Positions 1 through 64,000 of a stretch of DNA of 64,000 nt are shown here, one piece after another. Under the pieces are notes generated by a model. The model was not told the DNA's origin. It saw only the letters and a program-made list of their open reading frames with translations, and made no database searches. Each line of letters begins with the position of its first letter. Position 1 is the stretch's first letter. This stretch comes from Thermotoga sp. Ku-13t (GTDB lineage: Bacteria > Thermotogota > Thermotogae > Thermotogales > DSM-5069). The position numbers and the translations under genes were made by a program. The stretch spans positions 248,001 to 312,000 of the forward strand of contig NZ_LNFY01000001.1 of the NCBI RefSeq assembly GCF_011057685.1, given 5' to 3'.

Positions 1-542
1 CCGTCCCTTTTGCCTCTCAGCTGCGCGTCGAGCGCCTCTTCCACACCACCAACCGCACGATTGGCGACAATGAGCCCTAAAATCTTATCCATGCCGAAAT
101 CGGTGAAACGCTTTCTTCTAGGTTCGAGTTCTACGGAAACAAAAGGCAGCATCTCGGTGGGAACGAGCTTGAGGATCTCATCTCTCGAAGGACCTTCACC
201 GAGTCTGAGGAACCTGTTTCCCGATGAAAGAATCGCCTCCGCAGTTTTCTCGATTTTGAAATTCCTGAGAAGAAGTTCAAGGTATGGTTTGAGCCTGTTG
301 AGGTTGCTGCCTCTCACGTAGTCGAGATCAAGATAGCCCACGCTGACGAACTCATCGTACGCACAGAGTCTGCCCTGCACATCCAGGATTTTACCTCTCG
401 AGGCGGGTATGCGGATCGTCCAGAGGGGCCCAACGGTTACATTAAAGCTTCTCAGTGAGAGCAACACAAACGTGCCCACCGAGAAGAACAGGAAGGTAAA
501 AGTCAAGAATTTCAATCGGCTCGAGATCAACTTACTGTTCAT
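1..542 (-). CDS. ftsI: Penicillin-binding protein, FtsI/PBP2 type (5' part only)
   Basis: This is the first 180 or so codons of a class B penicillin-binding protein, a transpeptidase that cross-links peptidoglycan, probably at the division septum. Translation of the minus strand shows a short cytoplasmic start, one hydrophobic segment at about residues 10-30, then the N-terminal dimerisation region with the typical 'SRGKILDVQGRLCAYD' stretch and, near the window edge, 'EEALDAQLRGKRDG', which matches the usual hinge motif of the family. The catalytic domain lies outside the window. The ATG at 542 overlaps the end of the FtsL-like gene by 11 bases, so the two are translationally linked. The order rsmH-ftsL-ftsI is the classic dcw order, which supports FtsI over the elongation enzyme PBP2. 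Confidence 0.8.
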   Translation of the reverse strand, partial: MNSKLISSRLKFLTFTFLFFSVGTFVLLSLRSFNVTVGPLWTIRIPASRGKILDVQGRLCAYDEFVSVGYLDLDYVRGSNLNRLKPYLELLLRNFKIEKTAEAILSSGNRFLRLGEGPSRDEILKLVPTEMLPFVSVELEPRRKRFTDFGMDKILGLIVANRAVGGVEEALDAQLRGKRD

Positions 543-819
543 TAGAACCTGGCACGATCACCTCTCGTGAGGACATCAACAACGCTTGTTCCAATTTGAG
601 CTGGCGGATCTGTTGCTCGAGCTCAAGGATACGTGCTTGCAGAACTCTGTTTTCTCTCGACAGGCTCGCCGTTGAATACATCAACCTTACCAGTGGCAGG
701 GTGGCGACTACCAGCACCGCGAGGAATACCATCACGAGGGCGATCCTCACGAGGGACAACGAAAGAATCCGTTCAGCTGAACGACTCCTCCGCTTCGCTA
801 TTGACTTTACAGGGGTCAA
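532..819 (-). CDS. FtsL-like septum protein
   Basis: A small bitopic membrane protein of 95 residues. It has a basic cytoplasmic tail rich in Arg/Lys (residues 1-17), one membrane helix (about 25-47) and a C-terminal coiled-coil-like stretch with leucines and charged residues in register (about 55-85). This build and its place between rsmH and a class B penicillin-binding protein fit FtsL, the divisome linker that works with FtsB and FtsQ. FtsL proteins diverge strongly in sequence, so the call rests on topology, size and position rather than on motifs. It overlaps the downstream gene by 11 bases. Confidence 0.65.
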   Translation of the reverse strand: MTPVKSIAKRRSRSAERILSLSLVRIALVMVFLAVLVVATLPLVRLMYSTASLSRENRVLQARILELEQQIRQLKLEQALLMSSREVIVPGSNEQ

Positions 820-834
820 CCTTCCCCCCTCCTC

Positions 835-1707
835 TCACACCCGCTCCGCTACTCTCAGTTTGGCGCTCCTGGCTCTTGGATTCAGTTTTATCTCAGCTTC
901 CCTAGGTGTTATCGGCTTCTTCGTCAACTGTTTTAGTTCAAAACAGGTTCTGAAAAACTCCTTGACGATCCTGTCTTCCAGCGAATGGAACGATATGACT
1001 GCGATCCTGCCACCCGGTTTCAACATCGTCGGAACCTGGACGAGAAATTTTTTGAGATTTTCAAGCTCGTTGTTGACCGCAATCCTTATCGCCTGGAACA
1101 CACGCGTTGCAAAATGCCTCTTTCGAGCATACTTGTCTGGGATCGCTTTCGCCAGAACCTCCACCAGCTGCTTCGTGGTCTCTATGGGCCTGTTACGAAC
1201 TATGAACCTGGCGATGCGCCGGGCGTACCTTTTCTCTTCACCGTATTCGAAAATAATCTTTCTGAGAGCCTCTTCATCCCAGAAGTTCACCACATCGTAC
1301 GCTGTTAAAGTCTGTTGCTTGTTCATTCTCATGTCGAGTGGACCGTCTCTGTTGAAAGAGAATCCTCGCTCCGCTTTCTCTAGCTGCATCGATGAAACTC
1401 CAAGATCCATCAAAATCGCATCGACCTGCGAGATCCCAAGATCTTTCAGAACTCTGGTTGCATCCACATAGGAACTTTTCAGCAGTTTGACGCGACCTTC
1501 TTCGATGAAGCGTTCCAGCCTTTTCTTTGCAAAATCCAGAGCTTCATCGTCGATGTCCAATCCAACCACGACGCTGCTGTCGATTCTGGTCAGAATGGCT
1601 TCAGCGTGTCCACCCAGACCCACGGTACAATCGAAAAACACACCGTGAATGTGTTTGAAAAACTCGATGATCTCATCAACGAGTACAGGAACATGGACGG
1701 AATCCAT
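835..1707 (-). CDS. rsmH: 16S rRNA (cytosine-1402-N4)-methyltransferase RsmH
   Basis: RsmH (MraW) methylates N4 of C1402 in the decoding centre of 16S rRNA with S-adenosylmethionine. The N-terminal 'HVPVLVDE' motif (residues 5-12), the SAM-binding 'DCTVGLGGHAEAIL' (from about residue 26), the 'DLGVSS' motif and the late 'ISFHSLEDRIVK' motif are all present. The reading frame is open back to 1884, but homology begins at the ATG at 1707, preceded by a GGAG, giving 290 residues, the usual length for the family. It is the first gene of a dcw-type run with the FtsL-like gene 15 bases downstream. No MraZ gene is visible upstream; the next gene is a divergent HAD phosphatase. Confidence 0.92.
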   Translation of the reverse strand: MDSVHVPVLVDEIIEFFKHIHGVFFDCTVGLGGHAEAILTRIDSSVVVGLDIDDEALDFAKKRLERFIEEGRVKLLKSSYVDATRVLKDLGISQVDAILMDLGVSSMQLEKAERGFSFNRDGPLDMRMNKQQTLTAYDVVNFWDEEALRKIIFEYGEEKRYARRIARFIVRNRPIETTKQLVEVLAKAIPDKYARKRHFATRVFQAIRIAVNNELENLKKFLVQVPTMLKPGGRIAVISFHSLEDRIVKEFFRTCFELKQLTKKPITPREAEIKLNPRARSAKLRVAERV

Positions 1708-2039
1708 TCGATCCGCTCCGCTGACTTTCTGCTGTATTATATGGCTAAAATCTTTAGAAAAGCAAACTGCGTCGTTCATTTTGAAGAAAACGGAAAGGCG
1801 CTTCAGACGATGATTTTCGTAACCTGTCATAAAGGTAATCTCATGTTTACAATTTTCGATCGAAATCTGTGTACCTTTCACCAACCTGCCAGATTGTTAA
1901 AAAGAAACGACCGAGCTTACGCACCAACAGATACATGGACGTGAAAGGAGTAAAATAAACTGTGCGTTCTCACAGAGCTCAACTGGAGGTCGAAACTGAG
2001 GACTATTCTGCTGTGTATCGTTTCGAAGGGAAGAAAACC

Positions 2040-2627
2040 ATGACCAAGTTGAAACTTTTCATCTTCGATGTTGGCGGAGTGCTGTACGATGGAACGTCTG
2101 TGGCTAATGCGATTTCGGTATACCTCGGTTTAAGCCGGGAAGAATTTCTAACGCTGGCACGATTCGCAGGTTTGAGAAAACTTCAGACTGGAAAGATCAA
2201 TTCTATGCAATTCTGGTCGAATTTTTCAAAAATCTCTGGCAGACGCGTCGACGAAGATCTGTGGGTCAGGTTCTTCAGGCCTGTGCTCAGACATGAAGTG
2301 GCAAATTTGATCAAAAAACTGAAGGCAAAATACAGAGTGGTTGCAGGCACGAACACGATAGAATCACACTATCAAGTCCACCTCGTGCAGGGTCACTACA
2401 GCGTGTTTGACCAAGTGTATGCGTCGCACCAGATAGGCTTTGTGAAACCAGACGTTGAGTTCTTCCTGTACATCCTTGAGAAAGAAAAAATGGAGCCAGA
2501 AGAAACGCTCTTCGTGGATGACACACCTGAGAACGTCGCTGGTGCACAACGAATTGGCATTCACTCGGTTCTGTTCGTCAACGTTCAGGACCTTGCGGAA
2601 AGATTGTCATCGTTGATTGAAGAATGA
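2040..2627 (+). CDS. HAD-family hydrolase
   Basis: A haloacid dehalogenase superfamily phosphatase of 195 residues. Motif I is 'FDVGGVLYDG' at residues 9-18 (nucleophile Asp10), motif II the Thr in 'AGTNT', motif III the Lys of 'GFVKPD', and motif IV 'LFVDDTPENV' near residue 158. A helical cap between motifs I and II makes it a subfamily I enzyme like sugar-phosphate phosphatases of the YihX/epoxide-hydrolase-like group. The substrate cannot be told. The frame is open from 1962, but the ATG at 2040 follows a GAAGGGAAG ribosome site and starts directly at the first beta strand. It stands alone, divergent from rsmH. Confidence 0.82.
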   Translation: MTKLKLFIFDVGGVLYDGTSVANAISVYLGLSREEFLTLARFAGLRKLQTGKINSMQFWSNFSKISGRRVDEDLWVRFFRPVLRHEVANLIKKLKAKYRVVAGTNTIESHYQVHLVQGHYSVFDQVYASHQIGFVKPDVEFFLYILEKEKMEPEETLFVDDTPENVAGAQRIGIHSVLFVNVQDLAERLSSLIEE

Positions 2628-2670
2628 ACTTTGCGTTGCAACGCACAGGAAAGATGCGCTTTCAGAACGA

Positions 2671-2689
2671 AAGCCCCCGCATGGGGCTT
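2671..2689. terminator. Hairpin between convergent genes
   Basis: A perfect 7-bp inverted repeat, AAGCCCC-cgcat-GGGGCTT, lies between the end of the HAD gene and the end of the convergent broken lipoprotein gene. Neither side has a clear run of T, so termination is only plausible. Confidence 0.45.
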
Positions 2690-2723
2690 CGAAGACCACG
2701 ATGATAACTTTGAACTTGTTGTC

Positions 2724-3233
2724 TTAGAAGGGTATGAGCGATGATGGATAAACTCTCAGATTTGTCCCTTCGTAATACACAGCGAAGAAGAATCCTTTGT
2801 TTGGAACACCTTTTACTGTGATCATTGGCAGAGTAATAGAAGTAGTGGTCGCTTGCGAACTGGCAACTATTTCGACCATGTACACCTTATCAACGAAATC
2901 GGGTTTGCCGGTTATCAAGTAGGGAAACGGCTTTGCGTCGGCAGAATAATCGATCACAGCCTTAACGCTCAAAGTTGGTGTAGCGGTGTAAGCAAAGATT
3001 ATGATTTATGATTTCTCTGAGAGCATCCACCACGTAATCATTCGCAAAGTTGATCAGATCAGTATCGGTCGCAGGCTTAACGTAAACGAGCTCTGTGGCT
3101 GAAGCTGTGAAGAGTTTGGAAATCAGATCTTTGGCCATCGTTGTTGGAGAAGTTCCGAAGAGGTCCATACAGCCAGAGAGGTGAGCATGATCAGGAGAGC
3201 CACCATGCTGAGCACGATGTACCTGTACTTCAC
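2724..3233 (-). pseudogene. Lipoprotein gene broken by two frameshifts
   Basis: Three pieces in different frames line up as one lipoprotein of about 165 residues. The GTG at 3233 follows a strong GGGGG ribosome site and opens a signal peptide (VKYRYIVLSMVALLIM). The frame then has to shift to reach a lipobox 'LSGC' followed by MDLFGTSPTT. That middle frame reads to 'REIINHN' near 3000 and must shift again to reach 'IFAYTATPTLSVKAV...', which ends at 2724. A clean promoter precedes the gene, so it is or was expressed. The rest of the protein matches nothing I recognise. Either the gene has decayed or the assembly has two small indels. The second break lies in an AATCATAATC stretch of short direct repeats, where slippage is easy. 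Confidence 0.65.
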
Positions 3234-3262
3234 AACTATCCCCCTTTGATTTGGTTTAACTC

Positions 3263-3292
3263 ATTATACAACATCTGTAAAAACTGAGTCAA
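3263..3292 (-). promoter_or_regulatory. Promoter of the broken lipoprotein gene
   Basis: On the minus strand TTGACT (3292-3287) and TATAAT (3268-3263) are 18 bp apart, about 30 bp upstream of the GTG at 3233. This is a near-consensus sigma-A promoter. Confidence 0.75.
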
Positions 3293-3300
3293 GCAAAATC

Positions 3301-3325
3301 AAAAAATCTGGCCTGACGGGCCAGA
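3301..3325 (-). terminator. Intrinsic terminator after the hydroxyacid dehydrogenase
   Basis: On the minus strand a perfect 7-bp stem, TCTGGCC-cgtca-GGCCAGA, is followed directly by six T. It sits 25 bases after the stop of the dehydrogenase gene and ends that operon. Confidence 0.85.
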
Positions 3326-3349
3326 CAGTTCAAGCTGAAAACGGTCATA

Positions 3350-4324
3350 CTATCTCTTAAAACCTTTCTCGAGCAATTTTTCGATCACTTCACTGTTTAC
3401 AACGTGCTTCGGTACCCTGCCGTTGAAGAAATCAACGATCGATTCGGCAGCCATCATGTTCATGCGTAGGATCGCTTCGTAAGTATGTGCGCCCACGTGG
3501 GGTGTCATTATCAAATTGGGGCAGTCGAACAGGGGTGAGTCTGGCGGTAAGGGTTCAAGATCGAACACGTCCAGAGCGGCACCGGCGATCTGACCATTCT
3601 TGAGGGCTTCAACGAGGGCATTTTCGTCCACGACTCCTCCCCGGGCTGTGTTTATGAGATAGGCGGTCTTTTTCATCAGCGAAAGTTTCTCACGATCGAT
3701 CAAATGCCTCGTCTTCTCGTTCAAAGGCACGTGCAGGCTTACAAAATCGCTGCGTTTCAACAGCTCATCCAGTTCAACACCTTCCGCGCCGAATTCTTTC
3801 AGAACGTTCGCTTCTACGTACGGATCGTGAACCAGAACTTGCATACCGAGACAGAGCGCTCTCTTTGCAACTTCCTTTCCGATCGAACCGAAGCCAACGA
3901 TGCCGAGCGTCTTGCCCAGTAACTCGAGCCCGGTACTCGAAACGAACTGACGCTTCTCGTAAAGGGTCTTGTGCAACTCGACGAGCTTTTTGGACAGGGC
4001 GAAGATAAATGTCATCGTGAGTTCCGCCACAGAAACGGCGTTCGCGTTCGGTGTTATCGTTACGGGAATTCCGAATTCGGTGGCCGCGTCGAGGTCTATG
4101 TTGTCAACCCCGACACCGTGCTTCGCTATGATTTTGACGTTCGAGTTCTCCAGCATTTCACGTGTGATCTTCTGGAGCCCCACGATCACTGCGTTGAACT
4201 CTTTTAGATCTCTGGGCTCGATTTTTTCCTTCCTTTCGATTTCAAAACCGTTTTCCCGCAAAAATTTCACAGGTTCGTCGGAGCACTTTCCAAAAGTTCT
4301 TGCAAGGATCAGAATCCTTTTCAC
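3350..4324 (-). CDS. D-2-hydroxyacid dehydrogenase (PGDH-like)
   Basis: An NAD-dependent D-2-hydroxyacid dehydrogenase of 324 residues, the length of the short phosphoglycerate/glyoxylate/hydroxypyruvate reductases without an ACT domain. The NAD fold shows 'GIVGFGSIGKEV' near residue 140. The catalytic triad is visible: Arg in 'LINTARGG', Glu in 'DLEPLPP' and His in 'TPHVGAHT'. It lies last in a run with an RpiR regulator, an SDR dehydrogenase and a TRAP transporter, so a role in breaking down an imported hydroxy acid or sugar acid is more likely than serine synthesis. A terminator follows it. Confidence 0.85.
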   Translation of the reverse strand: MKRILILARTFGKCSDEPVKFLRENGFEIERKEKIEPRDLKEFNAVIVGLQKITREMLENSNVKIIAKHGVGVDNIDLDAATEFGIPVTITPNANAVSVAELTMTFIFALSKKLVELHKTLYEKRQFVSSTGLELLGKTLGIVGFGSIGKEVAKRALCLGMQVLVHDPYVEANVLKEFGAEGVELDELLKRSDFVSLHVPLNEKTRHLIDREKLSLMKKTAYLINTARGGVVDENALVEALKNGQIAGAALDVFDLEPLPPDSPLFDCPNLIMTPHVGAHTYEAILRMNMMAAESIVDFFNGRVPKHVVNSEVIEKLLEKGFKR

Positions 4325-4339
4325 CAGACCGCCTCCATT

Positions 4340-5182
4340 TCAGTACTTCAACTCGGATATCGCCAACCTGCTCTTTTTCAGATTCTCTATGGCCTGAGGA
4401 TCCTTCACGGCCAGCAGGGTGTATATCGTGTCCAGTATCACCAGCTGAACTATTCGGGACGTCATTGCATCGGTTCTGATCTTCGTTTCCTTGGTGTTCG
4501 TCACGAGCGCGACTGTGGCGAGTTTCGCGAGACTTGATTTGCCGTTTCCAGTTATCGCAACGACTGGTATTCCCATCTCGATCGCCTTTTTCGAGAGGGC
4601 AACGATCGATTTGGTTTCACCTGTGTGCGAGATAGCGACGATAAGATCGTCTTTATTCGCACTCGCGAGCAGTGTGACCATGATGTGCTCGTCGTTCGAA
4701 AACAGGCAATGTTTTCCAAGACGAGTGAACTTGTGAAAGGCATCGAAAGCGACGGCTGCCGAAGCTGCGAAGCCAAAGAAAAGAACCCTCTTTGCCTTCA
4801 AAAAAAGATCGGCGGCTTTTTCCAAACTTGCCACGTCGACCGTGTCAAGTGTATCGAGGATCGCACGCACTGTCGCCTTGAAAATTTTTTGAGCTATCGC
4901 TTTTGTATCATCGCCTTCGCTTATGTCCTCGTAAACTATCTCCAGAGGAGCTCGCGAGAGCTCCTGAGCCAGAAGCACCTTGAACTGCTGAAAACTCGTA
5001 AGACCTATTTTTCTGTAAAATTTCACGACGGATGCTTCGCTCTTGACTCCAGAGATCTGGCTCAATTCACTTATTGAACATTCAAGAACAGTCCTCGGAT
5101 TCTGGAGTACTGTGTCAGCTATCTTTCGCTCTGCTTTTGTGAAAGCCCTGTAATTCTCTCTTATCGCTTGAAGGACGCTCAT
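4340..5182 (-). CDS. RpiR/MurR-family transcriptional regulator
   Basis: A regulator of 280 residues with an N-terminal HTH_6 domain (residues 1-75, starting 'MSVLQAIRENYRAFTKAERK') and a C-terminal SIS sugar-phosphate-binding domain (about 105-245, 'VLFFGFAASAAVAFD' and 'AISHTGETKSIVALSKKA'). SIS domains of this family bind phosphosugars or related acids as inducers. I placed the start at 5182, after a GGGGGGCGG ribosome site, rather than at the first codon at 5215, which would overlap the SDR gene. Its position inside the catabolic run makes it the likely local regulator of the TRAP and dehydrogenase genes. Confidence 0.82.
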   Translation of the reverse strand: MSVLQAIRENYRAFTKAERKIADTVLQNPRTVLECSISELSQISGVKSEASVVKFYRKIGLTSFQQFKVLLAQELSRAPLEIVYEDISEGDDTKAIAQKIFKATVRAILDTLDTVDVASLEKAADLFLKAKRVLFFGFAASAAVAFDAFHKFTRLGKHCLFSNDEHIMVTLLASANKDDLIVAISHTGETKSIVALSKKAIEMGIPVVAITGNGKSSLAKLATVALVTNTKETKIRTDAMTSRIVQLVILDTIYTLLAVKDPQAIENLKKSRLAISELKY

Positions 5183-5198
5183 GGACCGCCCCCCGACG

Positions 5199-5960
5199 TC
5201 AGGCTGTTGTCGCACCTCCGTCTATCACAACGTAGCTTCCTGTCATGAACGCTGCTTCATCGCACGCTGCAAATAGTATAGCAAAAGCAATCTCTTCCTC
5301 CTTTGCGAGCCTTCCAACAGGTTGTCTCGCCATCATTTCTGCCAGTACTGCGTCAGGATCTTTGGATGATCTCACCCTTTCCGCGAGACCCTGAGAGTAA
5401 GTTGTGCCGGGACAGACTGCGTTCACCCTTATGTTGTCCTTGACGTAGTCGATTGCGAGCGACTTCGTCAAGCCCAGCAGTGCAGCCTTGGAGACGCTGT
5501 AGACGCACCTGTTGGGTATACCTTTCAGCGCCGCCACCGACGAAACGTTCACTATGACACCCCCACCCACTTTCTTCATCTCCGCAACGGCATACTTTGC
5601 TAAGAACATGGGGCCCTTGACGTTGACGGCCATGGTTTTTTCGAAATCTTCTTCAGTGAGGTCTTCTATCTTCCCAGAAGGCACGATGCCCGCGTTGTTC
5701 ACCAGTATATCCAACCGTCCAAACGCCTCAACAGTCTGTTTAACTATCTTCTCGGTTTCGGGAACTTTTGAGACATCGCCGTGCACAAAGATGGCCGTTC
5801 CTCCATTCTTTCTGATCATCTCTACGGTTTCGTTTCCTTTCTCGGCAGATATATCATTAACGGCGACTCTGGCACCCCTTTCTGCGAACATGATCGCCGC
5901 TTTTCTCCCTATGCCGGAACCAGCTCCGGTGATCAAAACGACTTTACCCTGAAAGTTCAT
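5199..5960 (-). CDS. SDR-family oxidoreductase
   Basis: A classical short-chain dehydrogenase of 253 residues. The cofactor motif 'TGAGSGIGRKA' lies at residue 11, 'NNAGIV' near 88, the catalytic Ser in 'VNVSSVAA' and the YxxxK pair in 'YSVSKAALLG' near 155. Asp in 'AVNDIS' after the second strand favours NAD(H). The closest well-known relatives are FabG-like and sugar-alcohol or gluconate dehydrogenases. Here it lies between dctM and rpiR, so it probably oxidises or reduces the hydroxy-acid or polyol brought in by the TRAP system; the exact substrate cannot be read. Confidence 0.85.
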   Translation of the reverse strand: MNFQGKVVLITGAGSGIGRKAAIMFAERGARVAVNDISAEKGNETVEMIRKNGGTAIFVHGDVSKVPETEKIVKQTVEAFGRLDILVNNAGIVPSGKIEDLTEEDFEKTMAVNVKGPMFLAKYAVAEMKKVGGGVIVNVSSVAALKGIPNRCVYSVSKAALLGLTKSLAIDYVKDNIRVNAVCPGTTYSQGLAERVRSSKDPDAVLAEMMARQPVGRLAKEEEIAFAILFAACDEAAFMTGSYVVIDGGATTA

Positions 5961-5973
5961 CCTTCATCCCTCC

Positions 5974-7257
5974 TCAACCGAAAATGAGTTTTGGTATCAG
6001 CAGCGACAACTGCGGGAAGAAGATGATCAGAAGGATCACAACGATGGTGGCTATCAGGAACGGCCAGGATGCCTCCACGTATTCTTCCAGAGTCGCTCCA
6101 AGAACACTACAACCTGCGTACATCGATGCGCCAACTGGAGGCGTCTGGTTACCCATCGCCGCAGAGAGGATGAACACGAGTCCAAAGTGCACAGGATCGA
6201 TTCCTAGCCTCCTCGCCACTGGTAAAAGCACCGCCGTCGTCATCAGAATAAGCGCGGTCGCGTCGATGAACAAACCAGCGAAAATGAGAAAGAACATTAT
6301 GATGATCATGAGTACATACGGATTGTTCGATATGCCAAGCAGGAAATTCGCCAGAGTCTCAGGCACCCTTTCCCACACCATGCCGTAACTGAAGATGTTC
6401 GACATCGCGAGAATCGCTAAAACTGCTCCGATATCTCCCAGAGCGTTTTCGAGGGTCTCGGAAAAGAATTGCTTAAGGTTCATCTCCCTGTGTATCAGGA
6501 ACCCTACGATCAAACCGTAGATCACGGCGAAGGAACCAACCTCGGACGGTGTGAAGATGCCAGTCCTCAAACCCAGTATGAGCAACATTGGGAATATCAA
6601 CGCCCAGATACTCTTCGACAGTGCATGTGCTATCTCTCTGCCCGAAGCGCGTCTTTCTCTCTCTGGTTGAAAACCCAGTCGTCTCGCAACGAAGTATATG
6701 ACTAACATGTACACAACCATCAGCATCAATCCCGGAATGATACCGGCAGCGAACAGTCTTCCGATGGAAACCTGGCCAATGGTACCGTAGAGAATGAAGG
6801 CTATGCCGGGTGGTATTATCGGCACGATCAGGCTCGTCCACACGTTCACCGCAACAGCAAAGCCTCGCGGATAACCCCTCCTGAGCATCTCTGGACCGAG
6901 CATCCTGGTTTCCATGGCCGCGTCGGCGATGCTCGAGCCCGAAACACCGCCCATCAGTGTTGAAAGAACCGCCGAAACCTGACCGAGTCCCCCACGCATG
7001 TGCCCAACGAGTGATGAGGCGAAGTCTAACAGCCTTTTAGTGACACCGGCCGAGTTCATCACGCTGCCGGCTATGATGAACATGGGTATCGCGAGGAGCG
7101 TGAAATTGATGATCTGTGAGAGAGCTTGCTGGATGGGTATCGTGATCGGTAAATACGGATGCTGCAAAAACCAGATGAACCCCGATATACCTATGGCAAA
7201 AGCAATCGGCATACCCAGAAGCATGAAGACAACGAAAGTCACAAGCATCCAGAGCAT
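5974..7257 (-). CDS. dctM: TRAP transporter large permease DctM
   Basis: The large membrane subunit of a tripartite ATP-independent periplasmic transporter, 427 residues with about twelve hydrophobic helices. It has the family's typical stretches 'AIPMFIIAGSVMNSAG', 'GGVSGSSIADAAMETRML' and 'LGIDPVHFGLVFILSAAMG'. DctM carries the solute and couples uptake to a sodium or proton gradient. It begins one base after the stop of dctQ and precedes the SDR gene by 13 bases, so the transporter and dehydrogenases are one transcription unit. Confidence 0.93.
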   Translation of the reverse strand: MLWMLVTFVVFMLLGMPIAFAIGISGFIWFLQHPYLPITIPIQQALSQIINFTLLAIPMFIIAGSVMNSAGVTKRLLDFASSLVGHMRGGLGQVSAVLSTLMGGVSGSSIADAAMETRMLGPEMLRRGYPRGFAVAVNVWTSLIVPIIPPGIAFILYGTIGQVSIGRLFAAGIIPGLMLMVVYMLVIYFVARRLGFQPERERRASGREIAHALSKSIWALIFPMLLILGLRTGIFTPSEVGSFAVIYGLIVGFLIHREMNLKQFFSETLENALGDIGAVLAILAMSNIFSYGMVWERVPETLANFLLGISNNPYVLMIIIMFFLIFAGLFIDATALILMTTAVLLPVARRLGIDPVHFGLVFILSAAMGNQTPPVGASMYAGCSVLGATLEEYVEASWPFLIATIVVILLIIFFPQLSLLIPKLIFG

Positions 7258-7258
7258 G

Positions 7259-7741
7259 TCATTTTGCCTCCCCGGCTGGTCTATTTTTGAACTCGCTCAG
7301 TATTTTTTGCAAGGTCGATCTTCCCAGAAGAGCCGCTCCGACCGGAACTGAAAGTGTCACCCAGGCGTAGCTGAAGTTTGGCATTCCCTGAAATTTTCTG
7401 AACCTCTGTGCCCATGTCAGTTGAGCACCCCAGATAACCATGTAAATACAGAAAGCCAGAATTATGAACAGCACGATCACTCTGATCACTTTTTGAACTT
7501 TGGCAGGTAACCTTTTCACGAAAAGATCCACAGACATCATCTTGTTTTCGCGCCAGGCAACATCCATCGCGAAGAAACACGCCCAGGCGAACAGGAAAGA
7601 ACTGAAATCGACGGCCCAGTTCATGGGGTTTCTCAAGAACCTTGCCACGCCGGATGCAAATACCATGATGATCATCGCCACCAAAAGCCATTTCGCTGCA
7701 ATTTTTTCGAATTTCACAAGGCATTCGTCGAGCTTCTTCAC
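7259..7741 (-). CDS. dctQ: TRAP transporter small permease DctQ
   Basis: A 160-residue membrane protein with four helices (about 20-40, 48-68, 90-112, 130-150), the topology of DctQ, which pairs with DctM and docks the binding protein. The conserved 'FLFAWACFFAMDVAWRENKMMSVD' region of the family is present near the middle. The GTG start at 7741 has GAGGTG upstream. It is separated from dctP by a strong hairpin that probably lowers its expression relative to the binding protein. Confidence 0.88.
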   Translation of the reverse strand: MKKLDECLVKFEKIAAKWLLVAMIIMVFASGVARFLRNPMNWAVDFSSFLFAWACFFAMDVAWRENKMMSVDLFVKRLPAKVQKVIRVIVLFIILAFCIYMVIWGAQLTWAQRFRKFQGMPNFSYAWVTLSVPVGAALLGRSTLQKILSEFKNRPAGEAK

Positions 7742-7770
7742 CGTCTATCACCTCAGTAATAGTTATAGAA

Positions 7771-7803
7771 AAGCCCAGTCCCTCATTCCGAGGGACTGGG
7801 CTT
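7771..7803 (-). terminator. Attenuating hairpin between dctP and dctQ
   Basis: A perfect 14-bp inverted repeat with a 5-base loop (arms AAGCCCAGTCCCTC and GAGGGACTGGGCTT) lies just after the dctP stop and 30 bases before dctQ. A weak T-rich stretch follows on the minus strand. In TRAP and ABC operons such a structure protects or partly ends the binding-protein message so that more of it is made than of the permeases. Confidence 0.8.
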
Positions 7804-7807
7804 GGGT

Positions 7808-8809
7808 TCACTGACCTCTGACTTCCTTGATCAGCTGTTCGAGCGCATCCATGATTCCAAGCTTTATGTAGGCTTGCTTGGCAGCTTCCATGAACGCGGC
7901 CTTGTCAACGTCGCTGATCACTGTTATACCTTTCTCAACACATTTCTGCTTGAACTGCTCGCTGAGTTCCTTCATTATCTTCAGTGAGACTTCAATACCG
8001 GCCTTGTCACATTCTTCTTCGACGATCTTTTGATATTCAGGTGGCAGGCTTCTGAACCATTTCGAGCTGACGACTTCGAAGTTGATCAGAAGTATGTGTC
8101 CCGTCTCGGAGGCGTACTTGACGACTTCGTAGAGAGATCCGTTGTAGACATTGGCATAAGTCAGCTCTGCTCCATCGCACGCTTTTGTTTGAATCGCTGT
8201 GTAGATCTCGCCGAAAGCGATAGCGACAGGCTGTGCACCGAGTGCCCTGATGGATTCCTGCCAGGCTGGCGATGGAGGTGTTCTGATCCTCAAACCACTC
8301 AGATCGGCAGGTTTCCTGATGGGTTTGTTCGTGAAGAAATGTCTGTAACCCTGGACCCAGAAGAACGACAGGACCTTGAAGCCGTACTTGTTCTCGAGTT
8401 CGTCAAGCCATCTCCTCATGGACGGCGATTGTTTAACTTTCTGGAGAGCTTCGATGACTTCTTCTGGAGTCTTCGCACCCATGAAGTCAATGAAGTAGGC
8501 AATGTTCATGACTCCGATTGGTGGAACGTACATACCCATTCGCGCGGAGTCTGTGTTCTGGCCGATTGGTGCGCCAGCTCTGATCTGTTCCAGGATGTCT
8601 TCTTCTACACCGAGTTGAGCACTATGGAACACTTCGATCTTCACGTCCCCGTTCGTTCTCTCCTCGACTGCTTTCGCCCACTTCAGGAATGCTTCGTGGT
8701 ACGGTTCTGTGGCTGCGAGGACGTGGTTGAATCTGAGCACGTATTTCGGTGCGGCGAACAGCGTTGCAAGGACAATGGCAACAAACGCAAGCACTACGAC
8801 CTTCCTCAC
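7808..8809 (-). CDS. dctP: TRAP transporter solute-binding protein DctP
   Basis: The extracytoplasmic binding protein of the TRAP system, 333 residues. A signal peptide (residues 1-20, 'MRKVVVLAFVAIVLATLFA') precedes a DctP fold. The carboxylate-binding region is recognisable in 'LSGLRIRTPPSPAWQESIRALGAQPVAIAFGEIYTAIQT' around residues 168-207; the Arg in 'RIRTP' normally pairs with the carboxylate of the ligand in this family, so the substrate is probably an organic or sugar acid. The GTG start at 8809 follows GGAGGGAG. It is the first gene of the operon, with its own promoter. Confidence 0.92.
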   Translation of the reverse strand: MRKVVVLAFVAIVLATLFAAPKYVLRFNHVLAATEPYHEAFLKWAKAVEERTNGDVKIEVFHSAQLGVEEDILEQIRAGAPIGQNTDSARMGMYVPPIGVMNIAYFIDFMGAKTPEEVIEALQKVKQSPSMRRWLDELENKYGFKVLSFFWVQGYRHFFTNKPIRKPADLSGLRIRTPPSPAWQESIRALGAQPVAIAFGEIYTAIQTKACDGAELTYANVYNGSLYEVVKYASETGHILLINFEVVSSKWFRSLPPEYQKIVEEECDKAGIEVSLKIMKELSEQFKQKCVEKGITVISDVDKAAFMEAAKQAYIKLGIMDALEQLIKEVRGQ

Positions 8810-8844
8810 GGTTACTCCCTCCTTTTTGGAAAAATATTTTCACA

Positions 8845-8905
8845 AACCCCACGTTCACATGGGTTGTCAAAAAAATTATATACGAAGGATTCGTCAAAGT
8901 GTCAA
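8845..8905 (-). promoter_or_regulatory. dctP promoter with a downstream palindrome
   Basis: On the minus strand TTGACA (8905-8900) is 17 bp from TATATA (8882-8877); an overlapping TATAAT (8880-8875) gives 19 bp. Just downstream, at 8845-8865, lies an inverted repeat with arms AACCCA and TGGGGTT around 8 bases. Its place over the early transcribed region is typical for a repressor site, perhaps for the RpiR protein of this operon (inference). Confidence 0.65.
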
Positions 8906-9125
8906 TGAGAAAATGAGGACCACTCAAAAAGCTGGTGTGTTGAGTTCCACGCACCAGGTGTGAGTTTCAATGGCCTCGATATTATATGGGCTGCTGGAAG
9001 GGTGTGTTAACATTCCAGAATCGTTTCTGACGTCGCAGTGAGAGCGATGTGAAACGCGACGCAAATTAGCGTTCCAGAAACTTGTTCCTGGTAAGATCAT
9101 GATGCAGTCGTGAAGAGGATGATCT
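8906..9125. other. Intergenic region between dctP and the ArsB-like gene
   Basis: About 220 bases without an open reading frame of note, separating divergent genes. It holds a 6-bp hairpin (CTGGTG...CACCAG, 8932-8957). No clear promoter for the plus-strand gene was found. Confidence 0.4.
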
Positions 9126-10466
9126 ATGGTTGACCTCGTAATCACTCTGAACATCTTTTTCGCCACGGTCTATGCAACGATAAAGGAGCCGAAGATAAAG
9201 ATAAAGAACGCGGTCATTTCGCTCGATCAAGCGAAATCTTCGTTGCTTGCCCTCATTCTCCTGATCGCCACAGGTGTGGTTCCACTCAACTTGATCAGAA
9301 CCTCTATCATGAAACAGCTGAACATTGTGCCGTGGCAGATACTCGTGATCTTCTTTGGTTCGGCGTACATCTGTACCAGTCTGGACGCGTCTGGCTTGCT
9401 GAAAGTGATCGCCTACAAGTTTTTGTCGGTCAGCAAAGGTGATGGCAAGAAACTCTTCTTCAACATGGTTCTGCTCGCAGGGATCATGACGATGTTCACG
9501 TCCAACGATATAGTGACGCTGACACTGACACCCATCATCGTCTACATGTCGCAGTATTCTGGCGTGGACCCAATGCCGTTGCTGATCAGTGTTTTCTTCA
9601 CTTCGAACACCTGGAGCATGTTCTTCTACATAGGAAATCCAACGAACGTGATCGTCGCTCAAGCTTATTCGTTCAGCTTTTTTGAGTACACTAGGCTCAT
9701 GTTCATCCCCACCGTCGCGACCATAGCAGCTTCACTGATGGGCTTCTATGTTCAGTACGGAAAGAAGATCCCGCAGCGTGTGGAAGCCGAACTCGAGCTC
9801 GATGTAGATGAAGCTCTGAAAAGCAAGCTGTACGCTTGGCTTTCTGGTTTGACCTTCTGTGCTTTCTTTGTGACTGTGTCCATAGGAGATTTCATAGGTT
9901 TACCCCTGTGGAAGGCTGTCGTTCTGTACTGCGCGATCTACGCACTGCTGAACCTCGTTTTTTCAAGCAAGATGTCGGAAGCGAATTTCGAAGACAGTCA
10001 AAGTCTTTCTTTCTTCATCGATGTCTTCAAGAGAGTTCCCTGGAAGATTCTCCCCATGATCATAACTTTCTTCGTCTTCGTGCAGACCTTCTCCATGTAT
10101 GGTCTCACCGATCTTGTTGGTAAGTTGTTCAATTTCCGGAACGACTTACTGGTTTCTCTCTTCACCACGTACGTTACGGCTTTCGCCGCGAACATCATGA
10201 TAAACCAGCCCATGACGATCTTCTTCGCTCACGCGCTCTGGCAGAAACCAGTCAGCTACGCTTTGAGTTTAGTGGTCGGTTCGAACATCGGTGGGAACAT
10301 AACTCTCATCGGCGCGCTCGCCGGTATGATGTGGTCACGCATTCTCAAAAACTATGGTATAGAGATGAACAACGTCAAGTTTATCAAGAACACCTTCTTC
10401 GTCGCGATGCTGACGCTGTTCGCATCCAGTCTCGGGATCTGGATCTCTGTGAAGTTCCTTCATTGA
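9126..10466 (+). CDS. ArsB/NhaD-like ion transporter
   Basis: A 446-residue membrane protein of the ion transporter superfamily (ArsB, NhaD, CitM/SLC13). Two family signatures are visible in matching halves: 'FTSNDIVTLTLTPI' with 'YIGNPTNVIVAQ' in the first half, and 'SNIGGNITLIGALAGMMW' in the second. Both halves carry re-entrant-type Asn/Gly/Thr motifs that form the ion and substrate site. The second motif is close to that of ArsB, but no ars regulator or reductase is near, so arsenite export, Na+/H+ antiport and carboxylate uptake all stay possible. It lies between a TRAP operon and a sugar kinase on the same strand as the kinase. Confidence 0.75.
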   Translation: MVDLVITLNIFFATVYATIKEPKIKIKNAVISLDQAKSSLLALILLIATGVVPLNLIRTSIMKQLNIVPWQILVIFFGSAYICTSLDASGLLKVIAYKFLSVSKGDGKKLFFNMVLLAGIMTMFTSNDIVTLTLTPIIVYMSQYSGVDPMPLLISVFFTSNTWSMFFYIGNPTNVIVAQAYSFSFFEYTRLMFIPTVATIAASLMGFYVQYGKKIPQRVEAELELDVDEALKSKLYAWLSGLTFCAFFVTVSIGDFIGLPLWKAVVLYCAIYALLNLVFSSKMSEANFEDSQSLSFFIDVFKRVPWKILPMIITFFVFVQTFSMYGLTDLVGKLFNFRNDLLVSLFTTYVTAFAANIMINQPMTIFFAHALWQKPVSYALSLVVGSNIGGNITLIGALAGMMWSRILKNYGIEMNNVKFIKNTFFVAMLTLFASSLGIWISVKFLH

Positions 10467-10521
10467 TATTGTTGATCTTCCCTTTCAGCTGGTATAACAT
10501 AAACCTGTGGAGGTGTCGCGG

Positions 10522-11964
10522 GTGGGGTTGCATGTAGGTGTGGATATAGGCACGACGGCTGTGAAGATCATCGTTTACGATTCTGATGCGTTGAAAGTTC
10601 TGCTCGACGTGAGCGAATCTTACGATGTCTTCACTGTTGGGCCTTCGATGTTCGAACAGGATCCTGTGCAGATCGAAAATGCGGTGTTCGAAGCGTTGAA
10701 AAGGGTTGGAGAGAAATTCCCCCGCGTGGACAGCATCGTGCTTGACAGCATGTTGCATTCTCTCCTCTTCCTCGATGAGAATTACCGGCCCATCAGCAAC
10801 GTCATTCCCTGGGTGGACGAAAGATCGATCCCTCAGGTTCTCCAAGTGAAGAAGGACAGACAGCTCGTGAGAACCCTGCAGAACAGGGCGGGTTGTGCCA
10901 GCAACTTTGCCTATCCCATCTTCAAACTCATGTGGTTTGCGCAGAATGAACCTGAGAGGCTCAAAAAGGCTTACAAGATCATCTCGATAAAAGACTACAT
11001 ATTCTACAGATTGACTGGCACGTTGGCCAGCGACATTTCGGTGGCTTCTGGCACAGGGTTCATGGACATACACACTAAGACGTGGATGACGGATTTGCTG
11101 AGAGAACTGACGGGTGTGGGCGAAGACAAGTTAGTTGAACTCGTTCCACCGACGTTCGTGAGGAAATTGACGAAAGAAGCCAGCGAAAGAAGCAACTTTG
11201 CCAGTGGGACCGACGTGTTCATAGGTATCTCGGATGCAGCGGCTTCGAGCGTAGGTTCAGGTGCGGGCGTCGACGATTCGATAACGATCTCTTCGAGCAG
11301 CAGCGCGGCGATCAGATCGATCGTGAGTGAACCACCAGCGCAGTATCCTTCGCCTGGTGTGTGGTGCTACGTTGTGGACGAGAATTACTACATCGCTGGG
11401 GTTGCGACGAGTAACGGTGGAATCGTGTTCGATTGGTACGTGAAGCTTTTCTCCAGGCACGATCACGCCCAGATCGTAAAATCGATTGAGGAGAATTTCT
11501 ACAACGTGGACGCTTCGCGAGCTGTGTTGTTTTATCCTTTCGTATTCAGTGAGAGATTCCCGGAGCTGGATCCAAGCTTGAGCGCGAGGTTTCTGAACCT
11601 CCGTGGCGACACCACCGACTGGATGGTGGCACGGAGCGTTTTAGAAGGCATTATCTTCAACCTGAAAAGGATCTTCGATGTAGTGAAAGTTATACCCAGA
11701 AAGCTCGAAAATGTCTACTCAACGGGTGGACTCACGAGGGCAGACGTGTGGACAAAGATGCTTTCCAGCGTCATCAACGAAAAGATCATCGTACAGAGTA
11801 AGAGGCAAGGTACAGCCCTGGGCACCGTCTGGCACCTCCTTGGAGAGGATCACAGAAAGAGAGCCATGGAAGCTTTGAAAAACGAGCTTGAAGTTTACGA
11901 ACCTGATCAGAGGCTTGTACCGCACTATCAGAAACTGTACGAAGCCTGGCTGGAAAAGCTCTGA
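10522..11964 (+). CDS. FGGY-family carbohydrate kinase, gluconokinase-like
   Basis: A two-domain sugar kinase of the FGGY family, 480 residues. The N-terminal phosphate-binding motif 'VGVDIGTTAVKIIVYD' is at residues 5-20, the Trp/Asp pair of the sugar site is in 'IPWVDERS', and the C-terminal 'YSTGGLTRADVWTKML' is the second ATP-site signature. The overall pattern resembles the gluconokinase branch more than glycerol or xylulose kinases, but the substrate is uncertain. The GTG at 10522 is preferred because GGAGGTG lies 6 bases before it; an in-frame GTG at 10507 would put that site inside the gene. It converges with the ABC exporter, leaving 4 bases between the stops. Confidence 0.83.
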   Translation: MGLHVGVDIGTTAVKIIVYDSDALKVLLDVSESYDVFTVGPSMFEQDPVQIENAVFEALKRVGEKFPRVDSIVLDSMLHSLLFLDENYRPISNVIPWVDERSIPQVLQVKKDRQLVRTLQNRAGCASNFAYPIFKLMWFAQNEPERLKKAYKIISIKDYIFYRLTGTLASDISVASGTGFMDIHTKTWMTDLLRELTGVGEDKLVELVPPTFVRKLTKEASERSNFASGTDVFIGISDAAASSVGSGAGVDDSITISSSSSAAIRSIVSEPPAQYPSPGVWCYVVDENYYIAGVATSNGGIVFDWYVKLFSRHDHAQIVKSIEENFYNVDASRAVLFYPFVFSERFPELDPSLSARFLNLRGDTTDWMVARSVLEGIIFNLKRIFDVVKVIPRKLENVYSTGGLTRADVWTKMLSSVINEKIIVQSKRQGTALGTVWHLLGEDHRKRAMEALKNELEVYEPDQRLVPHYQKLYEAWLEKL

Positions 11965-11968
11965 AGAA

Positions 11969-13696
11969 TCATGAAGCGAACTGAATCTGATACAGCTGAT
12001 AGTACACTCCCTGTTTTGCCAGCAACTGGGCGTGTTTCCCTTCTTCGACTATTCTGCCGTTGTGCACGACCAGTATTCTGTCGGCGTTCTTCACGGTCGA
12101 GAGTTTGTGGGCGATCATGATCATCGTTTTTTCCTTCGCGAGTTCTCTTATGGCCGTTTCGATCCGCGTTTCCGTTTCGACATCTATGTTGCTAGTGGCC
12201 TCGTCGAGGATCAGTATCTTCGCGTCGAACAGCACCGCACGTGCGAGGGCTATGAGCTGTCTCTCGCCGGCAGAGAGCGTGTAACCTCGCTCTACAATCT
12301 TGGTGTAGATCCCATCACTCAGGCGGGACACTATGTCGTACGCGTGGACCTTTTTCAGCGCTTCGATTACCTGTTCCTCGGAGTAGGTTTCATCGAACAG
12401 TCTCACGTTGTCGAGGATCGTTCCTGTGAAGAGTATCACATCCTGTGGGACTGCGGCTATCTGTTTTCTGATCTTCATCAGATCGTATTCGAACATGTCC
12501 TTACCATCGATGAGGATCCGACCCTTCTGAGGTACGTACAGACCGTTTATGAGGTTCATCAGGGATGTTTTTCCTGCCCCGGTCTCACCCACGATGGCGG
12601 TCAGCTCCCCAGGTTTGAAAACGACGTTGATGCCCTTCAGTACCCACCTGTCGGAATCGTAGCTGAACCACACATCTTCGAACCTCAATTCGCCTTTCTC
12701 GATGATGAGCTGACTGTTCGTTTTTCCAGCCAGTTCGGGTTTTTCATCCATGAGCGAGAAGATTTTCTCGCACGAAGCAACCGTGTTCTGTACGATGTCG
12801 TATTTCTCAGAGATGTCTTCCAGAGGCCTCATGAACGTGTCTATGTAGGCTATGAATGCGTACAGCTCTCCAAACTTTATGGTCTCCTGCAGTATCATTC
12901 TGGCACCGAAGTAGATGATCACGCTTGTGGCCAGGTGCCTCACAAAGCTTATGAACGGTCTGAAGATTCCGAACACGTACATCTGTTTGATCTGTGATCT
13001 GTAAAGCTCTGAACTCACCGCATCGAACTCTTTTCTCTTGTAATCTTCGGCGAGGAAGAGTTTTATCACACCCATTCCACTGATGTGTTCCGCAAGGTAG
13101 GCGTTCACTTTGGCCAGGTTGGTACGAACCTCTCTGTAAACCTTCAGATCGAAGTATCTAAACAGGATCATCGCGGCCGCTATGATGGGAAAAACGAAGC
13201 TGGTCGTAGCGAAAAGTTTCGGGCTCAGTCGTATCAAGAAATATATCGTACCAGCCAGGAGGAACACATCCTTCACCATCGCCGTTATGACGCTGGTGAA
13301 GAACTCTTGGATGTTCTGTGTGTCGTTCACGATCCTCGTCGTGATCCTTCCGGAAGGATTCTTGTCAAAAAACGACATAGGAAGGCGCAAGACTTTTCTG
13401 AAGAGTTCCGTGCGCACATCGTGAACGATCCTGTTGCCAAGATACGACGTGATGAAGGTGCTCAAATAACCGAGCAAAAACTGCACTGTGAAGACAGCGA
13501 GCACCAGCAAACTGAGTCTGTAGATCCCGCTTAACCGCTCGGCAGCTGGTAAGGTTTCGTTGTTAACGTAACTGTCTATGATCGTTCTGATCAACTGTGG
13601 TGGCAAAAGGTCCACAATGGCTGAAGCTAGGACGATCAGTATTGCCAGTACAAAGAACAAGACATAGGGTCTGGCGTACTTGAGCAATCTATTCAA
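11969..13696 (-). CDS. ABC exporter with fused membrane and ATPase domains
   Basis: A half-size ABC exporter of the MsbA/LmrA/TM287-288 type. Six membrane helices (about residues 10-310) are followed by an ATPase domain with Walker A 'GETGAGKTS', Q-loop 'AAVPQD', signature 'LSAGERQLIALARA', Walker B 'ILILDEATSNID' and switch 'IAHKLS'. The catalytic Glu is present. The signature is LSAGE instead of LSGGQ. I chose the TTG at 13696 because GGGGTGG lies just upstream; a GTG at 13723 gives nine more residues. Only one half-transporter gene is here, so it either forms homodimers or pairs with a partner encoded elsewhere. Confidence 0.88.
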   Translation of the reverse strand: MNRLLKYARPYVLFFVLAILIVLASAIVDLLPPQLIRTIIDSYVNNETLPAAERLSGIYRLSLLVLAVFTVQFLLGYLSTFITSYLGNRIVHDVRTELFRKVLRLPMSFFDKNPSGRITTRIVNDTQNIQEFFTSVITAMVKDVFLLAGTIYFLIRLSPKLFATTSFVFPIIAAAMILFRYFDLKVYREVRTNLAKVNAYLAEHISGMGVIKLFLAEDYKRKEFDAVSSELYRSQIKQMYVFGIFRPFISFVRHLATSVIIYFGARMILQETIKFGELYAFIAYIDTFMRPLEDISEKYDIVQNTVASCEKIFSLMDEKPELAGKTNSQLIIEKGELRFEDVWFSYDSDRWVLKGINVVFKPGELTAIVGETGAGKTSLMNLINGLYVPQKGRILIDGKDMFEYDLMKIRKQIAAVPQDVILFTGTILDNVRLFDETYSEEQVIEALKKVHAYDIVSRLSDGIYTKIVERGYTLSAGERQLIALARAVLFDAKILILDEATSNIDVETETRIETAIRELAKEKTMIMIAHKLSTVKNADRILVVHNGRIVEEGKHAQLLAKQGVYYQLYQIQFAS

Positions 13697-13734
13697 GGCA
13701 ACCACCCCAAAAGTTAGTTCCACGAATTATTTTA

Positions 13735-14553
13735 TCATTCCATCTCGAGTTTGAAGAACCTGGTTCTGTTGAACTGATCTTTAAAAAAACTGAGCGTTCC
13801 AAGGTTCTGAAGTAGTTCTCTCAAACCGCTTTCCTGCTCTTGTGACATCTCCATGATGATGGTTTTTCCTCTGAGCAGAGAAGGAACGGAGAAGAAGTTT
13901 CTGTAGAAATCGAGACCGTCCTCGCCCGCAAAGAGCGCCTCTGGTGGTTCTTTCTGAACATCTGCGGGGAGCTGCGCAAGGGTGGAAACGTACGGTGGGT
14001 TAGAAACGATCAACTGCACACCGTCCAGAAAGTCGAGGAGTGGTTCAAGATAGGGACCTTTCAGAATCTCTATCTGAACCTGGTACTTCTCGGCGTTCTT
14101 TTTTGCAACCTCGAGAGCTTTTTCACTGACATCGGTTGCTAAGACCTTGCACTGAGAATTCAGAGCGATCGCCACAGCGATGCATCCAGTTCCAGTGCCG
14201 ACATCTGCAACCAGCTTGATGTTCTTTTCCTCCATGACCTCCAGAGATAAGTCCACCAGTAGTTCCGTCTCCATTCTCGGAATGAACACCCCTTCACACA
14301 CGTACAGTTCCAGACCGTAGAAATAGCATTTTTCAGTGATGTACTGAAGAGGATACCCGCTCGCACGTTTTCTCGCCAGCGAAACGGCGAGCTGACACTG
14401 CGCTTCGGAAACTTCTTCTTCGAAATCCATCAGTAGACCTTCACGGCTCCTGCCTGTAACCTTGCTCAATATGGACAAAGCCTCCGAACCACTCGATTCG
14501 GAGGCTTCCTTGAGAATATCTTTGATCGTTGTGTAGAGTTCTCTGAGCTTCAT
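13735..14553 (-). CDS. prmC: Release factor glutamine methyltransferase PrmC
   Basis: PrmC (HemK) methylates the glutamine of the GGQ loop of release factors RF1 and RF2. The 272-residue protein has an N-terminal helical domain and a Rossmann methyltransferase domain with SAM motif 'VADVGTGTGCIAVAIAL' near residue 117 and the catalytic 'IVSNPPYVS' near 182, the hallmark of the family. Its start overlaps the end of the MIP18-like gene by 4 bases (ATGA), so it is translated from the same message. Confidence 0.92.
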   Translation of the reverse strand: MKLRELYTTIKDILKEASESSGSEALSILSKVTGRSREGLLMDFEEEVSEAQCQLAVSLARKRASGYPLQYITEKCYFYGLELYVCEGVFIPRMETELLVDLSLEVMEEKNIKLVADVGTGTGCIAVAIALNSQCKVLATDVSEKALEVAKKNAEKYQVQIEILKGPYLEPLLDFLDGVQLIVSNPPYVSTLAQLPADVQKEPPEALFAGEDGLDFYRNFFSVPSLLRGKTIIMEMSQEQESGLRELLQNLGTLSFFKDQFNRTRFFKLEME

Positions 14554-14858
14554 ATACCGAACTTTTTCCTCACTTCCTCACTCATCCTGTCCGGGGTCCA
14601 TGGTGGATCGAAGGTGAGGTTGATCTTCACGTCTTTGACACCTTCGATCTGTCTGACCTTGTCCTCCGCGTCCTGCAATATGAGTCCTGCGAGTGGACAC
14701 GCCGGGGTAGTCATCGTCATCGTTATCGTGACGTTGTTCTCCTCGTCCACAACCACATCGTACACGAGCCCCAGACTGACCACGTCCAGGCCTATTTCGA
14801 AGTCTATGACTTCCTTCAGTGCTTCAAGGACCTTTTCTTTGGTGACCACTTGGGACAC
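14550..14858 (-). CDS. MIP18-family iron-sulfur assembly factor (SufT/PaaD-like)
   Basis: A 102-residue single-domain protein of the MIP18 family (DUF59). The core 'VIDFEIGLDVVSLGLVYDV' (residues 16-34) and the conserved 'TTPACPLAGLI' with the invariant Cys (near residue 54) are present, as is the C-terminal 'TFDPPWTPDRMSEEVRKKFGI'. Family members such as SufT take part in maturation of iron-sulfur proteins. Its position beside ferritin, a rubrerythrin-like protein and peroxiredoxin fits an iron and oxygen-defence unit. Confidence 0.88.
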   Translation of the reverse strand: MSQVVTKEKVLEALKEVIDFEIGLDVVSLGLVYDVVVDEENNVTITMTMTTPACPLAGLILQDAEDKVRQIEGVKDVKINLTFDPPWTPDRMSEEVRKKFGI

Positions 14859-14864
14859 TCCCTT

Positions 14865-15359
14865 TCACGAAATCTTTTCGAGCATGTCGCTGAGCAGCGC
14901 AACGTGAGACATTTCTTCACGAACTATAAGATCGATCTTGTCTTTGCCGAGTCCCTGTGGGATCATTTCTTTCAGACCAAGGTAGAAAATTATCGAATCC
15001 TTTTCCACGTCTATCGCTATTCTGATAACGTCTGAAACGGAGCCCACCTGTTTGAACCTCGTCGTGGGATCGAGTTTCGAATCGAACACCTTGCCACTCA
15101 CCATTGCCCTAAGGTACGCTGCGGCTTCACCTTGAGGGTCGAGGAACTGCGTGATCTCGCGCTCTTTTGCAGCGAGTTCCAGTCTCATTTGGTGGAATCT
15201 TTTTTCATGCTCTTTTTCCATTTCCGCAAGCTTCAGAAAGACCGATTTTTTCGTGTATTCTGGGAACATCTCTGCCGCTTTGTTGTAGAAAACGACTCCG
15301 TTTCTTTCAATCTGCTCTGCCATTTCAAAAACCTCATCGATGTTGAACATAACGCTCAC
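14865..15359 (-). CDS. Ferritin-like/rubrerythrin-type diiron protein
   Basis: A 164-residue four-helix protein with two sets of diiron ligands: Glu residues in 'EQIERNGVVFYNKA' and 'EMEKEHEKRFHQM' in the first half, and 'DVEKDSIIFYLGLKE' and 'VREEMSHVALLSDM' in the second. The pattern ExxH ... ExxH is that of rubrerythrin erythrin domains. The C-terminal rubredoxin domain of classical rubrerythrin is absent, so electrons must come from another protein. It overlaps the ferritin gene by 4 bases and belongs to the same operon; a peroxidase or iron-sensing role is likely. Confidence 0.8.
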   Translation of the reverse strand: MSVMFNIDEVFEMAEQIERNGVVFYNKAAEMFPEYTKKSVFLKLAEMEKEHEKRFHQMRLELAAKEREITQFLDPQGEAAAYLRAMVSGKVFDSKLDPTTRFKQVGSVSDVIRIAIDVEKDSIIFYLGLKEMIPQGLGKDKIDLIVREEMSHVALLSDMLEKIS

Positions 15360-15844
15360 CCCCTCTTCGCAAGCTCTGAATCAAGCATGATTATACCAGC
15401 GACATTGTCCCCGATGCGTTCCAGTAGTGACATTATTTTCTGTGCGTTGGCTTCTTCTTCGATCTGTTCGTTTACGAACCAGTTCAGAAAGACGAGCGCC
15501 GCGTTATCGTTCAACTTTCGTGCCAGCTCGACCAGTGTGTTTATGCTCGCCGTGACCTTTTGTTCGTGCTCGTACGTGTGTTTGAACACCTCGAGCGGAG
15601 AAGACCAGTCTTTCCTCGGTTCAGCCAGGGCGAAGAGTTCCACCCTTCCTCCACGTTCGTTGATGTGCTCGAAGAACTTCATCGCATGGTTCACTTCTTC
15701 CTGTGCTTGCTTTTTCATCCAGTGCGCCATTCCTCCCAGATTCTCGTGTTCAAAGTATGCAGCCATGGAAAGGTAGAGGTAAGCTGACTCAAGCTCCTTT
15801 TTGATCTGCTCGTTGAACGCCCTCTCGAGCTCTTTTGGTATCAT
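15356..15844 (-). CDS. Ferritin
   Basis: A bacterial non-heme ferritin of 162 residues, the normal subunit size. The ferroxidase ligands can be seen in 'NEQIKKELESAYLYLSMA' (Glu near 17), 'EEVNHAMKFFEHI' (Glu/His near 50-53) and 'NEQIEEEANAQKI' (Glu and Gln near 127-131). It stores iron as ferric mineral and removes free Fe(II). The ATG at 15844 is preceded by CAGGAGGTG and begins the usual 'MIPKELERAFNEQI'; the longer open frame reads through the upstream terminator. A TATAAT at 15867-15872 just upstream may be its own promoter. Confidence 0.92.
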   Translation of the reverse strand: MIPKELERAFNEQIKKELESAYLYLSMAAYFEHENLGGMAHWMKKQAQEEVNHAMKFFEHINERGGRVELFALAEPRKDWSSPLEVFKHTYEHEQKVTASINTLVELARKLNDNAALVFLNWFVNEQIEEEANAQKIMSLLERIGDNVAGIIMLDSELAKRG

Positions 15845-15874
15845 CGTGTAACACCTCCTGAATCGAATTATACG

Positions 15875-15895
15875 AAAAACGCCCCCAACGGGGCG
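15875..15895 (-). terminator. Terminator after the peroxiredoxin gene
   Basis: On the minus strand the stem CGCCCC-gttg-GGGGCG is followed by TTTTT. It lies 5 bases after the peroxiredoxin stop, so ferritin is probably transcribed partly from its own promoter. Confidence 0.8.
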
Positions 15896-15900
15896 CCAGT

Positions 15901-16533
15901 TCAAACCTTCTTGTGGCAGAACCACCAGTCGAAGCACTCGTACTGTTCTTTTCTTTTCTTCGCTTCCTCTATGCTCGTTGCGGGCGGAACGATGACCTCG
16001 TCGCCTATCAATTCGTTGTTGGGCCAGTTTGCAGGTATCGCAACTTTGTGTTCATCAGCCACTTTGAAAGCTTTTGCCATTCGCAGTATCTCGTCCAGGT
16101 TCCTTCCAACTTCCTGTGGATAGTAAAGTATCGCGCGTATGATGCCGTTCGGATCGACGAAGAACACCGCCCTGACCGTGTTGCTACCCTTAGCGGGATG
16201 AATCATTCCGAGCATCTCAGCGATCCTGCCCGTGTCAGCGATGATAGGAAACTCGATCTGTACACCCGTGTTTTCCTTGATCCACTCAACCCACTTGATG
16301 TGTGAGAAAACCTGGTCCACGCTGAGACCGATCAGTTCAAATCCAAGTTGTCGGAACTGGTCGTATCTCTTCTGGAACGCGACGAACTCGGTCGTACACA
16401 CAGGTGTGAAATCAGCCGGATGGCTGAACAGAACGAACCACTTACCCTTGAAAGCCTCTGGCAGCTTCATCTTACCGTGAGTCGTCATCACCTCGACCTC
16501 TGGAAACCTTTCACCTATCAGTGGAATACCCAT
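15901..16533 (-). CDS. Peroxiredoxin, Prx6/AhpC type
   Basis: A thioredoxin-fold peroxidase of 210 residues that reduces H2O2 and organic peroxides. The peroxidatic Cys sits in '[18 protein letters not shown]' near residue 45. The long C-terminal arm with '[13 protein letters not shown]' carries two more Cys, as in archaeal and thermophile Prx6-type enzymes that form rings. The ATG at 16533 follows GGGAGGTG; the longer frame from 16569 adds residues unlike the family. It heads the run of ferritin and rubrerythrin-like genes but is set off from them by a terminator. Confidence 0.92.
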
Positions 16534-16798
16534 AAGGACACCTCCCTCAGGTTCACTTTTTCGTTCCATGTATAGTTTACCATACTCTATGGAGTGGTTT
16601 CATATTGTAACATCAACATTCTCATACTTTTTCATAGTGCATCTGCTCGTCTCTTATGGGCTGTTCATTCTTCACACGCGGTCTTTGCGCTTCGCGGGAA
16701 ACGTTACACCAGCGGGCCTTTCCGTTCCAAGAAGGGAGTGAATTGAACCGTGCAACGATGCAAGATGATGGGATTTTGGGGGTTGATCGACTTCACTC

Positions 16799-17596
16799 TC
16801 AGTTCGTTTGAGCGTTGCTTTTTGGCATAGGATTAACCACAATGTCCGAACCAAATATTGCAGACGCAAAAGCGTTGGACGCCAGCATTCGCTGGTGTTC
16901 TTGCATCGATAGTCCTGTGATGCCCGTATACGGCTTTGTCCTTCTGGCAAGAAGGTTGGCGTCCTTCAAATAATGCACGAACAGGCCCAGCCACATGCCC
17001 GTTATGGCTGCGCCGTGATGTTTTTTGGCGAAGTCCAGCACGGCTCTCAAAAATTCGGATCTTGGTCTGTACCCACGCTTTTCAGATTCCGTTGCGAGCG
17101 CGACGAGGAACCTTACGGTGAACTCGAGAGTCAGTCCGAGAAGCACAGTGTGGGTGAAGATGTTTCTGTGCGCCCCCACACTAAACGCGAGATCCGTGTC
17201 AGGTAGGCCACCTTCGAAATCGAAACCTCCGCCGACCAGGAAAAGGATGAGAACGATTATCACGAAATCGATCAGCGTGTCCACCCTTTGCTCCGGGCTC
17301 ATCTGTTCCCAAATGGTTTTGATCTGCTCGAGTTTTTTCTTGAAACCCTCCTTCGCGTCCTTCCACCACGTCCCCGGTGCGTTCCAGCCTTTCTGCTTGA
17401 TCGTTCTGCGCAGATAACTCATGAGCCTGGAAGAACCTACGACCACGAACTTCACAAAGTTAAAGATGTCCCTGATTTTCATCTGGAACGTTATTCTTGC
17501 CGCTTCCTTCAGGGCGCTCAGCGCGATGTCGCTTATTTCTCTGTCGGAGATGATCTTGCACAGTTCTACCAGATCTTGTTTCAATTCTTCCAGCAC
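16799..17596 (-). CDS. Membrane protein with YdjM-like HR...TH motif
   Basis: A 265-residue protein I cannot name with certainty. The N-terminal 110 residues are helical and charged; a hydrophobic helix follows at about 112-128. Then 'GAHRNIFTHTVLLGL' resembles the HR..TH signature of the YdjM/DUF457 group of membrane-bound metal-dependent hydrolases, and 'KHHGAAITGMWLGLFVHYLKDA' further on could supply more metal ligands (His-His, His, Asp). A membrane-anchored hydrolase is therefore possible. It stands alone between the peroxiredoxin and a ROK regulator. Confidence 0.55.
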   Translation of the reverse strand: MLEELKQDLVELCKIISDREISDIALSALKEAARITFQMKIRDIFNFVKFVVVGSSRLMSYLRRTIKQKGWNAPGTWWKDAKEGFKKKLEQIKTIWEQMSPEQRVDTLIDFVIIVLILFLVGGGFDFEGGLPDTDLAFSVGAHRNIFTHTVLLGLTLEFTVRFLVALATESEKRGYRPRSEFLRAVLDFAKKHHGAAITGMWLGLFVHYLKDANLLARRTKPYTGITGLSMQEHQRMLASNAFASAIFGSDIVVNPMPKSNAQTN

Positions 17597-17648
17597 TTTT
17601 TCTATCTCCCACCGCTTTCAATTTTATCATACGGAGTGTCGAAAATCT

Positions 17649-18785
17649 TCACCGTGGAGGTGAAAACAACAGCTTTGGAAGAAACCTGCGCACCGCGGCG
17701 AACGCCACGCCTTCTTCCCATTCCGCGACCGCCCTTTGGAATGTGGCATCACCGATGAATTCCGAATTGAACCTTTCTCTCACGAGCGTTTGAAGCATTT
17801 GCACCATGTCGTCGTTCACAATACCCTCACCGAGGAAGAACACGTTGCGCGGTTTGAGCACCATGATCAGGTTACCGAGAACGAGTGAGAACCTTCTGAA
17901 CGGTTCAAAATAATAAGTCTTCACCGAGTCAAAATTCGATCGAGCACAGCTTCTGATCTCTTCCACGACCGACCTGTACTTTTCTTCTTCGTTCATGACG
18001 AAATCTTCAAAGTCTATATCTTTTCGAAGATACCATTTGAGCACGGCGTACTCCGATGAATGATACTCGAGACACCCGGTCTGCCCACAGTAACATCTTC
18101 CATCGCTCGCAACGATCGAATGGCCTATTTCGAAATGCCTGGCATGTCCACCGCTCCAGAAGCTGGCCCCGATACCAGTTCCGTAACTGATCACCAAGAA
18201 CTCTTCCCTTCGATGGTTTGAAAGAGAATATGCGAGGGCATCGACGTCGTTCATGAGCAGAACGTGGTTGATTCCAAGATTCTGCCCCAGAATTTTCTGA
18301 ACATCGAGTTGTCTAACGTTCATCAGGTGCGATACTACAACCTTTTCCTCGGACACTATCCCAGAAGAGCACACACCGATGCCGAGCAATTTCTCAGTTT
18401 TCAACGTTTCAACGACGTTCAACAACGCGAACGTGTAACCTTCATTGTTACGCATGTGCGAGAGGATTCGAACGGATCGCTTCTTCACTGGACGCATCTT
18501 TGCGTCGAACAAAACCCCACGAACTTCTTCGCGCCCCATCTTCACTCCGATGACGTACCAGGCGTTCGGATCGATGCTCAACAGTTGTGAAGGTCTTCCT
18601 CTGCTTGGCTCAGTTTCGTCCACGTCGATGAGTCCTTCTATTGAGAGCTCGCGCACAATGTAACTCAAAGTACTCAACGAAAGTTCTGTCAGTTTTGAAA
18701 GCTGTGCTCTGGACATGGGGCCGTGTTCGAACAGGCATTTCAAGACGCGCAGTTTGTTTTCTCTTCTCAACGCTGGTGCAGGCAA
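17649..18785 (-). CDS. ROK-family regulator of the trehalose module
   Basis: A repressor of 378 residues: N-terminal winged helix (residues 8-65, 'RRENKLRVLKCLFEHGPMSR') fused to a ROK sugar-kinase-like domain. The zinc motif is intact in 'CYCGQTGCLEYH' near residue 225, and the sugar site residues 'LMNDVDALAYS' and 'ISYGTGIGASFW...GHARHFEIGH' are present. The start is TTG at 18785, with GGGGTGAGAGG upstream, overlapping nothing but lying directly behind treT. Position and type agree with the TreR-like regulators described for Thermotoga sugar operons, so trehalose or a breakdown product is the probable effector (inference). Confidence 0.82.
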   Translation of the reverse strand: MPAPALRRENKLRVLKCLFEHGPMSRAQLSKLTELSLSTLSYIVRELSIEGLIDVDETEPSRGRPSQLLSIDPNAWYVIGVKMGREEVRGVLFDAKMRPVKKRSVRILSHMRNNEGYTFALLNVVETLKTEKLLGIGVCSSGIVSEEKVVVSHLMNVRQLDVQKILGQNLGINHVLLMNDVDALAYSLSNHRREEFLVISYGTGIGASFWSGGHARHFEIGHSIVASDGRCYCGQTGCLEYHSSEYAVLKWYLRKDIDFEDFVMNEEEKYRSVVEEIRSCARSNFDSVKTYYFEPFRRFSLVLGNLIMVLKPRNVFFLGEGIVNDDMVQMLQTLVRERFNSEFIGDATFQRAVAEWEEGVAFAAVRRFLPKLLFSPPR

Positions 18786-18789
18786 CCTC

Positions 18790-20016
18790 TCACCCCAGAA
18801 CCTGGAGGAAAGTTCTAAGATAGTTCATCAGATTCACAGTAGAAATGAATTTTTCCAGAACGGTTTTTCTTCCAAGCTCCCCCATCCGCTTTCTCAAGCT
18901 TTCGTTCTTCACCAGTTCGAGTATATACTCCGCGAGCGCTTCTTTCTCCCAGGCCAGATAACCGTTCTCTCCATGCTGAACCTGGATCTTGACACCACCA
19001 ACGGGCCTGGCCACGACGGGCACTCTTTTGAACAGAGCTTCGCTGATCACCAGCCCGAAGCCCTCCCTCGTGGCGGTGTGAAGAGCCACCGTGCTGGCGC
19101 GCTGTATCGCGTTCACTTCTTTGCTTCCGACACCTCTCAGATTGGTACAGAACTTTATATTCTCGTCCATCCCCGCGTACCGCAAGACCTTTTCGAAAAA
19201 TATCCAGCCCTCCGGATCGTCCAGCGCCATGGCAGAGACGATCGCAAGTTGAACCGAACCAAGCTCCCGCTTGATGATTCTGTAAACGTCTATTGCGGAG
19301 AAGAGGTCTTTCCAAGGATCGAATCTGGCGACTACAGTTATCAAAGGTTTCTCTGCATCGATACCGAGTTTCTTTAAAGTCTCCCCGATGAACCCTGGTT
19401 CTAACTCTACGTTCTTCTCGCTCAGCGGGTCAATGCTGGGTGGGAACGCCGTACACTTTTCTTTCATGTCCATCGGGAAATATTCTTCCAGATGGAAGAT
19501 CATTCTGTCGTAGTCTGAAACGTACTGAGAAAATCTGCTCCAAACGCTTTCGTTCGGTGCCGACAGATCTATGTGGCATCTCCAGATCCATTTGGTGGTG
19601 TTCCTGGCCCTGGCAAAGCCACGTATCGCGGCTGGCTGTGGATCGTGTATCACAACAATGTCTTCGTCTCCTTCGATCAGTTCGGCATTCTTTTTGCAGA
19701 TTTCCTCGTAGAATTTCCACTCTTCTTCTGTTATCTCAATGCTTGCTCCTTGCAGGGTGTTGTGAAACTTCTTCGTGATGTTGAAGAACTCCACAGAGGC
19801 TTCTATCACACGCCATTCCGCGTCCAGACCGATCGATCTCATCAACGGAACGAGTGTCTGCAATATCTCGGCCACGCCACCACCGTAAGGAGTCGCGTTG
19901 ATGTGAACCACCTTCAACCCTTTCAAAGGCTTTACGAGTTCCCTGATCTCTTCAACTTGTTCACCAACCAGGTTCCTGTACTCTTCGACGGACCTGTCTG
20001 GGAGTTTCACCTTCAT
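18790..20016 (-). CDS. treT: Trehalose glycosyltransferring synthase TreT
   Basis: A GT4-family, GT-B-fold glycosyltransferase of 408 residues closely matching TreT, which reversibly makes trehalose from NDP-glucose and glucose. Visible family stretches are 'HINATPYGGGVAEIL' near residue 38 (acceptor side), 'VVIHDPQPAAI', 'WIWRCHIDLS', and the donor-binding 'STREGFGLVISEALFKRVPVVA'-type region near 320 (here starting TATREGFG) with the conserved Glu pair of GT4 enzymes. It lies directly behind the genes of a sugar ABC transporter and before the ROK regulator, as in the archaeal and Thermotoga trehalose gene clusters. In catabolism it would split imported trehalose into NDP-glucose and glucose. 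Confidence 0.85.
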   Translation of the reverse strand: MKVKLPDRSVEEYRNLVGEQVEEIRELVKPLKGLKVVHINATPYGGGVAEILQTLVPLMRSIGLDAEWRVIEASVEFFNITKKFHNTLQGASIEITEEEWKFYEEICKKNAELIEGDEDIVVIHDPQPAAIRGFARARNTTKWIWRCHIDLSAPNESVWSRFSQYVSDYDRMIFHLEEYFPMDMKEKCTAFPPSIDPLSEKNVELEPGFIGETLKKLGIDAEKPLITVVARFDPWKDLFSAIDVYRIIKRELGSVQLAIVSAMALDDPEGWIFFEKVLRYAGMDENIKFCTNLRGVGSKEVNAIQRASTVALHTATREGFGLVISEALFKRVPVVARPVGGVKIQVQHGENGYLAWEKEALAEYILELVKNESLRKRMGELGRKTVLEKFISTVNLMNYLRTFLQVLG

Positions 20017-20029
20017 GGGTTTCCTCCTT

Positions 20030-20854
20030 TCACTTGAGCGACCAGCCGATCATGCCTTTGATATAATAGCGTTGCAGCAACAGATAGACTAAAATCGGAA
20101 CCACCATAACCATGATCGCTGCTGACGAGAGCAGACCCCAATCGACGTGATAAACGCCTCTCATGAGCGGTATGCGCTGAGTTGCGAGCAGTTTGTCGGG
20201 TGAATATATCAGTATCAGTGCCAGAAAGAAATCGCTCCAGACCCAGGTGAACTGCAACGCGAAAGCCGAACCCACTGCCGGCATGGCGAGTGGAAAGACT
20301 ACCTTGAAGAATATCATTATATCGCTGGCACCATCTATTTTTGCAGCTTCTTCCATTGATTTCGGAATCGTCGCGAAGAAGTTCCTCATGAAAAACGTGA
20401 TCCACGGTATACCCCACGCGGTGTGAACGATGATCAGTCCAAGATATGTGTCCACGAGGTTCAGTGCGTTCATCATTTGAAAGATTGGAACGGCGATCGT
20501 CTGCTGAGGCAGTGCAAGTGCCACAATTATCAGTGCGAGCAAAGGTGTTCTCAGTTTGAAGCGGTACCTCGAAAGGCCATAGCCTGCCATTGTGGCAAGA
20601 AAAAGAGGGAGAAACGTTGCGGGAACTGCGACCATGAGGGAGTTCAACATACCTTTTGAAAGCGACGCCGTTGGATGGTTCCATGCTCCGACGAAGTTGT
20701 TCAGTGTAGGCCGAAAGGTCGAAAAGTTCCACCAACCTTTCAGCAGTTCATCCAGTGGCCTTATCGCTGTCATGAGAACTCCGACGAACGGCAGGATCCA
20801 GATCAGTGCCACGAGCCAGCCAGCAAGTGAGACCAAGAACGCTTTCGATTTCAT
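20030..20854 (-). CDS. Sugar ABC transporter permease, MalG type
   Basis: An inner-membrane permease of 274 residues with six helices. The ATPase-docking EAA loop is readable as 'EEAAKIDGASDIMIFFKVVFPLAMP' around residues 175-200. This type forms a heterodimer with the MalF-type permease encoded by the preceding gene, overlapped by 4 bases. No ATPase gene is in the cluster, which is common in Thermotogota, where one MsmK-like ATPase serves several transporters. Trehalose or a related alpha-glucoside is the probable substrate because treT follows. Confidence 0.88.
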   Translation of the reverse strand: MKSKAFLVSLAGWLVALIWILPFVGVLMTAIRPLDELLKGWWNFSTFRPTLNNFVGAWNHPTASLSKGMLNSLMVAVPATFLPLFLATMAGYGLSRYRFKLRTPLLALIIVALALPQQTIAVPIFQMMNALNLVDTYLGLIIVHTAWGIPWITFFMRNFFATIPKSMEEAAKIDGASDIMIFFKVVFPLAMPAVGSAFALQFTWVWSDFFLALILIYSPDKLLATQRIPLMRGVYHVDWGLLSSAAIMVMVVPILVYLLLQRYYIKGMIGWSLK

Positions 20855-21729
20855 GTCTGATCCTCCTTCAACGTTCTGAGCAACGGCAGACTCACCAGCA
20901 AAGTCGAAGCTGTCATCAGAACGGCGACAACCGCCGACCTGTTGAAGTCCATAGCCCGGAACGCGTACAGGTACATTTGCAACGCCAGCACGTTCGACGC
21001 ACCACCCGGACCACCCATCGTCGCCACGTACACGATGTCGAAAACTTTCAGCTCCCAGAGCAGCGTCATGGTGATGACGACAATCGTGATGGGTTTGAGC
21101 ATGGGAACGGTTATCTTCGTGAAAATTTTGAACGGTGACGCCCCATCGAGCTGCGCCGCCTCATAGAGATCCTTCGGAATGGTCTCGAGACCGGCCGAGT
21201 AAAGCACAGTGGAGAAACCCGTCCAGAGCCACACAGAACCGAAGATCAAAGAAAGCAGGGCCGTGTCAGGATGAGCAGTCCATGTTTTAGGTTGTATGCC
21301 GAACAGCTTGATGAACGCGTTGAAGATGCCAAGGTTTCGATCGAAGATGAAGTTGATCATCACGCCACCAACGATCATCGGCATGACCATCCCAAGAAAG
21401 ATGATCGATTTGATGATGGAACCTCCACGTACGTTTTTCAGAAGAACGGCCAGCAGAAGCCCCAGTAAAAGTGTCACAGGGAGGTGGATCGCGACCCACA
21501 AGAGGTTATGAACGAGGGCTCCGAGGGGAAAACCCCTCTGAAAGCCCTCAACGTTGATGATTTCTCTACTCGACAGTACCCTGACATAGTTGACAAAGCC
21601 AACGAATTTGCCGCTTTCATCGAAGAAACTCAGCGTAACGGTTCTTACAACCGGATAAACGACGAACACAGCTATCAACGTGAAAGCCGGCAGCAGAAAG
21701 AATACAACGTACTTTGCCCTGGCCCTCAT
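20851..21729 (-). CDS. Sugar ABC transporter permease, MalF type
   Basis: The partner permease, 292 residues with six helices. The EAA loop is 'YEAAQLDGASPFKIFTKITVPMLKP' near residues 187-211. It starts 4 bases after the binding-protein gene ends and overlaps the MalG-type permease. Family, order (binding protein, MalF, MalG) and spacing all agree with a CUT1-type sugar importer. Confidence 0.88.
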   Translation of the reverse strand: MRARAKYVVFFLLPAFTLIAVFVVYPVVRTVTLSFFDESGKFVGFVNYVRVLSSREIINVEGFQRGFPLGALVHNLLWVAIHLPVTLLLGLLLAVLLKNVRGGSIIKSIIFLGMVMPMIVGGVMINFIFDRNLGIFNAFIKLFGIQPKTWTAHPDTALLSLIFGSVWLWTGFSTVLYSAGLETIPKDLYEAAQLDGASPFKIFTKITVPMLKPITIVVITMTLLWELKVFDIVYVATMGGPGGASNVLALQMYLYAFRAMDFNRSAVVAVLMTASTLLVSLPLLRTLKEDQT

Positions 21730-21733
21730 CCGA

Positions 21734-22906
21734 TCACTTCTTTGGTGCCTTCTCCTGCAACGTTTTGATAACTTCGTTCAGCCTGTCCGGAGCCACCCAG
21801 AGTAATTTGAGCTGATCCCAGAACGCTGGCTGAAATTCCCCACCAATTGAATCATCCAGATCTGGCAGCATGGCCACACCCTGCACGATCTTCGCAACCT
21901 CTCTGTCGACGGGTGGATACACAGACAGATCGATGCCAATGGCAGTAGCAATGTGCCCACCCTGTTTCACCTGCATTGCCTGTCCTTCTGGACCGCAAAG
22001 CCAGGCGATCAGCTTCTTCGCTTCCTCAGGATACTGCGTGTACTTCGGAACGAACGCGTAATCTGCTCCGAACACCACGCCAGCCGCTCCTGGAAGGGCA
22101 AACACACCGAGGTCGTTTGGATCGTCGACCATACCCGTGATCCAGCTTCCCATGAAGTAGAGTGCGTAATCACCGTTCCACCACTGTTTCAATACGAGTG
22201 TCCATTCTGTAGGCTCACCGAAGTGTTTGTTCTTGAGGAGTGTGACAAGCTTGTTCATACCCTTCATGACCAGGTTGCTGTCCCAGCGCACTTTGTTCTC
22301 GATGAGATCGAGCTGCAGTTCAGGACCACCGAAGGTGATCAAGAAATGTTCCGTGACATCCGACAGAGGCCAGCCAACACCGTCGCCACTCGCAATGGGG
22401 GCTTTGATGTTCGGAATCCTCTTGATCTTTTCGAGCAACTCCACAAACTCATCCCACGTTCTCGGTGGTGTGAGGTTGTACTTTTCGAAGAAGGATTTTC
22501 TGTACCAGAAACCCGGTTTGACCTTTCCGGTGTACGCAGCTCCATAGAGCTGGTTGCCAACCTTCACCGCATCCAGTGCACCAGGCAGATACTTGGATTC
22601 ATCGATGACACCGTTGAGCGGGAGGATGTGACCTCTCTGTCCGTATTCTTTTATGAAGCTGGCCCACATGAATATGACATCTCCCGGTGCTTTCTTCGCG
22701 GCGAACTGAGCTGGTAACAGGTTCGCCAGATCTTCCGCCCTGTAGATCTTGTACTCGATCTTTATACCCGTTTGTTTCTCGAACTCCTGAAGCACGGGCA
22801 TGAAATTTTCCATTTCCGGACCGGCCCATGGACCTATGACGGTGAGCGTTGTAGCACTCAGAATAACAACGAAGAGCAGAATCGATACGATCAACAGCCT
22901 TTTCAT
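21734..22906 (-). CDS. Sugar ABC transporter substrate-binding protein
   Basis: A family 1 solute-binding protein of 390 residues. A signal peptide (residues 1-18, 'MKRLLIVSILLFVVILSA') precedes the mature protein. Conserved fold regions include 'PGDVIFMWASFIKEYGQRG', 'GAAYTGKVKPGFWYRKSFFEKYNL' and 'GDYALYFMGSWITGM'. The ATG at 22906 follows GGAGGGGGTG; the open frame upstream to 23008 crosses the promoter and is not coding. It is the first gene of the treT operon. Confidence 0.9.
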   Translation of the reverse strand: MKRLLIVSILLFVVILSATTLTVIGPWAGPEMENFMPVLQEFEKQTGIKIEYKIYRAEDLANLLPAQFAAKKAPGDVIFMWASFIKEYGQRGHILPLNGVIDESKYLPGALDAVKVGNQLYGAAYTGKVKPGFWYRKSFFEKYNLTPPRTWDEFVELLEKIKRIPNIKAPIASGDGVGWPLSDVTEHFLITFGGPELQLDLIENKVRWDSNLVMKGMNKLVTLLKNKHFGEPTEWTLVLKQWWNGDYALYFMGSWITGMVDDPNDLGVFALPGAAGVVFGADYAFVPKYTQYPEEAKKLIAWLCGPEGQAMQVKQGGHIATAIGIDLSVYPPVDREVAKIVQGVAMLPDLDDSIGGEFQPAFWDQLKLLWVAPDRLNEVIKTLQEKAPKK

Positions 22907-22939
22907 ACCAGCACCCCCTCCACTTTGGGTATTTTCTTC

Positions 22940-22992
22940 GTAACATGAATTAAGTCTATAGAAATAATACCACCTTACCTGTAACATGTCAA
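22940..22992 (-). promoter_or_regulatory. Promoter of the trehalose ABC/treT operon with flanking repeats
   Basis: On the minus strand a perfect TTGACA (22992-22987) is 17 bp from TATTAT (22969-22964). The octamer CATGTTAC occurs twice on this strand, at 22988-22981 overlapping the -35 box and at 22947-22940 downstream, 41 bp apart or four helical turns. The pair brackets the core promoter and could bind a dimeric or looping repressor such as the ROK protein (inference). Confidence 0.8.
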
Positions 22993-23201
22993 GCTGGTGG
23001 GTGTTCACATGGAACGGACCAGGTCTGTTTTTCTTGCACGTTTATCCAAATCTTTGCTGAGCGATGACGGAAATTGTATTCGATTCTGAAATATTCACAG
23101 CCATCCTTTTCTGGTTGGGAAAATGGATTCCGCAGGGGAACATGAATCACCTCGGGTTGAGGAGATGTAAAATACTATGGAATCTCTCGGGGGATGAAAG
23201 T

Positions 23202-24449
23202 ATGAACCGAACAGGATGGCTCATCAATCTTTTTCTCATAGCGGGCATACTGGTGATGTTCATCGCGTCTGGTTCGTTTCGAGAGCGCGAAGATGAAATT
23301 GTCTGGGCACGTTTCGTCGGGGCGGTGAACAGGGACATAGCCTACGATCTGGCAGTGCTGGACGATGGCATTGTGATGGTCGGCTGGACATCGACCACGA
23401 AGGATATGAGTGATCAAAATGCCATGCTTGCGAAGTTCTCGAAGGATGGAAAACTTTCCTGGAACAGGGTGATAGGTTCAACGGGCACCGAAGGTGCCAA
23501 CTGTGTTGAGAGGACCAGCGATGGTGGGTTCATCGTGGGTGCGATCAGTAACTCTGAGGATGGTGAAATCCCCGCGCAATTTGGCGCTCAGGATGTATGG
23601 CTCATGAAGTACGATTCACAGGGAAATTTGCTGTGGAAACGCTGTTACGGAACGCAGGCTTACGAATCGGTGTTCGATGTGCTGGAAGACGATAGTTACG
23701 TTTTCGTTGGATACACCACTTGTGCGGGCGATGAAGACGTCTGGGTGGTGAAAGTGAGCAGAGATGGAGAAGTTCTGTGGCAGAGAACTTTTGACGGCGG
23801 CAATTGGGACTGTGGGTTCGCCATCGATAAGGCGCAGGATGCTTACTACGTCGCTGGCCTCACGAAATCGAGCGAAACCAGCGTTGACACTGCCAGTACC
23901 TCCGCCGATATGTGGATCCTGAAGCTGTCAAAAGACGGCGAGTTGCTGTGGCAGAGAAAGCTTGGTGGTGCAGATTGGGATCAGGCGAACGATCTTCTGG
24001 TCACTGAAGATGGCAAGCTTCTGGTACTCGGAACGAGCTGGTCGAAAGAAATCGCGCAGCATGGTCGTGCAGATTTCGTGATCTTTGTGCTCGATCCTGA
24101 CGGTGAGGTAATATTGCAAAAGAGCTACGGTGGCAGTCAGGATGATATAGCACAAAAGATCACCCAGTTCGATGATGGTTACCTTCTGGTTGGAACGACG
24201 TGGTCCGATGACGTGTATAGCGCGAAAAAAAGCGGTGGAAGTGATTATCTCGTGATGAAAATCGACGAAAACGGAGAACTCATCTGGTCGAAATGCTTTG
24301 GATCGTTCATGGACGAAGTCGGCTACGCTGTCGCTGTTGACGGTGTCAATTACTTCATTACTGGCGTTTCTTACTCGCACTTCTTTGGATTGCAGTTGCG
24401 CTCACACGGTGGAGGAGATGCGCTGCTTCTGAAGCTAAGATTGAAATGA
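23202..24449 (+). CDS. Exported beta-propeller-like repeat protein
   Basis: A 415-residue protein with an N-terminal hydrophobic anchor or signal (residues 5-24) followed by about seven repeats of some 50 residues. Each repeat carries a pattern like 'DGG.IVVG', 'DVWLMKYDSQGNLLWKRCYG' and 'DVWVVKVSRDGEVLWQRTF', the blades of a propeller of the kind seen in many extracytoplasmic proteins of unknown role. No catalytic motif was found. The ATG at 23202 follows GGGGG; a longer frame from 23064 lacks a ribosome site. It stands alone and ends at a bidirectional terminator. Confidence 0.72.
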   Translation: MNRTGWLINLFLIAGILVMFIASGSFREREDEIVWARFVGAVNRDIAYDLAVLDDGIVMVGWTSTTKDMSDQNAMLAKFSKDGKLSWNRVIGSTGTEGANCVERTSDGGFIVGAISNSEDGEIPAQFGAQDVWLMKYDSQGNLLWKRCYGTQAYESVFDVLEDDSYVFVGYTTCAGDEDVWVVKVSRDGEVLWQRTFDGGNWDCGFAIDKAQDAYYVAGLTKSSETSVDTASTSADMWILKLSKDGELLWQRKLGGADWDQANDLLVTEDGKLLVLGTSWSKEIAQHGRADFVIFVLDPDGEVILQKSYGGSQDDIAQKITQFDDGYLLVGTTWSDDVYSAKKSGGSDYLVMKIDENGELIWSKCFGSFMDEVGYAVAVDGVNYFITGVSYSHFFGLQLRSHGGGDALLLKLRLK

Positions 24450-24451
24450 AA

Positions 24452-24475
24452 AAGGGCCCAGATCCGTGGGCCCTT
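24452..24475. terminator. Bidirectional terminator
   Basis: A perfect 9-bp stem, AAGGGCCCA-gatccg-TGGGCCCTT, sits between the convergent propeller and OsmC genes, with A-rich sequence before it and T-rich sequence after it, so it can end both transcripts. Confidence 0.88.
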
Positions 24476-24479
24476 CTTT

Positions 24480-24917
24480 TCAAGCTTTGGTAACGTTGAA
24501 CTTCACAGGCGTTGGATTCGCTATGTTGTCTGAGACCGGGCATCTGCTTTCAACGATCTGCAACCACTTTTTGAGAACGTCCTCCGAAGCGTCGGTTTTT
24601 GCTTTGATCGTGACGTTAATCTGCTTATAGCCAGCTCTTTCTGCGTCTGACTTTCCCTGAAACTTTGCAGGATTAAGAACGCCTTCGATCTCTATCGCGA
24701 GGCCGTTCAATTTCATGTTGAGCTCTCTGGCCACCATGTGTCCTACAACGTTCAAACAACCCGCAAGCGCTGCGAGCAAGTATTCAACCGGATTGGCTCC
24801 CTTGTCTTCTCCTCCAAGCTGTGGTGGCTCGTCGACGTACATCGTGAAATTCCTTGCTTTCACCTGCACCCTGGTGGGGGTTTCGGAAGCCGCACTCACA
24901 GAAAACTTGAGATCCAT
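24480..24917 (-). CDS. OsmC-family peroxidase-like protein
   Basis: A 145-residue OsmC/Ohr-fold protein. The two conserved cysteines of the hydroperoxidase site are in 'LLAALAGCLNVV' (near residue 54) and 'ESRCPVSDNIANPTPV' (near 123), and the fold-defining 'GANPVEYLLAALAGC' is intact. It is closer to the OsmC/YhfA branch than to Ohr. The likely role is thiol-dependent removal of organic peroxides. The ATG at 24917 follows a GGAGGTG. Confidence 0.88.
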   Translation of the reverse strand: MDLKFSVSAASETPTRVQVKARNFTMYVDEPPQLGGEDKGANPVEYLLAALAGCLNVVGHMVARELNMKLNGLAIEIEGVLNPAKFQGKSDAERAGYKQINVTIKAKTDASEDVLKKWLQIVESRCPVSDNIANPTPVKFNVTKA

Positions 24918-25080
24918 AGGTTCACCTCCAGTTTTATGCTAACATGCAAATATTCCGACTAATTTACTCGAGTATTACGTCTTATGTTTTTCTCCCGCTC
25001 GATACCTTACACCAAGCAAATGGGTAGAGAACAGTTTCAATGTTGGAAAAATAGAGAGGCAGAGATGACGTAAGAGTCTG

Positions 25081-25121
25081 CTGCCAGGGCGGGTTGCCCC
25101 CGCCGTGAGAGGTTCTGGCAG
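25081..25121. other. Strong bulged hairpin of unknown role
   Basis: An outer 7-bp inverted repeat (CTGCCAG/CTGGCAG) directly stacks on an inner 6-bp repeat (GGCGGG/CCCGCC, loop TTGCC). One side carries a 10-base bulge (GTGAGAGGTT). No T-run follows on either strand. It lies 7 bases beyond the end of the EF-hand pseudogene, so it may be a processed 3' end or a small structured RNA. The rest of the 24918-25127 spacer shows nothing else. Confidence 0.6.
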
Positions 25122-25127
25122 GTGAAT

Positions 25128-26056
25128 TCAAATCCTGAGATCCAGCTGTTGAACGGCTCTGGCGCGCCCATTCTCTGTCAAATAGATACCAGTGGAATTG
25201 AGTTTACCAACAATTTCAGTGCTATCGTACAGGCTGAATGGAGTTCTCACAAAGCCGAGGTATATGGCCCCAACGTTCGCTTCCGACAGAGACACGAGCT
25301 CCGCATCGCAGGTATCAGCTATCAACAGTTTCAGCTTCGCAAAAACAGCATCATTTTAATCGATCTAGTTGTTTCTGTCCGCATCGTATCTGGCAAGCTC
25401 CAGAAATCCTTGTACAATGGTCCGAACAACTCGTGGACATCGTCCAGCTTACCATTCTCGTTCAGATCGAGCATCAAAAGTCCGGTGTTCCTCGGTAGCC
25501 TCATCTCGTCCAGAACGCCGTCGAAATTGATATTCAGTGTCAGTTTCCTGTCAGAGAATTCCAGTGGTGCATCGTCCAGCCTCAACACCAGAGGATCTTG
25601 TAAATTCCCGGCGATGAACCGCATGAACTCGTTCTGTTCGAAGTTTCTGCTCAGATGGAAATTGATTTCGAACTCTATCCTTCTTCCGTCCTTCCTTTCA
25701 ACATAACCACGTGTGGAGAAGCTAACAGTCTCAGACTCTCTTTCGCACCCGCTCCGCTCGTACGTCACTCCAACCTGAACATTAGCGTTGTCTGATCGTT
25801 CAACACTTTCATGTGATTCGTTGATCTCGAGCAGCAGCAACTTCACTTTGCGCCCCGTGAGTTTCTCAAGGATCGTCTTGATCAGCTTCAGCTTGGCTTT
25901 GTCTTTTTCACTCAATTGATCTCGAGTTTCGCTTTGTTGTACTTTCACCGGTTGAGAAGACAGCGCCCGAATTATCTGGATTCGTTCCTGCGCTCGTTTC
26001 ACGTATTCTCTGCTGTAACCTGACACCATCACGACGCGATAGTTCTCTATCTTCAC
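25128..26056 (-). pseudogene. EF-hand-type protein gene with a frameshift and two stops
   Basis: The first 240 codons are open (MKIENYRVVMVSG...), with a calcium-loop-like 'DLNENGKLDDVHELFGP' near residue 205. At the next codons the frame must shift; the other frame then reads QGFLELARYDADRNN-stop-ID-stop-NDAVFAKLKLL and runs on to 'EANVGAIYLGF', 'FSLYDST' and 'STGIYLTENGRARAVQQLDLRI', ending at 25128. Together these are the normal parts of a widespread repeat-linked protein with a second EF-hand-like loop (D.D.N.WIDEND), so TAG stands where Trp is expected and TAA where Glu is expected. Three lesions within 90 bases point to real decay rather than error. Function unknown. Confidence 0.75.
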
Positions 26057-26091
26057 CGTGTCAGCTTAGAATCTTTTATCGACGAGGAGGC

Positions 26092-26116
26092 AAAAAATTT
26101 GGCGGCAGCACCGCCA
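26092..26116 (-). terminator. Terminator of the TAXI-TRAP operon
   Basis: On the minus strand the stem TGGCGG-tgctg-CCGCCA is followed by AATTTTTTG, 20 bases after the stop of the TRAP permease. Confidence 0.85.
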
Positions 26117-26137
26117 GGCTGTAGAATCGTCTCAGAA

Positions 26138-28072
26138 TCAGCTTTTCTTGACAAGTTGCGTTCTCGCAAACTGTAACAGGAAAGCGGTCGCGATCAGGCC
26201 AAAACCGACCAAATCTGTAACACCTCTTGGTTCGATGAGTAGAATTCCACCGAGCCCGTACAAAAACCTTTCCCACAAGGAAAGATTGCCCATGAGATAA
26301 CTTGCGAGCCCTCCAGAGAGCACGAACAATCCAACAATACACGTGAACAGCGGCCAGAGGACCTGCAAAGGATTGGTCACGTTCACCAGGAGTAGTTGGG
26401 GTGAAAGCACGAACGCGTATGGAACGAGGAACGCCGCGATTGCGAGTCTCGACGCGTTCAAACCCGTTCTCATCGGGTTTGCCCTCGCTATGCCAGCTCC
26501 GGCCATGGCGGCGAGGGCGACCGGGGGTGTGACGTCCGCGATGATGCCGAAATAAAATGCAAACATGTGAGCAGCGAGAACTGGCACACCCAGCCTGAGC
26601 AACGCCGGGGCAGCGATCGTCGAGGTGATCACGTAGTTGGCGGTCGTCGGTACTCCCATACCGAGCACCAGAGAAGTGAGCATGGTGAAGAAGAGAGTGA
26701 TCAAAAGATTTCCACGCGCCAGATCGACCAGAGCTGTGCCGAGCTTCAATCCTATGCCTGTCAACGTCACCACACCGATGATGATTCCAGCACACGCCGT
26801 GGCAGCGACAACGCTCAGCGCACCTCGCGCTCCCGCTTCGAGTGCGGCAGGGATATCAGAAAGCTTTATCCTTGTGCTCTTTCTTATGAGAGACGAAACC
26901 ACGGAAAAGATGATCGCGTACAGTGCAGCTTTCATGGGTGTGAAACCTGTGACGAGCAGGTATATGATGGCAACCAGAGGAAAGAGAAGATGACCACGTT
27001 CCAGAAGGATCTTCTTCATCTTCGGAAGCTCTTCTTTCGACAGGCCCCTGAGCCCGAGTTTCTTCGCTTCCCAGTGCACGCCCATCCAGACGCCAAAATA
27101 GTACAGTGCAGCAGGTATAGCGGCGGAGATTATTATCTTCGAATATGCGATCCCGGTGAACTCAGCCATCAGAAAAGCTGCGGCACCCATTATTGGTGGC
27201 ATCAGTTGCCCACCAGTGGACGCCGTGGCCTCTACCGCACCTGCGAACTCCGGTTTGTAGCCGAGCTTCTTCATCATGGGTATCGTGAACGTGCCGGTAC
27301 CGACGACGTTGGCCACACTGCTGCCGCTTATCATGCCCATCAAGCCACTTGAAAACACCGCGACTTTTGCCGGTCCACCGGTGGCCCACCCCGCAAGAGC
27401 GTTGGCAATGTCAATGAATAATTGTCCGAGCCCTGTTCTCTCAAGAAAGGCACCAAGGAGTATAAACAGGAAAACGAACGTAGAAGAAACACCGAGAGGA
27501 ATACCGAAAATACCTTCGGTGGTGTAGAAAAGATGTCCAACAAGTCTTTGCAACGAAACACCACGATGGGCCATTATGCCCGGAATGTACCTTCCGTAGA
27601 GTGCGTACAGGATGAAACATATCGCCACAATGACGATGGGTAGTCCTACGATCCTACGTGCCGCTTCCAGGACCAGGACAATGCCCAGAAGTCCAACGAT
27701 GAAATCCATCCTCGTGACGGTACCTGCCCGCAGGACTAATTCTTTGTAGTTCGCAACGATGTAAATAGTGGTGAGCGGTGCCAGAATGGCAAGCAAAAGG
27801 TCAAACCAGTGGATCCTGTCTCTTGGCCATCTTTTACTGGTCGGATAGAGCAAGAAAATCAAACAAAAGCCGAACGCCAGGTGGACCGAACGCTGTATCA
27901 TCGCGTCCAGCACACCGAAAGCGGCTGTGTAAAGCTGAAAAACCGAAAACGTTATCGCTATCGCGGTAACGATCCTGGCGAAAAATCCCTTGAAAGTTCT
28001 GTAGCGTGCCTCCCTGTCGTACTTTTCAAGAACCTCCTGGGCCTGCTTGGCTATGTTCCTATCGCTGCTCAC
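26138..28072 (-). CDS. TAXI-type TRAP transporter fused permease (DctQM)
   Basis: A 644-residue fusion of small and large TRAP permeases, the form found with TAXI binding proteins. The N-terminal 150 residues carry the four DctQ-like helices; the remainder is DctM-like with 'LLGAFLERTGLGQLFIDIANALAG', 'GSSVANVVGTGTFTIPMM' and 'MGVPTTANYVITSTIAAPAL'. TAXI systems take up dicarboxylates or glutamate in the few studied cases. It overlaps the DUF1850 gene by 4 bases and is last in the operon. Confidence 0.93.
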   Translation of the reverse strand: MSSDRNIAKQAQEVLEKYDREARYRTFKGFFARIVTAIAITFSVFQLYTAAFGVLDAMIQRSVHLAFGFCLIFLLYPTSKRWPRDRIHWFDLLLAILAPLTTIYIVANYKELVLRAGTVTRMDFIVGLLGIVLVLEAARRIVGLPIVIVAICFILYALYGRYIPGIMAHRGVSLQRLVGHLFYTTEGIFGIPLGVSSTFVFLFILLGAFLERTGLGQLFIDIANALAGWATGGPAKVAVFSSGLMGMISGSSVANVVGTGTFTIPMMKKLGYKPEFAGAVEATASTGGQLMPPIMGAAAFLMAEFTGIAYSKIIISAAIPAALYYFGVWMGVHWEAKKLGLRGLSKEELPKMKKILLERGHLLFPLVAIIYLLVTGFTPMKAALYAIIFSVVSSLIRKSTRIKLSDIPAALEAGARGALSVVAATACAGIIIGVVTLTGIGLKLGTALVDLARGNLLITLFFTMLTSLVLGMGVPTTANYVITSTIAAPALLRLGVPVLAAHMFAFYFGIIADVTPPVALAAMAGAGIARANPMRTGLNASRLAIAAFLVPYAFVLSPQLLLVNVTNPLQVLWPLFTCIVGLFVLSGGLASYLMGNLSLWERFLYGLGGILLIEPRGVTDLVGFGLIATAFLLQFARTQLVKKS

Positions 28073-28533
28073 GGTGATTCCTCCTCGAAAAATTGTTCTT
28101 CAAAAGAGGGTTGCTTTTTCACGTAAATCGTCAATGAATCGTTGACGTTCGCTATGTCCTTGAACCAGATCACTCCATCACTGAACAGAATGCCGTGCCC
28201 ATCGATGTGAGAAACGCGGAGGGTAATCCGCTCGAACTTTCTTTCAAGTTTCAGTACGAATCTTCCATTTTCGAGAGCGAATCCTCCCTCCGCGTCCGAA
28301 GGTAACCCTGCCCCGTAAGAGCTGTATCGTGCTTCGTACAGAACCATGGAACCGTCTGGATCGACTCTGAAACACTCTTCAACGAGCGTTTTTTCCACTG
28401 AATGAACGAACACGATCCTGAACTTATCATCCTGCAAGATTTTCTCGAAGATCACCTGGCCTTGCTTTTCAACGATGATTACGTAACGGAACACCAGCGG
28501 GTTCAGCAAGAAGCACAGCAAAAGCAATTTCAC
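28069..28533 (-). CDS. DUF1850-family TRAP-associated protein
   Basis: A 154-residue protein with an N-terminal hydrophobic segment (residues 2-20) and a beta-rich body. The 'FRIVFVHSVEKTLVEECFRVDPDG' stretch with its conserved His-Ser, and 'EARYSSYGAGLPSD' are typical of DUF1850, a family almost always encoded between the TAXI binding protein and its fused permease, as here. The function is not known; a role in assembly or in the periplasmic part of the transporter is likely from context. Confidence 0.85.
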   Translation of the reverse strand: MKLLLLCFLLNPLVFRYVIIVEKQGQVIFEKILQDDKFRIVFVHSVEKTLVEECFRVDPDGSMVLYEARYSSYGAGLPSDAEGGFALENGRFVLKLERKFERITLRVSHIDGHGILFSDGVIWFKDIANVNDSLTIYVKKQPSFEEQFFEEESP

Positions 28534-28536
28534 AGT

Positions 28537-29463
28537 TTAGAGTCCCATCTCCTTGAAGAACTTTTCCGCACCGGGATGCAGCGGTATGGACATGCCTTCT
28601 TTACCCGTCTCTGGGATTATGAGCTCACCTTTCGCGTGGGCTTCGATCAATCTCTTCTGGTTCGCGTACATGGTCTTGAGCAGTTGATAGGCCAGATCTT
28701 CTGGCATCTCTTCTCTAACTGCAAGCATCGCCTTCACGGCCACGGTGACGACGTCCGTGTCAACACCCTTGTAAGTCCCAGCCGGAACGACGATCTTAAC
28801 GTAGAACGGATAGTCTTTCTGCAGAGCCTTGATGATCTCTTCTGCAATCGGAACGAGAACGATCTTTCTCACGGCTGCAAGGTCAACGATGGCCGCTGTG
28901 GGGTGACCTGCCGTGACGAACGCAGCGTCGATGTTTCCGTCCTTCAAGTTGTTTGCAGCCTCCGCAAAGCTCAGATACTGCACCGTGATGTCCTTGTACG
29001 TGATGCCAGCCGCTGCCAGGATCTGTCTCGCGTTGACCTCGGTTCCGCTTCCCGCGGCACCGACCGCGACCCTCTTGCCTTTTAGATCGTACACACTGTT
29101 GATACCTCTGTCTGCGAGTGCGACGATCTGTACCGTCTCAGGATACAGCGTGGCGAGACCTCTCAGCTGCGGGAAGGGTTCTTTGAAGAGTTCTACTCCG
29201 TTGTAAGCGTAGTAAGCGACGTCGTTCTGGACAAATATGACATCCACTTCCTTGTTCTTCAACAGGTTGATGTTCGCGACGGATGCACCCGTGGACTGAA
29301 CCATGGCGTTCATACCCTTGATGTTCTTGTTCCAGATGTCGGCCATACCAGCACCCAGTGGATAGTACGTTCCAGCCGTGCCTCCTGTGGCGATGGTTAG
29401 GAACGTCGCAGCCTGCATCGTCACGAACAAAGTCATGAATGCTACAACCAACAACCTTTTCAT
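28537..29463 (-). CDS. TAXI-family TRAP solute-binding protein
   Basis: The binding protein of the system, 308 residues: signal peptide (1-18, ending 'MQAATF') then the TAXI hallmark 'IATGGTAGTYYPLGAGMADIW' around residues 23-43. Other conserved parts are 'VDVIFVQNDVAYYAY', 'GKRVAVGAAGSGTEVNARQIL' and 'AFVTAGHPTAAI'. The periplasmic protein delivers its ligand to the fused permease downstream. It is first in the operon, with a promoter about 40 bases upstream. Confidence 0.93.
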   Translation of the reverse strand: MKRLLVVAFMTLFVTMQAATFLTIATGGTAGTYYPLGAGMADIWNKNIKGMNAMVQSTGASVANINLLKNKEVDVIFVQNDVAYYAYNGVELFKEPFPQLRGLATLYPETVQIVALADRGINSVYDLKGKRVAVGAAGSGTEVNARQILAAAGITYKDITVQYLSFAEAANNLKDGNIDAAFVTAGHPTAAIVDLAAVRKIVLVPIAEEIIKALQKDYPFYVKIVVPAGTYKGVDTDVVTVAVKAMLAVREEMPEDLAYQLLKTMYANQKRLIEAHAKGELIIPETGKEGMSIPLHPGAEKFFKEMGL

Positions 29464-29499
29464 GCATACACCCCCTCTCGAAATGGTAACGCTAAATTT

Positions 29500-29530
29500 A
29501 TTCTAACATGTATTCTAACATGATCGTCAA
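29500..29530 (-). promoter_or_regulatory. TAXI operon promoter with tandem 11-mers
   Basis: On the minus strand TTGACG (29530-29525) is 19 bp from TAGAAT (29505-29500). The spacer and -10 region are made of two copies of CATGTTAGAAT at a 12-bp period (29522-29512 and 29510-29500), which suggests a regulator site laid over the promoter. The rest of 29531-29767 shows no gene or clear signal. Confidence 0.6.
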
Positions 29531-29767
29531 AAACATTCCCACTCACTTCATCCTTGGTGGATCACGTGAAAAATAGACCAGACCCTCAAAGATGAAGCAC
29601 ATCGTGGCCGAAGGGTCGTTTCATTTCAAACCGCTTCAGGAACGCTCCGCAACGTGGATGACTGTGAACGACGAAGCTTTCACACTGAACACACAACACA
29701 AAAACTTTCCCTGTGTGGAGCAGGGACAACCAGGGCCGAGAAAAGCGAGGATTGGGGAATGTTTAGC

Positions 29768-30046
29768 TCATTCTTTGTCGAACGAGAGTTCCATGTAGTC
29801 TGCCTTCACACCCGGAAGTTTGTTGAGCTTGTCGCACAGTTCTTTGTGCTGTTCGGGACTCCCCACAAGTTCAAGTACTATCAAACCAGCATCGGAACAA
29901 TTGTTGAGAACGCCGTCATGAAGTCCGAGTCTGGTCTTGATCAAACATCCCCAGGCTGTGAGGATTTTTTGAACCTTTTCTGCTGTTTCTTTCCTGTTTT
30001 CCACAAGGATGGCCATGATGGTCTTCACAGGAATCTTTTCGGCCAC
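29768..30046 (-). CDS. TM1266-type putative regulator (ferredoxin-like fold)
   Basis: A 92-residue protein resembling the family of Thermotoga TM1266, an ACT/NikR-C-like ferredoxin-like fold often called iron-only hydrogenase system regulator because of its gene neighbourhoods. The pattern 'IMAILVENRKETAEKVQKIL', 'KTRLGLHD' and 'IVLELVGSPEQHKELCDKLNKLPGVKADYMEL' covers the full fold with no DNA-binding part. Hydrogenase genes are not in this window. It is 41 bases from DegV upstream and probably co-transcribed with it. Confidence 0.75.
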   Translation of the reverse strand: MAEKIPVKTIMAILVENRKETAEKVQKILTAWGCLIKTRLGLHDGVLNNCSDAGLIVLELVGSPEQHKELCDKLNKLPGVKADYMELSFDKE

Positions 30047-30086
30047 GAAAACACCTCCCCGCTGTTCACCTGATATTTGAATTTCT

Positions 30087-30920
30087 TCAAAAGCTTTTGC
30101 CTACGAGGACCCCGATCACTTCTGGGCCCGTGTGCGCGAGCACCGTCGCGCCCACCCTCGCAATACCGTCACACTTTGGAAAATTTGAAAGTATCTGCTC
30201 GAGCATCTCTTTTACATGGACTGAGCCATAGCCGCCGTACAACAGATAGTTAGAGAATTTCTCCACAGAAGACTTAACCAGCGCGATCAGCTTGGCAATG
30301 GCATCGTGCTGGCTCATTCCAACGGCTGCTTTTGTGACCTCACCTTCTCTATCTATCTTCAGAACGGGTTTGACATGTAAAATCTTTCCCAGCAAAAGCG
30401 ATAACTTTCCGATCCTTCCACCTTTCTTCAAATAGTCCAGAGAACCAAGCAGGAAAAACATCTCGCAGTGTTTTTCATACTCGGCGACACTCTGCTGAGA
30501 AATTCTCTTGCCTTCCATTGCATCTTTCATGAGCCTCCAGAGAATGTAGAAGATCTTGCCGCTGACAGCCTTGGAATCGAGCAGGAAGAAGTTCTTTAAA
30601 CCGAAGTTCTCGATGACCATCCTCACCGCGTTGAAAGTTCCGCTCAACTTTTGTGATACTGTGAGCACGAAGATCTGTTCATATTTGTCCTTGATTTCTT
30701 CGAACAACCTGACTATGTCCTCCATGCTCGGTAAAGACGTCGAAACGCTGTGACCTTGGCTCATGAGTTCGCACAATCTGTCTGAATCTATGTCTATTCC
30801 GTCACGGTACTCCTTACCGTCGACGATCAACCGCAGCGGCAGTTTGTAAAGATCGAGCGGGGGTTTCCAACCCATAGGAAAGTCCGCTGTGGAATCCACA
30901 ACAAAAGCGACCGAGTCCAC
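30087..30920 (-). CDS. DegV-family fatty-acid-binding protein
   Basis: A 277-residue DegV protein. The family markers are 'VDSTADFP' near residue 8, 'DGIDIDSDRLCELM', 'SVSTSLPS' (the ligand Ser/Thr loop), 'LSGTFNAVRM' and 'KGGRIGKLS'. DegV proteins bind a fatty acid between two alpha/beta domains and supply acyl groups to fatty acid kinase (FakA) in Firmicutes; no fakA is visible here. It is transcribed divergently from the ROK regulator. Confidence 0.88.
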   Translation of the reverse strand: MDSVAFVVDSTADFPMGWKPPLDLYKLPLRLIVDGKEYRDGIDIDSDRLCELMSQGHSVSTSLPSMEDIVRLFEEIKDKYEQIFVLTVSQKLSGTFNAVRMVIENFGLKNFFLLDSKAVSGKIFYILWRLMKDAMEGKRISQQSVAEYEKHCEMFFLLGSLDYLKKGGRIGKLSLLLGKILHVKPVLKIDREGEVTKAAVGMSQHDAIAKLIALVKSSVEKFSNYLLYGGYGSVHVKEMLEQILSNFPKCDGIARVGATVLAHTGPEVIGVLVGKSF

Positions 30921-31251
30921 GAGTTGAATTTCCTCCCGAAGTTCGCCTTCTAAAATAATTCTATCATGTTTCGCTCACCAGAAGGGTACTCGTACCGCGA
31001 GTGCACGTTGAAAAGTTCAAAAGTGTGAGCCTAAAGGAACAAACATGTAAGACAGTGTGATACGGGGGGTTAGAGTTCGAAAAAGCGAAGGCAGAACCTC
31101 AAAACCGCCAGAATCCGGTGTCTGGAGTCCAGATTCAGTTTCCAGACAGCTTGCAAATGTATGTCAATTAGTTCTAAAATACTTCTGGAAATATCTTCTG
31201 AAGAAAGATTGGTTGCTAATTTTTCCACCTTAAACTTGCGAGGCGTTTCTC
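30921..31251. other. Divergent intergenic region degV-ROK
   Basis: About 330 bases with no gene. Its right half holds the ROK promoter and TCCAGA half-sites listed separately. No clear promoter for degV was found in the left half. Confidence 0.5.
31121..31189 (+). promoter_or_regulatory. ROK gene promoter and TCCAGA operator candidate
   Basis: TTGCAA (31151-31156) and TAAAAT (31175-31180) are 18 bp apart. Upstream lies a perfect 13-bp palindrome TCTGGA-g-TCCAGA (31121-31133), a further TCCAGA at 31141, and TCTGGA at 31184 just after the -10 box. Four half-sites around one promoter suggest an operator for autoregulation by the ROK protein. Confidence 0.65.
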
Positions 31252-32421
31252 ATGAAAACCATCAAGAAAGTTGATCCAAAGCTCATGAAGAAAATGAACA
31301 AACAACTGATCCTCCGCTATTTGATCGAGCATGGTCCAGCGAGCAGGACGGAGTTGGTATCGAAAACCGGTCTGGCCAGCAGCGCTGTCTGGCGTATGAT
31401 AGAAGAGCTTGTGGAAGAGGGATTTGTAGAACAGAAGGAGTATTTCGCGAGAACCAACACCAAGAAAGCCGCTGTTTATGGCATTGCGAGGAACTTTGTA
31501 ACGTCACTGCTGGTGGATGTCCAGGTGCTTCAGACTACAGTGGCTGTGGGTTTTCTCGACGGTAGTTGCAGGGTTCTGGAGACTTTTCCAACGGGAAGTT
31601 TCGACGATTTTTCGAAGAGAATAAAGAGCTTTTTGAGCGAGAAGACCTTGAACAAATTGTTTGGCAAAGGGGAAAAGATAAGGGTAATTTTCTCGCTTCC
31701 AGGCATTGTAGACACAATTAAAGGTGTTTTGCTGTACGCACCGAATTTGAAGTGGCATGATATAGCTTTCAGAGAGGAGTTCGCCAAGAAAAGTAACGTT
31801 GAGATAATAGTCGAGAACGATTCGAACCTTTCTTTGCTCGCAGAATCCTTCTATGCGAGAGATATTAAGAATTCTTCAAATGCCTTTTTCCTCTACCTCG
31901 GCGAGGGCGTAGGCGGTGCGATCTTCATAAACGGCAGGATAGTCATAGGTTCGAGTTTCGCGGCAGGCGAGGTCGGTCACACGCTGCTTCAGGCGAGCGG
32001 AGTACCGATCGAGGTGGAAGAACTGTTGTCCATATCAAGACTGGTAGATAAGTTCGAAAACCGGAAAAATCTGGAAAAAGTCGGTACTTTGAGAGAAAGG
32101 TTCGTCCGGTTGCAAAGGGCGTGGCTTTCGTCGGACGAGGTCGCAAAAGAACTCATACAGGAATTCATCAAGAATCTTGCGATCGTTATCAGGAATGTAG
32201 GTTACACACTCAATCCGGATATAATCGTTCTTGGCGGTTCTGTGAGCAATCTGTGGGAAACGTTTGGCGCTTCGATACAGAAGGAGATAACCAGACTCGA
32301 TGAGTACGGTTTTCTCAGAAACACGGTTTTCAGAGACACACTGTTCAAAGAAACTTCGGCTTCTTTGCTCGGTTGCAATGTACTGGCAATAAACAAGTTT
32401 CTGGAGGATATGATGGGTTGA
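31252..32421 (+). CDS. ROK-family transcriptional regulator
   Basis: A 389-residue repressor with an N-terminal winged helix ('MNKQLILRYLIEHGPASRTELVSKTGLASSAVWRMIEELV', about 15-55; split here only as a description) and a C-terminal ROK domain with 'VENDSNLSLLAE', 'LYLGEGVGGAIFINGRIVIGSSFAAGEVGH' and 'LNPDIIVLGG'. The usual zinc CXCGXXGC motif is missing: after the conserved GH the text reads 'TLLQASGVPIEVEELLS', with no Cys cluster, so the metal site is lost as in some other ROK repressors. It directly precedes a glucose-like ABC transporter and probably controls it. Confidence 0.85.
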   Translation: MKTIKKVDPKLMKKMNKQLILRYLIEHGPASRTELVSKTGLASSAVWRMIEELVEEGFVEQKEYFARTNTKKAAVYGIARNFVTSLLVDVQVLQTTVAVGFLDGSCRVLETFPTGSFDDFSKRIKSFLSEKTLNKLFGKGEKIRVIFSLPGIVDTIKGVLLYAPNLKWHDIAFREEFAKKSNVEIIVENDSNLSLLAESFYARDIKNSSNAFFLYLGEGVGGAIFINGRIVIGSSFAAGEVGHTLLQASGVPIEVEELLSISRLVDKFENRKNLEKVGTLRERFVRLQRAWLSSDEVAKELIQEFIKNLAIVIRNVGYTLNPDIIVLGGSVSNLWETFGASIQKEITRLDEYGFLRNTVFRDTLFKETSASLLGCNVLAINKFLEDMMG

Positions 32422-32450
32422 ACCTTCAATTCTGAGGGGGAGGTGTGATC

Positions 32451-33680
32451 ATGTGGCGCAAGGTTGCTCTGATCATCGCTGTGGTTTCAGCCATGGTAGT
32501 GTTTGCGTCAAAGATCGAAATATTCAGCTGGTGGACGGCCGGTGGCGAAGCTGAAGGGCTCCAGGAGCTTTTTAACATCTACAGCAAACTCTATCCAGGT
32601 GTCGAGATCATCAACGCAACTGTTGCTGGTGGCGCTGGTGCGCAGGCCAAGGCTGTGCTCAAAACCAGAATGCTTGGAGGAGATCCACCCGACACGTTCC
32701 AGGTGCACGCTGGTCACGAACTCATCGACACGTGGGTCAAAACAGGCTTCATGGAACCGATCACGTTCCTGTACAAGGAAGAGGGCTGGGACAAGGTGAT
32801 GCCCAAAGGAATTCTCGACATCGTCTCTTACAATGGAGAATACTGGTCTGTTCCAGTCAACATCCACAGAGCGAACGTGCTCTGGTACAACAAGAAGATT
32901 TTCGAAAAATACGGTTTGAAACCTCCCAAGACGTTCGAAGAGTTCTTCCAGGTTGCCGAGATTCTGAAATCCCACGGAATCATCCCGCTCGCCCTCGGAA
33001 CCAAGGATGGTTGGGAAGCGGCCCACGTCTTTGAGACCGTACTCATCGGAAAACTCGGCGCGGAAGGCTACAAGGGTCTGTGGAATGGTAAAACGAAGTG
33101 GTCAGATCCGAGAGTCACCGACGCTCTCGAAACCTTTGCGAAGATGCTACGGTACGTGAACTCTGACCATGCAGCGCGAACCTGGGATGAGGCGTGCGCG
33201 TTGATCGTTGAAGGTAGGGCTGCAATGAACATCATGGGCGACTGGGCCGTTGGTTACTTCTACGCTAAGAACTTCTACGATTTCGGCTGGGTCCTGGCGC
33301 CGGGTAACGAAGGAATATTCGACGCTCTGTCTGACAGCTTCGGTTTGCCGAAGGGTGCGAAGAACAGGGAGAACGTCATCAACTTCCTGAGAGTACTCGG
33401 TTCGAAAGAAGGACAGCTCGCGTTCAACATCAAGAAAGGTTCCATACCGGCCAGGACAGACATCGACAGAAACCTGTTCCCCGAATACCAGAGATCCGCC
33501 ATGGAAGACTGGCTCAAGCACGAGATCGTTCCAAGTGTCATGCACGGAGCAGCTGCATCTGAAAGCTGGGTGACCGAGTTCAAAGACGTTATATCACTGT
33601 TCGTTGCTCGTCCTGACGTCAAGACAACGCAGAGAGCCCTCGTGAGTATAGCTATAGCGCAGGGCGTTCCACAGCAGTGA
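32451..33680 (+). CDS. Sugar ABC binding protein, glucose/mannose type
   Basis: A 409-residue solute-binding protein with a signal peptide (residues 1-20, 'MWRKVALIIAVVSAMVVFAS'). The mature start 'KIEIFSWWTAGGEAEGLQEL' and 'QVHAGHELIDTW', 'VPVNIHRANVLWYNKKIFE' and 'LGTKDGWEAAHVFE' closely follow the glucose/mannose-binding proteins of Thermus and Thermotoga, in which the Trp, His and Asp residues here hold the hexose. The ATG at 32451 follows GGGGGAGGTG. It is followed by an attenuator hairpin and two permease genes. Confidence 0.87.
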   Translation: MWRKVALIIAVVSAMVVFASKIEIFSWWTAGGEAEGLQELFNIYSKLYPGVEIINATVAGGAGAQAKAVLKTRMLGGDPPDTFQVHAGHELIDTWVKTGFMEPITFLYKEEGWDKVMPKGILDIVSYNGEYWSVPVNIHRANVLWYNKKIFEKYGLKPPKTFEEFFQVAEILKSHGIIPLALGTKDGWEAAHVFETVLIGKLGAEGYKGLWNGKTKWSDPRVTDALETFAKMLRYVNSDHAARTWDEACALIVEGRAAMNIMGDWAVGYFYAKNFYDFGWVLAPGNEGIFDALSDSFGLPKGAKNRENVINFLRVLGSKEGQLAFNIKKGSIPARTDIDRNLFPEYQRSAMEDWLKHEIVPSVMHGAAASESWVTEFKDVISLFVARPDVKTTQRALVSIAIAQGVPQQ

Positions 33681-33685
33681 TGCTG

Positions 33686-33711
33686 AAGGGTGGGGGTGTT
33701 CCCCCACCCTT
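33686..33711 (+). terminator. Attenuating hairpin after the binding-protein gene
   Basis: A perfect 11-bp inverted repeat, AAGGGTGGGGG-tgtt-CCCCCACCCTT, lies 5 bases after the binding-protein stop, with only a short T-run. It most likely lets the binding protein be made in excess over the permeases. Confidence 0.8.
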
Positions 33712-33735
33712 TCGTTCCTGGAGGGTTGATGAACT

Positions 33736-34623
33736 GTGAAAACAGATAGGATCTTGTCGATCCTTTTTATTCTTCCATCGTTTATCCTTGTGGGCATTTT
33801 CATCTACGGATTCATCGGTTGGACCGGCTGGGTTTCGATGGTGAACTGGCGAGATGTGTTTCCCGATTTCACCTTTGTCGGTTTGCGGAACTATGCCAGG
33901 CTTTTTCAGCATTTCAGGTTCGTCATATCCATGAAAAACACGCTGGTCTTTACGGTTCTCTTCCTTCTTTCCAGCATAAGTATAGGCTTGCTGCTCGCGA
34001 TCTTGCTTGACAGAAAGGTTCGTTTTGAGGGCTTCTTCAGAACCGTTTATCTTTTCCCGATGGCGGTGTCGTTCGTTGTCACTGGTGTTGTCTGGCGGTG
34101 GATTTTAAACCCTGGAACTGGTGGAGAGAGTGTGGGATTGAATTGGATGCTGGAAAAAATAGGCTTGGGTTTTTTGAAGAGCGGTTGGTACACCGATCCC
34201 AACATCGGTATCAAGGCGGTCGTGATCGCAGCTGTGTGGCAGATGTCGGGTTACGTGATGGCGCTCTATCTTGCGGGAATAAGATCTATCCCGACTGAGC
34301 TGTACGAAGCTGCGCAGCTGGATGGTGCAAACGTTTTTCAACTGTACAAACACATTGTTCTTCCTCTCCTCAGACCTGTCACTCTGAGTGCGGTGATCAT
34401 ACTGGGGCACATTTCACTGAAGATATTCGATCTGGTCTTTGCCATGACCGGGAGTGGGATCGGCTTTTCGTGTGACGTACCTGCACTCTTCATGTACGAT
34501 ACAACTTTCAGGGGTAACTACTTTTCTCAGGGTGCAGCGATAGCGGTGATACTGCTCCTGTGCGTGGCCGTGCTGATAGTCCCGTATCTGACATACAGCA
34601 TAAGAACGGAGGTTAGAAGATGA
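33736..34623 (+). CDS. Sugar ABC transporter permease, MalF type
   Basis: A 295-residue permease with six helices and the EAA loop 'YEAAQLDGANVFQLYKHIVLPLLRP' near residues 195-219. The GTG start at 33736 follows GGAGGG at a slightly long spacing of about 11 bases. It overlaps the next permease by 4 bases. With the binding protein it forms a CUT1-type hexose importer; as elsewhere in the window no ATPase gene is present. Confidence 0.88.
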   Translation: MKTDRILSILFILPSFILVGIFIYGFIGWTGWVSMVNWRDVFPDFTFVGLRNYARLFQHFRFVISMKNTLVFTVLFLLSSISIGLLLAILLDRKVRFEGFFRTVYLFPMAVSFVVTGVVWRWILNPGTGGESVGLNWMLEKIGLGFLKSGWYTDPNIGIKAVVIAAVWQMSGYVMALYLAGIRSIPTELYEAAQLDGANVFQLYKHIVLPLLRPVTLSAVIILGHISLKIFDLVFAMTGSGIGFSCDVPALFMYDTTFRGNYFSQGAAIAVILLLCVAVLIVPYLTYSIRTEVRR

Positions 34624-35462
34624 GGCTGAGCAGATTCTTCCTGTACCTGGTGCTCATCATCTTCGTACTCTTCTACCTCATGCCGGTCTATGTCCTTGTT
34701 GTGACCAGCTTCAAGAGCTTTAAAGAAATCAGTTTGAGAACAATGTGGATCCCGCCGAAGGAGATCAGCTTTTCCAGCTTTGTAAGAGCCTGGTACGGCG
34801 ATAAATCGAAAGGTCTGAGGGGACTCTCGGGGAACTTCATGAACAGCGTTTATCTCACTGTCCCCGCCACTCTGATCTCCTCCATACTCGGTTCGATGAA
34901 CGGTTATGTTCTCACGAAGTGGAAGTTCAAAAGGGCAAACTTGGTTTTCGCTTTGCTTCTTTTTGGCATGTTCATTCCTTACCAGAGCATTTTGATACCC
35001 CTCGTGCAGGTTCTGCAGAAAACAAAGCTTTACGGAACCATCCCGGGTTTGATACTGGTTCACTGCGTCTATGGAATCCCCATTACGACTCTGATTTTCA
35101 GAAACTATTACTCGACCATCCCTTCAGACATCGTCGAGGCTGCGAAGATAGACGGTGCTGGATTTGTGAAAATATTCGTCAGGGTGCTGCTGCCCCTCTC
35201 CGGCCCGGCGTTCGCCGTCACTGCGATCTGGCAGTTCACTTCCATCTGGAACGACTTCCTCTTCGGCCTCGTTGTTACGCCCAATCCATCGGTACAGCCA
35301 ATAACTGTGGCACTCAACAACCTGGCAGGAAGCTACTTCGTCGAGTGGAATGTGCAGATGGCTGGAGCCCTAATAACGGCGTTTCCAACGCTCATCGTTT
35401 ATATCTTCCTCGGAAAGTTATTCATGAGAGGCTTGCTCTCGGGAAGTCTTTCTGGAATGTGA
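34620..35462 (+). CDS. Sugar ABC transporter permease, MalG type
   Basis: The second permease, 280 residues, six helices, with EAA loop 'VEAAKIDGAGFVKIFVRVLLPLSGP' near residues 175-199 and the typical C-terminal 'FMRGLLSGSLSGM'. It is last in the ROK-binding protein-permease unit. The following gene begins about 150 bases later behind its own ribosome site. Confidence 0.88.
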   Translation: MRLSRFFLYLVLIIFVLFYLMPVYVLVVTSFKSFKEISLRTMWIPPKEISFSSFVRAWYGDKSKGLRGLSGNFMNSVYLTVPATLISSILGSMNGYVLTKWKFKRANLVFALLLFGMFIPYQSILIPLVQVLQKTKLYGTIPGLILVHCVYGIPITTLIFRNYYSTIPSDIVEAAKIDGAGFVKIFVRVLLPLSGPAFAVTAIWQFTSIWNDFLFGLVVTPNPSVQPITVALNNLAGSYFVEWNVQMAGALITAFPTLIVYIFLGKLFMRGLLSGSLSGM

Positions 35463-35608
35463 TTCAACCTGCAGGGCTTAAATGCGAAAATCGTTGTGAA
35501 CTTTATTCTTCGTACTCCGCGCCAGATTGTAGAATAGCAGTGGAAAAATTGACAGAATGCTTTTCCACGAAAGTTCGTAGATTTTTCTGGGCCAGAGGGG
35601 GTGAATCC

Positions 35609-36382
35609 ATGGACCTGAAACTGTCCGACAAAAGAGTACTCGTCTGTGGTGGTACGCGCGGCATCGGTAGGGCGATCGCTGAAGAGTTCACGAAGGAAGG
35701 TTCTACAGTTTTCATAGTCGCGAGGCACCAGTCTAAGGAGATCGCAAAACAGATAGCTGCCCAGTATTCTGGAAAAGTTTTTGGATTCGATGCGGACCTG
35801 TCAAAGGCTGAAGACATAGACCAGATCAAAAAAGCGGTGGGACAGGTGGATGTGCTGATCATCAACTCAGGCGGGCCGAAGACCGGTGACTTTCTTGAAC
35901 TGAGAGACGAAGACTGGCATCTATCCTTCGATTTGCTTGTGATGAGCACGGTGAGGCTGATCAGACATTTCCTGCCAGAAATGATCGAAAGGAAATGGGG
36001 AAGGGTGATCGCTGTAACGTCGACATCAGTTTACGAGCCCTTGCCGAGGCTCCTACTCTCCAATTCACTCAGAATGAGTGTCGTCGGACTCATGAGATCG
36101 CTCTCGAAAGAATATGCGAAATACAACATCACCTTCAACTGCGTTGCACCCGGTCATACCATGACCGAACGTCTGGAGCAATTGATCCGTGAGGCTGCAA
36201 TGAGAATGCAGAAAAGCCAGGAAGAGGTCATGAAACAGATGGCTGAAGAAAACGACATGAAGCGTTTCGCAAAACCTGAAGAAATTGCGGCCGCGGTTGT
36301 GTTCCTTGCCAGTGAGCGGGCTTCGTACATAACCGGTGTGACATTGAGGGTGGATGGAGGATTCGTGCGCGCATCACTTTGA
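35609..36382 (+). CDS. SDR-family oxidoreductase
   Basis: A 257-residue short-chain dehydrogenase. The cofactor motif is 'VCGGTRGIGRAIAEE' near residue 12, with Arg-His in 'VARHQS' favouring NADP(H). The active site reads 'INSGGPKTGDF' in place of NNAG and 'VTSTSVYEPLPRLLLSNSLRMSVVG': the Ser is present, but the usual YxxxK is replaced by SxxxR (SNSLR), as in a subgroup of FabG-like SDRs that lack the classical Tyr/Lys pair. Catalysis is therefore uncertain. The ATG at 35609 follows GAGGGGGTG. Its 3' end overlaps the convergent ispD by 9 bases. Confidence 0.78.
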   Translation: MDLKLSDKRVLVCGGTRGIGRAIAEEFTKEGSTVFIVARHQSKEIAKQIAAQYSGKVFGFDADLSKAEDIDQIKKAVGQVDVLIINSGGPKTGDFLELRDEDWHLSFDLLVMSTVRLIRHFLPEMIERKWGRVIAVTSTSVYEPLPRLLLSNSLRMSVVGLMRSLSKEYAKYNITFNCVAPGHTMTERLEQLIREAAMRMQKSQEEVMKQMAEENDMKRFAKPEEIAAAVVFLASERASYITGVTLRVDGGFVRASL

Positions 36383-37096
36383 AAGAAGCTCAGCGATCTT
36401 TTCTGCAATGGTGAGATCGAATTCTGTGGTCACCTTGATGTTTGTCGGATCACCTTCAACGATTGCCACCGGTTGACCGTTCAGGATGAAGACTCCTGTT
36501 GCGTCCGTCAAGCTCGCTCTCTGATCTTCCGTCAACCGTTCGTAGAGTTCCAGAAAAACCTTTATCCTGAAAGTCTGTGGAGTCTGAACCATGAAAGTAC
36601 GACTTCGTTCGGTCAAACCAACCAGTTTCTCGCCGTCCGAAACACCAACGGTGTCGGTTGCGGGCAGCGCGAGTGTTGCAGCTGAGGATTTTTCACACAA
36701 TTCGATGCTATGCACTATGTGTTCTTTTCTAACGAACGGGCGGGCCGCATCGTGTGTGACAGCCATGTCATCGTCTTTCAGACCATAGTTTTCCTGCACG
36801 AAGTGGAGAGCTCTCAGCAGAGATTCTGTCCTTGTGCCACCTCCGCTGACGAACTGCAGCTTATCTGCTCTAACGTTCGACAGCACCAGGTGTTTCCCGA
36901 ATTCGAACCATTCTTCTGGAAGCACGATCACAATCTTCGCGATCTCAGCGACTTCCAGAAAGGTCGAAACGCTCCAGAGAAGAAGGACCTTCCCACCAAC
37001 CTGCACGAACTGCTTGGGAAGTTTTTTTCCAAGCCTCTTCGATGTTCCACCAGCCAAGATGACGGCGTAGATCAGGTACGAACCCTCCAAAGTCAT
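36374..37096 (-). CDS. ispD: 2-C-methyl-D-erythritol 4-phosphate cytidylyltransferase IspD
   Basis: IspD transfers CMP to methylerythritol phosphate in the non-mevalonate isoprenoid pathway. The CTP-binding 'AVILAGGTSKRLGKKLPKQF' (conserved Gly, Arg and Lys) opens the protein; 'AVTHDAARPFV' and 'LTDATGVFIL' near the C-terminus hold the other active-site residues. About 240 residues, the usual length. The start is unclear: ATG at 37111 and 37096 exist, but a TATAAT covers the second, and GGAGGG sits 7 bases before a CTG at 37075 that begins the protein at 'LIYAVILAGG'. I give the ATG at 37096 as a compromise. Confidence 0.88.
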   Translation of the reverse strand: MTLEGSYLIYAVILAGGTSKRLGKKLPKQFVQVGGKVLLLWSVSTFLEVAEIAKIVIVLPEEWFEFGKHLVLSNVRADKLQFVSGGGTRTESLLRALHFVQENYGLKDDDMAVTHDAARPFVRKEHIVHSIELCEKSSAATLALPATDTVGVSDGEKLVGLTERSRTFMVQTPQTFRIKVFLELYERLTEDQRASLTDATGVFILNGQPVAIVEGDPTNIKVTTEFDLTIAEKIAELLSK

Positions 37097-37143
37097 TATA
37101 GAATCGCCCATAAGTTGTTGTGAAGAATCTTTTTGTGTAGAAT
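37095..37143. promoter_or_regulatory. Overlapping divergent promoters for ispD and the PiT permease
   Basis: Plus strand: TTGTTG (37115-37120), 17 bp, TAGAAT (37138-37143), reading into the PiT gene. Minus strand: TTCACA (37124-37119), 18 bp, TATAAT (37100-37095), reading into ispD. The two -35 boxes overlap, so the promoters may compete. Confidence 0.7.
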
Positions 37144-37177
37144 TTTCTCACGAGACATACGCTAGGAGTGTGGGTGC

Positions 37178-38121
37178 ATGTGGTGGTACGTTTTGCCATC
37201 AGTATTTCTGGGCTGGTCACTGGGTGCAAACGATGCGGCGAACGTTTTTGGCCCGACCGTGGCTTCCGGTTTGATTCCGCATAGGAGAGCTATGATCGCA
37301 GGTTCGTTTTTCGTCGTGATCGGCGCTCTGGTGGGAGGTTCACACGGCCTTCTGAACGTTTCCAACATCACCACCGGTGTCGCTCTCGACAGCGCCATCG
37401 CGGTCCTATCGGCAGCCATAACGGTGACCGTGATGACCTTTTTCAAATTTCCTGTGTCGACGTCCCAGGCGGTCTTTGGAGGCATCCTTGGTACGAACGT
37501 GTTCAGGTTCGGTTTTGAAAACATCAACTGGTCTCCGATGACGAAATTCGTCATCGTCTGGCTGTTGACACCCGCGGGTGCAGCACTGATAGGGTTTCTA
37601 CTGTACGAGGTTCTTGCCACGCTTTTCAGGAGAATTCGATCCGTTCAGTACCAAGACAGATTCATAAAGATCAGTTCCTGGCTGATTGGTTTGTACGGTT
37701 GTTACGCACTCGGTGCGAACAACGTTGCAAATGTGACGGGCGCTCTGTCTGGAAACCTCCTGAGTGTGAATGAGGCTGCGTTGCTCGGAGGTCTGAGCAT
37801 TGCATCTGGAATGATCAGTTTCAGCAAAGGCGTGATAAAGACGGTGGGAAAAGGCATAGTGGCGTTGGATCATTTCTCCGGCATGATTGCAGTTCTAGCG
37901 CATTCAATCACGCTGTGGATTTACAGTCTCGTTGGAATACCGGTATCATCCTCGCAGGCAATCGTTGGAGCGGTCATAGGTCTGGGATACGCCAGGGGTG
38001 TAAAACTGTCAAATCCAGACTCGTGATGAACATCGTACTCGTCTGGGTCATGACGCCCTTCATAGCTGCGATCGTTTCTTACCTTCTCACGACGGCAGTA
38101 AAGTTCTTCTTGAATTCATGA
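37178..38121 (+). CDS. PiT-family inorganic phosphate permease, frameshifted near its end
   Basis: A low-affinity phosphate/cation symporter. Both halves carry the PiT signature: 'GANDAANVFGPTVASG' at residue 17 and 'GANNVANVTGALSG' near 183. The first frame stops at 38026 after 'GLGYARGVK', 282 residues, just before the last membrane helix. In the next frame the normal end follows, 'TVKSRLVMNIVLVWVMTPFIAAI' and on to 38121 (described in pieces). One extra A in the AAAA run near 38010 would restore a 314-residue protein. A sequencing slip, slippage during expression or a recent mutation are all possible. The ATG follows AGGAGTG. Confidence 0.82.
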
Positions 38122-38862
38122 ACCGGAGAAGTCACGTTCACTGGTTCGGTTCGATCGACATTCGGCGCGCTTCCTTGTGGCGATCTCAACGGTGAGTTTG
38201 ATTTCCTCCTGGGTCAGGCTTCTGTACTGGCCAGGTGCGAGGTCTTTGAGTGTGATGTTTTCGAACCTGGTTCGCACGATCTTTGTGTAGTTCAGTCCTA
38301 TCGCTCTCAGTATCTTCTTCACCTCATGGTGTTTTCCTTCTGTCAAAATGATTCTTACAAGTCCATCGTCCACCTCTTCGATTCTCGCAGGCGCGAACTT
38401 TTCCTCACCCAGCTCTATCCCGGCCTCCACAAGACGTTTCATCTCATCAGTGAGTTTCCCATCCTTGTAGATGAGATACTCTCTTTCCAGGCGTGATTTT
38501 GGATCTATCAACAGATGAGTGAACCAGCCATCGGTCGTCAGTATGACCACGCCTTCTACGTCTCTGTCCAGCCGACCGGCCACGTGGAGCCTGTGTACCC
38601 ACGGTTCGTTCAGCAGGTCGAAGATATTCGCATCATCAACCCTATCGCACACATATCCGGCAGGTTTGTGCAGAACGATGTACACGTGTCTGAATGGTCC
38701 AACCCGCCGGCCCAGGCATTCGACCACATCGTTCTTTGAAACATCGAACGCCGGATCCTTCACGATCTCGCTGTTTACTCTCACTTGACCGCTTCTTATC
38801 AACCTTTTGACTTCCGTTCTGGTTCCGACACCGGAATTTGCGAGGTATCTATCGAGTCTCAA
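38116..38862 (-). CDS. RsuA/RluB-family pseudouridine synthase
   Basis: A 248-residue rRNA pseudouridine synthase. An S4 RNA-binding domain (residues 1-60, 'MRLDRYLANSGVGTRTEVKRL') is followed by the catalytic domain with 'AGRLDRDVEGVVILTTDG', whose Asp is the catalytic nucleophile, and 'ILTEGKHHEVKKILRAIGL', the typical late motif. RluB/E/F and RsuA cannot be told apart here. Its start overlaps the end of the LtaS-like gene by 14 bases. Its end overlaps the end of the PiT frame by 6 bases. Confidence 0.88.
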   Translation of the reverse strand: MRLDRYLANSGVGTRTEVKRLIRSGQVRVNSEIVKDPAFDVSKNDVVECLGRRVGPFRHVYIVLHKPAGYVCDRVDDANIFDLLNEPWVHRLHVAGRLDRDVEGVVILTTDGWFTHLLIDPKSRLEREYLIYKDGKLTDEMKRLVEAGIELGEEKFAPARIEEVDDGLVRIILTEGKHHEVKKILRAIGLNYTKIVRTRFENITLKDLAPGQYRSLTQEEIKLTVEIATRKRAECRSNRTSERDFSGS

Positions 38863-40651
38863 CTTTCTCAGTCACCTTTCCTCTGAGATTTTCGAGGAAA
38901 TGCCTCGAAACCTCGATCTGCTTCATCGCACGCCTGTAGCCATCCAGAAACTCATAATAGGGCAAAGGTTCTTTTGTGTTCGTATCAAAACCTGTACTGT
39001 TCGTGATCCTTCCATCCTCCGAGACCACAAAGAATCTCGAACCATCGAAGAATGAACCGTCCGGGAGGTGGTACCTGAACGCGACAAAATCATCGCCGTT
39101 GCAAAGATCTTTCCCGACACAAACTTTGAGATCGCATTTCAAACCCAGGACGTTGAGCAACGTGGGTGTGAAGTCCACCTGTCCTCCCACGGTTGAGATC
39201 TCGTAACTTTTGCCTAGGCCAGGTACGTGGATTATGAGCGGTACGTTGAGAGCTTTGAGGAAATCGTACTCCTCCTTCAGCCATTCACTCATCAATTGTT
39301 TGCTTTCTTTGTTGAACGGATAGAGTCCTGCATGATCGCCGTACACGACCACGATGGAGTTCTCGTAGAGCCCTGCAGCTTTCAGAAGTTGCAGGAAATA
39401 ACCGAAGGCGCGGTCGGCATAATTGATGGCCTGAAGATAGTTTCCAAACAATGTATTTTCATGCCTTGCATCCAGTTGCAGTATCTTCAAATTTTCCGGC
39501 AGGATGAAAGGTGTGTGACTCGATAGCGTAACCACGAAGGCAAAGAAGGGACGAGGCAACTTCTTCAGGATTTCCACTGTCTGTCTGTAAAGGGAGAAGT
39601 CGCTCAGTCCCATACCTACGATGTCGTCCGCTTTGAGATCCTCGAGACCAAAGAATTGGTCAAAACCCAGAGAAACATAAGCCCTTTCTCTGTTCCAGAA
39701 TTTCTTCGTGTTACCGTGGATCGCAACAGTGTGGTAATGTGCCCTTTTGAGCGCTTGGACCAGCCCATCCAGTTCGATGTCTCCATAAGTTTCGTAAGCA
39801 GGATGATCGCCTGGGACGTGCAAAGACGTTAAACTCACGAATTCAGCGTCTGCGGTGTTCCCCGCACCTGTTTGCTGAAAATAGTTGCGGAAGTAAATCG
39901 AATTTCTCTCAAGCAGGGCGTTTAGATTCGGTGTGACTGGCTGATTGTTGTAAGTTCTGCGCAGAAGTACATTCTGCAGAGACTCGAATTGAACGACGAT
40001 CACATTTCTGTTCTGGGCGATTCCGGAGAATTTTTTCCCAGTTTCGCGCTGAGTTTGAACAGGGGAGGGATTCAGAGCAGTGGTATGTTTTTCGAACGCC
40101 AGAAGATATAGAGGATCGTAAATGTGGTACGCAACTACTCCGTACTTGTTGAAGAACTGCATCGGTTTCAGGCCTTCCGCAAATGCTGGGAAAAACGCGA
40201 AAGCTGCGCAGAGGATTATGAAAAGCAGCGGAACCTTTTCTGCTCGCTTTTCTCGCTGCGATAGTCCTTTGAGGAATCTTCTATCGAAGAAAACCACCAA
40301 CGGTATGTCCGCAACGAATGACAGCGAGGCTGGATTGAGGAAGTACTTTATGCTCGAACCAACCTTGGGCAGTTGTGGTAAGAGGAGCAGATGTTTGATC
40401 GACGGTAAAGAGCCGAAGTTCTGAAAGTAAAGGTAATCCACGATGAACATGCCAGACAGGACGCAGTAAAGCAAGAACTGCTGTTTTTCGAAAAACGTTG
40501 CAAACAAAGCAATGAGAAGCGAGCACCAGAGAAAGCTGCTGAGCATGCTTTGAATCTTGACAGTGCCCACTGTGAAAAGATAGAACAAAAAGAGTTTCAT
40601 ACAGATGAGGACATAGAGCAAGAGGGTGTACTTTTTCTTCGTCAACCCCAT
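38849..40651 (-). CDS. LtaS-like membrane sulfatase/phosphoglycerol transferase
   Basis: A 600-residue protein with five N-terminal membrane helices (about 10-190) and an extracytoplasmic sulfatase-like domain. The domain begins with 'VIVVQFESLQN', where Glu is the first metal ligand, then 'QTGAGNTADAEFVSL' containing the Thr nucleophile, 'AIHGNTKKFWNRERAY' and 'VYGDHAGLYPF' with the Asp/His metal ligands. This is the arrangement of lipoteichoic acid synthase and of OpgB/MdoB-type phosphoglycerol transferases. A diderm with no known teichoic acids would use it on another surface polymer or glycolipid. Confidence 0.85.
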   Translation of the reverse strand: MGLTKKKYTLLLYVLICMKLFLFYLFTVGTVKIQSMLSSFLWCSLLIALFATFFEKQQFLLYCVLSGMFIVDYLYFQNFGSLPSIKHLLLLPQLPKVGSSIKYFLNPASLSFVADIPLVVFFDRRFLKGLSQREKRAEKVPLLFIILCAAFAFFPAFAEGLKPMQFFNKYGVVAYHIYDPLYLLAFEKHTTALNPSPVQTQRETGKKFSGIAQNRNVIVVQFESLQNVLLRRTYNNQPVTPNLNALLERNSIYFRNYFQQTGAGNTADAEFVSLTSLHVPGDHPAYETYGDIELDGLVQALKRAHYHTVAIHGNTKKFWNRERAYVSLGFDQFFGLEDLKADDIVGMGLSDFSLYRQTVEILKKLPRPFFAFVVTLSSHTPFILPENLKILQLDARHENTLFGNYLQAINYADRAFGYFLQLLKAAGLYENSIVVVYGDHAGLYPFNKESKQLMSEWLKEEYDFLKALNVPLIIHVPGLGKSYEISTVGGQVDFTPTLLNVLGLKCDLKVCVGKDLCNGDDFVAFRYHLPDGSFFDGSRFFVVSEDGRITNSTGFDTNTKEPLPYYEFLDGYRRAMKQIEVSRHFLENLRGKVTEKVETR

Positions 40652-40675
40652 TCACCCAACCTATTATAGCGGGGT

Positions 40676-42040
40676 TCAAATCGCAGGAAGCTGTTTCAGT
40701 TTTCGAATCACGCTTTTGCCCCAGCTGAACGCGACCACCGTGTTGGTAAGATTACCGATCACGATGCCCAGCCAGACACCCTGAAGACCGATTCTCACCA
40801 CACTCACGAAGAGCCAACAGAAGAAGACCTGAAGCAGAAGCGTCCTGAATATTGTGACGATCAAGCTTTTCATACCATGACCTATACCCTGGAACATAGC
40901 GGAGGTGAACATGCCAAAAGGAGTACCTGGTAGGAAGAGACTGAGCACCCTCAAAGCGTTCACTATGTCGTTGAATATGATGCTGCCCTGCTCGGAGTAG
41001 GAGAAAAGAAAAGCTATCTGCTTTGAAAGTATCTGCACAAACAACATCACAGCGATGCCTATGAGAAGTCCCAATCTGATGGCGTAAAGATAAGCTTTCT
41101 CGAGTTTTTCAATGTCTTTCGCACCGTAGGTTGCTCCCACAACGGTTGTCACCGCCGCTGCAATACCTAACATGGGAATGGTGCCAAAGTTGATGATCCT
41201 CCAGGCGCTCGTGAACACTGCAATACCATTCGCACCCGCTGCGATCGATGCGAACCTGTTCAGAATGAAGATCGCTATGGACATCGAAAGCTGCGCCAGA
41301 GATGCGGGAATTCCTATAGAGAGTATCCTCCATAAATGAGAAAAGTCGAGCCGATTTTTCCTGAAGCTGAGGTCTAAGTATGAGACTTTTCGAACGAAGA
41401 ACCAGTAGGCGCTCAAGAGTAAACCGACTGTCGCAGAAATCACAGTCGCATAGGCCGCTCCGGCAACGTTCAGCCTGAACCAGTAGATGAAGATGGGATC
41501 CAGCACTATGTTCAGGACCGATCCGGTTGTTATCACGATCATCGCGCGTCTGGCATCACCTTCAGCACGGAAGATCGCGTTCGCAACGTTGGTAAGCATG
41601 AAAACGATCGTGAATGGAAGGACAATGTACGAATACTGCAAACAGAGTTCGAGCGCTTCGTTGGTCTGACCCATGAGGACCAAGGCAGGTTTGATCGATA
41701 CCAATGAAGCGACCGTTATCACGACAGATAGAATCGACACGAGTATCAGGGCCACTTTCGCCGCATTCTCAGCCCCAATTTTGTCTTTTGCACCGATCCG
41801 CTGTGAGACCACCGCGTTCGTACCTATGCCGAGACCTGCTGCGAGCGAAAAGATGATCATGAATATCGGGAAGAATCCACCCACCGCGGCGAGTGCGTTC
41901 GGTCCGAGTCCGGCGACCCATACCGCGTCGACCAGATTGTAAAGCGTCTGAACGAGCATGGCGATCATCATGGGACCAGAGAGTTTTCTTATGGCTTTTT
42001 TCGGATCTCCAAGTAGCGTGGATACATTTCTTTGCGTCAT
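40676..42040 (-). CDS. MATE-family efflux transporter
   Basis: A multidrug/cation antiporter of the MATE family, 454 residues with twelve helices in two homologous halves. Typical stretches are 'MIAMLVQTLYNLVDAVWVAGLGPNALAAVG' and 'VVSQRIGAKD' in the first half and 'AAVTTVVGATYGAKDIEKLEKA' in the second. It is closest in style to the DinF/NorM-like bacterial branch. The ATG at 42040 lies 12 bases after GGAGGTG; upstream in-frame codons at 42055 or 42061 are alternatives. A second MATE gene lies at 56 kb. Confidence 0.9.
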   Translation of the reverse strand: MTQRNVSTLLGDPKKAIRKLSGPMMIAMLVQTLYNLVDAVWVAGLGPNALAAVGGFFPIFMIIFSLAAGLGIGTNAVVSQRIGAKDKIGAENAAKVALILVSILSVVITVASLVSIKPALVLMGQTNEALELCLQYSYIVLPFTIVFMLTNVANAIFRAEGDARRAMIVITTGSVLNIVLDPIFIYWFRLNVAGAAYATVISATVGLLLSAYWFFVRKVSYLDLSFRKNRLDFSHLWRILSIGIPASLAQLSMSIAIFILNRFASIAAGANGIAVFTSAWRIINFGTIPMLGIAAAVTTVVGATYGAKDIEKLEKAYLYAIRLGLLIGIAVMLFVQILSKQIAFLFSYSEQGSIIFNDIVNALRVLSLFLPGTPFGMFTSAMFQGIGHGMKSLIVTIFRTLLLQVFFCWLFVSVVRIGLQGVWLGIVIGNLTNTVVAFSWGKSVIRKLKQLPAI

Positions 42041-42187
42041 TTCCAGACTAAACACCTCCAATCACTGCAGATACGTTCGCTAACAGAACCATTCTATCAC
42101 GATCGTTATGGTGAAGCTGATCCTGTATCAATTACAAGTTTTAAGAATCAAAAAGATTGTGCTATCCTTTAATCGGGAGGCGAAGGT

Positions 42188-43153
42188 GTGAAGAAAGTAT
42201 TCATCGCTGTGATCGTTCTGGTCGCGGCTGCGCTTTTCGCACTCGATCTGAAACAGTTCGACATTAGAAACTTCAAGGGTGAATACCCACTGGTCAGTTT
42301 GAAAAGGTTTCTCGAAACACAAGAGTTCGTATCTGTTGAAGGTGTGGTCTACAATGCGAAAGCAGACAAGAAATTTCTAAGTGTGGAAGAAGCAAGCACG
42401 CTCAATTTGAGTGAAGACAGACTCGTGGGAATACTCGCGATCGATATCGATGAACTTTCCAGCTTCGATGGAAAGAACAAACCTGCTCTGGTAGCGGTGA
42501 ACGGCATCATCTACGATGTCTCGAACTCTAATCTCTGGCGCGGTGGCGTGCACCGTGGACGACACAACGCCGGCGAAGAGTTGACCTACGATATCGTGAA
42601 AGATTCTCCCCACGGGATTCGAAAGCTTCAGGGTTTCAGAACTTACGGTGTACTCGTTTTCACACTTGAGCAACTTTCGAAATTCACCCAGGGCACGAAA
42701 GCGAAACCTTACGTAGCGTTCTCAGGGGTTGTGTACGACGTGAAGGATAATCCTGCGTACGACAACAAGAACAGGATGCTCTATTCCTATTCGGTGGGTC
42801 AGGAATTAACCTACGAGCTGAGCAAACTCGAAAACGTTCAGACCAGCATGTCCAAGAGCTATCCCGTTGGTCTTCTAATTTTCGATGCGCAGACACTTTC
42901 CAGGTTCGATGGCACACAAGTGAGAGTGCTCAACGAAGAAACGTACAAATCCTTCATCATGGTTGCGGGGATCGTTTATGATGTGACCAACGTCCCAGAT
43001 TGGCGTGCGAAGTTGGACTTGGAAGACGATGCCGAGGCGGGAAAAGACTACACGGGTCAGTTCGAATGTGAACTTGAAGAATCCTGCGAGCACAAGCATG
43101 CAGATCCTAAGGTTTTGAAAGAATTTCTCCGCGTGGGGTTTGGTACACTGTGA
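42188..43153 (+). CDS. Exported protein with cytochrome-b5-like repeats
   Basis: A 321-residue protein with a signal peptide (residues 1-19, 'MKKVFIAVIVLVAAALFA') and three to four tandem copies of a cytochrome-b5-like heme/steroid-binding fold. The best copy reads 'IDELSSFDGKNKPALVAVNG' then 'IIYDVSNSNLWRGG' and 'VHRGRHNAGEELT' (residues about 90-145). Two later copies, 'LSKFTQGTKAKPYVAFSG' and 'LSRFDGTQ...VAGIVYDV', keep the fold motif but lack His. Only the first has the His pair that could hold heme. The gene overlaps a small b-cytochrome-like gene by 4 bases, so heme or another flat ligand and electron transfer outside the membrane are likely. Confidence 0.75.
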   Translation: MKKVFIAVIVLVAAALFALDLKQFDIRNFKGEYPLVSLKRFLETQEFVSVEGVVYNAKADKKFLSVEEASTLNLSEDRLVGILAIDIDELSSFDGKNKPALVAVNGIIYDVSNSNLWRGGVHRGRHNAGEELTYDIVKDSPHGIRKLQGFRTYGVLVFTLEQLSKFTQGTKAKPYVAFSGVVYDVKDNPAYDNKNRMLYSYSVGQELTYELSKLENVQTSMSKSYPVGLLIFDAQTLSRFDGTQVRVLNEETYKSFIMVAGIVYDVTNVPDWRAKLDLEDDAEAGKDYTGQFECELEESCEHKHADPKVLKEFLRVGFGTL

Positions 43154-43512
43154 GCTACAAGATCTTCGCCTGGATTAGTGTAGCGTTGCTGTTCTACAAT
43201 TTTTCTCTGTTCCCTTTGAGAAGGATATTGAAACGATTTGAACGTGCTCGCTCTTTTTTGAAGATCGGATCCAGAATTCACAGATTCACCGGTTTCGCGT
43301 TGCTCGTCACCGGTGCGGTGCATGGGTATCTGGCACTTGGACGGATCCAGATTCACACCGGAACAATTCTGTGGTTCGGCGTGGTCATACTTTTCACTTA
43401 CTATTTGCTGAGAAAGTCTTTGAAAAGGTACTGGCTGGTTCTTCACAGGTTCACCGATTTCATTGTGATCGCGTGGTTTTTCGTTCACTTTTTCTTTCCG
43501 TGGTTGATATGA
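43150..43512 (+). CDS. Small four-helix membrane protein, di-heme b-cytochrome pattern
   Basis: A 120-residue membrane protein with four helices (about 5-23, 45-63, 72-88, 98-118). Helix 2 reads 'HRFTGFALLVTGAVH' and helix 4 'HRFTDFIVIAWFFVH'. In both, two His are exactly 13 residues apart (H44/H58 and H99/H113) and follow the same HRFT-x-F start, so the protein looks like an internal duplication. Such paired His on facing helices are how b-type cytochromes of the ferric reductase and b561 types hold two stacked hemes. The GTG start at 43150 overlaps the previous stop. It would pass electrons across the membrane to or from the b5-like protein (inference). Confidence 0.7.
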   Translation: MSYKIFAWISVALLFYNFSLFPLRRILKRFERARSFLKIGSRIHRFTGFALLVTGAVHGYLALGRIQIHTGTILWFGVVILFTYYLLRKSLKRYWLVLHRFTDFIVIAWFFVHFFFPWLI

Positions 43513-43524
43513 GGAGGTGAAAGT

Positions 43525-43977
43525 ATGCTGCCGCTTGGATCTGTGGCACCCGACTTCAGTTTGAAAGACCAACATGAAAACACGATACAACTTTCGAATT
43601 TGAAAGGTAGAAAAGTGCTTCTATCTTTTCATCCACTCGCGTGGACGAGCGTGTGCTCAGAGCAGATGAAATCGCTCGAGGCGGCATACGATCAGTTTGA
43701 AGCTATGAACGTCCTGCCGCTGGGTGTAAGCGTTGATCCTGTTCCCAGCAAGAAAGCCTGGGCCGAAGCGCTGGGATTGAAGAAGTTGCATATACTCTCG
43801 GACTTCTGGCCCCACGGGGAAGTGGCCAGAGCCTTCGGTATATTCAGAGAGCAGGACGGTTTTTCCGAGAGAGCGAACGTACTCATCGACGAACAGGGTA
43901 AGATTGTGTGGATCAAAGTGTATCCAATCGGACAGTTACCCGATATCAACGAAATCTTAGATTTTCTGAAAGCCTGA
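43525..43977 (+). CDS. Peroxiredoxin (AhpE/BCP-like)
   Basis: A 150-residue thioredoxin-fold peroxidase. The N-terminus 'LPLGSVAPDFSLKDQHENTI' and the active site 'HPLAWTSVCSEQMKSLE' (peroxidatic Cys48) are typical; no second conserved Cys is visible close by, so it would be of the 1-Cys or atypical kind. It starts 12 bases after the b-cytochrome-like gene behind GAGGAGG, so the three genes form one operon. A link between membrane electron flow and peroxide removal is suggested by this context. Confidence 0.85.
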   Translation: MLPLGSVAPDFSLKDQHENTIQLSNLKGRKVLLSFHPLAWTSVCSEQMKSLEAAYDQFEAMNVLPLGVSVDPVPSKKAWAEALGLKKLHILSDFWPHGEVARAFGIFREQDGFSERANVLIDEQGKIVWIKVYPIGQLPDINEILDFLKA

Positions 43978-44035
43978 TCGCAATTGTCAGTAGTTGATCG
44001 CTGGTGGTTGTTGGTCTTGATCGTGCGGTTCAGGG

Positions 44036-44719
44036 TCATTCTCTGGACCGCATGATTTTTTTCAACTGCTCTCCGGTCTGCATGAAGTAAAGCTTTTCAC
44101 AGATGTTCGTCAGATGGTCCGCGATCCTCTCGAGGTGCCTTATCAGGAAAGCTTCTTCGAGGTAGATTCTCATCATCCTCGGGTTCGTTTCATGACACGC
44201 CAACTCGATGAGGTTCTCGTGTCCTTCGTTGTGCAGTCTGTCCACATCGTCATCCTTCTGCCAGACTTTGATCGCAAGTTCGAGGTCTCTGTTCTTCACA
44301 GCCTCCACCGTCTGCTGCAACATCGTGTTTATGATCCTGACCATGTCGTTGAGTGTTTCCCAGCTCGTAAAGCTTTCCAGACTCCTCTGAACGTGCCTGC
44401 TGAGCTGGGCAATGTTGACACACTCGTCCGCGATCCTTTCCAGATCTATCGAAAGACCTATCATCGCGACGACGAACCTGAGGTCTTCCGCCAGTGGCTG
44501 GAATTTTGCGATCACGTCGAACGCGGTGGACTGGATCGTCAGATCGAGTTCGTCGAAGTAATCGTCCATTTCCTCTATTTCTCTTATGGTCTTTTCGTCG
44601 CTGGACTGAACCGCGTAGAGAGTCCTCTCAAAGAGTTCCTCCACTCCGTTCACGAATTCCATCAGCTTCGCGTTCAGGAAGTTCATCTCTCTTTCGTAGT
44701 GCAGGGTTCTTTCCGTCAT
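44036..44719 (-). CDS. phoU: Phosphate regulon protein PhoU
   Basis: A 227-residue all-helical protein with two PhoU repeats, each with the metal-binding E(/D)xxxD pattern: 'EIEEMDDYFDELDLTIQ' and 'DLERIADECVNIAQL' in the first, 'DDDVDRLHNEGHENLIEL' and 'HLERIADHLTNICEKLYF' in the second. PhoU links the Pst transporter to the PhoR kinase and damps both. It follows pstB by 12 bases and closes the pstSCAB-phoU operon. Confidence 0.92.
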   Translation of the reverse strand: MTERTLHYEREMNFLNAKLMEFVNGVEELFERTLYAVQSSDEKTIREIEEMDDYFDELDLTIQSTAFDVIAKFQPLAEDLRFVVAMIGLSIDLERIADECVNIAQLSRHVQRSLESFTSWETLNDMVRIINTMLQQTVEAVKNRDLELAIKVWQKDDDVDRLHNEGHENLIELACHETNPRMMRIYLEEAFLIRHLERIADHLTNICEKLYFMQTGEQLKKIMRSRE

Positions 44720-44731
44720 AACACTTCCTCC

Positions 44732-45487
44732 TCAACCTATTTTACCCGTCAGGAACTGTCTGGTCACCTCGTGTTTCGGTATTTTGGCGATGACTGATGT
44801 CTCGCCGTATTCTATCAAATTCCCTTCGTAGAGGAACACGACCTCGTCGCTGATTCTCAAAGCTTGTCCCATGCTGTGCGTGACTATGATCACTGTGTAT
44901 TGTTCGGCGAGCTCTTCAAGCAGTCTTTCGATCTTCGTGGTGGCGATGGGATCGAGCGCACTCGTGGGTTCATCGAGAAGCAACACTTCAGGTTCAACCG
45001 CCAGAGCCCTTGCGATGCAGAGTCTTTGCTGCTGGCCTCCGGAAAGTTGCACCGCAGGTTTTTTGAGCTTGTCTTTCACTTCGTCCCACAGCGCAGCCTT
45101 TCTCAGCGCTTCTTCAACCTTCTCTCTCAGTACACTTTTCTTCGTGATTCCGTGTATTCTGAGCCCATATGCGACGTTGTCGAAGACGGACATTGGGAAG
45201 GGGTTGGGTTTTTGAAAGACCATGGTCACCCTTCTTCTGTATTCTGTCAGATCGGAGATGCGGTATATGTCCTGCCCCCGAAACAGGATCTGTCCTTTCA
45301 GGGAGAAATCCGGAATCAGATCGTTGAGTCTGTTCAAACACCTGAGCAGTGTGCTTTTACCACAGCCGGATGGTCCCATGATCGCGGTTATTCGTCTGGA
45401 TTTTATCTTCAGATTTATGTTGTTCAAAACGCAATGATCGCCGTAGTAAGCGTAAAGATTCTTGATCTCAAAAACGACGTCACTCAC
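44732..45487 (-). CDS. pstB: Phosphate ABC transporter ATPase PstB
   Basis: The cytoplasmic ATPase of the high-affinity phosphate importer, 251 residues. It shows Walker A '[19 protein letters not shown]', signature '[16 protein letters not shown]', Walker B '[16 protein letters not shown]' and the H-loop 'IVTHSMGQA'. The 'RCLNRLNDL' after Walker A and '[21 protein letters not shown]' in the Q-loop region are specific to PstB. It overlaps pstA by 8 bases. Confidence 0.95.
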
Positions 45488-46304
45488 GTTGATTCCTCCT
45501 CATCAACTGGACGAAGAAATACACACCAATCGTGATCAGCACCATCAAACTCGCCATACCTTTGGCCATCCACTGAGACTCCTCCCCAAGGTTCATGACG
45601 ATCGCGTAGATACTGGTTGGAAGCGTCATGACTGGATCTGTTAGTTTGCTGGGAAGCTTTGTCGTATAGAAAACGGCTCCGGTAACCAAAATGGGCGCAG
45701 TCTCACTGAAGGCCCTGCCGAGCGTGAGGATCAAACTCGTCAGTACACCGTTTCTGCTCGCCCGGAGAACCATCAGTGTGGCTTGAAGTTTGCTTGCACC
45801 GAGTGCTATCACGCCTTCTCTCAGTTCCTTCGGTACGGCCCTGAGAAATTCCACCGCACTGTTCATGAAGAAGGGTATCGACATGGTTGAAAGTGTCAGC
45901 GATGCGGAGATCAGAGAAGTACCCAGCGAGAGTCTCACGCAGAAGAAAGAAAGCCCGAAGACACCGTAGACGATCGATGGGACGCTGTTCATTGTGGCTG
46001 CAAGGGATTGAAGAACCATGGACAGCTTCCTTGGTGCTATCTCGCTCAGGAATATGGTTCCTATCAATCCGATAGGGATCGAAACTGCGAACACAAGCAC
46101 CATGAGTGTGAGCGAACCGATCAACATCGGAAAGATTCCGCCTTCGCTCATCGCCCGCCTAGGCCATTGTGTGAAGAAGCCGGGTTTGAAAAAGTGCGGA
46201 AGACCTGACGCAACTATGATCGCGAGTGTGAGTACCGTGATCGCGAAAACGGTGTAGGTGATGATCCTGAGAGTCCATTGCAAGGCTATCACCCCTTGAC
46301 CCAT
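45480..46304 (-). CDS. pstA: Phosphate ABC transporter permease PstA
   Basis: A 274-residue permease with six helices and the PstA pattern '[14 protein letters not shown]'-type stretch (here [12 protein letters not shown]), and the coupling loop '[24 protein letters not shown]'. Together with PstC it forms the phosphate channel. It overlaps pstC by 16 bases and pstB by 8, so synthesis of the complex is coupled. Confidence 0.93.
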
Positions 46305-47161
46305 CGTTCGAGCCTTCTACAAATCACGTTTGTGAAAACGTTGAGAATTAGACAACCTGAGAGCACCAGCAGCGCGATGAAGAACAGGGCGCTGTAGTGA
46401 AGACTTCCCACGGCAACTTCACCGATCTCGCTACCCAGGGTCGCGGTGAGTGGTCTCACTGGATCCAGGAAAGATCTCACCAGCACGTTGGCACCACCTG
46501 CGACCATGAGCACGATCATCGTCTCACCGAAGATTCTGTTGAAAACGCCCAGCATCGCGTTCACTATGCCGGGTGCAGCGTATTTAAGTTCAACCCACAT
46601 CACGTGGACATCTTTCGCACCGAGTGCCACTGCTCCATCCACGATGTGACTTGGAACTTTCTCGAGAGATTGGAACGTGAGGCTTGTCATGAAGGGTAAC
46701 GTCAGAATCGACAGCACGATCGAAGCGTTCAAAAAATTCTGCGCCGTCCACGCTCCTGCCCTTAGAAGAAGATCGCCCAGAATCAGAACGCCGAAGAGTC
46801 CAAACACCACGGACGGAACACCACTCACATACTCTAATATTCTGAGTACGACCTGTTTCTCTCTGTCGCGCGCGTATTTGTGCAGATAAAGCGCCACGGT
46901 CAAACCAGCGATCCATACCCAAACGCTCGTCCAGACAGTCAAGATCAGCGAGTTCAGCAACATAGTCCTGACACCAAACTCCGGTTCAAGTTCCCAGACC
47001 GGATACCAGTTGGGTGAAAACAGCTTCCAACCAACCTCTCTGATGGCCCTGAGTGATTCTGTGAACATGAAGAACACTATCGCAAAAAGTGCTGCCGCTA
47101 CGAGAACGGCAGCCACACTGGTGAGAAGAACGAACATGAAAGATGCGACTCTTTTCATCAT
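46289..47161 (-). CDS. pstC: Phosphate ABC transporter permease PstC
   Basis: The partner permease, 290 residues with six helices. The family loop 'VSGVPSVVFGLFGVLILGD' and coupling region 'HIVDGAVALGAKDVHVMWVELKYAAPG' are clear. It overlaps pstS by 4 bases. The two Met codons at the start (47161 and 47158) are equally usable. Confidence 0.93.
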   Translation of the reverse strand: MMKRVASFMFVLLTSVAAVLVAAALFAIVFFMFTESLRAIREVGWKLFSPNWYPVWELEPEFGVRTMLLNSLILTVWTSVWVWIAGLTVALYLHKYARDREKQVVLRILEYVSGVPSVVFGLFGVLILGDLLLRAGAWTAQNFLNASIVLSILTLPFMTSLTFQSLEKVPSHIVDGAVALGAKDVHVMWVELKYAAPGIVNAMLGVFNRIFGETMIVLMVAGGANVLVRSFLDPVRPLTATLGSEIGEVAVGSLHYSALFFIALLVLSGCLILNVFTNVICRRLERWVKG

Positions 47162-47994
47162 TCATCCGTTCCGTAAGCAGGAACGAAGCCAGCCTGTTTG
47201 ACTATGCTCTGACCTTTCGGCGAGACGATGAACCTCAAGTAATCGCTCACGATGCCTTCCATCGGCCAGGTGTTGTTGAACCGGCTCAGATCAATGAACA
47301 CGAACAGAGGCCTGCTGATAGGATAAACTCCTTTGATGACGTTCTGAACGCTCGGTTCAACACCGTTTACTTTGAGTGCTTTCACTTTGCCTGTCACGTA
47401 ACCCATGCCCGTGTAAGCTATGGCGTACGGGTTCTTTGCGACGCTCTCGATTTCTGCCTGGCTCGATTCGAGCATCTGCACCCTTGGACTGAGCTTGGCA
47501 CCGTGGAGAATTTTTTCTGTGAAGGTTTCGAATGTTCCGCTTGCTGTATTCCTCGAATAGACAACGATCGCTCTTTTGGGAAGTTTTGGATCGACCTGGT
47601 TCCATTCTGTGATCTCGCCGGTGTAGATCTTCTTCAGCGTTTCGATGGATATATCGTCGATCGGGAGGCTTGGATGCACGATCACGGACAGCGCGTCGTA
47701 GGCAACGAGTATGGGCACGAAGTACCTACCGGCTTTGTGCATTTCCTCGATTTCGGACGGTTTGAGGAACCTGCTGGAGTTTGCGATGTCTGTCGTTTCG
47801 TTGAAGAGCGCCTTGATACCCGTAGTGGAACCGGCACCCTCGAGCGTGACGATCACATTGGGATACATCTTCTGAAACTCCTCAACCCAAAGCTGTGCGA
47901 TGGGATAAACCGTGTTCGAACCCTTGATCACGAGAGTTTGTCCGTACATCATTAGTGCGATGAAGACCAACACAAGTAAGAAGAACTTCTTCAT
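47158..47994 (-). CDS. pstS: Phosphate-binding protein PstS
   Basis: The periplasmic phosphate receptor, 278 residues with a signal peptide (1-18). The phosphate loop residues are in 'VIKGSNTVYPIAQLW' and 'LEGAGSTTGIKALFNETTDIANSSRFLK' (Ser, Thr, Gly and Asp), and 'VYSRNTASGTFETF' supplies the remaining Arg, Ser and Thr. It is first of the pst operon, divergent from phoB. A GAGGAGGTG site precedes the ATG. Confidence 0.93.
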   Translation of the reverse strand: MKKFFLLVLVFIALMMYGQTLVIKGSNTVYPIAQLWVEEFQKMYPNVIVTLEGAGSTTGIKALFNETTDIANSSRFLKPSEIEEMHKAGRYFVPILVAYDALSVIVHPSLPIDDISIETLKKIYTGEITEWNQVDPKLPKRAIVVYSRNTASGTFETFTEKILHGAKLSPRVQMLESSQAEIESVAKNPYAIAYTGMGYVTGKVKALKVNGVEPSVQNVIKGVYPISRPLFVFIDLSRFNNTWPMEGIVSDYLRFIVSPKGQSIVKQAGFVPAYGTDE

Positions 47995-48026
47995 ACTGCC
48001 ACCTCCTCGAACAGTTTCAGTCTTAT

Positions 48027-48060
48027 CTGACAGGAAAAACTTTTAGAGAGTGTGTGACAG
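48027..48060 (-). promoter_or_regulatory. Candidate Pho box between pstS and phoB
   Basis: Two CTGTCA hexamers lie on the minus strand at 48060-48054 (CTGTCAC) and 48033-48027 (CTGTCAG), 27 bases apart, upstream of pstS. CTGTCA is the half-site core of PhoB boxes. The spacing is longer than the usual 11-bp unit, so this is a candidate only. Confidence 0.4.
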
Positions 48061-48115
48061 AATAAAGGTTTTTTAAAACAACCGTGGCATGATCTGAACA
48101 GGAGGGATCAACCGC

Positions 48116-48766
48116 GTGGCGCGCGTGCTGGTGGTGGAAGATGAAGAAGACATACTCGATGTGGTGAGCAGGTATCTGATGATGGATTCGCACGAGGTTC
48201 GAACGGCGAAAACTTTACAGGAGATGTACCAGGAAATCGAGAAGGGCTGTTTCGATGTGATCGTGCTCGATCTGCTTTTACCGGACGGAGACGCCATGGA
48301 CGAAATCCCCTCGATCAAGTTGATCTGTCCAGAAACGTTCATAATCGTGCTGACAGCGCTGCGTGAAGACAGAAACAAGATACTCGGCCTGGAGCTCGGT
48401 GCCGATGATTACATGACGAAGCCGTTTAACCCGAGAGAACTCGTGGCCAGAGTCAGGGCAGTTTTGCGACGTCGTGGCAGCTACGAGAAAGTACTTGTTC
48501 ACAAGGACATGAAGCTGATCTTGCACGAAAGAACTTTGCTGGTGAACGATGAGGTCGTGGAGCTTTCTGGCAAGGAGTTCGACATATTGCTCCTTTTCTT
48601 TGAAAACCCGAAGAAGGTGTTCACCAGGTCAGAGATACTGGACAGAGTCTGGCGTGGTTCTGAACGGAACGAACGCATAGTTGATGTTTACATCAGTACG
48701 CTCAGAAAGAAGATCGGGAAAGAAAGGTTGGTGACTGTGAGAGGTGTTGGCTACAGACTGGGATGA
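48116..48766 (+). CDS. phoB: OmpR/PhoB-family response regulator
   Basis: A 216-residue response regulator. The receiver domain has the acidic pair in 'VVEDEED', the phosphorylated Asp in 'VIVLDLLLPDGD' near residue 50, Thr in 'IVLTALRE' and Lys in 'YMTKPFNPREL'. The C-terminal winged helix reads 'LSGKEFDILLLFFENPKKVFTRSEILDRVW' and 'YISTLRKKIG'. Position beside the pst operon identifies it as PhoB-like. The GTG at 48116 follows GGAGGG. It overlaps the kinase gene by 23 bases. Confidence 0.9.
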   Translation: MARVLVVEDEEDILDVVSRYLMMDSHEVRTAKTLQEMYQEIEKGCFDVIVLDLLLPDGDAMDEIPSIKLICPETFIIVLTALREDRNKILGLELGADDYMTKPFNPRELVARVRAVLRRRGSYEKVLVHKDMKLILHERTLLVNDEVVELSGKEFDILLLFFENPKKVFTRSEILDRVWRGSERNERIVDVYISTLRKKIGKERLVTVRGVGYRLG

Positions 48767-49523
48767 ACTGGTTCGGAAGTACCGGCCCGTTCTCCTCATC
48801 ACACCGGAAAGTTTGATCTTTTATCCCTCCTCAGGCGATCCTTCCAGTGAAAAGCAGGTGCTCTCAGATTCAAAGGTATTCTTCGTGAACGCGGTTGCCC
48901 ACGAGCTGTTTTCACCGATCAGTGCTGCTATGGGGCTTTTGGAGCTCGCCAAAGAAGGAGAAATGGTGCAGGAGAATTTGCTCAAAATAGAAAGACATTT
49001 GCTGAGGATGCATCGCATCCTCGAACAGCTCATATTGCTTTCGAAGATCGAACAGGACAACTACGAGCCATTTGTGAGAAGGATCGATCTGGAAGAAATC
49101 TTGAAAGAAATCGTCCATGAGTACGAGCAGAGGGCGGCACAGAAAAAAGTCAGCATCTCGATGGAAGGAACGAACGTGACGGTTGAAGCCGATGAGGAAG
49201 CGTTAAAAATAGTGTTGAGGAACCTGGTTTCCAACGCGGTGAAGTATTCAAAAGAAGGAAGCATTGTTAAGATCACAAGGTCGAACCAATTGCTCTTGAT
49301 TCAGGATGAAGGACTCGGCATACCAGAGCAGGAATTGAAGAACGTCACGGCTCGTTTCTACAGGGCAAAGAACGTCAGGGGGGTTTCTGGAGCTGGTCTT
49401 GGTCTTGCGATCGTCAAGCACATCCTCAGAAGATTGAACATCACGTGGGCCATACATTCGCGCCTGAACGCTGGAACCGTTGTATTCCTGGAATTGATTG
49501 GTCTGGAAGGAGACAACCCGTGA
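48744..49523 (+). CDS. PhoR-like histidine kinase without sensor or membrane domain
   Basis: A 259-residue histidine kinase. After about 55 N-terminal residues of no known fold come the H-box 'FFVNAVAHELFSPISAAMG' (His near residue 59), dimerisation helices, N-box 'IVLRNLVSNAVKYS', G1 'DEGLGIPE', F-box 'ARFYRAKN' and G2 'GAGLGLAIVK'. No membrane helix, PAS or HAMP domain is present, although PhoR kinases normally have a membrane anchor and PAS domain. It starts inside the end of phoB (GTG 48744). It probably receives its signal through PhoU and the Pst complex. Confidence 0.85.
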   Translation: MLATDWDELVRKYRPVLLITPESLIFYPSSGDPSSEKQVLSDSKVFFVNAVAHELFSPISAAMGLLELAKEGEMVQENLLKIERHLLRMHRILEQLILLSKIEQDNYEPFVRRIDLEEILKEIVHEYEQRAAQKKVSISMEGTNVTVEADEEALKIVLRNLVSNAVKYSKEGSIVKITRSNQLLLIQDEGLGIPEQELKNVTARFYRAKNVRGVSGAGLGLAIVKHILRRLNITWAIHSRLNAGTVVFLELIGLEGDNP

Positions 49524-49777
49524 ACTTTGCAATCTTTGTGAAGTGTGAAAAAAGTCTACTGCATGTAACTCAGCACATTTCCGCGGTGAAAGAGTTTTTC
49601 AACCGGTGGAAAAACTTCATGATCACTGGTAGCGTCGCCCTTACCCTCTTGAACGTGCAAAATTGTTTGTGCCCATCGCCATTCGAGCGCGATAAAATGA
49701 ATGGTAAAGATCCTCGTTAGATTGCATAGTGCACGTTTGATCGTTCTGTGATTCACCACGTTGCCAAGGGGGAGTGA

Positions 49778-49978
49778 ATGAAACGGTGCTGGTAGCTGTT
49801 CACGATCTTTGTGGTTCTCGGCGTCTGGACGTTGATACCTGCCAAAACGAGTAAACCGTGCCTCATTGGATACTACGCACACTGCAGTTTTACTCCCATA
49901 AGCACGATCATGTGTTTTGCACTTGCAGTGATCTTCTACTGGCTCGGTAGAAGGAAAGCTAAAGCCATACAGAAATGA
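49778..49978 (+). pseudogene. Small membrane-protein gene with an amber codon at position 6
   Basis: An ATG at 49778 follows GGGGGAG and reads MKRCW, then TAG, then continues in frame as LFTIFVVLGVWTLIPAK, 'TSKPCLIGYYAHCSFTPIST' and 'IMCFALAVIFYWLGRRKAKA', ending with TGA at 49976. Without the stop it would be a 66-residue protein with two membrane helices joined by a loop with two Cys, a form common among small bacterial membrane proteins. The coding quality after the stop is high, so the lesion is recent or is an error. No in-frame start lies just after the TAG. Confidence 0.6.
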
Positions 49979-50359
49979 GAGCCAGAGCGGAGAACAACAA
50001 GTGTTGAATTTGGAACGTGAAGGTTTTATAAAAGCTTGCGACTCCACCTGATTGATTTTCGCAACGCACCCATCGATTCGCGTGGAGATAGAAGGACAGC
50101 TTCTGAGGATTTCACGATTGTTTTCAAGCGGGCATAAACTGAACCGCGAATGCTTAAAGGATTTTTTGGCCCTGACGGTGATCGGGTTGAAAAGGTGGTT
50201 GAAGACAAAAATGAACTTGCGTGGGACAGTCTTCTCTCACACGGGGTGGGCGCACATGAGTGTGTGCCAGATTCCAGAGTTTTTCAATTTCCCAGTGTGG
50301 AGGCGTGGTACGTGAGAATTATGGACAAGCGATGAGACTGTGGAGTTGATATCAGAGGA

Positions 50360-50821
50360 ATGAAGGACGGATGGACCATCGAACAGAGGTTTCAAAGAAA
50401 AGAGAAACCGAATCGTGAAGGATTACCAGGAGCAGACAATGGATGGGTGAAGAGAGCGACGGTGGTGTTCAGGTATTTGCAGTTGAAGTTGACGGCAAAG
50501 TTGTTGGCTGGATGACGCTAGGCATGGGGAGCTGGAACAACAGGCTCAGGATTCATGAATTTCTGGTGCTTGAGCAACATCGTAGAAAGGGTGTGGATGA
50601 GTTGCTCCTGGATAAAGCCAAACAGATTGCGAAAGAAAAGGATTGTCGCGCAATCGCGTCGGGGGCGCAGACGAACAACTTTGGCGCGATCGAATTCTAC
50701 AAGAAGCAAGGTTTCAAGCTCAATGGATGTGACATGAACGGCTTATCGCAACGATGACGCTGAACGGAACGACGTGAGAATTGACATGGTTTACATGGTT
50801 TACATAGAGAATGGATTGTGA
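50360..50821 (+). pseudogene. Decayed GNAT acetyltransferase gene
   Basis: Pieces in several frames match the intact GNAT protein encoded at 54.7-55.3 kb. An early piece reads 'MKDGWTIEQRFQRKEK' (compare DGWTVKVKRASSNEK); a 104-codon open frame from 50443 gives the acetyl-CoA core 'VDGKVVGWMTLG', 'NRLRIHEFLVLEQHRRKG' and 'GAIEFYKKQGFKLNG'; after another frameshift comes 'YRNDDAERNDVRIDMVYMV', ending at TGA 50819. A 9-base tandem duplication (GGTTTACAT twice) lies near the end. The gene is dead in its present form. A further in-frame remnant before 50340 could not be identified. Confidence 0.7.
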
Positions 50822-52184
50822 GAGAATTCACCGAGGTCGAGGCATGAACCAAAGTTTTCCCTGATGAAAGTGTTGCGAGGTTGGTGATGAGAGGAAGATG
50901 TCTTTGGATCGTGCAAGATTGACGATCTCGGGAGGCAAAGATAAGCAATTGCACGAGGAAAGAGTGAAAGCTCAGAAAGCCTTCATTTTAGCGAGCGTAA
51001 GGCAATATTGCGGTTCATAACAACTGCCTGCGCTTGCTGAAGTTTTTAAAAGGAAAGTGAAGTCACTGAATCGATTTGACGTGATGTTGCTCAATCTCAG
51101 TCAGATACATCGGCGAGCGTGTGCTTTTTGCCAGTTTGGAGAAGTGTGTGTTCTCACGTATACGCTTGAGATTTCCTTCGTTGTAGTTTGCCAATGTTGT
51201 GGTTCGCAATGTTTGGCACAGGGCAGGGTATGAAATATGGTCCGCGCAGGAGTTCATGTGTATCAACTTCTGCTTGCAAGACACAACCAGCAGAAGATTT
51301 CCAGTCAAGTGGAACTGTGTTCTCTGAACGCTGCTGTTCACTTGATAGGTTAGCATCGTTCGTTTCTGAGATCTATCTGAGGTGTCGGAATCTTCTTTCG
51401 CCATCGAGTGGATGCATTATGCTGATGGTTATAGATGTTCCCTCAAGCGGCGCGTTGGGCTGAGCTTTTCAAGAGATTAAGTTCTGCCTTACGGTACATT
51501 TGCGGTACTTAGCCATGAACTTCGCGGCCCAGAACAGCAATGTTCACCCTCAGTTTATATAAGGCGCGAGGACGGACAAACTGCTTCGCTTGCAGACGAT
51601 CGTTTTAGCTGTCGAGACGCGTCATCCAACTGCGTGGGTATGTGGATATTCATAGCGAAAGAACTCGGATTATACCCTGGTTGAATTGATGAATGATGTT
51701 GAGCATCACGAATGGTCAACTGTGGTTTCGCTCTCTTAAAAAGGTTCTGAAAGCTTCAGGGGTGGCTGGAGCTGTTTTGGACGTGTGAAGTTTGCACGTG
51801 GTAAAGCGGTGCGGTTGAAAAGCCAATGCAGCTGTGATGCCTGAGAAGGTTCAAGGAGCCCTTAACGTGTACAAATTGCTAATATTAATATAACAAAAGG
51901 GGTATGGTAACATATACAAAGGAATTTTATAAAACGTGATCAATCATTAGGTAAATAAGTAAATATAAAAGGACTTTTCTGATTAAAAAGCCGAGTTGGA
52001 TCAATTCAAAGTCCAATAATATGTACTACACAGAAATGATATGACCTTTCGTCGCCGGCTAAGTTGCAAGTGCTTTTTTAAAGCATCTGGATAGCTTTGT
52101 GGAATTGGTTGAGAAACGAGCGAGTTGCACGAGAGCTCGGGAAGAGCAGAGAGCGCATGACTAGCTGGAAGAGTTTCTGGTAGA
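50822..52184. other. Long stretch without recognisable genes
   Basis: Nearly 1.4 kb in which no open frame on either strand looks like a real protein. Short readable pieces, such as 'GGKDKQLHEERVKAQKAF' near 50935-51000, suggest decayed genes, but no family could be named. Up to about 51850 the base composition resembles the rest of the genome; from there to 51990 it becomes strongly AT-rich. This is unusual for this densely coded genome and marks an accessory region. Confidence 0.6.
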
Positions 52185-52210
52185 TGCAATATAAGGTACA
52201 TTATATTGCA
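52185..52210. repeat. 26-bp near-perfect palindrome
   Basis: Arms TGCAATATAA (52185-52194) and TTATATTGCA (52201-52210) are exact reverse complements around GGTACA, of which the central GTAC is also palindromic. Only two central positions mismatch. Such symmetry with no T-run is typical of a protein-binding or recombination site rather than a terminator. Confidence 0.75.
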
Positions 52211-52309
52211 CATGCAAAAGAAATCGCAATCCGGCATCCCAAGCGCATTTCCGACACTATCACAATACCTCCCCCACACTTTCATGACGCTCTTGGATGA
52301 AGGCTTAGG

Positions 52310-53762
52310 ATTCTTCTTCAGGGGTTGGGCTTCCTGCTTCTACGTGGTATGACTTACCAGGATATAGGGATTGCCCCTGAATATCCTGGCAGCGGTCTCC
52401 CACTCCACAGGCGTAAGTTCGGACCGGTCCAGCCCTACTTCCTTCAACATGTTTATCGCTGCGTTTAAATCCCTATCAATTTCCAGACCACACACTGAAC
52501 ATCTGAAAATTCTGTCCGACAGCGAAATTTCCTGTCGGCTTCCACACCTGCTGCATGTCTTTGTGGTTGGCACACAACAATTAACCACCGCAGTAGAAAC
52601 CCGAAGACTGTCGCTCAGTCTTCTCTTAATTGTCCCTACTGCGCTGTAGTGTACTGATTTGGAAAAATGTCCGTCCTTCCAACCCTTGATGTTGTCTTCC
52701 TGAAAACATATTTTCCTGTACCTGTACAAAAATGAACAGGTTTTGTTAATTACGTCGTACTTAATGTTTGTTAGCCTTTCATACTCCTTTGCAATCTTTT
52801 CCTTTGTTTTATACCATCTTTTAGAACCTTTTTTCTGCCGTGCAAACTGCTTTTGCAACTTCTTTAGCCGCCTGGTTTCTTTTATCTGCCATTCAAGTTT
52901 GAGACCATTTGATAACATAAATCCAGTGGGTTTGAAATCAATTCCACTATCAGTTTCAAATGTCTGCCATATCCTTGGTTTTACTACACCTTCCTTGTTC
53001 TTTCTCTGTTCCCAAACTTTTGTGTATTTATCCCTGTCTATATAACAGGTCACAAAAAGATAAATACCACTTGGTTTTTTGATAAGTTCTGCTTTTGCTA
53101 TTTCGCTATCTTCGGGAATTTGATGCCCACCCAGTACCCTCAAAGGTTTTTTAATGCCCTGTATTTTAACTCTGGTCTTCTGCTGGTTAACAAACTTGAA
53201 AGTGTTTCCAAATTGTTTGAGGGGGATTGAATTAACGTGACGTTTGAACTGTAGTTTGCCCGTTTTGTAGCCTTTTTCCTTTAGTAGCCGAAGAGAGTGC
53301 AAATTCTGTTCTATTCTTTCTCTTAGTGCCTGCTTCATCTGTGAACTGAGATTTTCAATTTTTCTTCTCTCAAAGTTTTCCCCGACCTTTATTTCGACTT
53401 CTTTTAGTTTGTCTGCATTGCTATTAAGTCTGGTTTCAATGTCAGCAACTATGTAGTTGTACAACCATTTCGCTTCTAAAAACATTTTAAAAAGTTTTTC
53501 CTTCGTTTCTTCTGAGGCAGAGTCGAGATTAATTTTGAGTTGATACACCACAGGTATCTGATTTTTTTTCTTCTTTCTTTAGTTTGCTGTCGTGTTTGCT
53601 TAATTTTTTCTGCCTTTGTCATTTTTTCGACTCTCCTGATAGCACCGAAAAACTTTTTGCTATTTCTATTATACCCCGTACTCCCAAGATGGTTCAAGAA
53701 AAGAAAAAGACAGCCATTCATCACAATCCCCTGAAGGGGATGTGCTTTCTAGCTGATTCTTT
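52310..53762 (-). mobile_element. IS605-type element with tnpB only
   Basis: A minus-strand element of about 1.45 kb with no tnpA transposase gene. Left end: next to a TTAC on the minus strand (53766-53763) lies a subterminal hairpin ATCCCC-ttca-GGGGAT (53741-53726). Right end: the 'GAAGCAGGAAGCCCAACCCC' stretch just past tnpB is typical of the ends, and of the guide RNA 3' part, of such elements. The borders given are inferred from the TTAC target and from joining the flanks; they may be off by several bases. Without TnpA it depends on a related element elsewhere. Confidence 0.6.
52340..53551 (-). CDS. tnpB: TnpB RNA-guided nuclease (IS200/IS605 family)
   Basis: A 403-residue TnpB. The RuvC-like nuclease residues are all visible: Asp in 'DSGIDFKPTGFML', Glu in 'ICFQEDNIKGW' and Asp in 'LEIDRDLNAAINML'. 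The zinc finger is 'CSRCGSRQE...CSVCG'. TnpB is guided by an RNA copied from the element's right end and cuts DNA at empty donor sites. The open frame starts at a GTG at 53551 with no ribosome site. An ATG at 53622 with AGGAGAG before it opens a 20-residue basic leader (MTKAEKIKQTRQQTKERRKK) in another frame; adding one A to the A8 run at 53562-53569 joins the two. So the natural product is probably 427 residues. Confidence 0.85.
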   Translation of the reverse strand: MVYQLKINLDSASEETKEKLFKMFLEAKWLYNYIVADIETRLNSNADKLKEVEIKVGENFERRKIENLSSQMKQALRERIEQNLHSLRLLKEKGYKTGKLQFKRHVNSIPLKQFGNTFKFVNQQKTRVKIQGIKKPLRVLGGHQIPEDSEIAKAELIKKPSGIYLFVTCYIDRDKYTKVWEQRKNKEGVVKPRIWQTFETDSGIDFKPTGFMLSNGLKLEWQIKETRRLKKLQKQFARQKKGSKRWYKTKEKIAKEYERLTNIKYDVINKTCSFLYRYRKICFQEDNIKGWKDGHFSKSVHYSAVGTIKRRLSDSLRVSTAVVNCCVPTTKTCSRCGSRQEISLSDRIFRCSVCGLEIDRDLNAAINMLKEVGLDRSELTPVEWETAARIFRGNPYILVSHTT

Positions 53763-54229
53763 GTAAGCAACACGTTATCCAAATTACCTGTCTTAACACC
53801 GAGTTCTATCAATGCCTTAGCGCTATCTCCAAAGTACCATTCAGTTAGAAAATCAAGTGCAATTGCTGTATCGAGCTTGGCGCCGCGTGGCATTATAGCC
53901 AATAATTCACCGGGAGCCGGTGGTACACCGCCACATGCAGCTATTATAGCCATATCTGCCAGCTCTTCTTTCCAGTACTGATCTGTTCCAAAGCCACCGT
54001 ACATGCCTGTTGCAAGATATGGAAGTATACTGCCGAACGAAGCTACGTCGTATGCAGATGCATTTGGATACTTCCCTCTCGCATAACGCATTACCGCTAA
54101 CGTGATGTAATCATGCTCGTTTGATGTGTCTGTCCCCATTATCCCATAAAGCTCTGCAAACCTCTCCAGCTCATCTCTGCCAGGGTTTCCAACAAGCCTA
54201 ATTAACTCATCTGAACGTATGATACTCAC
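53669..54229 (-). CDS. Unrecognised protein abutted by the TnpB element
   Basis: The open frame runs from a GTG at 54229 (GGGGGTGGTAAG before it) for 186 codons. I do not recognise the family. The body is soluble and well formed, with 'IRLVGNPGRDELERFAELYGI', 'HDYITLAVMRYARGKYP' and 'AYDVASFGSILPYLATGMYGG' and a Cys in 'IIAACGGVPPAPGELL' (given in parts). The last 30 codons read into the left end of the TnpB element. If the element is removed at the inferred borders, the frame would end two bases later at ACC-TAA, a protein of 156 residues ending 'NLDNVLLT'. So the insertion may have only added a tail. Confidence 0.55.
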   Translation of the reverse strand: MSIIRSDELIRLVGNPGRDELERFAELYGIMGTDTSNEHDYITLAVMRYARGKYPNASAYDVASFGSILPYLATGMYGGFGTDQYWKEELADMAIIAACGGVPPAPGELLAIMPRGAKLDTAIALDFLTEWYFGDSAKALIELGVKTGNLDNVLLTKNQLESTSPSGDCDEWLSFSFLEPSWEYGV

Positions 54230-54390
54230 CTTACCACCCCCACAAACAGTTTGTAAACAAGTTATAACACACGTGCAGGTAGAAAGGCAAGCTTTTCTTG
54301 ACACTCCCATTCCCCTGAAGGAGAAGGGCTTGCGGGGCTATTTTTTTCTGTCAATAGCTAAACCTGTGTTTACTATGATACGGCAGGGAA

Positions 54391-54599
54391 ATTCACACCC
54401 ATTTTCACACCCCTGAGTGAGTCGGTGTGAAAATCGACGCCAAAGTGGCTTGCCATGCTAGTTTTGGATTTTCACACCAAAATCACAGACAAAATTAGTC
54501 GAAATTTTTTGGCAATGCAAACCTGCATGTGATCAGCGAAAGCGATTTTCACACCCATATTCACACCATTTTCACACCCAAATTCACAGACAAAAATAG
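54391..54599. repeat. Iteron-like TTCACACC repeats
   Basis: Within 210 bases the core TTCACACC occurs six times on the plus strand (at 54391, 54402, 54469, 54546, 54559 and 54569, most with TT before it) and once inverted (GGTGTGAAAA, 54424-54433). Two copies are part of a longer unit of about 30 bases, TTTTCACACC followed by AAAT(T)CACAGACAAAA and TAG (54469-54498 and 54569-54599), 100 bases apart. The region is AT-rich and has no gene. The 54600-54730 stretch after it holds only an AT-rich inverted repeat, TATAGTA...TACTATA (54650-54672). Confidence 0.7.
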
Positions 54600-54730
54600 A
54601 ATGTAGATGGATCAAAACATACAGACATTTTGGTCAAGCACCACAACATTATAGTATTAATACATTACTATACGTATTGAATTTACAACGGACTCAGTAA
54701 CGAGCATTAGAAGATGACATTAAGGGATAT

Positions 54731-55264
54731 TCATTCTAATGTATACACTAAGTCAATCCTGACCTCGTTCCTGGACACGTCGTCGTTGTGGTACTGCGTC
54801 AGGTCGAATCCGTTCAGTGAAAATCCGTGCTTGCGGTAGAACTCGATCGCAGCGTAATTGCTGTTGTGTGTGTCAAGAACGATTGCTCGCACCTTTCTTT
54901 CCTTCGCCAGTTCTTTGGCTTTGTTTATCAGCATGGATCCAGCTCCTCTTCCTCTGTATTCTTCGAGCACGTACAGTTCGAAGATCCTCAACCTGTTGCA
55001 CCAGCGTTCGTATCCGACGCTCATCCAGGCTATTATCTTCCCATCAAGCTGGGCGCCGTAGAGCTCGCACTCTTCCATCCACGGTCTGTAGAGATACTCA
55101 GAAAAGCACTTGACAATCTTTTCATTGCTGCTTGCCCTTTTCACTTTTACTGTCCAGCCGTCCTCGTCTTCAAAAACTTCGACCTTGTAAAAATACGGCG
55201 TTTCCCAGCGATACTTCAGTTCGAGGTTTTTCCAGTCCTCTTTCTCCAGCTTCACGACCTCCAT
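54731..55264 (-). CDS. GNAT-family N-acetyltransferase
   Basis: A 177-residue GNAT acetyltransferase. The acetyl-CoA pyrophosphate loop is 'LEEYRGRGAGSMLINKAKELA' (R-G-x-G-A pattern) near residue 105-125 and the last core part is 'NYAAIEFYRKHGFSLNGFDL'. The target amine is not predictable. The ATG at 55264 follows GGGGTG; the longer frame to 55327 adds 21 residues unlike the family. A decayed relative lies in the opposite orientation at 50.4-50.8 kb, on the other side of the island. Confidence 0.85.
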   Translation of the reverse strand: MEVVKLEKEDWKNLELKYRWETPYFYKVEVFEDEDGWTVKVKRASSNEKIVKCFSEYLYRPWMEECELYGAQLDGKIIAWMSVGYERWCNRLRIFELYVLEEYRGRGAGSMLINKAKELAKERKVRAIVLDTHNSNYAAIEFYRKHGFSLNGFDLTQYHNDDVSRNEVRIDLVYTLE

Positions 55265-55367
55265 GCAAGTTTCACCCCATTCTTGAAAGATTACTGAAAC
55301 ACATCTTCGTTTCCGAATAACGCTCATGTCAAAAGCCTTTGCTAAACAAAGTATCGGTGTGTGACGA

Positions 55368-55931
55368 ATGCTTCAGCGGCTGGCATTTATCTCATCGCAG
55401 GTTTTGAGCATTTACGAAGAACTCGAACTTCTGCATGAAAAACTTCACATCGGCTGTAATGGCTGCAGACGCTGCTGCGAGACAGCGGCCTACAACATCG
55501 AAGTCACGATTCTGGAATTCGTACCGCTCGCGCTGCATCTGATCGAAACGAACCAGTTCGACTTCTGGTTCGAAAAGGTCCAGCACCTGACGCCGGCTGA
55601 CAGATGTGCACTGCTGGTGGACGAATCCATCAAGGCTGAAGGTGGTTGTCTTTTCCACAGTTACAGGCCCCTCATGTGCCGCCTCTTTTCAGCGAGTTAT
55701 CTCAAAAGGAAGAATATAGAGATACTTTCCTGCAGTTTTCTGAAAGAAAGTTTATCGCAAAAGCTCGATCAGCTGGTGGACGCGCAGCACTATTTCGACA
55801 GACTCTACGACATAGACTTCTACCTTGCGACGACAAAATACGACATCAACACCGCCTTCAGGAAAGCCCTAGAGTACGTTGGCATGAGAGCGTTACCGAC
55901 AGGATATCCTTCCATTCCGATCGCAAGCTGA
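55368..55931 (+). CDS. YkgJ-family cysteine cluster protein
   Basis: A 187-residue protein of the YkgJ group. The cysteine cluster 'HIGCNGCRRCCETAAYNI' lies near residues 26-45, with further Cys in 'AEGGCLFHSYRPLMCRLF' and 'ILSCSFL'. The pattern binds zinc or an iron-sulfur cluster; the biochemical function of most members is unknown. It stands between the GNAT and a MATE gene, with a short spacer to each. Confidence 0.8.
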   Translation: MLQRLAFISSQVLSIYEELELLHEKLHIGCNGCRRCCETAAYNIEVTILEFVPLALHLIETNQFDFWFEKVQHLTPADRCALLVDESIKAEGGCLFHSYRPLMCRLFSASYLKRKNIEILSCSFLKESLSQKLDQLVDAQHYFDRLYDIDFYLATTKYDINTAFRKALEYVGMRALPTGYPSIPIAS

Positions 55932-55933
55932 TC

Positions 55934-55962
55934 TTCACAATTTCACATCCTTCGATTATAAT
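55934..55962 (+). promoter_or_regulatory. Promoter of the MATE gene
   Basis: TTCACA (55934-55939) and TATAAT (55957-55962) are 17 bp apart, 30 bases before the MATE start. The stop of the preceding gene lies just upstream, so the exporter has its own promoter. Confidence 0.75.
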
Positions 55963-55991
55963 GGCTATCGGATTGAAAGGAGCCTTCCTAT

Positions 55992-57356
55992 ATGTCGCGA
56001 GACCTAACCGAAGGTAGTCTGAGTAAAAATTTGCTTTACATGGCATTACCCACCATGGGAGGATTCGCAGTTCAGGTGCTTTACGACATTGTCGATATGT
56101 TCTGGATTGGCAAGATCTCCTCACACGCGATTGCAGGTGTTGCAGTTTTCTCCTCCATCTTCTGGCTGGTCTCCGTGCTCAACGAGATCATAGGCACTGG
56201 TTCGGTATCGATGATCTCTCAGGCCTATGGTGCTAAAGACTACGCACGTGTGAATCGTACCATCGAACAGACCATAGTTTTCAAGATCTTTGTTGCGCTG
56301 ATCGCTTCAACCCTGTTGTTCATTTTTCTAAAATCCTTGATGACCTTTTTCAGCAAGGATGAGAGAGTCATCACCGCGGCTCTGGATTACGGTTACTGGA
56401 GGATTTTCTTCATGCCTGTCTTCTTCGCAACTTACTCCGTCTACACAGCTTTGAGAACCACTGGTGAATCCAGGCTCCCGAACCTCATGATGGCAGTTGG
56501 TGCCGTTTTGAACATGTTTCTCGATCCACTGTTCATGTTCGAGCAAGTACCTAGAATCAACGCTAAAGGTTTGAATCTCGGTGTGAAAGGTGCGGCGATC
56601 GCAACCGTACTGTCCTCATCCGTGGTCTTCGTGTGGGGCCTAACGGTTCTTTTTCGAGGTCACGGAGCCGTTAAGATAAGCCTGCCTGGCCTGTTCAGAC
56701 TGGATTGGGGTATAGACAGGAAGCTCTTGATGATAGGAATTCCCAGCGCTATCGAGATGCTCTTGAGGAGTCTTTCAGGCATGGTCATGATGAAGCTTTT
56801 CAGCATGTACGGTTCCGGCGTACTGGCAACTATAGGTATCATGGATCGTGTGATAGGACTTGCAATCGTACCACTGATGGGTTTTTCGATGGGAGCGAGC
56901 GCGATAGTTGGTCAATGCCTTGGTGCCAACAAAATTGACAGGGCAGAAAGAACCGTTCTATTAGCCGCGATCTATAGTGGGATCTTTGTCTCCGCTTTCG
57001 TTGCCCTTGCAAACATTTCCCCAGGGTTGGTGATCGAACTGTTCACGAAAGATCCAGCGGTTGTTTGTGAGGGACTCTTCGCAATGAGGGTTGGTTCGTG
57101 GGCGATCCTGGTTGCGGGATTTTCTGTTTCGCTGATGAGCGCCTTCTTTGGAGCCGGCTACACGAAAGCAGCTATGTTTTCCAGCATTGTCGGAAGGTGG
57201 TTCGTTCAGGTTCCTTACGCGCTGCTCGTTGCGGTTGCTCTGAAATTGCCAACCAGTTTTCTATGGTTTTCTTTCCTCGTCGCCGAACTGGGAGAACTTT
57301 CTTACGCTACTGTTGTTTTCTTCAAAGGCAAATGGAAGCAATACCGTGTGGTCTGA
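55992..57356 (+). CDS. MATE-family efflux transporter
   Basis: A second MATE transporter, 454 residues with twelve helices. The halves carry 'LPTMGGFAVQVLYDIVDMFWIGKI' and 'GTGSVSMISQAYGAKDYARVN' in the first and 'LMGFSMGASAIVGQCLGANKIDRAERT' in the second. It is a paralogue, not a copy, of the one at 40.7-42.0 kb. Start ATG at 55992 follows AAAGGAG. Substrate unknown; antiport with Na+ or H+ is the family mechanism. Confidence 0.9.
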   Translation: MSRDLTEGSLSKNLLYMALPTMGGFAVQVLYDIVDMFWIGKISSHAIAGVAVFSSIFWLVSVLNEIIGTGSVSMISQAYGAKDYARVNRTIEQTIVFKIFVALIASTLLFIFLKSLMTFFSKDERVITAALDYGYWRIFFMPVFFATYSVYTALRTTGESRLPNLMMAVGAVLNMFLDPLFMFEQVPRINAKGLNLGVKGAAIATVLSSSVVFVWGLTVLFRGHGAVKISLPGLFRLDWGIDRKLLMIGIPSAIEMLLRSLSGMVMMKLFSMYGSGVLATIGIMDRVIGLAIVPLMGFSMGASAIVGQCLGANKIDRAERTVLLAAIYSGIFVSAFVALANISPGLVIELFTKDPAVVCEGLFAMRVGSWAILVAGFSVSLMSAFFGAGYTKAAMFSSIVGRWFVQVPYALLVAVALKLPTSFLWFSFLVAELGELSYATVVFFKGKWKQYRVV

Positions 57357-57391
57357 TAAAATTCATCTGAGAAATCTTATAGGTGAGGTAA

Positions 57392-58042
57392 ATGGGATTA
57401 GTCGAAATCAGTTTGAAGGATGCGATCGTTGGATCTGGTTTCTCATGCCCCATATGTTCCCTCGTCGATAGAGCGTTGGATTCGTGCATCGACAGCCTTT
57501 TGTACGAACTGGTGAACGACGTCGGCGTGCGATCATAGCTCCGCTCCGAAGGCTTGTGCCGGCAGCACGTTGAAAGGATCGAGTCGTACCTGAGCAGACA
57601 TCTGGAACTCGGATCCACGGGGCTGGCCATCATATACGCAGACATGTTGGACCATCTGATTGAGTCGATGGCCCAGGATAGCAGATTCGAACGTGAGAGG
57701 GGTTGTTTCCTCTGTGAGAAAGAGAAGTCGTTCGAGGCGATATACCTGAGGACCTTTGTGAAGAATATAGACCAACTTCTGGAGCCATACAGATTGTCCG
57801 AAGCCATACTCTGCTTCGATCATTACGCTTTCATTGCTGGGAAAGTCAAAGATCCTTCCAGAACTGTTTTGAAAGAAACACAGCTTTCCAAGTTCAAACG
57901 CGTGGTTGGACTAATGAACTCGTTCGTGGACAAACACGATTACAGAAACACAGAAAGTTTTACACCAGAGGAAATTCAGGTGCAGAAGACGGCTGGAATT
58001 CTCATGGCAAAGAACTTTCATCACTGGAGGCGTTCACGATGA
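57392..58042 (+). pseudogene. DUF6062-like protein gene with an in-frame amber codon
   Basis: The ATG at 57392 (GTGAGG upstream) reads 'MGLVEISLKDAIVGSGFSCP', 'ICSLVDRALDSCIDSLLYEL' and 'VNDVGVRS', then TAG at 57536, and continues in the same frame as LRSEGLCRQHVERIESYL through 'CFLCEKEKSFEAIYLRTF' and 'FDHYAFIA' to TGA at 58040. This is the plan of DUF6062 proteins, with CPxC near the N-terminus, a second Cys/His pair, and a later CxxC, likely metal sites. TAG stands where a charged residue is usual, one base from AAG, GAG or CAG. The gene overlaps moxR (ATGA), and everything after the stop is intact, so the lesion is recent or an error. Confidence 0.7.
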
Positions 58043-58980
58043 ACCAGGTTGCGAGCTTTGCTGAACGCGTGCTCAGGAACGTTTCACGCGTAATCGTGGG
58101 CAAAGACGACATCATCAAGAAAATGCTGGCGGCGTTTTTGAGTTCGACCCACGTGCTCATCAACGATGTGCCTGGAGTTGGTAAGACCATGCTGGCGAAA
58201 TCGTTCGCGATAACGCTCGGTTTGAATTTCGCCAGAATACAGTGCACCCCGGATCTGACACCTTCCGATGTGACCGGCTTCAACGTGCTCGATCCCAGAA
58301 CCGCACAGTTCAGTTTCAAGAAAGGCCCCATCTTCACGGATATCCTTCTTGTGGATGAGATAAACAGGGCTACACCCAGAACGCAGTCTGCCCTGCTCCA
58401 AGCCATGGCAGAAAAACAGGTCAGTCTGGATGGTGTGACGTACCAGCTGAGCGAGCACTTCTTCGTTGTGGCAACGCAGAATCCCGTTGAATTCGAAGGC
58501 ACTTTTCCCCTGCCTGAGGCGCAGCTCGACAGGTTCGCGATCTGTGTCAGCCTTGGATACGTCACGAAAGAACAGGAAATCGAACTGCTGAAGAGGTTGC
58601 AGAGATCGCACCCGATAGAATCGCTCGAACCAGTCTGCGATCCGAAGGAACTGAGCATCATGAAGGAACTTGTCAAAGACGTGTACGTGGACGATTCCAT
58701 CATGGATTACGTTGTCAGGATTGTGATGAGGACAAGGAGTCATCCCGATGTGGCGCTTGGAGCCAGCCCGAGGGCGAGCATCGCGCTCGTTCATCTTTCC
58801 AGGGCCCTGGCAGCCATAGAGGGAAGAGATTTTGTGCTCCCAGACGATGTCAAAAGCATCGCGATCGATGTGCTCGCGCACAGGCTCATACTCAAGCCGG
58901 AAGCCAGGTTGATGCGCAAAACAAAATTTGACATCATCCAGGAGATCCTGAACACCGAGGAGGCACCGATCAAGGCGTGA
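58039..58980 (+). CDS. MoxR-family AAA+ ATPase
   Basis: A 313-residue AAA+ ATPase of the MoxR group. It shows Walker A 'DVPGVGKTMLAKSFA' near residue 40, Walker B 'ILLVDEINRATPRTQSALLQAM' near 105, sensor 1 'FVVATQNPVEFEGTFPLPEAQLDRF' and the lid 'GASPRASIALVHLSRALA'. MoxR ATPases act as chaperones that mature protein complexes, nearly always encoded beside DUF58 proteins as here. Its start overlaps the end of the DUF6062-like gene by 4 bases. Confidence 0.92.
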   Translation: MNQVASFAERVLRNVSRVIVGKDDIIKKMLAAFLSSTHVLINDVPGVGKTMLAKSFAITLGLNFARIQCTPDLTPSDVTGFNVLDPRTAQFSFKKGPIFTDILLVDEINRATPRTQSALLQAMAEKQVSLDGVTYQLSEHFFVVATQNPVEFEGTFPLPEAQLDRFAICVSLGYVTKEQEIELLKRLQRSHPIESLEPVCDPKELSIMKELVKDVYVDDSIMDYVVRIVMRTRSHPDVALGASPRASIALVHLSRALAAIEGRDFVLPDDVKSIAIDVLAHRLILKPEARLMRKTKFDIIQEILNTEEAPIKA

Positions 58981-60257
58981 AACTCGAGATCAGGTCGATC
59001 AGCTTCGACGTTCAACCGCTCATCGTTCTTTCTGTTTCGGCACTGGTATGGCTGGTTTTCAGCGCGAGCGTGTTCAGCGTAACGTTCGTTGTACTCTGTG
59101 GTTTTTTATGGTTGCACTTTCTGGATACGAAAAGGGCACTTTCACAGCTTGAGGTTGAAAGGCACCTTTCAGCTCAGAGGGTCTTCACCAACGAGGAAGT
59201 CTGGTTTCAACACGCTGTTGTGTCTCCATCGAAGTGTTTGAAAGTCACGTTGCTGGGACAGATCGAAGTGGGAAGGTCGCTGACGTACAACCTGTTCGAG
59301 AGGGAAGCCCATGTTGGTCCTGAACCGCTTCGAATAGACGTGAGGACTTCTTTTCCAACCAGGGGGAGAAAAATCCTGAAAGATCTTTTGTGTTATCACG
59401 AACATCCCCTAGGTTTGTTCAGGATCTGGGTGCAGTTCAACAGTCCTCAGGAAGTGCTTGTGTTACCGAGATTGATGCATTTAGAGTTCTTTCCAGCCCG
59501 TTTGAGAGAACCTCTGCCCGGCAGGCGGTCTGACTTCGAACTCTTTGAGGATCCGTTGCGGATCCGTGGTCTCAGGGAGTATTCGAACGATCCAATAAAA
59601 AAGGTGCACTGGAAGGCATCCGCGAAGTTCGGCAAATTGCTCGTCAAAGAATACGAACACACGGCCACGAGCAGAACCTTTGTCTTTCTGGATCTGAACA
59701 TGGCCAAGGAAATCTTTGCAAAGAACGTCTGGGCACAGTTCAGAACCAGTTACGAAGAAGAAGCCGTGCACGCAGCTGCTGCCATTCTGTACTGGCTCTC
59801 TCAGGGAAACGATGTGATAAAGATGACCGTTGTAGGAAAAGAAGTGCTCGAGATGGACTGGGCTTCGCAGGATGGGTGGGTGCGCGCCGTGGAGCTGCTC
59901 GCACTGTCTGAAGGCACCGGCGATGGGCCTCAACTTTCGGACGTGCTGTACTCGCAGATACCCAAGCTGACTTTCACCTCGACGGTGGTGATCCTTTCGA
60001 TGTATCTGACTGATTCGATCCTGCCCGTGATACTCGAGGCGAGGGCGCGGTGCGCAAGGGTTCTGGTGTTTCTGTTGCCTTACGGCTACAGAGATCCACG
60101 CTACAGGCCCACGAGAACGTACGAGATGTACCCGCTGGACATGGTCAGGCTCAGAGAGAAGGCCAGGTTGCTGGAGCAAGAACAGGTGATCGTGAGAATC
60201 ATCAAACCGAGTCAGACCCTGCAGGAGGTTTTCTATGAAATCGACGAGGTTCACTGA
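58977..60257 (+). CDS. DUF58-domain membrane protein
   Basis: A 426-residue protein with two N-terminal membrane helices (about 12-45) and a DUF58 domain with 'SDFELFEDPLRIRGLREYSN' and 'DPIKKVHWKASAKFGKLLVKEYE', the family's core, then a von Willebrand A-like fold with 'TFVFLDLNMAK'. It overlaps moxR by 4 bases (GTGA) and the following gene by 23. DUF58 partners of MoxR are thought to be targets or adaptors in envelope or metal-centre assembly. Confidence 0.88.
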   Translation: MKLEIRSISFDVQPLIVLSVSALVWLVFSASVFSVTFVVLCGFLWLHFLDTKRALSQLEVERHLSAQRVFTNEEVWFQHAVVSPSKCLKVTLLGQIEVGRSLTYNLFEREAHVGPEPLRIDVRTSFPTRGRKILKDLLCYHEHPLGLFRIWVQFNSPQEVLVLPRLMHLEFFPARLREPLPGRRSDFELFEDPLRIRGLREYSNDPIKKVHWKASAKFGKLLVKEYEHTATSRTFVFLDLNMAKEIFAKNVWAQFRTSYEEEAVHAAAAILYWLSQGNDVIKMTVVGKEVLEMDWASQDGWVRAVELLALSEGTGDGPQLSDVLYSQIPKLTFTSTVVILSMYLTDSILPVILEARARCARVLVFLLPYGYRDPRYRPTRTYEMYPLDMVRLREKARLLEQEQVIVRIIKPSQTLQEVFYEIDEVH

Positions 60258-61611
60258 CTGGCTCGTCAGTTTCATCGTTTCCATGCTATCACTGTTGCTC
60301 ATCGGTCAAGGAAGACCCTTGTGGCTGTACGTGCTTCTGCCGGGTACGGTGCTGTTTCTCAGTTTGCTGTCGACCTACAGACCAGGTTGCTCGATTCAGC
60401 TGCTGTCCGTGCTGTTCTTCTTCGCGAGCTGGGTTTTGCTTTACGTGGTTACAAACAATGCGCTACAAGCTTTTCTCACCAGCGTCTGCATCGTTGCTGT
60501 TTTGAATGTGCTGAGATCGCAGGGCATACCGAGCTGGTTGTGGCTCGTCGCGCTCGGCGTCTCGCTGAACTTTTCCTCACACGTTGGAAGGTTGCAGACT
60601 GCATTTCTGTTCGTTTTCACCTTGCTTGTCGTTCTCTGGTTGAGAGTTCGCATTGAAAAGAAGATGTTGATGGCTTTCGTAGCTGTCTCCTTGCTGTGTG
60701 CAATCGTCTTGGCGAACTTCAACTTCTCGATCGTCGCCTGGACACTGAAGCGACTTCCAGTTAAGCGATCGGAAGAAAAGCAGCAGATTGTTCAGCTGAA
60801 GCCTCTGGGAGGCATGACGCCAGAAAGCTCGCAGAAAGCTGAAAGATCTTCTCGAAGCTTCGAGCTGGTCTTAGAAAAGGTGTTCTTTCCGATCGTGCTT
60901 TTGCTCTTTGGAGTGTTTCTTTTGACGCTGAGCTTGAAGTTGTTCAAGCTGAAAGGAACCATTTTGCTCTTTCTGATAGGTGCCCTGATCTTCGGTTTGA
61001 CCCTGTCAGTTCTGTCTGTGATATTCTCACTGGTGAAACCGAAGTTCGAACTGGTGCAGATGAGCCCGGAGTCCACTGCAACAGAAACAGAGATGAGTCA
61101 AACGAGGTTCGAATTCGTCGAATCTGCCCCCGCAACCGTGACTGGAACGAGGAGCAATGTGCGTGGACTGATCGATTTTCTGAACTGGTCCTCGCTTATC
61201 CTGCTGGTCCTCGCTTCGGCATTTCTGGTGTACATGACGGTCTACGTTTCAAAGCAATCGGCAATGCCAATCAAGCTTGGCGAACCGAGCAAGGCGGTGA
61301 CAGGACAGGATGTTGAAGGGGAAGAACCCTTCCACCTCGATCGTTCACAGCGCTCGGTCATTGAGGCTTACTGGTGGTTGAGGAACAAATTCTTTGCCGG
61401 GCTGAATCATTTAACGCCCTACGAAGTTTTGAAGCTCGCGGGTGACTTCGAACCTTTCGGCAAGCTCACGCGCATGTATGTGATGCTGCGTTACGGCAAC
61501 AGGAACCTGACCGACGCGCAGATTGACGAATTCTACGAACACTTTCTCGCAACTTCTCGCTGGCTCGAAGAGAAGAGAACTTCGCACCGAGGAGGCGACG
61601 TTTCCTCATAA
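60235..61611 (+). CDS. Membrane protein with DUF4129-like C-terminus
   Basis: A 458-residue membrane protein. About six helices occupy residues 5-170, a spacer leads to three more helices (about 215-270 and 310-335), and the soluble C-terminus contains 'SVIEAYWWLRNKFFAGLNHL', 'TPYEVLKLAGDFEPFGKLTR' and 'LRYGNRNLTDAQIDEFYEHF', the DUF4129 pattern. In many bacteria this domain ends a transglutaminase-like membrane protein encoded after DUF58; here the transglutaminase domain is missing. It overlaps the convergent dehydrogenase gene by 6 bases. Confidence 0.75.
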   Translation: MKSTRFTDWLVSFIVSMLSLLLIGQGRPLWLYVLLPGTVLFLSLLSTYRPGCSIQLLSVLFFFASWVLLYVVTNNALQAFLTSVCIVAVLNVLRSQGIPSWLWLVALGVSLNFSSHVGRLQTAFLFVFTLLVVLWLRVRIEKKMLMAFVAVSLLCAIVLANFNFSIVAWTLKRLPVKRSEEKQQIVQLKPLGGMTPESSQKAERSSRSFELVLEKVFFPIVLLLFGVFLLTLSLKLFKLKGTILLFLIGALIFGLTLSVLSVIFSLVKPKFELVQMSPESTATETEMSQTRFEFVESAPATVTGTRSNVRGLIDFLNWSSLILLVLASAFLVYMTVYVSKQSAMPIKLGEPSKAVTGQDVEGEEPFHLDRSQRSVIEAYWWLRNKFFAGLNHLTPYEVLKLAGDFEPFGKLTRMYVMLRYGNRNLTDAQIDEFYEHFLATSRWLEEKRTSHRGGDVSS

Positions 61612-62595
61612 AGTAACGATCCTGCGCTCGTCTGCAGCTTCTCTCGCTTTCAACGCGATGTACGTTGCGTAGATGGATTGTTCCGCCGTGACCATACATC
61701 GTCCCCTGCCGAGCACATGGTTCAGGAAGTCTTTGAATATGTAACCCTGTTCCTGATTCTGAACGACACGGGTGCCATCTTCATCGGTGAGTAACACACT
61801 TTGATCTCTAACTTCCAGAATTCCTTCAGTTCCGACTATCCTGAGTCTGTCATCGTCGTGGGTTTCAGCCCCAGGAGGACGGAGGTAGTCCACCGTCAGT
61901 GTGGCGATGACCTCCTGTTCGAGCTCGAACAGGCACGCACCGGTGGCTTCGAGCTCACCGTGGTTCTTGTTGGCCATACGGGAATGAAGGCCGTACACAC
62001 TCACGAACCGTTTGTTCGATATCCAGTGGATCCAGTCTATCGCGTGTATTCCGACCCATGCCAGTGTTCCACCGAACGTTTCGCGCTTCCTGAAAAATTC
62101 CGGTCTTTCACCAAGCTTATAAGACTTCTGAGCATGGATCAGCCTTATTTCTCCCACAGCATTGGAATCGACCAAATTCTTGGCGGTCAAAAACCACGGT
62201 TTGTACCTGAGGCCAAACATCGCTGCGAAGAAAACCTTATCCTTCACTTCAGAATAGATCTTCTCTATCTGATGAAGATCTTCAAGGTTTGTGGCTATCG
62301 GTTTTTCCACGAAGGCATGTATTCCCATCTGTAACGCCTGCAGAAGGATCTTCCCGTTCATGTAGAAGTGTGTGTTTATCACCACCACGTCTGGCCTTTC
62401 AGATTTCAGCATCTGTCTGTAATCTTCGTACAAACGGGGGTCCATGCAAGCCTGTTTGAACTTCGAAAGAAGCGGTGCGAGGTTTTCTCCCACAACTCCA
62501 GGAGAGACTGCAACGATGTCGAACTCGTCACTCAGAGATTCCAGCACGTACCCGTAGTGCCCGCTGCCACCTACGATACAGACTCTGAGCTTCAA
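61606..62595 (-). CDS. Gfo/Idh/MocA-family oxidoreductase
   Basis: An NAD(P)-dependent sugar or cyclitol dehydrogenase, 329 residues. The Rossmann motif 'VCIVGGSGHYGYVLESL' is at the N-terminus, the conserved 'GIHAFVEKPIATNLEDL' with its EKP (catalytic Lys) near residue 95, and 'WVGIHAIDWIHWI' with the HxxD/H active-site pattern near 180. The TTG at 62595 is preferred: GAGGTG lies 8 bases upstream, inside the end of the preceding gene, and the TTG overlaps that gene's stop. With the partner dehydrogenase and ABC permease upstream it forms a sugar-uptake and oxidation unit. Confidence 0.87.
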   Translation of the reverse strand: MKLRVCIVGGSGHYGYVLESLSDEFDIVAVSPGVVGENLAPLLSKFKQACMDPRLYEDYRQMLKSERPDVVVINTHFYMNGKILLQALQMGIHAFVEKPIATNLEDLHQIEKIYSEVKDKVFFAAMFGLRYKPWFLTAKNLVDSNAVGEIRLIHAQKSYKLGERPEFFRKRETFGGTLAWVGIHAIDWIHWISNKRFVSVYGLHSRMANKNHGELEATGACLFELEQEVIATLTVDYLRPPGAETHDDDRLRIVGTEGILEVRDQSVLLTDEDGTRVVQNQEQGYIFKDFLNHVLGRGRCMVTAEQSIYATYIALKAREAADERRIVTL

Positions 62596-63794
62596 GGTTC
62601 GAACACCTCGCACTCGGCCAGCGCAACTCTCTTTGCCTCCGTGGCCCAGGAGAAACCCAGTTCGCTGGGAAGTCTTTCAAGGTTGAAGCACTCTTTCAAC
62701 TGTTCTTCGAGACCATCCACCCAGATCAGAAGCGGTTCACCTTCGGATCTCTTCAAATTATGTGGAAAATCGTGGATGTCCGAAGACAGATGCGCGCAAT
62801 TGATCGTGGCTGTCAGGCTCAATGCGGATTCGAGGGTGCAGTAAATTTTCTCTTCGCCCTTCAGGATCGAGACAACGTCCCAGAGCTTTTTCATACTTGC
62901 ATGGTCCACAGTTCCATACGGCTCGTATAGACCTGTCTCACGAACGAGGACAAATCTGTTCGCGCTCTCTGGAAAGTGCGGATGGTTGAAGACCAATCGT
63001 GCCTTTTCAGACTGTAGTTCGAAGATCGGACCTGTTCTGTTCTTAACGGCATGGGATGCGAAGAAGAGGATCTCGGTACCTCTCGCGACTATTCTCATCG
63101 CGCAGGTATCGAAGCTCTCGATCTCGTTCGCCCTGTACAGCTCGGCTTGGACTGCTTCTGGAAACGCACTATCCAGCATGTTCGAACCGAGCAAGAACAT
63201 CATGAAATGTAGAAAATGTGCCGTTGCGTTGGATGCGACGCTGTCGAGCACCCACTTACCATCGAGCTTGATCTTTCCCGCCCAGGATGATCTTCTGTAG
63301 TATGCGGTGTCTCTGGGCCATAAAACAAGGCTTTTGAACTTCACGACCCTTCCGAACTTGCCTGAGAGGACGTCTTCTTTGAGTTTCTGAACCGTCTCAT
63401 CGTGGCACCACTGAAAACCGATTGCCACCATGCGTCTGAATTTGTCTCGAAATTCGATCATCTTCCTGACTTCGTGGACCGTCGCCGCGGCAGGTTTTTC
63501 ACACAGCACGTGACTGCCGTGTTGAAGCGCTTCGCAGGTTTGGTCACAGTGTAGATGGATCGGTGTGGAGATCACAACGAGATCGGCGAAAGAGCCAGAA
63601 TAAAACTGGACCAGATCGTCAAAAATGGCGATCTTCTGGCTCACCAGGACCTGGTAAATTTCACTCCTCTGGGCGAAGGGATCCACGACCGCGACCAGCT
63701 CGGTCCCATGTTCTTTGCCGTACGTGAGGAGATGCTCGGCGTACTTCTTTCCATAACCTCCTGCGCCCACCAGTGCGACTCTGATCGGCTCCAT
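62592..63794 (-). CDS. Gfo/Idh/MocA-family oxidoreductase
   Basis: A second, longer dehydrogenase of the same superfamily, 400 residues. It has 'VALVGAGGYGKKYAEHL' at residue 6, 'GSHVLCEKPAAATVHEV' with the EKP Lys near 98, and 'VLDSVASNATAHFLHFMMFLLG' near 190, in which Asn/His replace the common DxGxH pattern. Substrate unknown; sequence-level similarity to its neighbour is limited to the cofactor domain. It starts 2 bases after the permease gene ends and overlaps the next gene, so all three are co-transcribed. Confidence 0.87.
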   Translation of the reverse strand: MEPIRVALVGAGGYGKKYAEHLLTYGKEHGTELVAVVDPFAQRSEIYQVLVSQKIAIFDDLVQFYSGSFADLVVISTPIHLHCDQTCEALQHGSHVLCEKPAAATVHEVRKMIEFRDKFRRMVAIGFQWCHDETVQKLKEDVLSGKFGRVVKFKSLVLWPRDTAYYRRSSWAGKIKLDGKWVLDSVASNATAHFLHFMMFLLGSNMLDSAFPEAVQAELYRANEIESFDTCAMRIVARGTEILFFASHAVKNRTGPIFELQSEKARLVFNHPHFPESANRFVLVRETGLYEPYGTVDHASMKKLWDVVSILKGEEKIYCTLESALSLTATINCAHLSSDIHDFPHNLKRSEGEPLLIWVDGLEEQLKECFNLERLPSELGFSWATEAKRVALAECEVFEP

Positions 63795-63796
63795 GT

Positions 63797-64000
63797 TCAG
63801 TACTTCAAGCCTCCCGCGGTGATACCACGCATGAAGAACCTCTGGAACAGTAAGAATATGATCAGTGTCGGGATGATGGTCATCGTTGAGAAAGCGAGAA
63901 TCGTGTTCCAGGGTACTCCACCGTATTCTCCCTGGATCACGGCGAGTGCGAGCTGGAGAGTGTAAAGACTCCTTCTGTTAACCACCAGCAACGGAAGCAC
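63797..64000 (-). CDS. Sugar ABC transporter permease, MalG type (3' end only)
   Basis: The last 67 codons of a CUT1-type permease that continues beyond the window. Visible are 'ALAVIQGEYGGVPWNTILAFS', one final helix 'MTIIPTLIIFLLFQRFFMRG' and the family's common ending 'ITAGGLKY'. The true start lies past 64000; the internal Met is not the start. It is the transporter part of the operon that ends with the two Gfo/Idh/MocA genes. Confidence 0.85.
   Translation of the reverse strand: MLPLLVVNRRSLYTLQLALAVIQGEYGGVPWNTILAFSTMTIIPTLIIFLLFQRFFMRGITAGGLKY

Follow-up and report, generated by a model that had tools for sequence, protein, structure and literature searches.

A conserved pair of an exported cytochrome-b5-like protein and a four-helix membrane protein in Thermotogota, a candidate heme-b electron conduit

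Thermotogota are, to our knowledge, generally treated as fermenters without cytochromes. The window analyzed here (the whole stretch of DNA, 64,000 nucleotides) comes from a Thermotogota genome of 2.08 Mb (G000, 99.5% complete) and contains three co-directional open reading frames, of which the first two encode proteins with candidate heme ligands. What could such proteins do in such a host, and which of the three genes belong together? An earlier note on this DNA had read them as one operon, with electrons moving across the membrane in exchange with an outer b5-like carrier. The features at the locus are as follows (positions are those of the window).

42188-43153, + strand: b5-like gene, GTG start, 321 aa; exported cytochrome-b5-like protein (COG4892 / archaeal b5-domain type) with four b5-like repeats and one complete bis-His site
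42188-42241, + strand: N-terminal signal peptide MKKVFIAVIVLVAAALFA, read directly from the sequence
42434-42667, + strand: sole b5 repeat with the full heme-ligand pattern GxH...PH; H122 (42551-42553) and H142 (42611-42613)
43067-43099, + strand: C-x5-C-x-H-x-H motif (C294, C300, H302, H304) in repeat 4, which is heme-less
43150-43512, + strand: membrane protein gene, GTG start, 120 aa; small membrane protein of four helices, putatively a di-heme cytochrome b with a b561/STEAP/NOX/superoxide-oxidase-like fold
43279-43323, + strand: H44 and H58 in predicted helix 2, 14 residues apart, presumed inner and outer heme ligands
43444-43488, + strand: H99 and H113 in predicted helix 4, 14 residues apart, presumed inner and outer heme ligands
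43525-43977, + strand: peroxiredoxin gene (AhpC-TSA), ATG start, 150 aa; single Cys, PxxxTxxC-like motif; outside the conserved unit

The three reading frames, their spacing, and the two bis-His pairs, all described in the earlier note, were confirmed on the sequence. The b5-like and membrane protein genes overlap by four bases (GTGA, 43150-43153), and the peroxiredoxin gene follows after a gap of 12 bases, with a strong ribosome site (gaggaggtgaaagt) ahead of its ATG and a Pfam match to AhpC-TSA (6e-34). Both flanks are on the opposite strand: a MATE-type transporter, named from sequence, is located upstream, and phoU and pst genes downstream. The latter form a minus-strand block beside the pair (phoU, pstB, pstA, pstC, and pstS, 44036-47994), and a PiT-type phosphate transporter is encoded at 37178-38026.

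Relatives of the membrane protein were detected in 47 of the 103 Thermotogota genomes and homologues of the b5-like protein in 44. In most carriers the two genes are neighbors, and both orders occur: b5 precedes b561 in Fervidobacterium-like genomes and the window's family, and b561 comes first in Thermosipho-like and Marinitoga-like genomes; these "-like" genus labels were inferred, and the loci from Pseudothermotoga and Thermosipho MAGs (L061-L063) carry their own names. A genome scan with a tighter alignment returned seven loci. Only the window and its closest relative, G058, have the peroxiredoxin gene next to the pair. In nine of the other genomes of the family, its orthologues are either away from the pair or were not detected; the well-covered genomes do have them, at a distance from the pair. 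The peroxiredoxin is best read as a late neighbor, to be left out of the system. The three-gene operon was thus rejected as a unit, and what holds of the proposed gene order is its first part: the conserved unit is a two-gene pair of an exported b5-like repeat protein and a four-helix membrane protein.

The membrane protein was modeled with AlphaFold2 (pLDDT 86.5, 7 sequences) as four helices (residues 2-27, 31-63, 70-86, and 92-115), with the two bis-His pairs at two depths, as proposed before. H44, H58, H99, and H113 are invariant in all 58 homologues from two phyla (Thermotogota and Clostridia), a conservation far beyond chance. Loops 23-43 (8 K/R) and 88-96 (4 K/R) are positively charged and the other loops are not, and because of this K/R richness H44/H99 would lie, by the positive-inside rule, on the cytosolic side and H58/H113 on the outer side. 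The helix positions, as well as the fold matches, suggest that the His in each pair face each other. In VIA-align, the model matched superoxide oxidase 5oc0 (Z 10.8, rmsd 2.9, 115 residues aligned), STEAP1 (Z 10.0, rmsd 2.5, 114 residues aligned), NOX5 (Z 10.0), and cytochrome b6 (Z 9.7), and SpNOX was also among the best matches. Since de novo four-helix designs likewise reached Z 10, a value of about 10 appears to be within the range of helical bundles by common arrangement, and the fold match is best taken as supportive, not specific.

Profile comparisons placed the membrane protein outside the families tested. Its profile had no match among the sequences of solved structures. Against prokaryotic cytochrome b561 (PF01292), the window protein scored 14.3 bits (E 0.036), below the gathering threshold of 30.1. 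It had no Pfam match to DUF4405 (PF14358) at E 1, and the homologues from L066 (18.7 bits) and from a Fervidobacterium-like genome (13.8) were both below the threshold of that family (26.7). MsrQ / ferric reductase (PF01794, 28 bits) was approached by the L066 homologue (22.5 bits, below the threshold) and not matched by the window protein. Of the DUF4405 traits, the four conserved His in membrane helices were found; six helices were not, the model having four.

The exported protein was also borne out as b5-like, with its signal peptide and a match to Cyt-b5 (PF00173, 6e-11) of 42.6 bits, above the gathering cut-off of 23.7. A PF00173 profile search of the window's genome at E 0.001 gave no match, although the whole protein passes the cut-off; taken singly, the repeats give weak scores. 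The His pair is missing from three of the four window repeats. In the relatives, the first and last His of the GxH...PH pattern are present in every canonical repeat and the middle His is sometimes lost; because of this difference, H122 and H142 are the likely axial heme ligands. As in bis-His cytochromes b5, two conserved His thus occupy the presumed axial positions, at a spacing of 20; in classical b5 the spacing is longer. Compared with MAPR proteins (PGRMC1), it is His, not Tyr, that is conserved at these positions, and PGRMC1 (4x8y) was a weaker fold match. The window protein has a single canonical repeat; there are two in most members of its family and of the Fervidobacterium-like family, three in Mesotoga-like genomes, and four in most Marinitoga-like ones. 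The clostridial relatives are single-domain proteins and have a lipoprotein signal instead (lipobox in L066, L067, L106, L107, L111, L118, and L127). The C-x5-C-x-H-x-H motif, a possible metal site, is retained in most of the window's own family and absent in other families.

The closest solved structures are archaeal: 6nzx (Hadesarchaea) and 6vz6 (Methanococcoides burtonii) were matched in phmmer (4e-11 and 3e-8, respectively) and were the best fold matches in VIA-align (Z 9.0 and 9.2). The canonical window repeat aligns with both over the full length, including both His positions. These proteins are single domains of 78 residues, whereas the window protein has a signal peptide and four tandem repeats, three of them without the ligand pair.

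The earlier claim that no system of this make-up has been described is half right. Besides the archaeal b5 structures, flavinylation-associated heme-b membrane cytochromes (MsrQ-like, PepSY-like, DUF4405, and FezC) were described in 2024, and heme b binding was demonstrated for DUF4405 and FezC (PMC11334425). These cytochromes have membrane helices with four conserved His, as here (PMC11334425, PMC8238504). They are encoded with FMN_bind/ApbE genes and have been proposed to deliver electrons to extracytosolic carriers (PMC11334425, PMC8238504); the clostridial homologues considered below are found in such clusters. DUF4405 and MsrQ-like proteins have six helices, whereas the protein here has four and is below every family cut-off tested, and in Thermotogota the outer partner is a heme protein in place of a flavoprotein. 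By analogy, the membrane protein may work like the DUF4405/MsrQ cytochromes, with the heme-b5 partner replacing the flavoprotein.

Other known systems resemble the pair in part. The transmembrane domains of E. coli superoxide oxidase (CybB, 5oc0), STEAP, and NOX have a similar helix arrangement, but the window protein is only 11-17% identical to them and has no NAD(P)H-binding domain. In CYB561-DOMON proteins, too, a heme b protein of the membrane is combined with a heme-b domain that is exported; in eukaryotes, the two are fused and ascorbate-driven. Here, in contrast, the genes are separate, the membrane protein has four helices, and b5 is the usual partner; a DOMON partner is absent from the window, and the membrane protein is paired with DOMON at two Halobacteroidaceae loci. 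The Rnf of Methanosarcina acetivorans has an extra outer multiheme cytochrome subunit (PMC12174285) and so represents an Rnf/Nqr-type complex passing electrons outward, as proposed below. That cytochrome is c-type, whereas the pair here consists of a small b-type membrane protein and b5 and is linked to Nqr/Rnf through its gene neighborhoods.

The new element is the company that the membrane protein keeps, namely nqr, rnf, and FMN_bind operons. Relatives were found in 24 of 391 Clostridia genomes; they are only 30-40% identical to the Thermotogota proteins, and therefore the roles may differ. At some clostridial loci, the membrane protein gene follows a b5 lipoprotein gene. The L135 operon reads nqrB-C-D-E-F-p150-b561 and has no nqrA; its last three genes are spaced 12-15 bases apart, and the operons in L134/L114 end in the same way. 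At four further loci, rnfC-D-G-E-A-B is followed by a seventh gene, in which this four-helix bis-His membrane domain is fused to FMN_bind. The positions of these operons are listed below.

L136, 2276-8070: clostridial rnf operon with b561::FMN_bind
L137, 4355-10146: clostridial rnf operon with b561::FMN_bind
L138, 6405-12162: clostridial rnf operon with b561::FMN_bind
L149, 6293-12000: clostridial rnf operon with b561::FMN_bind

A minimal relative of 116 residues is clustered with FMN_bind and ApbE-like genes (L144, 5749-7642; the same as L128, 1483-3313), an arrangement that resembles the published DUF4405 clusters. In the two Halobacteroidaceae MAGs, an exported DOMON gene adjoins the membrane protein gene on the opposite strand (L064, 5998-7005; L065, 5998-7001). 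Taken together, the gene neighborhoods suggest that the outer partner (b5, DOMON, or FMN_bind) is exchangeable and the membrane part constant, with Rnf/Nqr subunits as operon mates. All three partners are redox carriers expected on the outer face.

Within Thermotogota, the association is with Nqr. According to a 2014 survey, an nqr operon is absent from Thermotogae (PMC4014512). Fervidobacterium-like genomes have an nqrB-C-D-E-F operon that is either divergent from the pair or a few genes away from it, and the NqrF of this operon passes the curated cut-off; this synteny is probably one event. The pair genomes do not contain the complete NqrABCDEF: nqrA was found in none of the nqrBCDEF loci read (four families sampled), and the next gene encodes a conserved protein, p150, about 150 residues long. 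Examples of nqrB-C-D-E-F followed by p150 are L077 (1330-5726), L088 (4458-8756), L090 (4090-8343), L092 (4055-8380), and L096 (3725-8046). Many Thermotogota with nqrBCDEF but no nqrA have Rnf as well. Matches of the NQRA_N type were rejected as NqrA; they are weak (<36 bits), their coordinates place them beside Rnf copies and not NqrF, and they are best read as RnfC. An Nqr of this composition suggests an acceptor that need not be quinone.

Across the 103 Thermotogota genomes, NqrF was present in 38 of 43 carriers of the membrane protein and in 17 of 60 non-carriers (Fisher 7e-10), four weak b561 matches (E 0.001-0.01) being counted as absent. The association persisted when stratified by family (CMH p 1e-4, permutation 5e-5), kinship being handled by family strata only. 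The exceptions fall on both sides. The pair is intact and NqrF missing in the window genome, G058, and G094. Conversely, 17 genomes have NqrF but no membrane protein, and in G057 NqrF is present and the membrane protein gene broken. In line with the association, G064 and G070 have a broken membrane protein gene and no NqrF; assembly errors are possible, and G064 is a draft. In the window genome, an Rnf operon was read directly, and the electron donor there cannot be Nqr, since NqrF is absent.

Where would the heme come from? No ferrochelatase was found in any of the 103 Thermotogota genomes, the positive controls being detected, and HemB was found in only four of them and in none of the window's family. 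De novo heme synthesis in the host thus looks absent from the gene content, and the heme, if used, would be scavenged, as the earlier note had anticipated for a host that does not make it. The heme pathway of Thermotoga has been remarked to be incomplete (PMC10740692), and beyond that remark the literature search returned nothing specific on heme or b5 in Thermotogota. Two clostridial genomes that carry the pair, G105 and G106, possess HemB. Cytochrome bd oxidase was rejected as a general heme user, being confined to four genomes of one other genus (G008, G009, G010, and G011), which have it although HemB was not found there.

We consider it probable that the pair conducts electrons through the cytoplasmic membrane over a short path of b hemes, from an Rnf/Nqr-type flavoprotein to an outer carrier. 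This retains the transmembrane transfer of the earlier note as the best reading, now strengthened by the nqr, rnf, and FMN_bind operons. The membrane protein would bind one heme near the cytosol (H44/H99) and a second near the outside (H58/H113), both between helices 2 and 4. The likeliest electron source would be an Rnf/Nqr-type membrane flavoprotein complex, NqrA-less NqrBCDEF where present, and in the window genome the donor is assumed to be Rnf or another complex. Electrons would cross from the inner to the outer heme and be exchanged, on the outer side, with the b5-like protein, in which every canonical repeat (a single one in the window protein, as many as four in relatives) would bind one bis-His heme. 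From there they would pass to an external acceptor, for which Fe(III), sulfur compounds, and oxygen are guesses, and the heme would be taken from the surroundings.

Other uses of the same proteins were weighed against the conduit. The membrane protein might be a superoxide oxidase or an oxygen-scavenging cytochrome at the outer face, with b5 as an electron buffer and the peroxiredoxin removing peroxide. The best structural match is to 5oc0, the peroxiredoxin is directly downstream in two genomes, and thiol peroxidase-like genes are found near nqr in L095 and L096. STEAP1, NOX5, and cytochrome b6, however, are within about 1 Z of 5oc0, which makes the match unspecific, and the peroxiredoxin shows no link to the pair in the other members of the family. 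The Nqr/Rnf/FMN_bind operons favor electron export, and a quinone acceptor, as used by superoxide oxidase, is not established in these bacteria; we regard this role as unlikely. Heme capture, in which the exported repeats (up to four sites) would bind environmental heme and pass it to the membrane protein for import or insertion, would suit a family with no HemB in a phylum where ferrochelatase was not found, and the tandem heme-domain repeats seem to be laid out like heme-harvesting proteins. The clostridial carriers with HemB argue against it, as do the single repeat able to bind heme in the window, the small size of four helices for a transporter, and the FMN_bind fusion and nqr/rnf placement, which suit electron transfer, not heme transfer. 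It appears quite unlikely.

Bis-His conduits can run both ways, and electrons might instead flow inward from external donors via b5, or the conduit might feed a periplasmic repair enzyme of the MsrP type or disulfide reduction. MsrQ, a six-helix member of the FRD family, feeds such a repair enzyme. When 28 stretches were compared by neighbor clustering, no repair or thiol-redox gene recurred beside the pair, and we give this reading little credence. Least probable of all, and by our estimate very improbable, is that the Thermotogota proteins have lost heme binding and persist as structural remnants or with another ligand. The host without heme synthesis, the three window repeats without a His pair, and the broken membrane protein genes in G057, G064, and G070 would fit. 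Yet the four His of the membrane protein, as well as the two His of one b5 repeat, are conserved in lineages without heme synthesis, which demonstrates continued selection.

The conduit can be extended, as a tentative proposal that we hold to be rather doubtful, to a quinone-independent sodium-pumping chain in Thermotogota. NqrBCDEF without NqrA would oxidize NADH and pass electrons through the di-heme b protein and a multi-heme b5 wire, built with scavenged heme, to external acceptors, and in the window genome the conduit would be coupled to Rnf. For the window, the link to Nqr without NqrA is the least certain part. A heme-b conduit would be a concrete candidate for the means by which many Thermotogota reduce Fe(III), sulfur, or oxygen. 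As it would be present in nearly half of the genomes, half of a supposedly cytochrome-free phylum may use cytochromes, and its presence in organisms unable to make heme predicts dependence on heme from neighbors.

Further redox genes were observed around the pair and the nqr operons. In a Thermosipho MAG, KorAB-like 2-oxoacid:ferredoxin oxidoreductase genes directly precede the b561-b5 pair (L063, 3408-7145), and in L096 (196-7576) KorAB-like genes precede a peroxiredoxin-like gene and nqrBCDEF. In a Pseudothermotoga MAG (L062, 6643-8888), the pair is followed, after about 280 bases, by NfnAB-like genes, and L071 is alike.
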